Assembly: GCA_903813345.2 (NCBI GenBank)
Contig: CAIIXF020000010.1
Span: forward strand, 26,620,425-26,684,424
Reading direction: 5' to 3'
DNA from: Owenia fusiformis
Lineage: Eukaryota; Annelida; Polychaeta; Sabellida; Oweniidae
Length of the DNA: 64,000 nucleotides
Part shown: in pieces, positions 1-64,000 of the stretch
How positions within the stretch are numbered: position 1 is the stretch's first letter
Layout: every line of letters starts with the position of its first letter
Program-made: the position numbers and the translations under genes
Notes under the pieces: generated by a model
Database searches by the model: none
What the model saw: the letters and a program-made list of their open reading frames with translations, nothing else
What the model was told of the DNA's origin: nothing

Positions 1-839
1 ATATTAGTAAAAATGCATGTTAAATGAGAGTACACTAATGAGTTGTCATTAACTGAATAACATTTCAATAAACTAACAGAGTAACTAGATTCTGCATGAT
101 TGTATATCCTGCTTCACTGCATGTAGTCTGTGTTGTATTAACTGAAGTTTTATTATGAAACATTCCAATGCATTCAAGCCATAATATAAAGCATTAGATG
201 CAGCTGACACAATGTTAATGGGATGAAATCAATATTCAGGCTGCTAACTTACTGTATAGCTCATAGTATAACTTCAATTTAAATAATTTAATATGTTATT
301 TCAATAATTATATCAAAACCTTTACTATATCTGATCCTTAAATCTATTAATTAAAAAAATCAGAATAACCTCTAACTTTTTTCTACAAACTGACAAACCT
401 ATGAGACTGTTAATACTGAAGCTTTAAAAATTGCTTGCATAGTTGCGGAAAGATGTACATTTGTACATGTATAATGGTAAACCTTGTGTACAAAATCTGT
501 CATATTGGCTGCTGCTTCAAAAATGGCAAGATTTACATGATAGACTTTCTCAGAATAGTAAAGACAATTTTTGAGTTAGCAGCCCCACGCCACTGCTGGT
601 GGCCATCACACCCTGCCTTGGTCATGAATCAATTCAAACTCATCATGCTGACATCTCAAACAACCAGCAAGCAGAAAGAAACATTTTTCAATTTTAACTC
701 TTCTCTTCATTTCAAACATGGACATGATGAGCTTGGACATGGACATGATGAGCTTCCCTCAATTTTGAGTATGCATTCATTGACCTAAATAACTCCAAGA
801 TAAATAATCTTACGATATAATGTTGATCTGTCATTTCAG
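1..839. other. Intron of IQGAP (5' side), no exon seen
   Basis: AT-rich intronic sequence ending in the TTTCAG acceptor at 834-839. A 117-codon open frame at 435-788 has low-complexity composition and no family resemblance. Nothing else can be supported. Confidence 0.7.
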
Positions 840-2337
840 ATATTTTATCCCGAGACTACAGACATCTATGACAGAAAGAATATGCCAAGGACAATATACT
901 GCATCCATGCACTCAGCCTCTATCTGTTTAAGCTTGGCCTGGCTCCACAAATACAAGACCTCTATGGCAAAATCAAGTTCTCAGGTAAATGACTAGAGTA
1001 CATAGTTAAACCCATTTTATAAAAGAAAATAACATTTTGAAATTATGGTTCACTCCTGGCCTACTCACAGTTTGACAAATGACTGAGTTATCTTCTATTT
1101 AAATGCTGTTGTGTGTACAGGTTTATGTCTAACAACAAAACAATCAATTAGAAACAAGAAAATATGAATATTTAATTCTGCATACAAATATATACAATCA
1201 ACTATTAATTGGCTTTATTCCCTATGCCTCAAAAGAATGTCCATTGAAAAATGATAGCGAAGTCACCCTTGTGATGCAATTGCGTATATGCATAAGTCAT
1301 TAAGTGGTATTAACTTAGGAGACAATCGGTGCTAGAGTTGAGACCATGCGCGGGGTCCTCCAGCCAGCTCTGCGGAACTGTAGCCCTGCGGGACCGTGAT
1401 TGTCGGGAAACAGCCCAAGTAAACCTAATTCACTTTCAAACAATGAAGACGGTAAACCGTAGAGTGTACCTATCTTATCAGCTAGATAAGTCGCGTTGCG
1501 AACATGATTGTTTGAAATTGGAGACAATTATGTACATAGAAAGCGATATATATTTACATAATCGAATACTATGAACTGGTTTATCTTGAAGCAGCTGCAC
1601 TATCATTAAAATGTAATGAATTGCAGTTGGGGAAGAATGAATTGAAACGAATAATTGCAACTTGAAAACAAACTATGCCAAAACGTACTAGCAAAATTCA
1701 ATGAAGGTGATGAGGATGGGGATGACGGTGGATACTTGAATTCCAAATGTAGACCAACGTGTATTCAGCTTGGTTACATTTGAAAGAAGAAAGAACATTA
1801 CAAATATAGCTCTAATAATATGTGTGCATCCGTGTGCAACCACAACATGTCAAACAAGTCACGCCAAACTCTATATAAGGTTAAGCAGGCATGGTTTATT
1901 TCGTTATCCATAAACTAAACTTATTAAAATAAGTTAAAATTTGTATGAGTCTGTAATTTCTCAGTGCATAACATAAATTGGATAACTCAAATACCAGTCA
2001 TTAGATTTTTTGTTCAGATGCACTCTTCTCAAGTAGGAATTTTTAAAATGGGTGCATATTTTCAGGGGGAAAAATAATTGATGATAACCCAATGGGATAT
2101 ACTATTCCAGGTGTTTTTCTAGTTTTTTTTGTAATTAAACTACTAGAGCCCTACGCCAGACTGATTGAGTACTTGTAGAATTTATAAAGATTAAACTTTA
2201 CTAGAGCTGAATTGTGTTTCCAGATGAGGAGATCAGTGCTATGAGGAAAGAGTTGGACAAGTATGGCATCCAGATGCCTGCCTTCAGCAAGATAGGAGGA
2301 ATTCTTGCCAATGAGATGCCAGTTGATGAAGCAGCAT
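840..2337 (+). other. IQGAP exons 1-2 in window: end of calponin-homology (actin-binding) domain
   Basis: Exon 840-984 opens after a TTTCAG acceptor and encodes IFYPETTDIYDRKNMPR, followed by a helix ending LGLAPQIQDLYGK. This is the last third of the IQGAP CH domain, which binds F-actin. Exon 2224-2337 continues DEEISAMRKELDKYGIQMP and FSKIGGILANEMPVDEAA, the linker to the first IQGAP repeat. Junction phases are 1 and 1. The first two thirds of the CH domain must lie on exons left of base 1. Confidence 0.95.
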
Positions 2338-5300
2338 GTAGGTTACCATTCACTTATATCACACATAGATCCCCTAGTTCAGCATACACGTCTTAGAAAT
2401 AAATATATAGGGTAACCCAAAAGTGAAACCCATGAATAGAGATATCCATAACTTCTCCAAAAATGGAGCATTGCATTTTTGGGTCACTCTGTATTTGTAT
2501 TAAAACCTAATGATTTCATGAATGAATTCTGGATGCTCTCACTCATAGCTTATGCATGTTAGGTTGTAAGTTGTCATTGAAATTTTGCTTGTCTTCAGAT
2601 TGGATGAACATTACATTATTGACTAGCCTGTCATCTAGTGGACCAGTACAGCCTGAGCTGCACCCACTAAAATAAAAGAAATATATAAGAAATATATTTC
2701 ATTTGAAAAATGTTTCTTGAAGTCAAACCACATTGTCTATCTCTTTTAATTTCTTACTCTTAGTGCATGCTGCAGTAATTGCTATCAATGATGCTGTGGA
2801 GCATGATGATGTGGCTGGTACCATTCAAGCTCTGCAGAACCCTGCAGCCCACTTGGTGCAGATCATACCAGAATATGCAGATGACTACCAGGAGATCATG
2901 TATATTGCCAAAAATACTAAAGCTGAAAACTCAGGAAACAAAGTATGTAATATTGAAGATAGATTAAACTTTTGGGATTGGATTGTTAGTGCATTTTGAG
3001 AATAATTAACTTCTTTATTCAATTTTAATATTAATTTTGAAAAACAAAGCCTACCACTTCCAGTGAAACATGTACATTGTACAACTAGAAAAAACAGCAA
3101 CTCTCCAGAGTAGCAAATGACCAAGATTAGAAATTCTCCATTAGAGGCCCAATGCCCATAAGCAGCCTATAATTTGATTCAAATATGACAACAAGTTTTT
3201 TGAGTTATTGCCCAGACAGACAAACAATATTTGTTTTATGTTTTAGTCCATTGATCCAGATGTTACATTTGAGCCTGATGTTTATGATGAGCTGCTAACA
3301 CAGGCAGAGATACAGGGAAACATCAACAAAGTCAACAGTGAGTCAACACTAGCAACTATTGCTTTGTAATAACCAATATTTCTTAGATGCACTTCAGTAC
3401 ACATAATTGTAAATCTAATCTAAACTAAAGGGCATTTGTATTCCATTTTAAAGTATTTTTGGGTAAAAAGGAAATCTAGTTCTGGCATAATCCTAAAAAA
3501 ATAGATATTGAAATTCAAAAAAGTAATCTTTTGACCCTGTGAAGGTCAACAAAGCTCAAATCTGATATGAACTTGTGTAGATGATTTTGAAAAGGCTCTC
3601 AATGAATGTTTGTATTCTAGCCCTGCAGGCTCTAGCAATCCTGAATGAAGCTGTGGAGAGTAACAGTCCAGACCTATTGAGTAGCAGTCTCAGGTCACAT
3701 CATTTAAACCTGATGAAGGTGAATACACAGTATGCTCCCCAATACCTGCTACAACTCAGACAAATACAAAAGGACAAGAGGGTATGTATTGCAGTTAACT
3801 GGTTTACTATTCACTGCACTTATATGTTCAGGTGTATTCTTAATATTCCATAAATGTTTGAAAAAGAATAACCTGCAAAATAAAAATATATATTTGTTAT
3901 GTGTAAACTATTGCTAAATAATGTCAATACAATTAAAGTTTCATATTAAATAGTTCACATAACACATTTTGATAACATTTGGTAAGACTACAATATACAC
4001 CCAAACTTTACATGCAGGCCTCGACACTCAGATATTTTGCCTGGTGCCAAAATAACTACCTGGCCAATTTTCAGGTAGTTATTTGCTTCTGTCAGGTAGT
4101 TGTATATAAAATTTCAAAAATAACATATACCCAGCATATAATGTTTATCTTGTGCCAATGTAGGCTAATAATGCACCGATGCACACATTTATAAAAATTT
4201 GACTCACTGTATTGAAATTCTCTCAAATTAATGCATAACTTCCAACATTCAAAAATTCGGAGAGTTTAAAAGCTATTGGAGGGTAGTGCACCTACAGCAG
4301 TTATACTGTGCCTATTGCAATTGTTTAAAATTTTGGAAGGGAGTGCACCTATTACAATTGTTTCCAAACTTTTGGAGGGAGTGTACCTACTACATTTCTT
4401 TCCAAATTTTTTAGGGGAGTGTTCCTTTATAACTGTTTCCATACTTTTAGAGGGTAGTATTCCTACTACAATTATTTCCAAACTTTTGGGAGGGGAATTT
4501 ATTTGTCTTTTTGGTTTATGTGGGTTTCTTAGGGAGTAGTTTTTATTGTTACACTTTTTTTTTTCTTATTAGCTAAAAATAAAATAGTACATCTGATCAA
4601 TACCATGGTGATTACTTTGGTTGCTTACCTTCATGTACCACTAACAATAACTATCTTACCATTTCTTGATCTCACCTTAGTTGGGGGATAATTCATGGGT
4701 GGTAAATGGGGGAGGGATGGCGGGCGAGATTCACTCAGATAACAACCTGCTTTCTCCTTGTATCAAGAAATGAATGGAAAATGGCGTTCTTCTGCGCATG
4801 TGCGTTGACCTACATTCAACTCTACTTCCTAGTAACCGATTTGTTTACATCAAATTCTGACAATCGCAACAACAATTAACTACTCCCATAAAACACACAT
4901 AAAACCAATTAATTTTCAATTAATTGACATTTACCTATTACCTATAGTGCACACCCAGTGCACCCTAAAAAGCACAGGAACAATAGTTCAAACCCCGCCC
5001 CCACTAGATCCCTAGATTATAGTAAGCATGGGACTTGGTGGCTTGATGCTACTACTGACTTCTAAATGCACATTTAATTTAATTGAATTTTATTGGATCT
5101 AAAAGATAGATCCAATAAAACATCATAGGGATTTCAAGTTCTTATAATTTGAAGTTTAGATTCCATCTTTGAGATCGGTATTATTTATTAATTAGCTGTA
5201 AAGCATTGTTTTAGTATGACGGCAATATACATGATTTGATTGGTTGTTGGCTGACTCTGGGCACACTTCACATACTAGGTTGTTTACATTGAAATGCTAA

Positions 5301-8300
5301 AATCTGATTGGTCAAACGTCAGAGCTGGGAGGTTTTGTTTATGTGTTGATTGACAGATTTGAATTTCATTTTCACTGATCAGATTTTCTCACGCTAAGAC
5401 AAAGAAGAGGTACTTTTCCATGACCCCAGATGAACCCTCCTTGGCCAATCAATGATCTAGTTTACATCAGAGAAGTGTGCATCTATGAATTCTGGGGTAT
5501 TCCCCTTTCCTTAAAACAAGTGAAGGATAAAATTGATTTATACATGTACAGGGCCAGGGGTATTTTGATATAAGTTGAACTATGTAAAGTATAAGTGTTA
5601 CTGAGTAACCCTTTGCAAAATTGGTAAAAATTGCTTCAAATCATGCAATACTTGGCTCAATCTAAGAGTGTGGGTGGCCAAAATAACTACTGGGTAAAGT
5701 AATAGGTAGCTTTTCTTTAAAATCAGGTAGTTATTAACTACCATAGCAACCGATTGCCTAAATGTTTTTATTTTATTTACCTTCAGAATAACAATGGAGC
5801 AGAGTCAGGTTTCCTTGACAAGAATGATGTCCAGACTGCTATTTTGACAGCCAACATGGCAGGAGACTCAGAACAACTTAGTAAGTGCTTATTATTTTAA
5901 AAATATGCATTTAAATGATAGCATTTTGGTGTGCATATATGTTAATACAAATGTACAATGTCATTTTAAATTTTAAAGTAAGCTACATCTCATGATTAAG
6001 TACATACATTTCATTTAAGTTATCCTTGCAATATATTGAGCAGGATACATGTTACATCAAACTTTGTGGAACAAGCAATATTTTTGTCTTTTAGAATGTG
6101 ATGCAATTGCCAAAATCAATGTTGCTTTGGAGTCTGGAGATCCAATGCAAACACTACAAGCTCTGCAGAACCCTCACGCTCAACTCCCACAAGTATTTGA
6201 CTTTGCGGCTCCGTTATATCAGGATGAATTCTTTAACATCAAATCTGAGAAAGGGGTAAGTTAGTCTTCTCTTTTATGTTTCCCATCTTGTTACGAATCT
6301 GTGCTGTAGTATTGACTTTTCTCAACATACCAACTCGCATTTTAGTACTGTAAATTCATTTAAGGTTTCATTTTAAATAAATAGATGTTGTAGCTGTCTG
6401 TGTTGCTTGTAAATGTTGTCATTTAATTTATTTACCATACCTGCTGGGTTCATTTCACCGGCATTGTCTTGTGCACTGTCTGCATTTATTGTGCTAGATA
6501 AAGTATATGAGGACACAAAAACCAACCCCATGTTATGGAATAACTTTCTCTATTATAATTTTGTATCTCGATGAAGGAACAGTAGTAAACAAGACTTTGA
6601 GATTGACAGAAAAGAGAAATCATAGTTTTACCATCCATCATAATTAAGTTATTTCAAAATTAAAGGCTTGAGTTTTTTGTAGATTCTGTAATGTGCGACA
6701 AGCTTTACATGTAGTTTTTTGTAATGTTTTGCAATGTTTGTTTTCTCATATGACAGGACTGTGGAGTGAAGGTAGTTTAGATTAATATTCATTGATTTTA
6801 AGCTTGCATTGTTTTGTGACCCTGCACTTGTTTCATTAATTTCCTTTTACACATTACTAGTCTATTAGATTTAATATGTATTGACTTAAATTTCACCTTG
6901 CTTTCCTTGTGTTACTTGACATATTCTGTCAATTTTTATTCAAAAAGGATACTTAAAATGCACATCCCCTTAGCAATATCTAAAGTTAACATCTCCCTTT
7001 TATTGGGAAATACACTCTACTGATCTTTTGTGATTTTGCTTTATGTATAATATAATAGTACCTGTAGATTAAACCAATAGATAAATTGTGAAATTAGTAG
7101 ATTTCATACATCATTATAACTTTAATTGCTTTTGCTAATGATATGGTATAAATGTAGTTTTCTTGAAATTTGCACTTTGATTAATGTGTATGTGATTATA
7201 AATAATAGGTAACACATTCCAAGTTCCACTCTAGAAATAATAGCAGAGGTAGAAGCTTTAATTTTTCACTATCAAATCTTATATTGCTACAAATATCACA
7301 GATGAGAATAACACAATGCTTGAACAGTTGAACATGAGTTGCAGAAATACTTTGAAAATTAGATCAACCAATAAATCACTTATAATAGATTTTCACATCA
7401 ATTTGTATTTGTTGTTGATTTACCCATCACTTCCAATCAAGTTTACTGATATATACTTTTACGTTTCTAGATTTATTATAAATCTTAGGCCGTAGCATTA
7501 TTCTACATTTGTGTTCATTTTGACAGTATACATGTACATTTATTTATGTTTTTATCTTCCAGAATGAACTTGAATATGCTGAGATTCTGGGTGGTGTAAA
7601 AGGTATGTTCTATTTCATACATTTTGCAAAATTAGTTATTCTAAGTTGGCTGGTAAGCAGAGAAAATAAAAGAAAAAGTCTTCAGGAAAATAAACATATT
7701 TCAACCTGTCAATGTATCTTAAGGTGACATTCTTATTTGATACATGGCATTATTAAAAATTACGTATTGCATTTCTAAAATTCAGAATGTCTTTTTCAAT
7801 TAAATAGGAGTGTAGTTTTTGAAAAATTACGCTCTAGCCCACTCCAGAAATAAACTTTACAAGATAATATTAAAATACAATTTTGATATTTTTGAATGGC
7901 ATTTTTGAATCAAAGTAGGTCCAATGACAATTTGTCCCAACACACACATACATATTCTGTCTATTTCAGTTTTGTCTGCTATTGGTAAGATCAACAAAGC
8001 TGTGGATATTCGCAACCCTGATGAGATAATCAAAGCTCTCAGCTACAAACACGCGCACATCAGTAACATTGATAAGACTCTACAGGATAAATATCTCACA
8101 CATTTAGCCAAGACAAGGCAGGCGAAGAATGATGAGGTAACATATAATATATTAAGATGGATTGCAAGAACAGTTGCCTTCCATTTTTGCTTTATTACTA
8201 CATACATATATTCTTTCCATGATGTATCTCTAATCTTTGTGTTGGACTGTTGGTCAGGCTATATTCCAGGATAGAAAATGATTAGAAAACTTAAAGCCAC

Positions 8301-11300
8301 TTCATTTCTTGAATTATCAAATATGTGTGGTATGATTTCACAGTATTTTCAGTTCTGTTGCATTTGACAAGCTTCTAAGAATCAGGAAAACGCCCATATG
8401 CTTGGCTTTATTGAGTTTGGGGCTATTTGGGGTAATCATTGCCAATAAAACTCATCATTTCATGATTTAGTCAGCTGTTGTGCAAAGAGCCTCCCTGTAC
8501 TACAGCTTGCAATGTTTGTGCGCCAGCTACCAAATAGACTGTTCTTTTGATTTGATTTTATTTTAATTTCAGATGCAATCATCAAAATTTTCCAGGCTTC
8601 CTTTTATGACAATTCAATATAGGGTGTCCAAAAAATTATTCAGTACATTCAATGTAAATTTTGTTGTGAAAGTGGTGATAATAATCTGCCAATTGAGTCA
8701 AAAACTACAGTTCCTTACAAAACATGCCCCAAATGTGCAACTTTCCTCTCTATGCACAATTCAATATGGAAAACAAAGTTGTTGATGATCCTCCTTCACT
8801 TATTTCTTTTTGAATGGACACATTTATTCCAAGAACAGCTGCTTTTGGGGCTTACATCCTCCTGATGAAGTGTTACAGCATCCATTGCATTCTGAATAAT
8901 GCACTGCCTGGGTGGCATTGAGCAAAAATGGAATCAATGGCAATGCTTTGGTGGTCAGCTCATCAGTCACAGAATGCAAAACATATGGGCAGCTCATTTG
9001 CCAGATCCAAATCCCCCAGATTTCTATCTTTGGGGATTTCTCAAAGCCAATGTGTATACTAACAGGCTCCTAACAAACTTAAGAGGGCAATAATTACCCC
9101 TAATTCGTATTATCCACATTGGTGTGTATAGGTCAGGGTCATTAACAACTTTTTTCGCATGATTCATTTGTGCATAGAGAGGAAAAGTGCCCACTGTGAG
9201 CATGTTTTGTAAGGTAATGTAATTTTTGACACAATTGACAGATTATGATCAAACTTTCAGAACAAAATTCACATTAAATGAACTAAATAATTCATAAACA
9301 CGACCCGGTGATCGGAAGAAATGAACGGAGGGGGAAGTACTGATTTTCGCAAGAAAATTCAACAAATCTGAAAGATTTATTTTTTCAAGAGAAAGTTTAC
9401 AACTGAATTGCAAAATGAATAGGCACAGTACACGAGGAATGTGTTAGGTCTTCTAGGATTTTTTTTGAACTGATGGACTTCTAAGATAAAATATCTATTA
9501 CAAAAGGCGCAGCGTCACCAATGTGCAAATGTCAATGTTTTTGCTATAAATCAAGCATGTCATTGCCGTTTTTTAAAATAAGTTTCCAAACGGTAGATAA
9601 AAAATAATCGAAAATAATTTAAATTGAACAGAGGGGGGAGTAACGTAGGGGGGTGGGAGTAATATGTCTTTAAGGTAGAAGAAATTTCCGTGAATTTGTG
9701 TATCTGAAAAATGAATTCAGCAACTCAGTAACAACTTGATGTTACAACTCAGAGAAGTGAAAATAGGGACATATGGAGTTATTGGAAATAAAGCCATGTT
9801 ACATCTCTTATCATATGTCTTAGAGACACATTACTCCCCCCCCCCCATTCATTCTCCCCCCCCATTCATTCTCTCCCCCCCCCCCTTCGTTCACTACCCC
9901 CCCCCCCCCCCCCCAGTCAATTATTGATTGTTTTTACATAACTTAGGGGAGGCATCAAAAATTCGATGTCGGATATAAAACTAAATAAATCTAGTTAGGG
10001 GGGGAGGGGGTTCAAACCCATTTCAGTTTGCTATCCGACAAATTTCAAACTTTTGGCAATTTCGACTCAGAATGCCTTGGGATGGTATAAAAATAAAGAT
10101 TTTACCTGCTGCTTTCTTCGTCAAGATCATTCCAATGGATTCTATTCCATCAATAGTTGTTAAAAATTACGCAAATTACGATAGGAATTAACAAAAACTA
10201 GATCGTGTTTAGCAATAATTTTTCAAATTCTCAAACCGGAAGTAAGCGATCAACTTTCATGGTATTTAGTTTTGGGGGAGGGGGGTCAGAGTCAAAACTA
10301 GATTTATTTAGTTTCCGATCCGACATCGAACTTTTGATGCCTCCCCTTATGGTAACATGTTTTACAAAACCAATGATGACAATAGTTTTGTGATAATAAC
10401 TTCACTTACAAGTATTTATTACAGGTCGTGTATACCCCTGTTGCTTGATTTATAGCAAAAACATTGGCATTTGCACGTTTGCGACGCTGCACCTTTTTCA
10501 ATAGATCTTTTATCTTAGAACTCCATCAGTTCAAAAAAAATCCTGGAAGACCTAACATATTTTCATGGCATTGCACCTATTCATTTAGCAATGCAATTGT
10601 AAACTTTCTCTAGAAATAATAAATCTCCAAGATTTGTTGGATTTTCTACCGAAAATCAGCTACTCCCCCCTCCCCCTCCCTCTCCGTTCATTTCTTCTGA
10701 TCACCGGGCGTGTTAAATTTCAAAGCAAAATATGCAAAATTGACAGAATTATTCAACTTTCTTACGGTCCTGTTTTTATTTGGACACTCTACTCTATGAT
10801 ACTTTAAAAAACATGAGGCCTTAGATTTCGCTGAGATTCAAATTCTTTGAAATCTCTTACCACCGTTGTTGGACAAACAGGACTTCCTTCCTTTTTTATT
10901 TGCAATCCATTTTTATTGATAAAACTTCCATGAGCATGCAGCTTCCCAGCGGATCCTGTCATATCTATTTGAATCATCATTAGCAATGAAGGACACCAAA
11001 TTAAGAACTGGTGAATCTATTGGCTAATACTGTTGTAATATAGCAAATTATACCTATGTTTAAAGTCTTTACGGCTGATCTACAATTTTTGTTACAGGTT
11101 TAACTTTTAAATTCAAAAGAGTTCATTATTCATATTTGGTAGGTGCTCTAAAAATGATAATCCTTAAAAGAAGGAATCAAGTTTTAAAGATATTTCAACA
11201 TTGTGTCAATTAATTTGGGATTTAGCCCTACTGAAATCAGCTGCCTCCAGATGTTCCCTACATCTCCATATTCCATTTGACATAACTTGAACCATCAGCA

Positions 11301-14300
11301 TGACATATCAAGACCCATTCCCTGGGTGATGTGAAAGCATAAAATCATTTCTATGGGAACTGGTACTTATTATTTTCTTTTTAAAAAGTTTTTGTTGCAC
11401 CATCATTGTATAAGCTATAGATTGGCCTGATTTGTGTACATGACTTCTCCGTATGTGACATAGATGTCTGTCAAACTTTTATTAGATATTTATTCCTCCT
11501 GCAGAGAATTATCACCAGATTTTTTTCACATCACTTTCCCAACCTTTCCGTGATCTGCACTTGAATTGTTACTTTCACTACAGCTACTTCCATCCTGGGA
11601 GTGATTACACTCTGGCCTCCATTTGGGTGTTTTATAGAGTATTTTGAGCTTTTGTCTGATTTTTCCATGGCATGGAGACGTAGCATGAAGCTGTGTGTGT
11701 CCCCCTCAAACGCGCTCAACTCCAGGGTAAGGGGGTGCTCCTTTAATCAAGCTCTAAACTTGTCTCAATATGTTCTATTGTCTTAAGAGTGGATTCTGAT
11801 AGCCTAAAACTTAAACATTTCAGCTCTTTCTTCTGTTATTTTCTTTGCCCACTCTTTGAACATTTTTTTCTGATTGGTCTATATGTAACATAAGGTGAAC
11901 CATCAGCACGTTGTTTCACGATCCATTTTATTTTATTGGTGCAGCTCTGATTCCCGCTTGGTGCTGCACTTTTTTGCTGCATTTTGGTGACGTGAAAGCA
12001 CAGAATCATTTCTTTAAGAACTGTTTTTTTTTTAAAGTTTTAGTTGCACCATCATAGAATTGACTTGATTGGCTTGATTGGTGTACATGACTTCTACATA
12101 TGTCGCATGAATGTCTGTCAAACTTTAAGTAGATTTGTACTTCTATGGAGTAGTACCACCTGGTTTTACATCACATACTCAATCTTTTCGTGAGCCATGC
12201 ATGCCCTCAATGGCTAGCTTGTTACTATATTACACTCCGACCTTTCGGAATTTTTAGGGGATTTCGACCTTAAGTCTGATTTTCCTGTAATGGGGAGGTG
12301 CAGCATGGAGCTGCGTGTACCCCTCTCAAATGCGCTCAACTCCAAAGTGAGAGGGGTACGCCTATAATAGTTGTGTTCTTTGTCATTCCAGTTCTTTTTT
12401 CTTTGCCCATTTTCTTAGCATTTTTTCTGATTGGTCTACGTGTGACATTATGTGAACCATCAGCACAATGTTTAACGACCCATTTCATTTTATTGGAGCT
12501 CTCTGATTCCCACTTGGTGCTGCACTTCTGTTGCCATCAGGGTGACATGAAAGTGTAGAATCATTTCTATGAGAACTGGAATTTGTATTCTTTTCAAAAA
12601 GTTTCGAATTTTTTAGAGGATTTTGAACTAAAGTCTGATTTTTCTCATGGAGCTGTTTGTGTACCATTCATTCTCGCTCAATTCCAGGACGAGAAAGATG
12701 CTCCTATGTGAACTATCTAAAGTGTTATATGCAGTGTCTATATCATGCTCTAAACTTGATGTTTCAATATGTTTAGGTGTTTCAATGTTTTCTATTGGCT
12801 AGAAGGGGATTCTGACTTCCCATTGTCATTCCAGCTCCTTCTTCTGTTATTTTCTGTGCCCACTATTTTTACATTTTATTTCTGATTGGTCTACTTTTGA
12901 CATAAAGTGAACCATCAGCATGATGTTTCACAACCCATTTCATTTTATTGGAGCTCTGATTCCGTTTTGGTGCTGCACTTTTTTGCTGCATTGGGGTGAA
13001 ATAAAAGCATAGAATCATTTCTATGAGAACTGGTACTTGTTTTCTTTTCAAGTAGTTTTAGTTGCACCATCATAGTATTTACTTGATTGGCCTGGTTGGT
13101 ACATGACTTCTGCGTATGTTGCATAAATGTCTGTCAAACCTTCAGTAGATTTGTATTCCTCTTGTGGAGTAGTATTGCCAGACTTTTTCAATTCACTTTC
13201 CTGATCTTTTCGAGATCTACGCTTGCCCTCATTGGGTGATTTGTTACTTTTACTATTTTTATTACCATCCCGGGGAATGATTACGCTCTGACCTCCTTTC
13301 AGATGTTTTAGAGGATATTTTAGAACTTGAGTCTGATTTTCCCATAATTGGGAGGAGCAGCATGGACCTGCATGTGTCCCCCTCAAATGCACTCAACATT
13401 AGGGTGAGAGAGGTGCTCCGATGTGAGCTATGTGCCGTGTTCATTGTCATTCCAGCTCTTTCTTGTTATTTTCTTTGCCCCCCTTTTATTTAGCATTTTA
13501 TTTTTGATTGGTCCATGTATGACATAACATGAACCATCAGCATGACAATACATGACCCATTTCATTTTATTAGAGCTCTCTGATTTCTGCTTAGTGTTGC
13601 ACCTTTGTTGCCATCAGGGTGACATGAAAGTGTCGAATCATTTCTATGAGAACTGGTACTTATTTTCTTTTGAAATAATTTTTTAGTTGCAGCATCTTAG
13701 TATAGGCTAGAGTTTCCTGATTGTAGTACATGACTTCTGCATATGTCACATAACTGTCTGTCAAACTTTCAGTAGATTTGTATTCCTCCTGCAGAGTAGT
13801 AGAGGCTTTTTCAATTTACTTTCCTGATCTTTTCAGGATCTACGCTTGCCTTTATTGGCTGACTTCTTTCTTTCACTATTGTTACAACCATCCCCAGAGT
13901 GATTACACTTTGATCTCCTTTCAGATTTTTTAGAGGATTTTGAGCTTCAGTTTGATTTTCCTGTAACGGGAGATGCAGTACGGAGCTGCTTGTTTTCCCT
14001 TCAAACTCGCTCAGCTCTAGGGTGAGAGGGGTGCTCCTATGTGAGCTATTTGCCGTGTTCATTGTCATTCCAGCTCTTTCTTCTGTTATTTTCTTTGCCA
14101 GCTATTTTAGCATTTTATTTCTGATTGGTCTACCCTGAACCATCAGCACAACATTTCACAACCCATTTTATTTTATTGGAGCTCTGATTTCCGCTTGGCC
14201 TTGGTGCTACTTTTGTTGCCATCAGGGTGACATGAGAGCATAGAATCATTTCTATGAGAACTGGTACTTATTTTTTTCTTCTCAAAAAGTTTTAGTTTCA

Positions 14301-17300
14301 CCATGGGCTAGATTGGCCTGATTGGTGTACGTGATTTCTGTGCAGAAGAGGTGCGGCATGGAATTGCCTGTGTTCCCTTCAAACACCCTCAACTCCAGGA
14401 TGAGAAAGGTGCCCCTATGTGAGCTATCTGCCGTGTTATATGCGGCGTCTTTATCAAGCTCTTAAAACTTGATGTTTCAATATGTTTAGGTGTTTCAATG
14501 TTTTCTATTGGCTTAAAGGGGGATTCTGACTTCCCATTCTCCACATTCGACAAGTTGCTGTTTTTCAGTTTATCTAGACAAATGCCCATAAGTGGCACCT
14601 CCCTCAGGTTTTGGTAAAGCTTACCCCACACCTACGAGGTTTTTTAATCAATACTTTTTGACAGTGTAATTGTATATAGCTCCATTTCTTTATTCAGTAG
14701 ATCCAGTTCCTGTTAGAACTATAGGAGTTCTTTCTATTTTACACTTTTTGGCCGTTTAGTTTGCTAAAGCAGTCCTAGGGGTATGGATTAGCGAAGACTT
14801 CTTGAGATTTCCACATTCTTGCGTTGGGATTTCATTCCTATGAAACTCCAACTCTTGAGTGTCATTCAAAGAAAAGATGTTGTCCATGCTTCCTACATCT
14901 CTGTTTTTTGTGTCATGTAAGAAATTTTTCTGTGGTGGCCCGGCCTTCATCGTAACCCCTTCCTATTAAATGTGGAATAAAGTATCATTCAATATGTCCA
15001 TGTGAAGATCATCCAGGACTACATTTCCACCATCCTCCAAGAAACCATCATCCATCTGAATCTGTCTCCCTTGTGACAGAGTGATAGCTGATCTACCATC
15101 TTGGAACAATATGATTGTTTCTTCCTGGCTGTACATGTCTATACTATTTATCTATAATTTGTGATATCCTGACTTTATTTTGCCTTCTTGGGCTGCTTTA
15201 CCATACCGATCAATCTTATAAGTTTACTTGAGAAACTTGAGGTAAGATAACGAGATATCTTAATATATTCTCCCATCGTCAGTGATTTCATATTCAAATG
15301 AATGTCAATAATTTCTTGACATTTGAATTTTATATGCTGCATTTCTTTGTTGAGCAGAGCCAGTTCCTGTTTTAAAAAACTGTGGGAGTCCTTTCTATTT
15401 AGTTATTTTTGGCCGTTTAGTTTGACAGAGCAGTCCTCCATCCGTGCATCCTACTTCCTGTGTCACGCAAGAGAATTTTCTGTGGTTGATGTATCTGCGG
15501 TGACACCTTCTTCACCTCTCCCCTGTCCTATAAAATATGGATTGAAGTGAGGGCATTGTTTCAACATGTCCATGTGAAGGCCATCCAGGACTACATTTAC
15601 AACATCTTCCGAGAAAACCCTCATCCATCTGAATCTGTCTCCCTAGCAACAGAGTGACATCTGATCTACCCTTTTGAACTAATTTGATTGCCTCTTCCCG
15701 GCTGCATACATCTATACAACTTATCTAGAATATCTGATCTCCTGACTTTATTCTGCCATCCTGGGCTGCTTTACTATGAGGATCAATGTTAAGTTTACCT
15801 GAGAAACTTGAGGTAAGATAAGGAGATATCGTAAGTTATTATCTCAAATCTTTTTTTACGCTTTGTTGTCGGGTAATGATTATTTAGTGAACAATTACAC
15901 ACTATTGTGTTGTTTTAATACAAAACAGATTACTGCACTTGTTTCAATCCTGCAACCACTTCACTTGAGAGCGCTGTAAATTCTTGATTGTATCCATTCA
16001 TTTTGATGATGCCATTGGACAAAGGATTATTTGCACATTGGAAGAAGGACACAGAGCCAACAAAAAGTTCTAAACATCAAGCAAAATGTCCTGTTTAAGA
16101 GCCCCATTTCTTACTACTTGGAATCTTTAGTACTAATACTCTCTATCAATATTCTACTTGTTGAGACCCAATCAATTTGAGTTTTTCTGAGATAATGAGG
16201 ATTTCATCTTGGGTGTATTAGTCTATATTGACTAAACTTGGAATATCTTCATATCACCTTGGGGATAGATACAAAATCCTAATTTATAGAGTCTAAATAA
16301 TTAGATTTATGTGTGAGAGTATTTGTAGATTCCATTTTCAATAGTAAGGATAGAGGTTCTTAAACAGAATATTAAAACTTAACGGAGGGCCTTTTCATTT
16401 TTGTTTGATACTAACATTTCAGCTCGTTTTAGGGCCATGTAAACTTTTTACACATTTATCTTGTTTAGGCCTGGGTGAACTATTTACAGATTTCTTGTTT
16501 TAGGGCCTGTGTAAACTTTTTACACATTTATCTTGTTTAGGCCTGGGTGAACTATTTACAGATTTCTTGTTTTAGGGCCTGTGTAAACTTTTTACACATT
16601 TATCTTGTTTAGGCCTGGGTGAACTATTTACAGATTTCTTGTTTTAGGGCCTGTGTTAACTTTTTACACATTTTATCTTGTTAAGGCCTGGGTGAACTTT
16701 TTACAGATTTCTTGTTTTAGGGCCTGTGTAAACTTTTTACACATTTTATCTTGTTTAGGCCTGGGTGAACTATTTCAGATTTCTTGTTTAAGGGCCTGGT
16801 GAACTGTTTACACATTTCTTGTTTTAGGGCCTAGGTGAACTTTTTACAAATTTCTTGTTTTAGGGCCTCGTTGAACTTTTTACAGATTTCTTGTTTTAGG
16901 GCCTAGGTGAACTTTTTACACATTTCTTGTTTTAGGGCCTAGGTGAACTATTTACACATTTCTTGTTTTAGGGCCTCGTTGAACTATTTACACATTTTTT
17001 GTTTTAGGGCCTAGGTGAACTATTTACACATTTCTTGTTTTAGGACCTGTGTGAACTATTTCCAAAGTGCTTGTTTGAAAGCCTGTGTGAACTATTTACA
17101 CATTTCTTGTTGTTTAAAACATTTCATGTTGTTGTTTCAGGGCCTTGGTGATCTACTGACACATTTTGAAATCCAGGAAGTTGTTGATGTTGTCAACAAG
17201 CAAGTGGAAGAGGAATCTGACTGTGAGTTACTATTTGACTTTATTTCACATTATACCCAACTTATCCAGTTTGGATGATTCAGCTTCTAATTAGGAATAA

Positions 17301-20300
17301 GGACCATTATTCTTGGATTTGGTGCAATGATTGCAAGTGAATTAAACTTGATAATATAATAAAGATTCAAGTTTTAATTTAGTTTTGTCACTCAAACCAA
17401 TTGTCGTCTCTTAACTAGTTCAAATTATACCCATGAATTAATGCTGTAAACATTGATTTCTTCAAGGCATTTCTGCTATTGAGGCCATTAATGATGCTGT
17501 GGAGAGGAGAAGATGTAATGATACATTGAAAGCCCTAGAGGTCCCCTCTGCCAAGCTAGTTGGGGTACAAGCAGACAATGTATCACACTACCAGGCACTC
17601 CTGGCAGAGGCTAAGCAGAAGAAAGCCAAAGTAAGAACAAAGACTAAGACTCTTTAGTATTTAGCTTAGATTACATATTGCACTGACTTTTTAAAATCAA
17701 TCTAGCTTGATGGATTTTGGGCAGTAAGATTTGGTTTCCATTGCAGCATTATTTTTATGAGTATTTTGAAAATGAGTATTATCCTCTCACCACCAATAAG
17801 TGGTGTTAAATCCACCATTCTTTGTGACCATCTGTGTATTGCAATAGCTTAGTAGTGTTAATGCCTTGTTCATGTTATGTAGGAGACCAATGATGCCAAT
17901 GCCTTACTGTGGCTAGATGAGATACATCAAACTCTGTGTATTGCAATAGCTTAGTAGTGTTAATGCCTTGTTCATGTTATGTAGGAGACCAATGATGCCA
18001 ATGCCTTACTGTGGTTAGATGAGATACAGCAAACTATACACCAGGCCAACAGCAATGCACAGCAGGGACAGAAAAGTAAGTGCAATGTACCCCACATAAA
18101 AAGCAGCAATCTTTTATCAAATAGTGAATGATCAAATGATGCTATTCTGCACCATATTGTTTCTGTAGAAATTTGACTGGTTGGGAAAGTAAAACAAGCT
18201 AAAAAATCAAGATTCAGAACGATTATTGTACTGAAACTGTACCAAAAAGCCATTGATGATGAGCAACAGTGTCAAAAATTGACAATCGTCAAATTCATTC
18301 CCTTCTTAGTCCTCAATATAAAATTAACTTTGTTCTACTTTTCAATACTAAACTACATATTTTATTAAAATACCATTTTTGTTACAGTGTCTGTTGCCAT
18401 GGCAGCCATCAACATAGCCATAGATGATGGCAATGTGCCAAACTTGTTGAAGCAGCTCCTTAATGTTGACGCTGGTCTCCACAGTGTTACAGCTGAGTGT
18501 GGCAAGAAATATCTCAAATACCTCACCAGGGAAAAGGCTGAAAAACAAAAAACAGGTGCGTTATGCATAGTAAAGAAAAATAGATATTTCAATATTTCAG
18601 TGATCTCCTCAGCATTATTTAGTTGGCGCAGCACCCACTTCCATTTGCACCAACTTGAAAATGAAAAAAATCATGAAACATTGACATATTTTGACCAGTT
18701 TTGGTCTCAATTGTAAAAATGAGAATTTTGCACCCACCTTAGAAAAAATCCTGGGGATCTGACTTTAATTCCTAGTATTTTTATTTTCCTATAAATGCTG
18801 CAAAAACCTTGCCCATTAACTGGCTGTGAGCCTTTAGGCAAGCTTATGACGCATCCATCAAGTTCAAGTTTTCTTGTTGAAGGTGATTGTGGCAGTGGTT
18901 GGATGATGAATAGGATACGTGAGGGCCACAAGTTCTACTTCAACTGCCATAACATGGAGTACAGCTGGGAGAGGAGGCCAGACTGCACTAAAGATTTCTC
19001 TCTTCTCAACAAAGAAGATATACAGGTGAGGAAAATAACCTTTCCCAATATGATATAATCCATTTATGAGATATATTCAGGTGAAAAGTGACAAAATTTC
19101 ATGAAAATGTACTAACAAGGCAAAACTATGATATCTTGTGACCATATTGATGATATTTCAGGCCATTATAAGTGAAGCTACATGTGCTCATGACCGCCAA
19201 GCTGCGTTCCTGGCCAATGAACACTACATTACTCTTCTACAGTCAAGGATAAGGGGGTTCCTGGCCCGTAAAGATTACGCGAAGAGAAAAGATTACATGC
19301 TTCGTCAAGTACCAGCTGCAACCAAAATACAGGTAGAAAGAAAATGTTCTTTGTCCACAGTTGTTTTAGATTTGTAGATTTGAAGATTTTACAATTGCTG
19401 TAGAGTTCATTATAGTTCTAATGAAGAATCTTTTAGATGCTGGCTCCCTATAATTCATAGCTCTCCATTGAACACTTCAGGGTTGTTAACAGTAACTTAG
19501 TAAAGTTAAGAATTCCTAAGTCTATAATTGTTCTCGTACTTGTACTCGTCTTTTATATTCATGGACAAATAATTTAGGAATTTCTTAACCTTACAAAATT
19601 TCTGGTAATTCCCCCTCATGAATTGATTGACCTTCCACTAATTGTAGTGATTGCACTTTGTCTGTTTCCAGTTGATGCTTTCTTCACTTACCTTTAATAT
19701 GAAGCGTGCTCCAGTTATTGTGTATACCTATAATATAAAGTTACAGTGTTATTATGTGTAGATGTACTTATAACATACAGTGTGCACTCTTGTAGAGCTG
19801 GTGGAGAATGATCCTGCAAAGGAGTCTTTATAAGGAGAGACTAGCAACCCTTCACAATAACCCTAGATATGTAGTCAGGGTATGTCATCTCAAGCATCAC
19901 CTACTATACTATTCTAGTGTATACTTTAAAGTACTCACTTAGAAACATGAAGCTATTTAAAAAATATTTTTGAAACCTGAACTGAAGTGCTGAATGCTGT
20001 TAGAAATTATTTCAGTGTTTTAAATAATTTGATCGAGCAAATAATCTTAGTTTCTATTTTTTTTAGCTAAAAACATTAGTTTTATATTCCTGTTTTAGAT
20101 CCAGAGCAATGTCCGGATGTTTCTTGCTAGAAAGAAATACACAAGTAGACAGAGTTATTATAAAATGCATGTAAGTCAGGAGTTTCATTTCATTCACAGC
20201 TTTTCTGATGCATTGTAGTTTGTTTTTCCTGATGCATGTCATTTTTGTGATGCATTGCAGTTTGTTTTCCCTGATGCATGTTATTATTGTGACGCATTGC

Positions 20301-23300
20301 AGTTTGTTTTCCCTAGTGCATGTCATTTTTGTGATGCATTGCAGTTTTATGCCCTGATGCATGTCATACTTGTACTTACCCCACCCTCCACACAGGGTTG
20401 CTTGTCGTGATTTATTTAACTTAAATGCACAACCATTTTGGACTGGGATTATATTGATGAATATATATGTTGTATTGTTTATATTCTGACAGGCTAATCA
20501 ACCTGGAATGCTTTCCTTGTTGACGTACCCTTTCCAACCTGCCTTCGTTTGATGTGTTTTATATTTGCTTTTCTTCATACATATATGAATCCTTGCACTG
20601 ATAAGAAATACACAAAAGATGCATGTTAGTCTGCAAATAATATAGATTAATTTAGACTGTAACATTGTGCATGCTATTTAAGTAATTAACTACTGTTTCA
20701 AGAGGTTTGATTTTAGATTTTGTCTTCAACTAACCCTGGTTTTTACAGAATCCTAATCATCAAATATATTGTCAGAGAACTTTGGGGAAACGGGTTTGAA
20801 TAGATATGCATATACCCTCTGGGCTGAAAGTCTTTATAAATCTACATTTTGAGCTCCTTCAAAGGTATCCCTTGAAACCTGACCACAGTGTCCATCAAAT
20901 ACACAGTAATCCGGTATATGCAATTTAAATGAGCCTAATACATGTATATCTCATACCTATCTATCAGGAACATATTAGTATGGCATTCACTCACTTCATT
21001 TGTTTTTTGACTTTACATTTTATCATTGTAATGTGGACATCCCTTTCTAAGAAATTTTGATTTCAGCATCACATCTATACTCATTATACATAGTTATTTC
21101 AATCAATCTGTGCATTAACATGTAGGATGTTTATATTTTCATCCATCCTTTATCCCCCTGGAATGTAAACAAGAATGCCCCATGTTCTTGCATAATATAC
21201 ATTACTGTCTTCCAGGAGGATGCTATAATAAAGATCCAGGCATTCTTCAGAGCCAACAAAGCACGTGCTGACTACAGGAGACTCATGTCTGAGCCCAACC
21301 CTCGTCTCAGTGTGGTCAGGAAATTTGTACACTTGCTGGATAGCAGTGATGCTGATTATAAGGAAGAGATAGGTACACATATGTATTTATTTATCTGTGT
21401 GTTCAATAGCCCTATATTCTTTATTTTGTACATGTATATTGTGCCATGGAATGGATAGACTACACTGCAATAACATTTCACTTGTTAAATTCAGGAACAT
21501 ATTAGTATGGCATTCACTCACTTCATTTTTTTGTTTCCCACCCTATTCTATGTAAATACCTATATACATGATTGTGATGATCTAATTGCAGAGTTGCAAA
21601 GGTTGAGGGAAGAGGTAGTCAACCTGATCAAGTCAAACAAAACTTTGGAAGAAGATCTTGACCAAATGGACATTAAGATTGGTTTACTAGTGAAAAACAG
21701 AATCACGTTGCAGGTATTAGTTAATAACAAACATTAAGCTTGTAACAGTTTGTAACAGTCATGTACATATTTTTAGTTCAGTTAAATTTCACAATTTTAC
21801 ATTTCAAAATGTGAGAGCTTTTCTGATAAACAAACCACTTCTTTTGTCATTTACAATACAAGTATAAGGGGGCTAACTTTCCAAATTTCATTCACGATTT
21901 ATTTCTGTATGCAAACATCCTCAAAGAGAATTATGGATCATTTTTACATCAGTTTCTGGTTTATTCTTGGATCCTTTTATATTTGGAATACCAGAGCCTC
22001 AGAGGATTTCTTCACATCTAATGAATTCTCGGAAATAGCCACAAAATATAGGATTACATATACCGTAATCGCCGTAATAAGGGCCCACTCCTAATAAGCG
22101 CCCACCCCGCTTCACAGAGATCAAGAAATAACGAGGAATACGATACATATTATTGTATTCTCTCATATATGGCGCTCTTTGTAATGGGTTACAATGGGAA
22201 TTTCAATTTCTAAAGCTCCCTGGAGGCTTTTTACCGCAAATACGGTAATTCATCAACATACTCAACGTGGTAAGATATAAGATCAACCCCCTAATGACAC
22301 AGAATCATTTTACTCCATATGTCATATATTTGCAGGATGTGTTATCTCATGACAGAAAGCTGAAGCATTTCAAGGAAAACCCCAACATGCTGTCAGGTAG
22401 AGGTCTCAAAGCACTCAGTCGGGAATCCAGAGAGAAGCTAGATGCATACCAGCACCTGTTCTACCTTCTACAAACAAACCCTACATACCTTGCTAAACTG
22501 ATCTTTGAGATGCCACAGAGCCGTACAACAAAGTTCATGGAGTCTGTCATCCTGACCCTGTACAACTACGCCTCTAGCAACAGAGAGGAATACTTGCTGT
22601 TTAAACTCTTCAAGACAGCTCTACAAGAGGAAGTCAAGTAAGATCAATTCGTACTGCTGCTCTATATCAATGCCAGATGCATCATTTTTCAATAATCATA
22701 ATTACTTCCATATTTGGGTTAATCCTTACCAATGTTTTATGGCTGTAAGTCTACACTAACAACCTACACTACTTCAATCCAATATTAGATAATCCATTGT
22801 TAATTAATCAATCCATTATGATAATTAAAAACTTTCTGAAATTTTGAGTCCTGATGCCCAATAAATTGTGTTGCTTGTGATTATAATGATCGATTTATGG
22901 GATCTTGACTTTATCTTAACTTTGTCGGTAATGATGAAATCCTCTTAATCGGGAATTCAGGTGAAAAAAATTCAGGAAGAAAAGCATCATGGAAAAACAG
23001 AAAACTAAAATATTGTGTGAATGTTACAACTGTCTATTAAAACAAAAATATATATCTTTTTCCTTACAGAAGAATGTAAGTAGTATATTATACGGTACCG
23101 TTATACCTGTCCTAACAAGCATTTATTTTGGCATATATATGCCAGTTATTAATTAAGTATCTTCTTTGAGTTAAAGATGGTTAATTTTCATTTATTTTAT
23201 GCAGTTTGAAAATTATTCATGAATTAATTTGATATAAGCCTTGATATTACAGTGTACTCATATTGACATTTAGGATGATACTAACCCAAATTCTCCAATA

Positions 23301-26300
23301 AATTTTTTCTCTGAATTTCATTGACTGAAATTGAAATTTGTAATTGAATTGAATTTTTATATGAGGCATTCTTATTTAATTTACAAGAACAAACCAATTA
23401 TGCATTTACAATTTCAATGAAGATCATTCATAGCATTGCTCAATTGACTTATTTAGGGGAGATACTAATGTGTCTCACTTTCACCAACCAATTAAGTGCT
23501 TCTGCATGTATTGCCCTCGAGGTCCTGGAGATCAGGGAGTTAATATATTTTATTATATACCCACTATGTAACACTAATCCTGATTGGTCAATACCTAGTC
23601 ACGTGTTCCGAAATAGATTTACTATTTCCCTCGGAAAGTTATATTCCCTCAAATGTGACGTCAGCGGGAATATACATTTGAACTATTGCCCGCTGACGTC
23701 ACAATTGCAAGCTCTATTACCCTTGGAAACGTCTGCTCATCATCACTGCGCAGACGAAAAACAGAAAAATGGAGGATGAGCACAAACACAAATCAACTCT
23801 GTTCACCATGACAGACGTGCGTGAACGATACAATATAAGCAACGTGTATAAAGTTCCCTAAGCTCAATACGTCTGTGTAATTTCAAGTGTTATGATAATC
23901 TATTCCGCGTGTTAAACGCAATTGAATTTGTCAAGTGAGAGTCTCAGAGGCAAAAATTTCTGTTGAGCATCTGATGACGTCACAGCTTATAATGCTAACA
24001 ATGGACCCGGGGAGGGGGCTTTCTAAGCCTTTTTGGCCTTCGCAGAGGAAACGGGACAAGAGTCAGTATAGGGTATATAATAAAACAAATAGTGACTGCC
24101 TAATTTCGAGCAATAGTGTAAATGATTTCCCCTTGGGAATATCCTCTACAATATACTATTCCCTCAGCCTGCGGCTTCGGGAATAGTACATTGTAGAGGA
24201 TATTCCCTCGGGGAAATAATTTACACTATTGCCCTCAATGGCAGTCACTATTTGTATAATATTGCATGACTACATATATTGCAGATGTAAGGTTGACAAG
24301 ATGAGTGATGTGGTCACAGGCAACCCAATGGTTGTGAAGATGATTGTGGGATTCAACAGGTTAGAACTACAATATTTACCTCACAAATATATGAATTTCA
24401 AGATTTTTAATATTCTTTGGAGAATCAGACAATGGGTCTCTTAATACAAGTCCATTCCTGTATTTTGAAGTTAACACTGAATTTCTCTAAATAACGCCCT
24501 TCTACACACTACCATAACTTATGTTATGTTTGTAGGAACACTAGAGGCCAGAATGCTCTGAGAGAGCTATTGAACCCTCTAGTACAAAGTGTGGTTGACA
24601 ACAGGAATCTACGCATCAACACTAACCCTGTAGAGATATACAAGACTTGGGTCAACCAGATGGAGACACAGACTGGCAAAGCATGGTGAGACAACTGGAA
24701 TGAAATTCATTTTAATTAGAATATATAAATGCATGCAAAGGATTCAACTTTTACAGACATGCAAATTCAATATGTTTTTGCAATCACTCAATCACCAAGT
24801 TTTGCAAGTGCTTATTATCAGCGCTAAATAACCAGCTGAATCAGTTACAGAAAGTATGTATGTATAAGTAGCTAACATTGAACTTATCTTAGATGTCCTG
24901 TTTGCCTCATTTTGAATGCAACATCTATGATGTGGGAATTCCCATCGACTATATCAAACACTAAATGGTTACCTGTTATTTTAGTGGTATGCCCTATGAT
25001 GTCACTCTTGAGCAAGCATTGACACATGCTGAGGTACAGAAGCGCCTACAAGAGAGCATATACAACTTGCGTGTTGAAACTGATAAATTCTTCAATGTTA
25101 TATTGAGGTCACTTGATAAAATACCGTGAGTTTCACATTATTTTAAATCATATTCTATTTTGTGTTAATGCAATGGAAACAATCACTTTTGTGCCATAAC
25201 TTAATTGTTATTTTGCTATTGTATTTGGAATTAATGGATACATAAGTAACAATCCTATTTGCATTTCAATAAGTGACATTTTCAAATTAGAGAGCTTCTA
25301 AACATCTTTTGGTTGTGAATGAATATTTTGATGACTGGAAATCACTTCATATGTACATTTATATTTTATTCAGATATGGTATGAGGTACATGGCCAAAGT
25401 TTTGCGGACAGCGTTGCACGAAAAGTTCCCAACTGCCTTGGAGAAAGATGTACTAAAAGTAAGATATGATTTTTGCTCTAAAATCTAACTATTTTCTCAT
25501 GAGACTTTCAAAATTATATTCTCATTTGTGATTAAGTAGTCTTGAAAAATTTGGGGGGGGGGAAAAAATCTCTTGCGAAAATGAATTTTTTGAAAAAATG
25601 ATAATATTTGAAAAAGGAAAAATATGATTTTTTGAGGTGGGATTTTTCAATGTCAATTATATTCCCTGGTGTTATTCACTAGGAAATGATAGTATTGTGG
25701 TACAGAAGATATGTGTTGAAAATATGTGCGTGATGACCTAAAACATTGATAATGACACCAGAGTGATTCAAATGCTTGCTTTTCAGATCGTTGGTAACCT
25801 GTTGTACTATAGGTTCATCAACTCTGCCATAGTTGCTCCTGATGCCTTTGACATCATTGATGTTGGTGCCAAACAAGGTCTCTCTAATGACCAGAGGAGA
25901 AACCTGGGTTCTATTGCCAAAATACTGCAGTTTGCTGCTTCCAATAAAGGGGTACAACTTTCTTTATGTAGCACTCAATAGAATACAATGGTGATCAGAT
26001 AGAAGGAAATGTTGAAGTTATTTTGCAAATTTACAGGCGCATCTTAATCTGAAACATAAGATCAAATTCTAAGCTAAGGGTGATGTGAAAAGTCACTCCA
26101 TCTTGGTGGGAGTCAAACTCACAATGTCCCAATTACATGTGGGATGCTCTTGTATCAAGAAACTTTTCAGTCTGTTCAAAAAGTAGTTTCATAAGTTCTT
26201 TATCAGTTCCTTATTGTAAAACATGTAACTTTGTTTTGATTGCAGTTTGGAGGGGAGAGTGCTCATCTATCCTGTTTGAATACATATATCAAAGAGGCCC

Positions 26301-29300
26301 ATGAGAAGTTCAAAAACTATTTCCGTTCTGCATGCAATGTTGAGGAGCCAGAGCTGGTCTTCAATGTGGACCAGTACACTGATGTAGCTAATGTTACCAA
26401 GCCTGTCATATATATCTCCATACAGGAGATCTGTGACACCCATCAGGTACAAACTAGTGTCTTATTTGAATTTTAGTCAAACTAAAGAAATGATTGTACC
26501 ACAATACAAGGCAAATTCTCTATATTTGGACATCATCTTTATAGTTAACAATTTGTCCATCATAAAATAATTTTCTAAATCCTTTACCATTTGAGCACAA
26601 CCAATAACACCCTTGGTATACGCAGCTAACGAAAATTGACCGGTATGGGTCAAAAGCTGGACCGGTACGGGTTAACGGTTTTATTTGAATTTAAAACAGC
26701 CATAACTTGCTCAATATTGACTTCCTCGTGTCTAATTTGAAATATATGATGCCTCCCGATGCTTTTAAGTACCCCAATTTTTTACAGATTTTTAAACGGA
26801 CCAAAACTCTCTAAATGTGCATTTATGCTCTTTTATCTCGAGAACGACTGTCTCATTTTCACGATAACTTTTATTTAGTACCGTATTCTCTGTAATTACC
26901 GCCCACTCTCTAATAAGCGCCCACCCCGCTTCACAAAGTTCAAGAAACATCGAGGAATCAACAAGAATTGAAGAATATATCAGGAAAAAAATATTTCTCA
27001 AAATCCAGGAGCGGGCGATAATAGAGTACTTACCCTAAAACTGCTGTAAACACGACGCGTTTTGTAATTCTATGCATCCTCTCGATACATATCTATCGAT
27101 GGGTGCTTCCCACACCATACCATGCTAATATTGTCTCCAAATAGTCCATAATGAATGAAGGAATTGTTCTTTATCGGCATTCAGAAATTTCAAAAGCTAC
27201 TGCGCAGATGTTCTGCGCATGTCAAGGTCGTGAACTTTCTGGTTTCTTTTTAATGTTTCTCGACTTTTACACGACTTTTGCACGAATAATGATGATCTCT
27301 CATCAAATTAGAAATAATGTATAACTTTAGATCGATATCCAGCAGTCTCTAGTGGAAATATTGAAGGTAATCGGCGATAATGACAAAGTGGGCGTGCCGG
27401 AAATAAATTAGACATAGACGGGTCTTCAACCACTGTCAATATTGTCTAAGCGATCTTTACCGTATTCTCTCCAATAACAGCACTTGTCATATTATTATAA
27501 AAATATGTTGAAGAAAATGCATTCTTGTCAAGAAAAATTGCCATACATGAAATTCCTCGGGATTTCTGATTTCTTTCATACATGAGCGCTTATTAGAATG
27601 GTCTAAATAATGTATTTTCAATTTTCTAAACGCCCTGGGCGCTAATTACAGAGAATACGGTATTTCTAACATATAAGATCTATTTTTCCCCATCAAGGTA
27701 TGATGTAAATGACATGCTATTTACATCTTGTGAGTTTCAATGACGCGCGTTTGATTTTATAAAAAATGCCAAACTTTGTGACAAAGAATTTCGTCCTGCT
27801 TGCAGCGAGAAGACGGACCGGTTCTATTGCTCCGAACCCGTTTAAAAATCTGTAAAAAATTGGGGTACTTAAAAGCATCGGGAGGCAACATATATTTCAA
27901 ATTAGACACGAGGAAGTCAATATTGAGCAAGTTATGGCTGTTTGAAATTCAAATAAAACTGTTAACCCGTACCGGTCCAGCTTTTGACCCGTACTGGTCA
28001 ATTTTCGTTAGCTGCGTATACCAAGGGTGAATAAGCTACAATTGCATGATACGCTTTCAATATTGAAAGAATACATTAAACAAAATCTAAAATGTTAGGA
28101 GAAAACACTGCACTAATAAAGAAAAAATCAGACTATTACACAAAGCTTTCATAGCAGCTGTTGTTAAGAGACCTGTTTGTTGTTACAGCTGTTGTTGGAT
28201 CACCAAGCAGCTGTAGCCACTGACCCACAGGACCCCATTCATGAGCTCCTTGATGATTTGGGTGACAGACCAAACATAGATGACCTGATAGGTAAGCCCA
28301 GATGTCTAAAGTCCCTATAATAGTAAAATACCTTGTTAAAATGAAATCATTGTAATTTAGAGATAATTAATGATCAAATGCCGTAGTATTGTTATTCCTA
28401 CCACACTTGATCCAATAAAGTTGATAGATATTTATTTACATACATGTATTGGTGGTTGTATTTTTAGGTGAATGTAGCTGTGATGAAGGAGGAATTCTCA
28501 ACAAGCAACAGATGGCAAAGACAGAAGTTTCTCTTACACTGTCTAACAAATTTGAAGTGCCAGATGGGGAGAATTCCGATCAGAAAGCACTCCTTATAAG
28601 GTAATATTTGATGTTCTTAATAAAAAAAAAATCCTGGTTCTCTCTGGTGAGACATATTATTTGAAATTCAAGTTTGGGATAATTCAAATACAAGCTGTCA
28701 GATTTGGTTCAGATTTAATATGCTTATGCTGCTTTATAGACATAGGACTCTGTTCAAGAAAGAATTTTCAAAATACCAGCTGAATTCAAATTTTTTCTGA
28801 TGATGCAAATACCTGTAATCGGATAGTCCAAATTTTATAGGCTAATGCCTTATGGTCATAAGACCTATATTTGAGAAAGGATTTGTAATATGGTATCACA
28901 TCAGGTGTGTAGATTTTGCAAGACTAAAAGGATACAATACTTCTGTATAGTTAGTGATTTGATAAAAATAGATTTTGTTGAGTGTGGTTTAATTTAATTG
29001 CTTCTCCAGTGAGTTGCTATTTTCTAGTTGTCAATATCTTTTTGCAAATGTATGTAGCATTAGTATATTTTCTGCTACAGGACCAAGCAGATGGTTGTTG
29101 ATGTAATCCGTCACCAGACAGGAGATACCCTCATGGACATTCTTAGGGCCACTGCCACGGATGAGATGGAATATGACCATCAGAAATTGATCCGGGAGAG
29201 AGAACGTCTTGCCCTGAAGGCACGTACTAGGAAAGCAAAGCTTACCAGACAACAATCTGTCTTCTCTGATTTAAGGTGAACATTCCAGTCAGATATTTGT

Positions 29301-31336
29301 TCTGTTTTTCAAACTGTCCTAAGTTTATCATATAACAGGGCTCTCCCCACATTGAAACTTCTGAAATGCAGCAGCTCCAATTAATTCCTTACTCCAATAT
29401 TCCAAGATTTGTCTCAGATAATTCAATGCATCTCTGAAAAATTCAAACTTTAAATTATTGACAAAAATCCTGAAGTGTTCAAAAAAATCCTGTTCAAAAA
29501 CCCGAAAAATGTTGTTTTTTCGAATGAAAGATAATTAAAGGTATTTGCCGAAACAACACTTAACTTGCAACGTGCAAGTAGAAAGAAATATCAAGGTAAC
29601 ATTTGATGTCCATGTTTCTGAATTGACTGCTCTTTTCCAGACTGCCTCTGGAAGGTATGAAGACAAAGATCATAAAGAATCTCCAGTCCCTAGAGATTGC
29701 AGGAGTTATATCACATAAGGATGACTACCAGGGGCTGGTGAACATTATAGCACGGGATATTAGAAACCAGAGATTCTACCGCAGTCGACGTAGACAGGAA
29801 ACCATCCAGCTGAAAAATACATCAAAGGCTTTGACGGGTAAACGTGCATTCTATGAGGAACAGGTTGACTATTACAACCAGTATGTGAAGACATGTCTTA
29901 CCAGCCTAGCCAGCAAGGAAAAGTAAGTAGCTCTTTAACCAATTTAAAATAAAAATAAAAAACATGTTTAAGAGTACTCCTTTGAAATGTTTTCTTCACT
30001 AGACATCAAATATATTGTTCCAAGGATAATTCATTCAATGTAGTCTTTTAGACTCTTTTGTCCAAATGTTTCTATTAGATCTGAGATCAAACCTACATCT
30101 TGATGCTATGTCAACAATTTTGACAAATGAACGCTTACCACTCCCTGGGTTGTGTTGGTAATTAACTTACACATTTGGTCCGATAGTTCCTATTTTTTAG
30201 TTATTAGGGAAAATCTACATTTTTTACGATGAGAGCCAACTGAAAAGTGCCATTTTAATGACTTCAATATTTCCCTTTATCGCAGGAAGAAGCGAAGCAG
30301 TTTGTTCCACAAGGAGCCTAGTAAGAAGTGTATAAAGTATAGTGGAGCTAGACTCTATGAGAAGGGAGTGGTGCTAGAGATAGAGGGTCTCCCGACAAAC
30401 CAGTAAGTCTTACACCTATTCTGACCAATCATTGCCTATACTTTATAATATGCCATGCTGTTTTTTTCTGCATTAATCCTTTTTTGAGACAATTAGACCT
30501 GACATTGTGGAATAAGTATTTCCAGATTGCTTTCACTGTTTCAAATACTGTACATCAAAATATGTGATGAAAATTTTTATTTTAGGTTCAAGAATGTGTT
30601 GTTTGAGATAGGGGAGGGTGTTAATGCTGGTGTGTTTGAGGTGAATGCCAAGTTCCTGGGAGTTACCATGGATGAGGCTGAACTTGTCTTCCAGGTAGGT
30701 GGTTTATAGTTCATTGCTCACATACATGTATGTTCCACCAGTTATCTATTAGGTCATGCATTTTAAATGTAAAGTGCAAGGGGCTCTCGTGGTACATTGT
30801 ACAAATGTGAATGATCATCACTGAGGTTTTGTCTCAGCGCTATTATTTAAGGGGAAGGGAGGGAGAGTTGTAGGGATAAGTTTTATATTATAAACGATTT
30901 TCAAGTTGCGATTAGATAAAATTAAAGATTATTTTTGAATTCATGTCAATTTTTAGTTCTCACATTTCATATAATTTAACAGGTGTATAGATGCCAACTG
31001 TTATGGAAAAATGAGATTGATATAATGTTAATAAAAAAGTAATGAAACTGTTTTGCTTCTCACAAAAAAATTTCATTATTCCACAATTTTCACATTTGGA
31101 CACTTTCCCTAAAGATTTTACAACAATAACCAACCAGTATAGAATTTGTAACTAGATGGTACTGTTTCATTGTGTGATCATGTGACGCTAATGCTTTGTT
31201 GTGTGCTGTGTTGTAGGATCTCCTCCAGCTGCAGTATGATGGAGTGGCAGTCATGAAGATGTTTGGCAAAGCAAAGATCAATGTCAATTTACTTGTCTTC
31301 CTGCTCAACAAGAAATTCTACAGCAAAACCCATTAA
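840..31336 (+). CDS. IQGAP1: IQGAP-family Ras GTPase-activating-like scaffold protein (5' partial, 33 exons)
   Basis: IQGAPs link Rac1/Cdc42, calmodulin and actin at the cell cortex. Exons joined in phase: 840-984, 2224-2337, 2764-2942, 3247-3337, 3621-3781, 5787-5880, 6095-6255, 7563-7602, 7970-8136, 17141-17222, 17467-17630, 17985-18075, 18388-18555, 18883-19025, 19162-19332, 19796-19879, 20099-20170, 21216-21372, 21592-21713, 22336-22637, 24285-24359, 24536-24685, 24985-25125, 25374-25458, 25787-25951, 26246-26446, 28189-28291, 28468-28600, 29081-29275, 29641-29922, 30286-30402, 30586-30694, 31217-31336 (TAA). They total 4,584 nt, or 1,527 codons plus stop, with no internal stop. Domain order is CH end, IQGAP repeats, WW, four IQ motifs, RasGAP-related domain, RasGAP C-terminal domain. 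The length equals human IQGAP1 minus its first ~130 residues, so the start codon lies before the window. Symbol is by family; assignment to one vertebrate paralogue is not possible here. Confidence 0.97.
1310..1480. repeat. GC-rich island in IQGAP intron 1, possible interspersed repeat
   Basis: About 170 bases are clearly richer in GC than their surroundings and are open on both strands. The abrupt composition change suggests an inserted short element (SINE or MITE remnant). No A/B box pair or terminal repeats could be identified with confidence. Confidence 0.3.
4030..5750. repeat. Segment of IQGAP intron 5 bracketed by a direct repeat, with internal tandem repeat
   Basis: The motif GCCAAAATAACTACTGG followed by CAGGTAGTTATT occurs at about 4046-4085 and again at about 5679-5735 in the same orientation, bracketing 1.6 kb. 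Within it, 4266-4500 is a degenerate tandem repeat of roughly 55 bp (TTTTGGAGGGAGTG, CCTACTACAATTGTTTCC). The whole may be one decayed mobile element. No protein domain was recognised. Confidence 0.4.
4266..4500. repeat. Degenerate ~55-bp minisatellite
   Basis: At least four copies of a unit built around GGAGGGAGTGTACCTACTAC and AATTGTTTCCAAACTTTT. Open frames on both strands across it are by-products of the repeat. Confidence 0.65.
6256..7562 (+). other. IQGAP intron 7, with one candidate microexon
   Basis: Intronic. The only structure of note is a 15-base segment at 6757-6771 flanked by a CATATGACAG acceptor-like and GTAGTT donor-like sequence, in the phase of the neighbouring exons. See findings. 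Confidence 0.4.
9298..10713. mobile_element. Foldback/MITE-like element with long inverted repeats, nested in the mariner remnant
   Basis: Termini ACACGACCCGGTGATC (9298) and GATCACCGGGCGTGT (ending 10713) are inverted complements. Flanking bases are TAA on both sides (9295-9297, 10714-10716), a 3-bp target duplication as made by PIF/Harbinger-type elements. The arms stay alignable for at least 260 bp (9298-9560 against about 10425-10713). A second inner pair (9948-10015 against 10287-10355) continues the palindrome. The centre carries poly-C tracts (9835-9913). No transposase seen. Confidence 0.75.
9835..9915. repeat. Poly-C tract
   Basis: Runs of 7 to about 17 cytosines separated by ATTCATT and TTCGTTCACTA spacers, inside the foldback element. 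Length is likely unstable and hard to assemble. Confidence 0.85.
11240..14400 (-). repeat. ~0.6-kb degenerate tandem repeat (about six units) derived from PDZRN-like tail
   Basis: The marker GACATGAAAG(C/T)(A/G)TAGAATCATTTCTATGAGAACTGG recurs near 11330, 11985, 12545, 12995, 13617 and 14230, giving spacings of about 450-655 bp. A second marker, the reverse complement of RSTPLTLE, recurs near 11705, 12320, 13390, 14015 and 14385. Unit lengths vary by internal deletion. Confidence 0.8.
14975..15845 (-). repeat. Tandem duplication of PDZRN-like PDZ end plus LLNKEM helix
   Basis: Two ~0.55-kb copies, each with the PDZ C-terminal half, the QIQMD-(E/D)-G linker and the LHMD motif. The matching helix segments lie at 15300-15380 and 14655-14720. 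The copies share a stop codon at the same site. Confidence 0.7.
16430..17116 (+). repeat. 36-bp minisatellite (about 19 units) resembling the 3' splice site and start of IQGAP exon 10
   Basis: The unit is roughly CTTGTTTTAG followed by GGCCTAGGTGAACTATTT and ACACATTT. The first part is arranged as ~74-bp dimers (GGGCCTGTGTAAAC alternating with GGCCTGGGTGAAC). The real exon-10 boundary, GTTGTTTCAG then GGCCTTGGTGATCTACTG (17131-17158), is homologous base for base. The array directly abuts the exon with a ~25-bp spacer. See findings. Confidence 0.9.
17831..18035 (+). repeat. ~102-bp tandem duplication spanning the intron 11/exon 12 boundary of IQGAP
   Basis: Copy 1 at 17831-17932 and copy 2 at 17933-18035 contain the last ~52 intronic bases, the GTAG acceptor and the first ~50 exon bases (ETNDANALLWLDEI). 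They differ at few sites. Only copy 2 runs into the rest of exon 12 and its GTAAGT donor; copy 1 is a partial exon without a good donor. Confidence 0.9.
18598..18757. repeat. Interspersed repeat, copy A (IQGAP intron 13)
   Basis: About 160 bp starting CAGTGATCTCC and containing GCAGCACCCA, TTTGCACC, ACTTGAAAATGA, TTTTGACCA and GAGAATTTTGCAC. The same ordered motifs recur at 48220-48418 in WDR93 intron 1. Probably a short non-autonomous element. Confidence 0.7.
18883..19025 (+). other. IQGAP exon 14: WW domain
   Basis: This 143-nt exon encodes a WW-type fold: first tryptophan in GSGWMMNRI, aromatic pair in HKFYFN, second tryptophan in MEYSWERRP, and the closing proline in ERRPD. In vertebrate IQGAP1 this segment is reported to bind ERK. 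Both splice junctions fit (TTGTTGAAG acceptor, CAG/GTGAGG donor) and keep phase with exons 13 and 15. Confidence 0.93.
19162..21372 (+). other. IQGAP exons 15-18: four IQ calmodulin/myosin-light-chain binding motifs
   Basis: Four consecutive IQ motifs are spread over four exons. IQ1 is ITLLQSRIRGFLARKDY (19162-19332). IQ2 begins KIQ at the end of that exon and continues SWWRMILQRSLY (19796-19879). IQ3 is IQSNVRMFLARKKY (20099-20170). IQ4 is IIKIQAFFRANKARADY (21216-21372). The first motif lacks the canonical isoleucine-glutamine pair (LQ instead). Four motifs match human IQGAP1. Exon 21216-21372 continues into the conserved VRKFVHLLD segment before the GAP-related domain. Confidence 0.94.
20198..20375. 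repeat. ~42-bp tandem repeat in IQGAP intron 17
   Basis: Four units built on TGATGCATTGCAGTTTGTTT and CCTGATGCATGTCATTTTTG. It starts about 28 bases after the exon 17 donor. The minus-strand open frame over it is a repeat artefact. Confidence 0.75.
22063..22250. mobile_element. Short MITE, TACCGTA... TAATAAGCGCCC family (IQGAP intron 19)
   Basis: About 187 bp with ends TACCGTAATCGCCGTAATA and ACCGCAAATACGGTA, roughly inverted, and an internal CTAATAAGCGCCCACCCC block. Related copies lie at 26878-27035 and 27461-27663. Confidence 0.65.
23505..24085. other. GC-contrasting segment of IQGAP intron 20, probable repeat
   Basis: Contains two TGACGTCA-type palindromes (23655-23700) embedded in an inverted arrangement (AATGTGACGTCAGCGGG against CCCGCTGACGTCACAATT) and repeated ATTTCCCTCGG / TATTCCCTC strings shared with the adjacent hairpin at 24086-24254. 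Likely the body of the same mobile element. No coding signal. Confidence 0.45.
24086..24254. repeat. ~169-bp near-perfect palindrome 30 bp upstream of IQGAP exon 21
   Basis: The left arm starting CAAATAGTGACTGCC (24086) and the right arm ending GGCAGTCACTATTTG (24254) pair over about 80 bases, with a short loop near CCTGCGGCTTCG. The exon 21 acceptor is at 24283-24284. Confidence 0.88.
26608..28029. mobile_element. Foldback element filling IQGAP intron 26, with nested MITEs
   Basis: 1,422 bp. Ends CACCCTTGGTATACGCAGC (26608) and GCTGCGTATACCAAGGGTG (28029) are perfect inverted complements, and the arms pair over about 210 bp. Flanks are AATAA on both sides (26603-26607, 28030-28034). Inside are two TACCGTATTCTC-type MITEs (26878-27035, 27461-27663). 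No transposase recognised, and an open frame at 27800-28030 is arm sequence. Confidence 0.8.
26878..27663. mobile_element. Two MITEs of the TACCGTATTCTC family, nested
   Basis: Copy 1 (26878-27035) starts TACCGTATTCTCTGTAATTA and carries the TAATAAGCGCCCACCCCGC block. Copy 2 (27461-27663) starts TACCGTATTCTCTCC and ends TAATTACAGAGAATACGGTA, the exact inverse of copy 1's start. Together they could also be one larger element with outer inverted ends. Confidence 0.6.
28468..31336 (+). other. IQGAP exons 28-33: RasGAP C-terminal (RGCT) domain and stop
   Basis: The C-terminal domain of IQGAPs contacts E-cadherin/beta-catenin, CLIP-170 and Cdc42-GTP in vertebrates. Exons carry KTEVSLTLSNKFEVP (28468-28600), VVDVIRHQTGDTLMDIL (29081-29275), IIARDIRNQRFYRSRRRQ (29641-29922), a lysine-rich patch KKRSSLFHKEPSKK (30286-30402), FKNVLFEIGEGVNAGVFEV (30586-30694) and the final LLQLQYDGVAVMKMF to FLLNKKFYSKTH stop (31217-31336). 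The last exon ends TAA at 31334-31336, and the length matches the family terminus. Confidence 0.95.
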
Positions 31337-34032
31337 GACGTTCGTTTTATAGTAAAACTATAGGAAGGAAATGTCACCACAAAACAGTATGAAATTATAA
31401 AAGGACTGCAAGCAATACATGTAGGTTGATTATGGAGAATGTAGTTATGAGTGAGAAAACACTATGAACAACAACTTTAACTTTTGAAATTCCAAAGTAA
31501 ATTCCAAAGGAATTCATGCGGCCCAAAAACTGAAGAGAACTTTGTAGAAGGCAATTGGAGTATTTTCAATGAAAGTGTTCCTTGTACTTCATGCATTGTT
31601 CAACTATTTAGAGTTCATTTAAGAAGTGTTATGATTGTTATTTAAATGTACATACAAAAAGACAAGTTTTACAAATCTCTCAAAATCTGTATATATCCAA
31701 GAGAATATTTGAAACTGGTGTCTGTCTTTGTAAATAGTTGACTCTATATATGTGTGAATGTGATATGTATAAATGTGTCTATATGTAGGAATGCCTATGT
31801 GTGTATGAATAACTCTACCTGTATGAATGTCTTTATTCTTATGAATGTCTCTTTGTATGAATGTCTCTTTGTCTGAATGTCTCTTTGTATGAATGTCTTT
31901 ATTCTTATGAATGTCTGTTTGTATGAATGTCTTTGTCTGTTTCAATGTATTCTTGGTTGAGATTTTAAAGTGTGTAAATGTGAAAATTATATATGCAGTA
32001 TATTTTGTAGATGCTTCAAATATTGTACATGTACATAAAATGATTGCAAACTTGCATCATTTTTATTCATTGTGACCTTTGTGTGTATTTTTATCCAAAG
32101 TGATTCCTTTAAGGAAAAGGTGGTTGGGATGCAACTCACCATGAAAACATCACATTACTAGTTCTATCTGTTATATCATTGAAATGTTTCATACTCGATT
32201 TCACATTGACCGATAATGTTCAGTTGATTATAAAGATATGTTTAGATTTGGTCATGGCATATTTTCAATTTTTTAGATTCACGTCAATGAGAGTGAGACT
32301 TATAGCAATGAATAATAATTATTCAAATATTCCATTCTAATTTTGTCGAATACTTGTTCATCTTTTCCTTTTTATTATATATCTTTCCCATGGAATATTG
32401 ACCTCATCTAAAATGGAATATTTGCAAAGGCATGGTTTTCATTGACTTTTAATTTTGTTTATTCATAAAGAAATCCAAAATGCAATTCGTAATTAGTAAT
32501 TTAACATTACTTATGTATTAATGGCACCAATTTTAGTGTTCAGGTGAATATTTATTATTATTTCACTGTCATGTTACTCATTGTGTGATTGCTTCAACAT
32601 ATATGCTTTGAAATTTCCCGCTGCTGCTTCCTGTTCAATGACAAACAGTTGAATCTCAATTTGGAGGTTCATTTTCAAACCTTTGAGTGTTCAAGCATTC
32701 CAAAGAAGACGTATTCATGTACGATGTATATGTACATGTAACATAATGGGGAACACACCAGTGAATAATAAAACAAATATTTCATTCTATTTCCCTTTGA
32801 AAAGTAATTATTTGGATAGAGTGAAATATTTTCATTATTTTAGTTAATTTTAAGCACTGAATATTGCTTAAAATTGTTAGTCTTAATTGACTGCTGTTGA
32901 AGATGTTACGTTACGTAATTCATCAAAGCTGTAGAAATAGGCTTCCACACAATAAAATCATGAAAAACATTATGTTACATTAATCTTGTTAATCCTTTCT
33001 GTTGATATACTGGTGAGGAGAGGCGGCATGAGTCTTAACATTTCTAATATATTTTTATTATCCATGTAGTCTATTTCAATCTCTGTCCATCTTTTTTATG
33101 TTCCTGATATTTTACACTTTAAGACCCCTCCCTCATACTTATGTCTGTGGGATTAAAGAGAGAATCAGATCTAGCGATCGGTCAACAAAAAATTGTTTCG
33201 CTTTTAGAATATTTCTGGCTCATGACATTCCTTGTCATGTCAATTTTCTAAAAATCTCCAAGGTGCAATATTTATCTCAGGAAAACTAAAGATTTTTACA
33301 ATAATGTATTATTTTTCTATAAGGATTATTTGGGAGAATTCACTACAATTTTTACCCATTTTGCACTTTGAATCCGTAATAACTTCACCAATTTATAACA
33401 CATCATGAATCTTTTTGGAGATATTATATTTGAGATTGTAATGAATAGATTGGTAGGTCAATTGTACATGTTTGTTTTTTTGTTTTTTTTTTGCTTATAA
33501 TTTTGTCACCCATATAGATCTGATTCCGTCTTTAATACTATCATGTTGGCGATCGAAATATGCAATTACATCTTAAAATTAGTTAATCTTTAGTTATTGC
33601 AACCAGGTGTTGACGTTTTTTATCTTATTGAGTTTAACAGAATGAACTATGATCAAATATGGAACGATCAATCCTGGCAGAAGAAACGTATACTTGCAAT
33701 CCGTTTGTCTTGGTGTTTATTGAGCAGGCCTCGTAACAGCTCGTATTAGGTTATCTTTAAATCAAGCTCGAAGCATTGCCTCTGTTAGTACAGTAGTACA
33801 GCAGACCTAAAGCGTATACGTAACTGGCTGCAATGATGAAGTATTACGGTTCATAGTAATAACGTTAATAATCTGATCATTTTGACTATTTATTTATTCA
33901 TCTTAATGGATCGGTTTTTACATTCATGAGGCAATAATCAAGAATGATACAATTTATTAATTAATATGATTGTCTATAAATCCACGTGGTCTATAAATAC
34001 ACATTGTCATATACAAAGAACTGTAATCCAAA
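31337..34032 (+). other. IQGAP 3' UTR and intergenic region
   Basis: No coding signal. It contains a ~16-bp tandem repeat at 31740-31940 (GAATGTCT, CTTTGTAT). A possible AATAAA lies at 32767-32772, but the true cleavage site cannot be chosen from sequence alone. The 108-codon minus-strand frame at 31619-31945 is a repeat artefact. Confidence 0.6.
31740..31940. repeat. ~16-bp minisatellite in IQGAP 3' UTR region
   Basis: About ten degenerate copies of TATGAATGTCTCTTTG. Confidence 0.75.
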
Positions 34033-37000
34033 ATGGTAAGTGATATTTTCGATTTGGTTCGAATACATAAAAAGTTTAACAAATTATGTGTCTCTTATGC
34101 TGCTACAATTTAAATTTTTAAATCATTTTGTTTCAGAATCAAAACATGGTCTTTGTATGGCTAAATTTTGCATTTTTGGCTCCTCTAATTGTCAAAGGAC
34201 AGAAATCAGGTAGGGTCCTCTTTATATTTTGAGGCGTTTTAGGTTGGAGCTTTACATCGTTCTATTCCTATCCGTTTTACTCTTCCATATTCGTCGTTCA
34301 CGATGGGTGAGCTTAGCGAGCCGGCATTTTCTGTCGGAGCGTTGCATAACGAAAAAAATTTAAAAAAATGTTTATAACTTTAAAATTGTTCATCTCAACT
34401 TTAGGAATAGAATGTGTTGACATTGTATTCGTTCTCCAAACATCTTGTGACCTTGATCCCGCCTTAGTGCAGGGTGTCCAAACGTCCTTTATTGGAAAAG
34501 TGGCTAAGCAAATGTCAACTAACAAAAATTCAACAATGACGCTTATCACATATGATGATGTAAGTATTTCAAATAGACTAGCTATTTTATAACTGATAAA
34601 ATATGTGTTTTACTCCATTAGACAATAACTTTTTAAAAATTAATTACTTATTAATTATTTACTTATTAATTACCATTTGTCACAAAAAACGTAGATTTAA
34701 ATCTAGATTTTTAAAAATCCTATGCCATGTCCTAGAACCCACCAGGTGCATCCAATTAACTTTACAGATTGCTCAAGTACAAATCTCTGCGTTATCCCCA
34801 GGCGCGTTCCTAGAACAATTAGGGGATGGCTTCAAAGGAGGAGATAATTGTCCTCGCGCCACAAAGGCAATTACAGCAGGTGCACTAACTCTGGTAGATT
34901 TCAAGAATTATTTCAGTGAAGATAGGTAAAAGCCATACGAATAAATATGTTTTTCTATTTTACTGTACATCTAGAAATTCCCATTGACAAAATGATAAAT
35001 TTTTCAAAGCGAACTGCAGAGATTAAACCAATCCGAGAAGCAAAACATTTCAGTGACAATTTACAAAGTTCAATTCGATTTGGTGGTGGTATTATTCTTA
35101 TAGTCCTGTATTTGCCAGTGACTCATTTGTGAAAAGATATTTATACATACTTGATTATGATTTTTTCTAAGTATGATAATCCCTTATAATGATAATCCAA
35201 GCATTGTTTATAGCTTAAGTGTAATATTCTCTTAATGCACAAATCTTCAGTTCCTCACCAAACGTCTATCACCTTTTCCTCAATCACATTTGCAATTTGG
35301 GCTTGCTTTTAGGGGCAAAATTGTGGTTGTACTGAGTGATGGCATATCTTTTGACAAGAAAAGCAATATGGATATAACTCTTGAACGGACAAAAACAGCC
35401 ATTAGGAACCTACAGAACAAGGGTATCAACTTTGCAACATTTGAATTCTATGAAGAGGATCCTGACGACGACAGGATTGGTAACTTGGAGTATGAAGAGT
35501 ACAATCCAATAATCAAGATGAATACAGGCGATGATTTCACACAGACGTTTATTGATAGTGTAACAGAGAATACTCGTTCTTTGGATTGTGGACATAAAAT
35601 ACCAGAAATCGGCAAGTACCTAAGAATATCTATCTATTTTATTTTCATTTTTGTAAAAACATTCATAGTTATATTGGTATTTTCGCTCAGTTCCATATGT
35701 TTGAATAATGTCGATAGATGAGAGATGATTTCAGCTTCATGTTAATACTATGTTTAAAATAATTTTCAGTTTGTAGAGAACCAATTCTAGACATAATTTA
35801 CGTAATTGATCGATCCAATTCTATCGACTCATCAGACATTGCCAGAGTCAAAACATTCTTACAAGACCTGACGGCACAAATTTTAAAAACTTCTAAGGAG
35901 ACATGGATAGCTGCAATTTCCTACAATTCTGATGTTTACGTTGAAGTACCTCTTACTGGAGAAGGAGCAATCAGGGATGCAAGCGGCATAATAAAAAGTA
36001 GAATACTTACTACTCGTATAACACTCATTTAACTATATGATTTGAGTAATTTAAACTAATGTAATTTTTTGATGTGATGGGAATCCTCTTGAACTTAATA
36101 CTTTGCGCCATTAGGGGAGCGTAAGAATTTTAAGATTCCGTATAAGTTTGAAACCACTTAGACTTAAATTAGGCTATAGTTTTACCCATTAAAATGTGAT
36201 AATCCCATTTAATAATGGTTCTCTTTCTATACTGAACAAACCACAATGTTATTCCTCTTATAGAACTTGGTGAAATTATCACCGAAACAGCATTGGGAAC
36301 GTACACCGACAAAGCTATAAACTATGCCTATTCTAAGCATGCATTTAGAAGTGAGGCTAACCGATGGGTTATATTGATAACCGATGGGGTGACGAAGCAC
36401 GCGCCATATACGAATGGAAAAAAATCATTCTCACATCTGACTGTCCATGAAGGTAAATGACGAATGAATATTTCATAATTGTTATTTACAAGGCAGTGTA
36501 GACTATTTTTGGCCCGAATTTCCCCCATCCATTCCCTGTAGCTCAGTCCGTCCGTTCGTCCGTCAATAGACGCCATTTTTGTTTCACTTGTGAACCCTGG
36601 TACTGTTTACGGGACTGTTTAGTTTATTTCGAAATATCCCTACATGTATGTAAATAATGTATTTTATGCGTCTCTTTGAGTTTTCTAGTTTTTCTTTAGC
36701 GAAATGGTTAAGGGAACGAGATATAGACTTATTAATCCTTGGGTTGCCTAATATGAAAGCTAAAAAGATTTTGGATAATCCGGAGAGTTCAGAGACTGAA
36801 ATAAATAGAGCCATGAACAAGGTCAAAGCTGGACGAAAGGAGTGGGAAGATATGGCAAGTATCAATAATATACTGGTTAGCAACCTGGGCAGCCACTTGA
36901 GTAAAAAGCGCCATGAACAAAACATTTTAAAACTTAACTCAAAGATTATATAAAGAGAACAATCGTTCAATTGCTTCTTAAATAAATATGAATGATCGAA

Positions 37001-37816
37001 ATAAAAATGAAAAAATGAACAAAAGGATGAGTGTCTGTAAGATCCCGATATATTTAGAATAATTTGCACATAACATCAAGTAAGAGACTTTGTTGAATTA
37101 AAAAAATCTTGCCTCTGTTTTTGAATATAGCTCATTGAATTAGATGCAGAATCATTCTCCAGAAATCTAGTGTCACTCTGCCACTATCAAACAATGGGAC
37201 ATCTGCCAAGATGGGTAAACACACACGAGGAATATTTTCTGTAACTGATAAAGAATTCCCATTCTCACAGAATCAATTATCATCATAAATCACTGATGTC
37301 TGATCGTATGTTGATCCTTTTCAAAACATTTTAAGTGCGTTGTCCTTAGAAATTCTCTAAGGTTCAAAATGAGAAATAGATTGTTGCAATGATCAACATC
37401 CCAAGTGATGTCCGGGGTACTATATTAGTAACCATGCGTTACATCAGCATTACTGATGGACTGTGTGTATGTACTAAAGTTAGAAGTAAGCAAGCAGTTG
37501 AGAAGTTCCACAGTCCATATTATTATGCCTGTATGCGAGTTAACGTCTAATTTCTCAGGGCGAGAGAAACAATACCATAATTGTATTGTTTGATATTAGG
37601 TTTGCTGGATTTTAGACTTTTTTCGCAGCATTCCATCAAGCTCAAATGAGATCAGTTAATACCATTCATATTATATATTATGGAATTGTATTACAGATAT
37701 GGGCAAGGTATCCAGAGAATTTTGAGGAAAAAAAGAAGACCAATTTGTTTACTTTGGAAAGTATGGATGAGATGCGGACGAAATTTAATGATATTTTAAC
37801 TTCAGTTTGCGTCTAA
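34033..37816 (+). CDS. Secreted protein with two von Willebrand factor A domains (10 coding exons)
   Basis: Exons in phase: 34033-34035 (ATG alone), 34137-34209, 34405-34559, 34768-34925, 35313-35611, 35770-35997, 36264-36452, 36700-36875, 37131-37214, 37697-37816 (TAA). They total 1,485 nt, 494 residues. The N-terminus MNQNMVFVWLNFAFLAPLIV is a signal peptide. vWA-1 (34405-35611) starts ECVDIVFVLQTSCD, so the DxSxS metal site is lost. vWA-2 (35770-37816) has DIIYVIDRSNSI with the site intact, then TYTDKAINYA, VILITDG, and the end LESMDEMRTKFNDIL. Such tandem vWA proteins are usually extracellular matrix, adhesion or innate-defence proteins; no specific orthologue recognised. The intron after 35611 needs a GC donor. 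The 36700-36875/37131 junction is the least certain. Confidence 0.82.
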
Positions 37817-37839
37817 TTTTATGTATGATATTCAGCTTG

Positions 37840-37845
37840 AATAAA
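37840..37845 (+). terminator. Polyadenylation signal AATAAA of the vWA gene
   Basis: Canonical hexamer 24 bases after the TAA at 37814-37816; a very short 3' UTR is implied. Confidence 0.6.
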
Positions 37846-38012
37846 TGAGCGATATTACTAGAAACTGAGTTTTATATTATTTCACGAATCTGTATAAGTG
37901 TAGCCTATATTACACACTTCCCTACTCCCATACTGTCTGATTGTAGCCTGTATTTCTTTGAAAATGACACAGGCTACAATGAATTCCGCTTATTAGTGTC
38001 CATTGTCCATTA

Positions 38013-38508
38013 CAGTAAAACCTGTCTAATCCGAACGCCATTGGGACCGGCTTAAAGTGTTCAGATTAGGAGGTGTTCACATTTCGAGGTTTTTGCAATC
38101 CCGAGATTTCGGATTCTGAAGAAATGTGAGCACATTCTCGGTACATATTTATAGTTCATTTGACAACATAGCTTTATGGCATTTCAGAAATTTGAAAATT
38201 CGATTCAAGTGAATCTAGTCATGCTGGGAAGCCTTTTATGATCAACACCATTCAATTTTTTTCCCAAAGTTTTGATATCATAACAATATTTCAGCAATTT
38301 TGTATGAAGCATGTGAAATTTTATGAAAAGTGTTCAGATTAGTCAGGTTAATTTTTCAAATATAACTGTTCACTGTTCAAATTGAGAGGTGTTCACATTT
38401 CAAGTTTTTTTAACATGGGAGCCAATGGGGGAAAAATGGGACTGAAAAAAGTGTTCAGATTGGGAGGTGTTCGGATAAGCCAGGTGTTCAGATATAAAGG
38501 TTCTACTG
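38013..38508. mobile_element. pogo/Tigger-like MITE
   Basis: 496 bp with ends CAGTAAAACCTGTCTAATCC and AAAGGTTCTACTG, TA on both sides (38011-38012, 38509-38510), and an interior made of repeated GTGTTCAGATTAGGAGGTGT-type blocks. The CAGT...ACC ends and TA duplication are those of pogo/Tigger elements. No transposase. Confidence 0.75.
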
Positions 38509-39112
38509 TATATCCATTATGTTCATACAACAGTAAAATGCTCTATTGATAAACCTTTAGGTTTAAATTTAGAATCGGGTTGTTTTGGTTTAAATAGCAA
38601 CCCAGAAAGGTGTATGTAAAAGATTTACTTTTCTGTTATCTCAAAATCTGTTTGGAACTATACCATTGGATTTCTATGGGAAATTCCTCAAAGAGAATAT
38701 CTAGGGATTAAGGAATGCATGCAGTTTACACAATTTGAGAAATTATTGGCATACATGAAACCCATTTAAAACAGCTTTATAATATTATTCAAAAGCGTTG
38801 AGCATCATTGATTCCCAGCCCTCTGAAGTTTGAAAAATGAGAATACCTGGGTGTTAATCCATAGATAATCCTTGAAAATATTTTTGGGACTATATGGTGC
38901 AATCTAAAAGTCAATAAAATGTTTTAAAGTGTATTGATGTTTTTGGGATGAAAACATAAGTGAAATGCATGAAAAACTCCCCCGATTCATTTGACAAACA
39001 ACTCCCCTCATTTGAAAAAGTTTTCATCAAATTCACCATCAGATGGCTCCAAAAGAAATTTGCCGAAAATATTCGAACCCCCTCCTGTCAAATCCTGACT
39101 ACGCTACTGGAA

Positions 39113-39231
39113 TTGACTTGGGGTTGAACTGACTTGGGTTGAGTTGACTAAGGGTTGAAATGACCAACTGTAGAGTTGACTATGGGTTGAGTTGACTTGT
39201 ATTGAGTTGACTAAGGGTTGAGTTGACCAGT
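39113..39231. repeat. Short tandem repeat, GAGTTGACTAAGGGTT type
   Basis: Seven or so degenerate copies of a 14-16 bp unit (GGGTTGAGTTGACT). Confidence 0.7.
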
Positions 39232-39495
39232 TACAAAGCAGTATGCAGAGTATGTGATCCATTAATTTCTTTGTTTTTTTCTAAAACTTACTCACTTTTT
39301 GCAATTCTGGAAAAATCATGTATGACCTGCTGCCTGATCCTCAGGCATTCTATCATGTAGTCTTGAGCTTAATAAACTACCTTGAAATTAAGTTAAGTTT
39401 ATATAATCATTCAAATGTCGAATGGCAACAGTCCTGAGTCTGAGAGCTTCACTTACGGAATAAATTAAAAGTTGTCTGCCATGTCATTTCAAATA

Positions 39496-40483
39496 CAGGG
39501 TGTCCAAAAAAAACAAGACCATAAGAAAGTTGAATAATTCGGTCAATTTTGCATATTTTCCCTTGAAATTTAAGAATTATCAAATCATTCAATGTGAATT
39601 TTGTTGTGAAAGTTTCATGATAATCTGTTGATTGTGTCAAAAACTACAGTACCTTACAAAACATGCTCAAAATGGGAACTTCTCTCTAAACACAAATGAA
39701 TCCTGCGAACAAAGTTGTTAATGACCCTGACCTATACACATCAATGTGGATGGTACGAATTGGGGTAGTTATTGCCCTCTTAAGATTGTTAGGGGCATGT
39801 CAGTATACATATTGGCTTTGAGAAATCCCCAAAGATAAAAATCTGAGAGATTTAGATCTGGCGAATAAGCTGCCCATATGTTTTGAGTTCTGTGACAGAT
39901 GAGCTGATCACCAAAGCATTGCTTAAACCATTTCAGCGTATCATTTGAAGTGTTGGGGTGGTATTGGCTTGTTGAAACCACTGCCTATCTCCTTAGATGC
40001 CCCTTCTGGTGCTTAGTGACCTCCAAAACTTAGTGAGAACTTGAATATACTGGTCTTTGTTCATGGGAAAGCACGTCCCCAGTCATCTTCGAATCAAAAA
40101 GGACTGATGATTCCATGTTTCCTCATTGCCACCCAGGCAGTGCATTGTTCAGAATGCAATGAATGCTGTAACACTTCATCAGGAGAATGTAAGCCCCGGT
40201 AGCAACTGTTCTTGGAATAAACTTGTCCATACCAAAAGAAATGTGTGTAGGAGGATCTTCAACAACTTTGTTCGCCGGATTGAATCGTGCATAGAGAGGA
40301 GAGGTGCACATTTGAGGCATGTTTTGTAAGGAACTGTAATTTTTGACTCAATAGGTTATTATCAAACTTTCACAACAAAATTCACATTGAATGAACTAAA
40401 TAATTCTGAAATTTCTAAGCAAAATATGCAAAACTGACCGAGTTATTTAACTTTCCTACGGTCCTGTTTTTTTTGGACACCCT
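39496..40483 (-). mobile_element. mariner/Tc1-like element, ~1 kb, defective
   Basis: Ends CAGGGTGTCCAAAAAAAACA (39496) and TTTTTTTTGGACACCC (40483), with terminal inverted repeats extending about 60 bp through CGGTCAATTTTGCATATTTT. TA lies on both sides (39494-39495, 40484-40485). The minus-strand frame 39769-39981 keeps the transposase tail SPDLNLSDFYLWGFLKANMY. The length is below an intact mariner and the N-terminal DNA-binding region is not readable, so it is non-functional. Confidence 0.8.
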
Positions 40484-41878
40484 TACATAAAATTGCTAAC
40501 TACTGAAGAATCAACCAACTAGTCTCAAAGAATTACACATTATTCAACATTCAAAAAGAAAATTTTATGAAAAACATTGACAGTACATTAGTACGTACAG
40601 TAGTTACTATATAAATACGACTGCATTTTTAAAAGCTAATAATTCAATGTTTCAGTGAATCAAGTACTAATCAAAGTGGTATTCTATTGCCTAATAAACG
40701 TTTCATAAAATTAGTAAATAAAAAATAATGGCAATCAGAAATTTATTTAGATTATTATCTTACCCTTTTACTAATACTTATGTACTTGTTTTATATCTCT
40801 GGTTTCAAGTGCTTTTTATATGATACAATTAGGCAATAACATTTTCTCATTACATATCAGGGGTTTCACTAGAATTTCTCACAATAGGCAAAATAAATGA
40901 AAACAACAGACAAAATTAATGGAGATCATGATTTTAGTTGAAAAGTCCCTGAAAGCAACAGGTGAAACAACCTGTGAAAATCGCCTGTTGCCTTCTGCTG
41001 ATAAAATCCCTGCATATGCAGGATAAGGAGGATTGATTACCAAACCATATGAACTTTATGAAGTAATTTATGACATTGTTAAAAGCACTTAAATATATGC
41101 CTCATATTAAATAATAATTATCTAATATCTGTAGAGTCTATATGATATGTATATATAATATACGAGGATTGTTCAAAGTTTCCTGAAATTGTTGCTCCAT
41201 TTCAAAAGTGTTTAATATTAGACATGGTAACATAGGGGTAGATATAAAGTATGACAGATTATATCTTACGAATATAATTCACTACAACAACATTTAAAAC
41301 AAAATAAGTCTCATAAATACTTTTCAATATATTTCCAAACTAATCCCATGAGGCTTAGAAGTACAGTTAGGGTAAGATTTAAATTGGCTAATAAGTGATT
41401 AAAATAGATGGTGCTGATGCCAGATATTTCTTTGCAAGTGCAATCTGACAAAAAGTTCATCCAAGTATCTCCAATACTACTTTCTAGATTAAATTCACTG
41501 AAGAATATAGCATCAGCTTTTTAACATTAAAATAGGCTTATATTAGTCTTTAATTCAGTTATTGTTCACAACAGGACATTGCTTACAAAAATAATATACA
41601 TAGGATACATAATTTTACAATATTCATAATTAAATTAATATTACACCTTCAAATCTCAATTTGATCAAAGGGATAAAATTTAAAATCATATAAATATAAA
41701 AAATACAGTAAAAGCAATGACAGTTCACATGTAAACATGGCCCTAGGACACATGTTGCTTTGCCATGTTGCTTATATTTTCAACCCTTTAAATGAACACT
41801 AATTGGCAATCAGTAAACCCCAAAAGTGTTAAAATTATGAGCAAGTTATACTGCAACGATCAGGTATTACACATTAAA

Positions 41879-44800
41879 CTAAGGCACCAGTTTTAAAGTT
41901 GGGTTCCACGTAACCAAGATGGCGATACAAGAGGATATCACTCCCAGCATGCCTTGCGTTCCTGGTGATATATTTACATGTCCTAATACAGACATTGGAA
42001 GCCACACATCAGCAACATTTTTAGCTGAATCTAAGAATACTGGTTTGTTATCACCAATGACTTTCAGAAGCAGGGGGGTTTGTTTTGGAGCTGGATTAAT
42101 AGAGGCTTCGATATCTCCATTTTTATCTCCTCTGGAGCGTTTTGACTTGTTCCTTTTATATAGCTCATTTGAAACAGCGCTACATATGTCATACAAGTTC
42201 CTGGTCAAATTCAAGATAATTTGCGTCATCCAAAATTTGGCGGAGGTCTTTCCCCAATATTTTTTGTCGATATCTATGAGTCCAACTCTAGCCAACCAGA
42301 TGACATGGTCCAAAAGCAGGTATAGTGATTGGTTGATCTTAGCCAATGAAATTGTTGCTCGTAAAGCAATGTCATCTAAGTGAAGCGTCTTCAAAGCACC
42401 TTGCAATATATCCAAACTTTTGCCAAATCTCAGTACTGGAACACAAAGGACAGTCAATGTATACAATGAGATTACAATATCATACAATGAGATTACAATA
42501 TCAATGTTGTAAGTCTATTCCATGCAAAATAAGTAAATTACACCAGGTTTTAAATCTATTGAGAAATGAAGAAATTCCACATCAATGCATGTTTTAACTT
42601 TAATTCAAGTAATATGGTACATGAAAGTTTCCATGGAATAGTGAATATTGATGACAAGATTTATCAAAAAAATATAAAATGGCTGCCAAAAAACAAGATC
42701 GTAACACAAAATTCAATCAGCCATAAAACTTTGAACCCGCTAATATACTAGATTTGAAAAAAATCCAAAAGGCAAATTTCTAAAATGACAGAAAACAAGA
42801 TGGCCACTATTAACTTAATTAGCTCTTGAACTGCTTTCTCTCTAACATCTGTGCAAAGAAGAAAAACAGTTTTCATAGAATCACAATGACAAAAAAGCGG
42901 AATGCCACCAGAAAAACAATCATGCCACCACTATGTCAACTAAATGTATATCCCCACAATTGTTGCAATAAAAAGTATTATCTCAATGGCTGAGTTTCTT
43001 ACATTTCCTAAAGGTTCCCAGGTGGTACTCCAAATCTTTCAGTTTCTTGATGAGACTAGGGTCATCTCTGAGCTTCTCTATGCTCCACCAACCACATTTA
43101 GTGCCATACTGGAATAACCTGAAGTAAAAAACACGATTTCATTTTTTGTTATACATATTTCAGGCATAATAGAGGACTTCATATATAGATGGCAGTAGTA
43201 GTTTTGATCAGGCTACAATACAATTCTCTTATTTCATATTGAGGCAATTTGACAAAAGAGGCTTGATTTCTTAATCCATCAAGTAATTCCATTTGGAATG
43301 GATTAATGTGACTATGTAAGATACAACTAGTAAAATATATAGATGATATTGTTGACAAGCAGAGTGTATTTTAAACTATTTGTGATCCTGATAATAGTAA
43401 ACCTCTATGAGTGGAACACCTCCCAAGTGAAACAGTTTTTAAAGATACCAAGTATGTTCCACTTTGACAGGTTTTACTGTATCAACAACATCACTCCATT
43501 TGGAATAATCGGGAAAAAACATTGTCACAATTTTTCAAAATGACATTGGATAAATTATAATTATCCGAAGACAATAAGTCATGCTTCCAAGTATATTCAT
43601 ATAAGATATCAACAACCAGTCATGGGCGTAGCGCTATTTTTCTTAGTAGTACGCCACCACCACAGGAACAAGAGTTGAGCGAATCAAAAAAGGAGCATTC
43701 AGGGGGGTCTGGGAGTTCTCCCACATGAGAATTTTGAAATTTGGTTGTATTTGGAGCGAATTTGCAACCATCTGGTACGGCTTTGTATAAAAAACCTCCT
43801 ACCCACGTACCCTCGTACCCATGTACGTGGGTCCTGACCCAGTCTTTAAAGAGTTAAATCTTTAACATTTTTTAAACATTATTCTATCTCAATGTATGCT
43901 TAATTATGGATGAATTTATGTACCCATATGCCTTTATTTCTAGATCGGACATCTGTCTCGTCATACAATAAAGCCGGCATTGCATAATGTTCATTTGAGC
44001 TATTTGAGTGTTGTTTTTGATATATCGAAGCGATTTTTTGTTGATCGGGCAATCTTACAGTGTACAACCAATCTATTGCTTGGTGCAAATTGGCCACATG
44101 GGGCATGTGTTGTAAAGTGCTGTAGTTTTTGACTCCATGAGCAGAATATGGTCAAACTTTCACAACAAAATTCACATTGAATGACCTGAATGATTCTGGA
44201 TTGACGAAGTTATTCAACTTTTCATCGGTCCTGTTTTTTAACACCCTGTAGTTTCGATTTTTATCACATATACTTTTCATTCTTTCAAACGATATTACAA
44301 GTATTCATTGTTTGCACGACAGATTTGAACTATACGTGTAATTTGTCTTATGTCTTTTATTTAATTTAACATCAGAATTGGAGATACAAAGTGATAGAGT
44401 GATCAATTCACACGATCTCAAGGAATAATAAAGGCTGCATTTCTGTTTAACCGTGGCGCAATTGAATAACGAAATATTTGAAAAGTAGAAGGATTCACTA
44501 TATTCGTTTTTAATCACTTTTTGGCACAATTTAAGGATAATTGTGCGCACTAGTTCAGTGAATCATTTAGATGGAATTAAAAGTTAGAGTTGCCAAACTT
44601 ATGCAGGGGAGTGTAAGTTTGGTTTTGTAAACTTCGACATTATTCATGGCCGTTTGATCCATAATTAGGTAATGTGAAGAGTAGAGTTTTATTTTGACAA
44701 TGATTTGATGTAAAACTGGTTTGAATGATAAAAGTTCAGCTTTGTAGTTTCTAGCTTTTTGCGCGTAAAACGTGAATACAATGGACAACAACGACACCAA

Positions 44801-47284
44801 ATCTTTGACTAACATACGTTAATAACGTATAATATTCGTAAGAATGAATTCTAATAACATTTGAAATAAACATCTAATAAAATGTGGTGAATTTAATTGG
44901 TTGGAAACTCTAAGAAATATATTTTTAAAAAGATGTCAACTTTTGGACAAGGGTAAACTTCCCGGGACATTTACAATCTGCATGAGGTAACAGGAGGCAC
45001 GGATTGCACTGAACGAAGGCTAGGAGATTGCTAATCAGCACTGATGTGTTATACAGGTAAGACTGCCTGATCAACAAAAAACATTTCGACATATCAAAAA
45101 CATAAATCAAATAGCTCAAAAATAGTGAACATTTATGCAATTCCGGCTTTATTTTATTTTACTAGAGAGATGTCAGACCTATAAATAAAGGCATATGGAT
45201 GCATAAATTCATCTATAATTCAGGATAAACTGAGATTGAATAATGTTTTAAACATTTAAAAATTTAACTCTTTAAAGACTGGGTCAGGACCCACGTACGT
45301 GGGTACGAGGGTACGTGGGTAGGAGGTTTTTTATACAAAGCCATCTGGTACGCCTGTGCGTACTCAGCGTACCGGGCGCAACGCCCATGCCGGTTGTACG
45401 CAGTAGAGAGGTTTCACATAAAGGGTTGAATAAAGGGATCACTCTGATACCTTTATACCGTACATGTATTAAGATCATCACATTGTCCTACAAATTGAAC
45501 TATATTTGAAGGACTGGGCCATTTCAAGTTTGCTCAGATAGAAGAATGTAAATAGTAAAGGATCATAGTTCAAAGTCAGAAAGTAGAACTGCAAGTCACT
45601 ATAAAATGTTAAATGAGAACTTCAACCCTTAAAATATAAATCAACAATATCTTATCAAAATTTAGTGAAACTTCCATTACTGCACCCACTCATAAAACTT
45701 GATATTGTAAAGCATGGTGAAGAGAAATAGGTAGAATTTGATTATCTAAAGCTTACCAAAATCTGTAAAATTTTGCGATTTTGACTGTGTTCTAAAGTAC
45801 ATGTGTATTTCATCATTTGTTTTCAGTATATGGATATCTAATTTTTATGTTTTACAACCTTGAGTATTCTTTTTATGGATGGATTGCAGGGACCTACATA
45901 GGTGCATTCATGCACCCTCTGGGTCTCTGAGGATCGTGTTGGCAAGTCCATACGACAATCCAACGCATTAGAGGCACATGCTATCTATTGCAAGACTTAC
46001 GCCTGCCACAACCGTCGCCATGTTAATCAGTGTTTTTTAAGTAGCGCAAGGATCCTACCATGACCGTGGTAGTGTTATCGTGTAAGCCTGGTATAACCGT
46101 GACAGGCTGGTATAACCGTGACAATGCTGTATTCTATTGCAAGGCCTGTCATGACCCTGGAAGTGTTATCGTGGAAGCCTGGCGCGACCGTAGCCTTTAT
46201 TGTGGTTTATAAGCGAATGTGAATATTAATGTATAGTAGTAATTTTGATTTTGACATGATTAAGGTAGTTAAACACCATGATTATAGTATTAAACTGTTT
46301 AATTGTAATGAGGATGACTTAAAATTGTTAAGGATATTCCTGGCATTAATGTCATACATATTTACTAGTCATTGCAATACATTATAACGGTCATAGTAGA
46401 ACTAAGCCTAAATCTCTACATTACCACCCTCATACCTGGCCTTGCAATACTATATTACATTGTCACGGTCATACCAGGCTTTGCGATCCCATAATACATT
46501 GTCATGGTCATGCCAGGTTTTGCAATACACATTGTCACGGTTATAGCAGTCCTAATCGTAAATTTCTACATTACCACTCTCAAACCTGAACTTGCAATTT
46601 ACATTGTCACGGTCATGCCAGGCCTTGCAGTACTATATTACATTGTTACGGTCATACCAAGCCTTGCAATACTATATTACACGGTCATGCCAGGCCTTGC
46701 AGTACTATATTACATTATTACGGTCATACCAAGCCTTGCAGAACTATATTACATTGTCACGGTCATGGCAGGCATTGCAATATAATACAGCATTGTCGCG
46801 GTTATACCAGGCTTTCATGATAACATTACCACGGTCATGGCAGGATCCTTGCGCTACTTAAAAAACACTGAATAACATGGTGACGGTTACGCCAGACGTT
46901 AGTCTTGCAACAGATAGGGTCTCATTAGAGGCGGTGTTCACCGTCTAGGATCTACATGACCAGCTAATATTGATGTGTCAAGACCACCCTGAAATGACAC
47001 TTCAGAGAGGGCGTGGCACATCAACAACCTTTAACATGATGACTTCCCAACCACAGCTACATTACATGTATAACTTTGCTCTTCCATTTCATTAAAGTAA
47101 GAAGTTGAACTTCAGGTTCAATATTGAACCAGGTGAGCAAATGTAATATACATTGAACATGCTACTTTGGATCTACTGTACACATAGATGTATTTATGAG
47201 AAATAAAAATAATCATTACCTGCATAATTTGTCTCTTCCATTTGTCTGGTTATTAAATTTTACTACAGCAGAGAGAAGATCCAT
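41879..47284 (-). CDS. PEX11: PEX11-family peroxisomal membrane protein (complete, 3 coding exons)
   Basis: PEX11 proteins elongate and divide peroxisomes by remodelling the membrane through an N-terminal amphipathic helix. Coding exons on the minus strand: 47284-47220, 43118-43003 and 42435-41879; 738 nt, 245 residues (human PEX11A has 247). The N-terminus MDLLSAVVKFNNQTNGRDKL matches the family's F-x-N-Q-T-x-GRDKL start. The middle exon gives LFQYGTKCGWWSIEKL. The last exon gives LLRFGKSLDILQGALKTLHL, LDHVIWLARVGL and LNLTRNLYDI, ending with a hydrophobic GVISSCIAILVTW segment near the C-terminus. A 5' UTR intron is inferred (47463-47320). It sits head-to-head with WDR93, ATG to ATG about 404 bp. 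The A versus B paralogue is not assigned. Introns of 567 and 4,101 bp; the larger holds two long-TIR elements. Confidence 0.95.
43397..43480. mobile_element. Short pogo/Tigger-type MITE fragment
   Basis: AGTAAACCTCTATGAGTGGA at one end and GTTCCACTTTGACAGGTTTT plus ACTGT at the other, inverted complements; 84 bp. Related to the element at 63414-63598. Confidence 0.6.
43780..45341. mobile_element. Long-TIR (MULE-like) foldback element with 11-bp target duplication
   Basis: 1,562 bp. Ends GCTTTGTATAAAAAACCTCC and GGAGGTTTTTTATACAAAGC are exact inverted complements; arms pair over about 300 bp (43780-44080, 45055-45341). The 11-mer CATCTGGTACG flanks both ends (43769-43779, 45342-45352). Long inverted repeats plus a 9-11 bp target duplication are the Mutator-like hallmark. 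A mariner 3' fragment (44085-44252) interrupts the left side. No transposase recognised. Confidence 0.8.
44085..44252. mobile_element. mariner-like element 3' fragment
   Basis: Matches the end of the 39496-40483 family: GTAGTTTTTGACTC, ACTTTCACAACAAAATTCAC and ATTGAATGA, then CGGTCCTGTTTTTTAACACCC. The left end is missing. Confidence 0.7.
45976..46922. mobile_element. Second long-TIR element with 10-bp target duplication and internal minisatellite
   Basis: 947 bp flanked by CATTAGAGGC on both sides (45966-45975, 46923-46932). The left arm starts ACATGCTATCTATTGCAAGA; the right arm, read inverted, starts AGACCCTATCTGTTGCAAGA. The arms stay alignable through CAGTGTTTTTTAAGTAGCGC and AAGGATCCT for over 170 bp. 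The centre (46430-46800) is a ~39-bp tandem repeat. Confidence 0.78.
46430..46800. repeat. ~39-bp minisatellite (GGTCATGCCAGGCCTTGCA unit)
   Basis: About eight to nine copies of GGTCATGCCAGGCCTTGC then AGTACTATATTACATTGTCA. The overlapping frames at 46504-46861 are repeat artefacts. Similar strings occur in opposite orientation in the flanking arms (46080-46200). Confidence 0.8.
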
Positions 47285-47687
47285 CTTTGATCTTGTCAAC
47301 CTTATTGGGTCGAAGGTCACTGGCAATCTAAAACAAAATTCCAAGGTTTGACGACAATTTCGATTGATTTCAAACAGATAATATACAAATTGAATGTTTT
47401 GATCAATATGTTGAGTCACTGTGAATACTTGACAAACTACTTTTACAAGATAATCAAACTTACAGCAACAGTACATTACTACATTTCACTTCCGTTTAGA
47501 AACTAGGTCAAAGCCTCGTTATGAATATTTGTTTCAAAATGGCAGACCTAGAGACCATACTTATTTCCAAAATTTCAATCAAATAATTTAGTATTCTGTA
47601 GCTGTTATGGAAGAGATAAACATAAAACATTGTTAAAATCGAACCAACAATAGAGAAGAAAAAGTTGACGTAATACCAGCGTACACA
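47285..47687. promoter_or_regulatory. Bidirectional promoter between PEX11 (-) and WDR93 (+)
   Basis: The start codons are 404 bp apart and point away from each other. On the PEX11 side a 5' UTR intron is inferred (donor GTAAGT, read on minus, at 47463-47458; acceptor at 47321-47320), leaving about 220 bp for both transcription starts. Motifs visible: CACTTCCG, an ETS-type site (47487-47494); AAAATGGC, a YY1-type site (47536-47543); TGACGTAA, a CRE-like site (47666-47673). No TATA box is clear. ETS and YY1 motifs are common in shared TATA-less promoters; function here is inferred. Confidence 0.65.
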
Positions 47688-50600
47688 ATGCCTGTTTACG
47701 TGAGAAAACACCAGACAATCACGCCTGCAACTTTTGGAGAGTTGTCAGAAGACGAGGAGGATTATATCACCGACCCTGATCAAATTAAAGATTCACTTCC
47801 TCAGCCATATCGCATGGTTGATAAACTTTTGCGTTATGTCTATGATGATATATGGCAGATTATATCTGAAAGAGAGGATAAAAAGGTTGAAGAAATTTCT
47901 AAAGTGAAAGCTCCAAGGTTTGAATGTGCTGTGCAAATGCAGGTGTGTACCCAACCATGTTGTCTTTTAACATAATCATAATCACTAGAATATTAGGTAT
48001 GGGGTAGAAGAACAAACTCCCACAGCTCAGTTTACCAGGCGCATAATGACACCCCCCGCTCCCACCTTTAGAAATCTAGCCTAGATCTAGTCATGTTCTT
48101 TATGCGAACTCGACTCTATTTTTTTTATACATGTTACTGGGGACTATGGTCTAAATATTTCAAACGAAATTCAAAATCAGGATATAGTCTACTTGCCCTA
48201 CATGTACATGTAAACACTGCAGTGATCTCCCCAGTATTAAAGCAAGTGGGTGCAGCACCCATCTGAGATTTTAAAAACAGGCTTGCACCCACCTAAAAAT
48301 CCATTTGCACCCACTTGAAAATGAGAAAAAAATCATGAAAATTCATACTTTGACCAATGTTGGTCTGGATTGTGAAAATGAGAATTTTGCACATACTTGG
48401 GAAAAAATCCTGTGGAGAACACTCCACTGGGACTATATACTAGGACTAGGATTTTCATATATAAGATTTCAGTAGTATGACAGGGGAACTAATTTGTTTC
48501 TAAAGGAAGCAATTTGATTTCAAAAATATTTTTCTTTTTTTATTAACATTATTATATGTCTTTGATACAAAACATACAGGTATTCCTGAGATGGCATTTA
48601 GAATCATGGAATAAACTTGGCTATCTGTATTTTCAGCTTCATGGTAAATCAACAGTGCTTAAATCTACAGCTGATGGAAAATACCTGTTTGTTGGATTAA
48701 CTGATGGAGTTGCAGCGTTGGATGCATCATCCAATACCACAATTGCACAGTGGGAGGTAGAGGGAGTGGAGATATCTTCTTTACACATTAGTAAACCAAC
48801 AGATGAGTGTTACTTGCTCTCAACAGTTGATGACATGGGCATTGCAAGAATGTTTATCTTCCATAATGATAGGCTCTACCTTCAACATGCACTAAATGAA
48901 AAGGTACAAGGCACATTTGAAAAATTTGTTTCTTTTTGTAGTATTATTAGTAGTAGTATTCAAGTGATAGATATGTAGTAGTATTATTATCAAGTAGTAT
49001 TTTTGAATCATAGGATCTTGTATGACAATACAGAAAAATGTGGTGAGTGTTAAAATATTGTCCAAATGTCATCAATTAAAATGATAAATTTCTTCAAATG
49101 AAAAATGGGAATCAGTGATATGAAATAAATGAAATCTGCATATGTTTTAAAAGAACAAACACAAGAGCTTGGAATGATATACAGGGTGTCAAGTAATTTT
49201 AGTAAATATGTTAAGGGGGAGAACATATTTATTTGACACCATGTAGAGTGTAGACTAATGTGTATTAATTTCTTAATGAGAACCTGAATGTATTTTAGGA
49301 GAGCAACAACAAAGTGATTGCAGTAAAGTGTGAGGCTTCAGCAGGTGGTGAATACATTGCATTAGCTTTGGAAAGTAAGTTCACATTTTAACAAATGTAC
49401 ATGTTTATCCCATGATTATTTTGGCATTTGGCGGGTGCCATCTGTAACAAATGGCAGGTGGTGATATTTTGCATGTTAATGTTTTATATTTTCATGTTAC
49501 ATTCCACAAAGAACTGGCCATTTTTGTGACTGCCATCCAGAGATCAGAATCAGTGGTCGGCATCTTTAGTAAATTGTTACCTTTTTGTAGCCATTTGCAT
49601 TAAATGATGATGTGCTGACTTGCATTGTCTCATAGTGGTACCTACAAGGGAATCTTTCTTTTCAGATCCAACTGCAGGAGAAGCCTGGATCGAGGTGTTC
49701 AGGGTGCCTAGGGATTCTATTTTGAAGGAGTTGCAATCTTTGACTGAGAAACAGCAGAGACAAGCCAGCAAGGCAGCTACCCCTCTACCTGTAAGTAATG
49801 CCAATAATATCTAACTCAACTGAAAGTATGTACAGGGTGTCAAAAATAATCATTCTCCCCTTATAAATACAGGTGATGCTATATACCAAACAAATTAAAC
49901 TGAGTACCAGCAAAAATTGAAGGTTGGTCGTATAAAATGTGGACATCGGTTAAGTTTGCTACATTTAAAAACAGCATTGGCCAATATATGAAAATTCACC
50001 AGTTCTTAATTTGGTGATCAGTAGATTTGCCTCATTGCTCATAATCATTCATATAGAAATATTAACAGAACCAGATTGGAAACTTCAATGTATGCATAAT
50101 GCTGGAGCAAACTTTATCAATAAAATAATGGAAACAGAACCTAATGGGACTCATTATTCAGACCCTCCTATACTAAGATGTATTAAAACCCTTTTAAGCT
50201 TGACACATGCAACAGAAATGTTGGAAAATATTTTAAAATCATACCCTGCAAGAATACCCATTGTAAATGAGGCAACAGAAAACCTGAATACTGAACTTTA
50301 TAATAATTTCAAAAAGATCTATTTGAACAATACTGAAATATGAATCATGTAATGCCTATAGGCTTTTCAGGCCTTTTTCATGAAACCATTAATGAATAGA
50401 ATAAAAAACCTTGTAATATATGAATATATGTTTTTATATAAAAGCTGCAGTGTTTGTTATATTACCCATTAACAGGATTCTGAAACCCCAATAGAGCTGA
50501 GTCACCCAGATTCCAGTGCTGTGCTGCAAGCTGCTGTGGGAGATGATGGACACCAGTCAGCGGGGGCTAGAAGTCAGGTATGACATGATTACACACTCAT

Positions 50601-53600
50601 AAGACTGATATCTAATTAAAAGACTTTACGTTTTGTTTAGTAATCATCAATATTATACAATTTTTACTTTGTAACTGTACTTTCAATAATGCATTCTAAA
50701 ATCTTGAAATTTTAAGAATATAGTAGCTAATGTGGTAGGCCATACTTGAAGCCCCAGAGATTCTGTTATTCAAGTTTTATTGTAATTTATGTCTGATTTA
50801 CGATTTATTTCTTATGTACATTTTTACTCTCTAAAGGAACAAATAATTAAATTTTCTGTTTGTCACAATTTTACAATACGCAGCAGTTGAGTGCAGGTCG
50901 TAGGTTAATGACTTCTCGCGCTAATGGGTCATTGACCCCAGGCAGTGTTAGGTCATTGACCCCAGGCAATGCTAGTTCATTGACCTCAGGCAGTGATAGG
51001 TCATTGACCCCAGGCAATGCTAGTTCATTGACCCCAGGCAATGCTAGTTCATTGACCCCAGGCAATGCTAGTTCATTGACACCAGGCAATGCTAGTTCAT
51101 TGACCCCAGGCAGTGGTAGCTCATCAAAGTCAATAAAGTCATCAAGGTATAAACTAAGAGCAATCACTGCAGGCTCTGGCAGCATGAGGAGACGTAGAGT
51201 AAGAGATGGCCTGAAATATTGATTGATGTGAATCACATTAAACATGTCCCAATCAGTCAATCACACCTTCAAAACCATCCCCCAGGACTTCAACATTGTA
51301 ATGATACAGAATGTTGCCCTATCAGAATAATGATAAATTATGTTACAATTTTGTGAATCTGAGAAGCATTCTTTGAAAATTAAGACATCCTTAACTTCAA
51401 TATACGGGTAAAAGTAACAATTTAGGCTATTCTGCAAAAATCTCATTCTTCAAAACTACCTCCAAGGAATTTATTATTCTGATAGAGCAATGTATAAACC
51501 AATCAACTTAAAGTGCACCCTCACCCATCTAGTATCCCCACCAAACCCAACAATATAATGTAATTATTATGTGATCCCAATGTTTTGGAATTATATTTTT
51601 TTATTAAATAAATCTGTCTCACTTAAATCTCCTCTGTGAATTTCAGTCTTATGTTGTTAACTCTTTCAATCTGTGTTTGAAATTAACATTGAAATTAATC
51701 ATATTATCCATTTTCCAATCTAATATGTATTGAAGCATGTAATTTTCATGTGTTCAACTGTTGTCTGATGTTTTAGAGCCCAGCATCATCAAGAGGAGGT
51801 GCCTCCCCAGCTATGGAGAGTTCCGCTGATATTCCCCAGCATAAGTTTTCTAAGGCTGAACTCCTACTAAAGATAAAGCAACCTGCACCACTTGCAGGTA
51901 AAGATAATTCCTTTCTAAAATATACTATTTTTAATATCAGGATCAGTTTAAGGTGGCTGAGTCTGACATTATGATAAGATGGAAGCCTTCTTTGTCTCCT
52001 TGTATTATGTATTGTCTAAGAAGTATTACAATTTATTCCTCACATGTTTGAGGTCCTTTGAGATATCCAAAGCCACTCAGAGTACATGATACAAAAATAC
52101 AAATACTTAGAATCATGTGTGTATTACTTTAGTGTGTGAGACACTAATAAACAAATTAATTTACTAACTGGGATATTTTTAAGTAAATCTAGTAATCTTT
52201 CAGGCATATCTTCAAGCAGTCCATACTCAGCATTTAAGACAGTTGATCAGAGTGGAGATGTTATTGGTAGTGGGAACACGCACTTAATGACTCGTCATCA
52301 TATAGAGCAGCGCAACAACGTCTTCAATCTTCTACATGAAGACAAACTCAAGTTACTGCAGCATATGGAACCAAAGAGCACCATTCCGTGAGTCTAGATT
52401 ATTTCACTCGATATGATATTTGTTGATTTTTCCAGGGTTATAATAGAGCCTATTGATAAAATTAATCATTGTATTTCCCCTGAGCTAATTGACTGTTTAT
52501 TTCACATTTGATAACTTCAGGAGTGTCTGCCTGTTGATGATTAAAAGTCTTAAGCCTCAGTCACATTTGATCTATGGCAACCATACTGCGACTGTAGCTT
52601 CACAAAATTTAGAGAATTGATCGGCATAAACTATGAAATATAGGGAGAAGCTGTACAATGAAGATTTTCTACATAGATTTTGTAAAGCTACAGCCACTGT
52701 TTGGCCACGATAAACCAAATATGACCAAGGCTTTACATTGATGTATTTTTAGGACCCCAACATTTCACTTTTTGAATCCGGGAAGGATGATTCCTTGGGG
52801 GCAAGAACATAAAGGTAACCATATATAAATGTGACTATTAAAACATATACAATTAGAACTTATATCTATTAAACTAACATATATAATGATATAATATAAT
52901 ATACATGAAGGTAACAATCAGAACTTAAAGGTAACCTTATATCTATTAAATTAGCATGTGAACATATATGATAATATAATATACATGTAGGTAACAATCA
53001 GAACTTAAAAGGTAACTATAAGAACATATACATGTAGATGACTGTCAGGCTATACAGTGATAGCTTCATCAGAAATTATATCTATTAACATACAGAAGAT
53101 CATAAAGCTGACTAACTAATGAATGTGTTTTATGTAGATGAGCCCTCATCCCTGGCTGTATGGTGGACTGGTGGGACTCAACTGCTGCACTACTCATTGC
53201 TTAAGACATCTAAGGGTAACTACACTTTATGTTTGTGTTTTTCATCAATGATATTTTTGAATTGTTTCATGTTATCTGTGGCAAATGTATGCAACAAAGC
53301 AGGTTCATATATCAATGTGTATCCACAAACATAATTATGTTTCATGGAGGGGATAAAGCTGTGTTTTTGAGAGAAATTGATTTTTATTTTAAATGTTCAA
53401 TTTCATATTTAGAGGTACAATTCACCATACCTAATACCTGCTCTAAGTGCTCTTTTCAATTAATAGTCCTATTGAACTTCATTCAATACATAGAGTGTTA
53501 ATGAAATCTTGTTTTATGTTTTTAGAGGTAGAACGTAAGCCTGATGTCATCTGGCCAAGTACAGGTCAGGTTGTGCATAGCTGTGTGTCACCTGACACCT

Positions 53601-56600
53601 CCCTTGTAGCCCTGGCCTTAGACAGTGGGAATGTGGCAGTCTGGGATAAATATCTAGGTAAGTTCATATCATTTGTAGCTTATATCCAATCATAGCTGTG
53701 TGTCACCTGACACTTCCCTCATAGCCATGGCCTTAGACAGTGGCAATGTGGCAGTCTGGGATAAATACCTAGGTAAGTTCATATCATTTGTTGCTTAGTT
53801 ACATCACTTCATTCATGGGTGAATATACTGTATGCATTGTATATAGGCTAAGTACCTGTATCTCATACTTGAGTGGGTTTGGGCTAGATATCACCCAGGA
53901 ATATATATATCTGAGGAACGGGCAGGATATGTTGTATATGTCCCACTCCAAGCCATATGTTGGCAGATATAATATATCCTTCCCACTCCCGGGAATTTTT
54001 CAAAAGTTTAAAAAAAATTAATTATGAATTTTAAAAAATTAAAAAGTTCAAATGTTACAATTTCATTGTATTGAACTAAAGGAATATTACAAAAATGTTG
54101 AATATAAATTGTGCTTTTACACTACAGGCCTATCTTGTCATTTGAAAAAGGTGGAAAAGGTTCTACCCCTTATCCATTCAAGTATGAGATACACCAGTTA
54201 TGTACAGGGCGTATCAAAAAACGCAACAAGTAGTTATCTCGTAAAATCACAAAACTAGTGATGATTACATCAATTTAATTCAATGTACCATAAAGCCACG
54301 TCTCTCCTCTTTGCAATGATATGTCATTCATTCACATGTGGTAATGGTTGGGTGAGAAATCCTTCCATTTGCACAGTGGGTCAAAATCGGCTCTGCTTCA
54401 AGTTTTAGATATTGCAAAAATTAGTACAAAGCCTAACTGCCAATGGAAGTTCCGCTGACTTGAATTGTTGTGGCTTTTTCTTTTGGAGCTATCTCAGGAG
54501 CATCTATGCTCATAATTCCTCCACCAGAAATTGAAAAACCTCGAGAAAAAATTGCCCATGGGCTGCTTTTCTCTGGTTTAACCCACAGATGACTCAGGGC
54601 TGACCATGCATGACATGGACAGATGAGCGCATCTTTATGTGCAAGGAAGTGGTGGCAATTTGGAGGGGTTATAGGATATATTCTTGCAAGAGTATGAGTA
54701 TGAACACTTTACTGTCTATGCCACACCTGTCACACCTTCTTCCAATAGCCCCTATGCCCCTTGTACTGATTTTTACAATGTTTAAAACTTAGGTTCGAGC
54801 TGAATTTTGCTCCACTTTGCGAAATTAATGATTATTCGGCCAGTCATGACTCCCTGTGAATAAATGATATTCAATTGCAAAGAGGAGTAATTTGGCTTTT
54901 TGGTACATTGAATGAAAAGGATGCAGTCAGCATTGGTTTTATGTTTTCTCCAATATTGCATCAGGCTCCGTACACTGACTTTTGCGATGTTTATAACTTG
55001 GTCCCAAGCTAATTTAATTTTACGTGGCTTTATGGTGCATTGAATGAAATCAATGCTGTTAAGTTATCACTGGAGCTCCAATGGAGCGGGACATACGAAA
55101 AATATTTGCCCAGATATGGAATATATTCCCGGTTGATATGTCCCTGAAACCTCATCAGGTATGGAATACATAAACATATCCCTCAGGATATACCCTATAT
55201 CCAAAGCCTCCCAGCACATAACCCTTATATATGTAATTGCCAAATGCTTAGATGTGTGTGTGTGTGTAAAACGATAATACATGTACATTTGCATTAACAG
55301 TATGTTGTTGTATTCAAGGAATGCCAAGAAGAGTACAAAATGCTAGTGATTCTGCTAGAATTACAAGACTTGAGTTCCTGAATCCTGCAATTTGTCCACA
55401 AGATGATTTGCAGTACCCACCATACAAGATGCGTGCTGCCACCTATCTGCTAGTATGCTGTGATGATGGCAGTGTGAAATATATGAATTGTGGGATGGGG
55501 GATAATTCCCCCGTAACTGAAGTTCCCCAGAGGTGAAGTTTTTATTTGTTTTAAACTTTAATTGATTGTATAAATAACTGCTTCGTTTTTGGTATTTGCA
55601 ACATCAAAAAAGTTATGGGCCACCCTGTATTATTCATATAATCCATATGACATACATTATTTCAGGGAGTGCCACACAGAGTCTATTAGTAGTCTAATCC
55701 ATCCACTCCCTGGCCTGCCTCAGGTGGTGAGTAGATCCTATATATAGTCACAATGTAGTCGCTCTAAGCAGTGTATTTATATATCATATTTGTATTTGAG
55801 ATGCGGTCAGTATGAATGAAGTTTAGCATTTTTTCACAACACTGGAATATTGATTTGATTTAAATCATCACTTAGAACAACAGATTATACATCTAAAACG
55901 TTCTCAAATGTAGAATGGCTTTTAAAAGTCTCATTTGGAAGATTTGAAATTTGGGTGAGCAAACAAACATGACTTATGTTGCTTTCAACTTCATTGCATT
56001 TTAACGCTGTGCACCCTTTCAGAAGTTACTGACCTTGTAGGTTGTACATAAGGCCTCAATAGCTATTGCAAGACTATTACTTTTATTAATGGTTGTTCCA
56101 AGAGGAGGGAAAACCCCATTATTCAATTGATGACATACGATTTCCTCCTTCGCGCACCTCCTTTCCCGGAAGTACTTACTCTCCTTCTTAGTTTTCAAAG
56201 TTTTCAATATTGATCTAGTTTTAAACCAATCAATGATCGACTCGCTAAACCAATCAGCGACGATGTCATCTCAATACAGATTTAGATTATAAGCGTATGT
56301 CATCTTTGAACCCTGGGGTTTCTCCCCCTCTTGGTTGTTCCAGTGTTGTTCCAGTGTTCCCTCTTTTAATCAGAATGGAGCTTTACATTATATTTATTGT
56401 GTTAAAGGATTTAAGCCCTGGACTCAATGCTTTGTTTGCTGAATCATTCCTCTTGAAGGTATTGTTTTCAAATCTTTGCATGAATCGGGCACAATGAAAC
56501 GACTTATACATTTCCAGGGAAACTTTTTACAAGTTTCAAGTTGTAACTTCCGTTTTTGTCAGTCAGTATCATGGATTGTCACCTTGACAATCATACAACA

Positions 56601-58398
56601 CTTACCATTTGACCTGCATAAGCACCATTGTGCAATAATATATGGAAAAATATATTCATATTGTACATGAATAAAATTTATGTATTTCAGATTATTTAGT
56701 TTTCTGTGCCATAAGCCTGTGCCCTCTAGTAATTTAAAGAATTTCAGAGGCCAAACACTTTATTAGCCAAACTAGAAGCAATCCAAGATAAACAAATGTT
56801 ATTAATTTTATGTTCAATAGGAACATATTTTTCCATATATTATTGCATAATGATCTTTTGATTTCTTATTTTTTAGGTTTTACTGACTCAATAAAACAGT
56901 GAGATGGGCTTTAGCTTGTTATTCCCATCTACTTATTTATAGATTTTTATTCGACTATGAATTTGATCAGTTTATCAGTTTTTGGTCACTCTTGAATCTG
57001 GATATATGTGTTTTAGGTACTTAATGTGAAACAGAATGGCAGGCTCTTCCTACAGGATATCCTAACTAATGCTGTTTTATGTGAGATGACCTTGCCACAA
57101 ACATACGAGTGCAGTGACCCCTGGCAACCTGTGGTAGCAACACCATGTATGGGCCAGTTACTCTACGTCAAAGGTACAGAAGACATGTAAAAGTGAAATA
57201 AAATTGTATAAAAAGTTATTATGAAGCATACATATATCTATGGAATTCTTTCTTTGATTTCTTAAAGACATAACTCTCCTCATCCTTTAAGTAAACATAC
57301 ACAATAATTTTTCTTTAAAGTACTGTTTTGTGAAATAACATTTTGTTGAACTACCTCTCATATATCAGAATTGACCTACTTTGGAGGATCTTTATATGAC
57401 ACAGATTATTTATATACAAATTAGAAAATTTGCATTATACTTGCAGCCACTAAAGTAGATGACCACACTAGTCCTGCACCCAACACTAGTGAACCAGAGC
57501 CTAGCCCAGGTCAACCAGATACTCCTAGAGATAAACTTTTTGTTTTCCAACTGCGATCTTTTCCAACTTTAGACAAATACTGGAGGATGACATTTGACAA
57601 TGTTCCATACAACATCCATACTGAATCTGGTGATAGAATCAATGCTTTGCTCACTGAAAGGTGAGGAATTCAACATTAAACAATTTAAAAAAGGATTTGG
57701 CTCAAAGTGTTTCAAACTCAATTATTCATAATACAAGACAGGCTCATAAACGGTCCCTTCACATTTATTTTTATGTCACCACCACAAGTGGTGACATACT
57801 ATTATAGTCTCCAACTTTTTTGTTGGCGGTGTTCAGCAGTTGATGTATGTAACAAATGTCAGGTGATGACATTTTGCATGATAATGCCTTGTATATTCTA
57901 CATTGAATATACTCTCCTACTACTTAATACTACATAATTGAAAGCCATATGTTTATTATTCTCATGTTTAATTCACTTGAACTGCTCCTATAGGATAGCT
58001 GTGCAGTCTCTAAGGCAAAGCAGGATGCAGGAGAGATGGTTCAACCTAAAGGGAGAATTGGACATAATACAACAGATACATGAGGCCACCAACAAACGCA
58101 CGGCCATGAGATCCATTTATGTGAGTACTTTGACATTATTCTAAAGTTCTCTCTTACAATCAGGGGTTTTGTCATTCATTCAATTCTACTATTAAAAATC
58201 TGAATAAGTTACTGTCACTAGGGCATAATAGTTACAAGGGTATTATTTATTGTATGCAGTTTTTTCTTGCACATTATTATATTACCAGAGTGTGTAATCT
58301 ATTCTTTGTACTTTCAGGGGGAATCTACCATATCTAGGACCCCACTAGGACAGGAATCAATTCACAGTAGATCAAATTACACTCAAGGGGTCTTTTAA
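47688..58398 (+). CDS. WDR93: WDR93-like WD-repeat protein (17 coding exons)
   Basis: Exons in phase: 47688-47942, 48637-48903, 49299-49374, 49666-49790, 50476-50577, 50884-51198, 51777-51897, 52204-52387, 52753-52814, 53138-53215, 53526-53657, 55319-55532, 55666-55726, 57017-57173, 57447-57660, 57994-58120, 58318-58398 (TAA). They total 2,571 nt, 856 residues. The N-terminal LPQPYRMVDKLLRYVYDDIW is the strongest WDR93 match. Beta-propeller strands are visible in STADGKYLFVGLTDGVAALD and SPDTSLVALALDSGNVAVWD. WDR93 in other animals is linked to ciliated tissues and testis; its molecular role is poorly known. It is longer than human WDR93 (686 residues) mainly through serine-rich exons 5-8, including an 8-residue repeat. 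Exon 2 could start at 48580 instead (in frame, +19 residues), but its acceptor is weaker. Orthology rests also on the PEX11 neighbour. Confidence 0.88.
48220..48418. repeat. Interspersed repeat, copy B (WDR93 intron 1)
   Basis: Same family as 18598-18757. It begins CAGTGATCTCC, has two TTGCACCCAC-type blocks, and ends near AAAAAATCCTGTGGAG. Confidence 0.7.
49832..50475 (+). other. WDR93 intron 4 with transposon-like end and unexplained open frame
   Basis: Begins with an ACAGGGTGTCAAAAATAATC transposon-end-like sequence (49832). The frame open to 50343 encodes, from about 50054, a non-repetitive sequence including LTEPDWKLQCMHNAGANFIN and YPARIPIVNEATENLNTELY, ending in a TGA. It does not join neighbouring WDR93 exons in phase through an obvious donor. 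I do not recognise the family; it may be an element-encoded tail. Confidence 0.35.
50884..51198 (+). other. WDR93 exon 6 with in-frame 8-residue repeat SLTPGNAS
   Basis: 24-bp units at 50929-51120 encode about eight copies of SLTPG(N/S)(A/V/D/G)(S/R). The acceptor is CAGCAG (50881-50886), so splicing at either AG would add or omit one glutamine (NAGNAG). The donor is AGA/GTAAGA at 51199. Reading continues open to a TGA at 51220-51222 if the donor is not used. Confidence 0.8.
53576..53790 (+). repeat. ~117-bp tandem duplication spanning the WDR93 exon 11/intron boundary
   Basis: The segment CATAGCTGTGTGTCACCTGA through CTAG/GTAAGTTCATATCATTTG occurs at about 53576-53690 and again at 53693-53790 with a handful of differences. 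Copy 1 is the end of the real exon (53526-53657). Copy 2 repeats its last ~75 bases and the donor but has no acceptor; reading from copy 1 through to copy 2 meets a TAG. Confidence 0.9.
54205..54950. mobile_element. Decayed DNA-transposon-like segment in WDR93 intron 11
   Basis: Starts ACAGGGCGTATCAAAAAACG (54205). The block TTCAATGTACCATAAAGCCA with TCCTCTTTGCAAT (54262-54342) recurs inverted at 54857-54927, and again in part near 55013-55040. No open frame of note. Confidence 0.5.
55727..57016 (+). other. WDR93 intron 13 (1.3 kb)
   Basis: Short frames at 56019-56670 have no recognisable domain. The string CCATATATTATTGCA recurs inverted at about 56632 and 56834 (TGCAATAATATATGG), hinting at a small MITE. 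No exons seen. Confidence 0.45.
57772..57798. repeat. Small perfect hairpin in WDR93 intron 15
   Basis: TATGTCACCAC and GTGGTGACATA pair around a five-base loop. Similar AGGTGGTGACATTTTG strings occur near 49450, 57857 and 61415, so it is probably part of a dispersed repeat. Confidence 0.6.
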
Positions 58399-58741
58399 TG
58401 TATCAGAACCTACAGGGGTCTCACTTATTGAATGCTCCACCAAATGTTGGACTTATAACTCAGCAAGTGTTTGACACAATATAATAGGGTCTAGGACTAC
58501 TACTTTAAAATGATCACAAGATATCATGGAATCTCAAAGTTATCAGATTCAACCTAAGAAAACAGGTTCCTCTGAGAGTAAGAATAGACTTTGTCTCTAA
58601 GACCTACATAATGGATATTCACCTAAATTCATTAGTGTAAATATCAATGTAAATAAGTGTACATAAAGAAAATGTTAATATGATGTGTATAATTATTATT
58701 ATTTATCCCATAGTTAGATCAATTCTGTATGATAAAATGTA

Positions 58742-58747
58742 AATAAA
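58742..58747 (+). terminator. Polyadenylation signal AATAAA of WDR93
   Basis: Canonical hexamer about 345 bases after the TAA at 58396-58398 and about 350 bases before the stop of the convergent lipase gene. Confidence 0.6.
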
Positions 58748-59038
58748 TGTATGACATTTTGCTAATGCATAGAAAAAAGCTATATCTATTAACATTTCAT
58801 TGAACACAGGAGATATAGAGCACTCCGATCTATCTGTTGCGCACCCAGCCATTCATCTGTCAATATCTTTGTCCATCAATCTGGGCGATATCTCAGATAT
58901 GGTTGACCCTATATCTTCCATCTTTTATACACATACTTTGGGAATACAATTTCTGCTTGAAAGTCAATTTTTATTTTGTTGTAGATTTACAATATTTTCA
59001 AAGTACATAGAAAATTATCATGTTGATTGTGTACAGTA

Positions 59039-59044
59039 TTTATT
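59039..59044 (-). terminator. Candidate polyadenylation signal of the PLB1-like gene
   Basis: TTTATT on the + strand reads AATAAA on the minus strand, 57 bases beyond the stop codon. Confidence 0.5.
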
Positions 59045-59100
59045 TGGTCAATTAGAAGAACAAAGTCTGAAAATGGTATGGTTCACATTGCTTTCTATGG

Positions 59101-62100
59101 TTACAGCTCAATTGTTGGGTAGATGGTCTGCTTCACCAGTTCACCTGGTGCACTAGCACTGTTGTTAGCAGTGAAGATATATGGCCTCTCCTATAATAAT
59201 ACAATAGCAAAAATCATACAATGTTCATGACACTAGGACCACCTTAAAACCATACAATATTCACCAGACTAGGACCACCTTAAAACCATACAAGGTTCAC
59301 CACACTAGGACCACCTTAAAACCATACAATTCACTACACAAGGACCACCTAAATCATACTTTGATTGCAACATAAGGATGTATATACTTACAGCAGTAGG
59401 GCACTTGATCTCAGTAGGTTCCCAGTTGAGGACTGTTGTCTTATTGCCCACAGGTTCAAACTAGTGCAACAACATAACAAATATATATTCATGCAATATA
59501 TATGTGTATCTTATAAGATCTCATGTGTTATAACAGTTAAGTGAAGGATATTTCTTTTAAATGCTGCATGGACATTTGTAATAATTTAAAATATCAATTT
59601 GATTAAGTATCCTCTTCATATGTTTGCAAACTGGAAGTTCTCCTTTTTGATTGAAAAAGACATATGTTCATATATACATTTTGGTATTGGTATATAAAGC
59701 ATGTAGAAATGACTCCCTAAACACAAAATAATATTAAGAATAAATACCATTCCATTCCAGAGTCCTATCCCACAGGCATAGTGACCAAGTAGGCCAGGAT
59801 GGAAGCAATCTGGGGACCAATATTCTCGCCTTGGCCGACCATTCTCCTGCAAAAATCAACTGTTCTATTATAAATTTGCTCATCCAGGATACCAATGTTC
59901 TTCAATGATGAAATATGAACATTTCAGATATTCTTGCCGTAAAGGATGAATTAAGGGCTCATTAACAAAACTTTTTTTTCGCATTTTATTTTTTCATTTT
60001 GTCTTTCTAAACTCACATCCATTGGTGGTGTAGCATCATAAAGTGTTGGCTGAAGGACCACAGTGAAGTCATCGCGGTCTTCGTAACGGTTGCTGGCAAT
60101 CAGCTCTTGCAGGACATGACCATATGCACGCTGAATCTCCCTCAGTCGCTGTCTGTCATCAGGGTCAGTTGCACAGGGGCAGGCAATACTGCAAGAAACG
60201 TACAATCAATATGCAATGAGTCAATATGTAGTATCGGATTTATTCAAGCCACAGGCGATATACCAGGTGTTTATGAAGTTTAAAAAGTAAGGTTACTTAC
60301 TCTTGCCAGCCATCACAAAGAATATTGTCACTCATGATGGGTAGAGGAGTGATATCAAACATCAAGACAACATTGATGAAATAAGGTTACTTACTCTTGC
60401 CAGCCATCACAAAGAATATTGTCACTCATGATGGGTAGAGGGGTGATATCAAACATCAGGACAACATTGATGAGGGCACGGGGCATGTTGAAGTGGAAGT
60501 GATCAAGGGTAGAACGGACATTGTTCAAGTAGTTCTCTGGCCCTAGTAGGTCCTGAAATCATTGCCAGAAACCTAATGGTACAGTCAGTAATAAATTAGA
60601 GGCTCTCTCATGTCTTTGTGCAAACACCCAAATTCTGAGAAATAATGGAATGACAAGTAGATTGACAAGCGATTTTTATGATCTTAAGTGAATCAAGCTG
60701 ATCAAACTTTCATTTTAGTAAATGTTTAATATACGTAGATTACCCAGTCATCACAGACACGACACAGGTCATTTCCTCCAATCAGCAATGTTACCAGTTT
60801 CCAGTCATTGGCAAAGTCAACATCAGTGTTGGCATTCATCTTACGCACCATGTCTTGTGCCTGTTCCAGAATATCTCTTCAAACACAACAAAGAGAGAAG
60901 CCACAAAGTGAAACATCATTAATTAGAGTCATCCGTACAACATACAGTACACTTACCATAGAATGAAGAACATATATAATCAGAGTTACTTTCCTCAATC
61001 CCTCGACTTTTCCTTTATGAAAAATCTTTTAAATGATTTTAATGTAATTATAGATGTCCCTTGGCTTATGTAGCTACACTATAGTTAAAACAATCGCAAT
61101 GAAGGGGATATCACTGATCAATGCCCCATGAAGCACATCATGCCATGTATTGTTTCCTTTTCAAGGTCAAAAAGTATTTTTTTCAACTTGCTTCAAATTG
61201 ACCAATCTTTTCTTTCAAAATCATCTACATTAGTTATCAGAAGTTCAAATCTGACTATAGATTTGAGATTTCACCTTCAATGACCTTCTTATGTTCAAAA
61301 AGGTCTTTTTCAACTTGCTTCAAATTGACCAATTTATTTTTTCAAAATCATCTACAAGTTCTCAGAAATTCAAATCTGACTTAAGATTGAACTCATAATA
61401 TTGTGAGCAACTAGGTGGTGACATTTTGTCATGCTAATGCCTTGTTATGTATGTACTCACTCTGCAGTTGATCCGGACACAGCAACATTGAAGCCAGCTG
61501 CTTGATCATCCACGTCCACCTCATCTGTAGAGAAACCACGCAGGAACTCACTAAACTTTCTCAGGATGTCTGCGCAATAAACAAGATTTGTTTGTAAATG
61601 CATGGATCAGCATGGCACTGTTTAATTGTGCACTGTGGATGGTTTAGTACAATATTGTTATTGCTCTTCAAGTGTGCATGGTAATGTGCAATTATACATT
61701 GTAATGTTCAATTGAACTTACTTGGCATGGTTCTGATGCCCATCTCATAGCTGTTCCTTCCTCCAATGCTGAAATTAAAACATTTATTAGACTGTACAGT
61801 TGATATTCTTCATGAATAAGTTAATCTGCTTAAAAAGTAGGGATGGGACGGTTCGTTTCGGTTCGGTTCGGTTTTTCGGATCATCAGCCGTCGGTTCGGT
61901 TTTTTCGGTTCGGTTCATTCATTTTAAGGATTTGTATTGATTGACATGCTTAGCTGCTTTGTCTCTGACTTCACTGCTGACTGTCACTTTCTTTTAATAC
62001 AACCAATAAAATAACTAATTTATGCTTGTACACGACTAAAGAATATAGTACCAGGGACCACATGATTGATTACCGAGGGATACGAAAACGCGGATATGAA

Positions 62101-63820
62101 ACGAATCTAGTAAACGAGTGAGCTAGCAACAGACAAGACGGACAAGGTAGGGACTAGGAATATCAAAATTGTTGCTGTAAAACAGTGTTTTTAACTGTTT
62201 TATTCATACTTGATCAATGAAATATTAATCCGAAAACGATCCGAAAAGCTGATCCGAAAGTAGGGCCGTGATCCGAAAACCGATCCGAAGGCTATGAACC
62301 ACGGTTTTTCGGTATTTCGGTTATCCGTCCCACCCCTATTAAAAAGGGCAGAAAAATGCAAAAAAGAAGCTGGTTTTACACTTTGTTTCTCATCGTAGGA
62401 GTTAATAATCTAACATACAATTAATCATGAAAGATCCATGTGCAGTATGGCAAATGATTTTAGACAGTCATATCTTTCACAATGAGTATTTTCTGGGTAT
62501 GAATACAGTGGTTTTTATTTAAACGTTTTCTTTAAAGCGAAGTCCCCATGATAGTAAAATCAATCCAGCCTTCTGAAAAACTATGGATTAGGACCCCACC
62601 TTGTCACTTTTTTAAAAATGTAAGGCTTATTTTCTAAAAAGAGGATCTTGTTTTTCTCAATTTAAATGTATCAAAAGTTTCTTCTACACTATATTAATAA
62701 CTTCTTAAAAGGGGATAAGTATTGAAATACGTTATAGTTAAAAACCACATTTCCCATGTTATTTTCCCATAGGGAAAACTCATGCTATCCATTGTTTTCA
62801 GCATTATTTTGGTGATCGAGGATTGATATCTTCAAAACTAGACTTTCAATACCCTTCTACTTTTGAAGATGTTTAGATCCCTCGTTGAATAATGTTTTCA
62901 TGCAATAAAAATCAGAAAAAAAGATCCTCTTTTGAGCAAATAACTTCAACATTTTGAAAAAATTGTTGACGTTGGGTCCCAATTTATAATTTTTGAATTG
63001 TTTTAATAAAAACCACTGTATTTATGCCCAGAAAATACTCATGGTGAAAGATATGACCGTCTAAAAGCACTTGCCATACTGCACATGGACCTTTCATGAT
63101 TAATTGTATGTTAGATTATTAATTCCTACGATGAGAGACAAAGTGTAAAACCAGCTCATTTTGTTTGCATTTAACCTTAAGCATACAAGTATATAATATA
63201 CTATTGTGCTTCTGCGGATGCTACCTGTGCATTTCAAGACCACAGGGTGGAGCTGAGATGATATGTGAATTATAACCATATGTATATTCCATGTTGTGTA
63301 TGATATTGCAAGGAAGGAAACTTTGTTTTCCCTTCTCATGGTCGATATGTTGATTTGAAATGCTTATTGCTTATTGAATATATTTAGAGTGTAAAAAGCA
63401 CAAGGGAACTATACAGTGAAACCTGTAAAGTGAAACACCTCAGTCAGTCTGTTAGTATATATAGTGGAAAACTTTTCAGTCTCAAGACCAGTTAACTTAA
63501 TGTTGTGAAATGAACCTATAAAGTGGAACCCCTCCCAAGTGGAACACTTTTTAGATGTACCAAAGGTGTTCCATTTAGATATATAGACAGATTTTACTAA
63601 AATAGATTTTCAATGGATTTTCTGGAACAAATTGTGGAAATAACATAATTCAATTTTTAATTAAAGACTTTTGGAGATTCGGGCCATTGAAGATGCAGTC
63701 ATACAAATAGTCAAAATGCCAAAAGACCAAACAGTTGAGGAGAAACATTTACCTCCAAGAGTGACCTCTCCATTCTCCCATAATCTCTAACATGCTCTCA
63801 GCTCCAGCTGCCATTCCTGC
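59101..63820 (-). CDS. PLB1: Phospholipase B1-like GDSL lipase (3' part, 9 exons; 5' end outside window)
   Basis: PLB1-type enzymes are secreted or membrane-anchored lipases that remove fatty acids from phospholipids and other esters. Exons on minus, in phase: 63820-63753, 61768-61722, 61569-61461, 60876-60744, 60552-60395, 60188-60017, 59846-59748, 59460-59392, 59190-59101 (TAA 59103-59101); 945 nt, 314 residues. Features: RGHSWSIGGRNSYE, FNVAVSGST, the oxyanion block VTLLIGGNDLC, EDRDDFTVVLQP, and the catalytic Asp-x-x-His block SPDCFHPG followed by LWNGM and EPVG. The catalytic GDS-x-T block should be just upstream; the first exon here begins AGMAAGAESML, typical of what follows it, so that exon lies right of base 64000. 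The C-terminus ends without an obvious membrane segment, unlike the four-repeat mammalian enzyme. The number of repeats cannot be judged. Confidence 0.9.
59209..59358. repeat. ~40-bp tandem repeat in the last PLB1-like intron
   Basis: Four copies of AAACCATACAAT, TTCACCACACTAGGACCACC and TTA, the last shortened. Fully intronic (59191-59391). Confidence 0.85.
60288..60475 (-). repeat. 94-bp tandem duplication spanning a PLB1-like exon/intron boundary
   Basis: TAAGGTTACTTACTCTTGCC (minus: GTAAGT donor) through ACAACATTGATGA occurs at 60288 and 60382 with two substitutions visible. The right copy is the end of the real exon 60552-60395. The left copy duplicates its last ~80 bases and donor but has no acceptor. 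Confidence 0.92.
61158..61395. repeat. ~138-bp tandem duplication in PLB1-like intron
   Basis: TTCAACTTGCTTCAAATTGA, TTTCAAAATCATCTACA and TCAAATCTGACT occur twice in order (about 61180-61260 and 61308-61386). A diverged inverted match is seen at about 3545-3595. Confidence 0.75.
61838..62338. mobile_element. hAT-type non-autonomous element with perfect 8-bp target duplication
   Basis: 501 bp, ends TAGGGATGGGACGGTT and ATCCGTCCCACCCCTA, flanked on both sides by TTAAAAAG (61830-61837, 62339-62346). Internal GGTTCGGTTCGGTTTTTCGG-type repeats lie near both ends. An 8-bp duplication with TAGGG(A/G)TGGG-type termini is the hAT signature. No transposase. Confidence 0.9.
62355..63162. mobile_element. 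Foldback element with ~165-bp arms in PLB1-like intron 1
   Basis: The left arm (62355-62530: GCTGGTTTTACACTTTGT, AGTTAATAATCTAACATACA, CAGTGGTTTTTATT) pairs with the right arm (62995-63162: AATAAAAACCACTG, TGTATGTTAGATTATTAATT, ACAAAGTGTAAAACCAGC). Target duplication not certain. No open frame in the centre. Confidence 0.75.
63414..63598. mobile_element. pogo/Tigger-type MITE
   Basis: Starts TACAGTGAAACCTGTAAAGT and ends near ATAGACAGATTTTACTA. Internal repeats AGTGGAACACC / GTGTTCCA pair with each other. TA at the left end. Confidence 0.6.
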
Positions 63821-64000
63821 CTGTACAAGATAATATATGAATACACATACAGAAACATCTTGGCATATTGGTAAAAGCTTTTTCAGGGTCAGTTTTGATT
63901 GTATAGCAATTGTTATTGAACATGACCATGTGTATTGATAATGCATTGCACGAAGATGACTTCATCCTATCATAATAACAAAACCTGAGTAGAAACATGT

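Follow-up and report, generated by a model that had tools for sequence, protein, structure and literature searches.

A splice-boundary minisatellite in an IQGAP intron, with comparable arrays at kinesin and myosin loci

The end of a long intron in an IQGAP gene, located on the + strand of a 64-kb stretch of genomic DNA of about 35% G+C (hereafter the window, to which all unlabelled positions refer), is occupied by a minisatellite which, judged from its sequence, is composed of degenerate copies of the adjoining acceptor together with the initial 26 nt of the IQGAP exon. Tandem repeats that span exon–intron boundaries were named 'mirages' for the amphioxus Adh3 gene and have been described for amphioxus globin genes (PMC3087553). 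Our working hypothesis, to which we assign a probability of roughly 0.85, is that the IQGAP array is a mirage that was seeded by the exon and is tolerated, the last AG being picked by exon definition. A segment of approximately 36–42 bp, holding the 3' splice site plus ~26 nt from the start of the exon, would have been duplicated in tandem, probably via slippage or unequal exchange, and would then have expanded toward the intron to about 19 copies, all of which save the exon-proximal one would leave with the spliced intron. Such an array would be tolerated because only one copy, the one running on through the complete exon to its 5' splice site, could give productive mRNA. The last AG would be favoured by its proximity to the downstream donor, and in IQGAP the greater strength of the real acceptor and the decay of the nearest decoys would help in this choice.

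The array and its relation to the IQGAP exon

The gene was recognized by its IQ motif, RasGAP and RasGAP_C domains and by its match to the PDB entries for IQGAP1 and IQGAP2 (best E 1.5e-20); a protein search for external relatives of this IQGAP segment gave no useful match in PDB or Pfam. The intron ends and the exon begins as GTTGTTTCAG followed by GGCCTTGGTGATC. The coordinates of the array, of its host intron and exon, and of the related features are collected in Table 1.

Table 1. Boundary-spanning arrays and duplications in the window and at kinesin and myosin loci (L numbers)
Feature	Position	Strand	Description
IQGAP intron	8137..17140	+	~9.0 kb, phase 0; preceding exon ends ...QAKNDE at 8136
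Minisatellite	16426..17111	+	~19 x 36 bp; units are degenerate copies of acceptor + exon start (decoy acceptors)
Array 5' half	16426..16783	+	mostly 72-bp dimers of alternating 34+38-bp units
Array 3' half	16784..17070	+	35-36-bp monomers, closest in sequence to exon (best units 22/26 to exon)
Decayed last unit, spacer and real acceptor	17071..17140	+	real AG 17139-17140
IQGAP exon GLGDLLTHFEIQEVVDVVNKQVEEESD	17141..17222	+	donor GTGAGT; first 26 nt homologous to array units
Acceptor-spanning duplication, same IQGAP gene	17831..18034	+	102 bp x 2, 98% identical
Donor-spanning duplication	53576..53797	+	115 bp x 2, 93%
Donor-spanning duplication	60285..60472	-	94 bp x 2, 97%; exon inferred from open frame only
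Homology-supported arrays (paralogous exons)			L019 61 bp x 4.5; L038 42 bp x 3.5; L058 87 bp x 3
Homology-supported two-copy cases			L025, L046, L049
Arrays read by eye			L050 64 bp x 17; L038 93 bp x 3.9
Donor-side arrays read by eye			L059 82 bp x 8 after ...LKAMLVKYELELNKWRSG; L026 41 bp x 4

TRF resolved the array as 19.1 copies of 36 bp (80% matches) or, alternatively, as 9.5 copies of 72 bp (90% matches). A preliminary description had proposed about 19 units of 36 bp lying between 16430 and 17158 and ending ~25 bp before the real site. The copy number stands; the limits require correction, with the array ending ~29 nt upstream of the end of the real AG, and the plain unit length applies to the 3' half and not to the dimeric 5' half. 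By eye, the inner array consists of near-identical 72-bp dimers and the last unit (17071–17111) is decayed; the last decoy AG is at 17081, with none between it and the real AG. A genome search (498 Mb, 525 contigs) with positions 16800–17230 gave two matches, both to the array itself, and a dispersed repeat was rejected on this basis, the skipping of common words in that search meaning that uniqueness is not thereby proven.

Aligned to the array, the 44-mer spanning the boundary gives a local score of 47, which was reached by none of 1000 dinucleotide shuffles of the boundary (maximum 30), none of 300 shuffled arrays (maximum 28) and none of 3404 other window segments (maximum 30). These controls uphold the earlier proposal that the units are copies of the acceptor and exon start. 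The first 28 nt of the exon alone score 32 (0/1000 shuffles, maximum 27), and without gaps its first 26 nt match the units at 16936 and 17008 at 22 positions, the best such match elsewhere in the 64 kb being 19/26. Along the array the identity of units to the exon varies between 17 and 22 of 26, and the best matches are not consistently those lying closest to it. Positions -30 to -1 of the intron taken alone give a weak, non-significant score (reached by 36/1000 shuffles), as might be expected if a T-rich minisatellite merely resembled an acceptor by chance; that reading is hardly credible, however, as the exonic 28 nt alone score higher than any of the 1000 shuffles or of the 3404 other segments of the window, and we regard chance similarity as refuted by these controls. 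It had also been noted that the unit encodes GLGELFTHF where the exon encodes GLGDLLTHF. The peptide is indeed present in units of the 3' half, but there the spacer displaces its frame by 1 from that of the real exon.

Which of the two partners came first, a question on which the preliminary description did not take sides, is less directly read from the alignment, the sequence relation alone being symmetric. The exon begins with the residues GLGDLLTHFEIQ, of which LLTHFEIQ aligns with LLTQAEIQ, LLWLDEIQ and, more weakly, FLDKNDVQ from other internal repeats of the same IQGAP, which are 15–30% identical to the repeat that bears it. LLTHFEIQ thus looks like part of IQGAP's own repeat motif, which would make the exon the conserved partner of the array; given the short alignment, this lends moderate support by itself. 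The stronger argument comes by analogy from the kinesin and myosin arrays described below, whose units carry conserved motor sequence and so point to the exon as the likely source. It is quite improbable that the order was the reverse, with an intronic minisatellite supplying the exon start after loss of the original acceptor and extension of the exon into the last unit. For the first four residues, GLGD, nothing clearly equivalent is seen in the remaining IQGAP repeats, as such an origin would allow, but LLTHFEIQ runs from the array-homologous part into the IQGAP repeat motif, and the paralogue-conserved motor sequence held by the units at L064, L019, L038, L058, L025, L046 and L049 is unlikely to be intron-derived. 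Seeding by the exon is therefore most likely also for the IQGAP array.

Counting the IQGAP array, four boundary-spanning cases were found in the window. The two-copy, 98%-identical acceptor duplication within the same gene, in which the exon copies begin at 17883 and 17985 and the latter continues into the exon, shows an early array stage. Of the two donor-spanning duplications, that at 53576–53797 lies in a gene with a weakly WDR93-like exon (23.2 bits, below the Pfam cut-off of 27), and a Pfam search of the gene at 60285–60472 gave no match. The window also contains an eightfold 24-bp repeat (SLTPGNAS) at 50929–51124 with one open frame on each strand. Within the array-bearing intron, degenerate repeats of several families, each of 4–6 copies, occur at 11300–14460 with a spacing of ~360–1320 bp, and immediately 5' of the array, at 16409–16422, TACTAAC followed by ATTTCAG forms a branch-point-like and acceptor-like pair, the AG of which lies at the 80th percentile of a 143-acceptor matrix that includes array copies.

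Decoy acceptors and the choice of the last AG

AGs were scored with a weight matrix built from 93 acceptors of the same genome, drawn from loci without recognized boundary arrays. The real AG (17140) scores 7.7 bits, at the 99th percentile, and is stronger than any of the 30 AGs inside the array, which range from -5.8 to 5.3 bits. Fifteen of these in TTTAG context, besides the one at 16432, score 4.0–5.3 bits and fall within the 48th–80th percentile of the 93 acceptors; these copies are acceptor-like. Weaker decoys include 16432 (13th percentile) and two TTAAG sites (40th percentile), and the two decoy AGs nearest the exon, 17067 and 17081, score just -5.8 and -1.8 bits. In the rest of the intron a single AG among 413 reaches the score of the real one; with the earlier 143-acceptor matrix the real AG scored 9.1 bits (89th percentile) and was reached by none of 409 intron AGs. 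Use of an upstream decoy had been expected to bring in stops. Reading from each array AG to the exon end, this is true of 29 of the 30, but the AG at 17014 (40th percentile) has an open frame, in which 42 codons would be added, and some upstream splicing at this site is possible.

The relative strength of the real site does not carry over to other genes. In each of six other acceptor arrays, in five genes, where the real site was taken from protein continuity, one or more decoys match or outscore the presumed real acceptor: 5.0 for the presumed real acceptor and up to 6.0 for decoys at L019, 7.3 for both and 6.7 for both in the two arrays of L038, 4.5 and 5.1 at L050, 2.9 and 3.9 at L058, and -1.4 and -0.4 at L064. 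Since decoys equal or exceed the presumed real site in these arrays, it is unlikely that strength by itself governs the choice in general, and probably it is position that decides among the acceptors. Continuity of the encoded protein suggests that the last AG is the one used in IQGAP, and we infer that nearness to the downstream donor, that is, exon definition, is the most likely explanation of that choice.

Two other accounts of the decoys were weighed. Sites that score like median acceptors and nearly all bring in a stop could act as alternative acceptors giving isoforms or NMD-targeted transcripts, which would tune the level of IQGAP with array length as the setting; the open frame from 17014 would permit a longer protein, and an intronic 38-bp VNTR in TERT has been reported in connection with splicing (PMC11830802). 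We consider this unlikely, in view of the rank of the real acceptor within the array and its near-unique score in the remaining intron, and in view of the reports that splicing is undisturbed by amphioxus mirages (PMC3087553, PMC3902484). It is very improbable that local RNA structure masks the decoys and exposes the real AG. Many units of the 5' half contain an inverted repeat, GTGTAAAC..TTTACAC, but predicted accessibility is 0.04 for the real AG against a median of 0.03 for the 18 main decoys, and the predicted folding energy of the array does not improve on that of 40 first-order Markov controls (z -0.18); with no signal in either prediction, RNA structure was rejected as the selector.

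Comparison with known mirages

Amphioxus mirages occur on both the acceptor and the donor side, and many of their units keep the AG or GT; the Adh3 data and RT-PCR of globin transcripts suggest that splicing proceeds undisturbed (PMC3087553). A mirage in PGBD5 was subsequently added, and one in troponin C cited, for the same animals (PMC3902484). As reported for Adh3 and for BflGb6/BflGb9, the authentic copy occupies an edge position, and inner units are homogenized whereas edge units are divergent. The IQGAP array shares the structural features. Its unit spans the exon–intron boundary (acceptor plus the initial 26 exonic nt), the authentic boundary lies at its edge (17111, against an acceptor at 17140 and an exon at 17141–17222), splice dinucleotides are kept (30 AGs inside) and, by eye, the inner units are homogenized and the edge is divergent. 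Unit size differs, the 36 bp repeated ~19 times in IQGAP comparing with 150–160 bp in BflGb6 (3 and 6 units) and 10–72 bp in Adh3, according to the amphioxus reports.

The host also differs, although this is not a defining property: reported mirages are from cephalochordates, and the present genome appears to be that of a protostome. It contains a bantam-like microRNA locus (E 9.3e-8; 53.2 bits, against an Rfam cut-off of 61) that includes TGAGATCATTGTGAAAACTGATT. Bantam is not known from outside the protostomes, and its apparent presence suggests a protostome host and not a lancelet. A search of open-licence papers found no mirages outside lancelets. On its structural features the IQGAP array is thus a mirage, the phenomenon being known, if not widely so, and the host group apparently new; we regard it as real and well supported, apparently in an unexpected animal group, with such arrays present in several genes of this genome.

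Two further systems are related. Human genes in segmental duplications contain internal tandem repeats (mean 30 bp x 4), some at an exon–intron boundary (PMC2812944); like the IQGAP array these involve minisatellite expansion, in some cases at the boundary, that alters gene structure. Half of the human repeats are coding, however, and novel introns were proposed in recent paralogues (PMC2812944), whereas the IQGAP copies lie within the intron, as decoys of a boundary that is already there. Intron gain via duplicated AG/GT proto-splice sites (Rogers 1989, cited in PMC3087553) likewise involves, as summarized there, duplication of a segment that bears a splice signal, but in IQGAP an existing intron has been lengthened and no new intron is shown.

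Kinesin and myosin arrays and the frequency of boundary duplications

Searches of the genome for two motor families gave 92 myosin and 144 kinesin matches, and the 60 best loci (30 of each), corresponding to 50 distinct regions and 174,400 bases, were analysed. Several arrays share the layout of the IQGAP array and carry motor-domain codons. The clearest case is a kinesin locus, L064 (G000:C2:23265500-23270500), in which a 159-bp unit with SLGGNSHTVMIACVSPADSN...RYADRARKIKNKPV is repeated 17.9 times (97%). Each unit holds an acceptor and more than 100 nt of a motor-domain exon, the copies themselves are found by the kinesin profile, and the last continues into kinesin-like coding sequence. Further arrays are supported by homology to paralogous exons or were read by eye (Table 1); those at L050, L059, L026 and the 93-bp array of L038 adjoin what we take to be motor-gene exons.

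The frequency of such arrays was estimated from exons defined only by the central family-search matches, which served as queries, and their paralogues, an edge being scored as positive where a tandem copy extended 12 nt or more to either side of it. Among 278 homology-exon edges (139 acceptor-side and 139 donor-side) seven were positive, and six remained after edge 994 of L049, which on inspection consists of intron alone, was dropped; the six, at L019, L025, L038, L046, L049 and L058, are all acceptor-side. Among control points lying at least 100 nt from any homology exon, some of which may fall in unrecognized exons, 304 of 2903 were positive (32 loci), long arrays being counted there at many points; of mid-exon points, 9 of 477 were positive (six loci, five of them among the positive loci and the sixth L047). 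There is thus no sign, in 6/278 edges against 304/2903 non-homology points, that tandem copies are enriched at boundaries, and a targeting of duplications to boundaries was rejected. The figure of 6/278 probably understates the true rate, because many of the edges mark where a homology hit stops and are no real splice boundaries, and because several arrays lie outside the hits. Not included in it are L050, L026 and the 93-bp array of L038, which were positive only with hand-picked peptides, the donor-side cases L059 and L047, which were seen by eye, L064, which comes from the family search table and is not among the 60 loci, the array at L013, which contains only ~4 exonic nt, and the repeats at L042/L066, L033/L067 and L022/L065 described below. 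Two earlier counts used eight extra peptides hand-picked from arrays and were therefore biased toward positives: 16/292 edges with looser offsets, and 10/294 (nine after inspection), for which the controls were 261/2808 and 11/491.

Tandem duplication is thus pervasive between the tested kinesin and myosin exons, with no preference for boundaries. Most simply read, duplications arise throughout genes, and where they span a boundary they survive since their outer copies are spliced away, so that boundary arrays look like a tolerated subset of pervasive intragenic tandem duplication. Their repeated occurrence in an apparent protostome suggests that mirages arise generally, as a by-product of tandem duplication where genes are rich in introns. 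They bear on the birth of exons and introns and, since decoy copies resemble exons, on errors in gene annotation, and arrays of near-identical 3' splice sites offer natural competition tests of how the spliceosome chooses among equal AGs. It is tempting to speculate further, though we hold this to be rather doubtful, that a protostome genome is studded with boundary minisatellites whose outermost copy is used regardless of how strong it is, that position (exon definition) and not AG scanning or strength decides, and that variable copy number sets the amount of productive mRNA; if true, the arrays would amount to a large number of natural experiments, variable in length, on competition between splice sites.

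Some further repeats were observed at the motor loci. At L042/L066 (G000:C12:25284600-25288200) a 61-bp array of at least 49 copies, most of which bear the donor-like sequence AAG/GTATGC, adjoins a candidate kinesin exon, and at L033/L067, where the exon is a candidate, a 129-bp unit is repeated seven times. At L022/L065 (G000:C4:24504800-24509000) a 122-bp unit is repeated 15.9 times (97%) at positions 88–2027 of the locus, downstream of a myosin exon; each unit apparently holds a whole small candidate exon with its acceptor and donor. Finally, 12 tandem matches to myosin head positions within 18–84 occur at G000:C9:37986009-37994334, where alternative exons of a myosin heavy chain gene are probably clustered.
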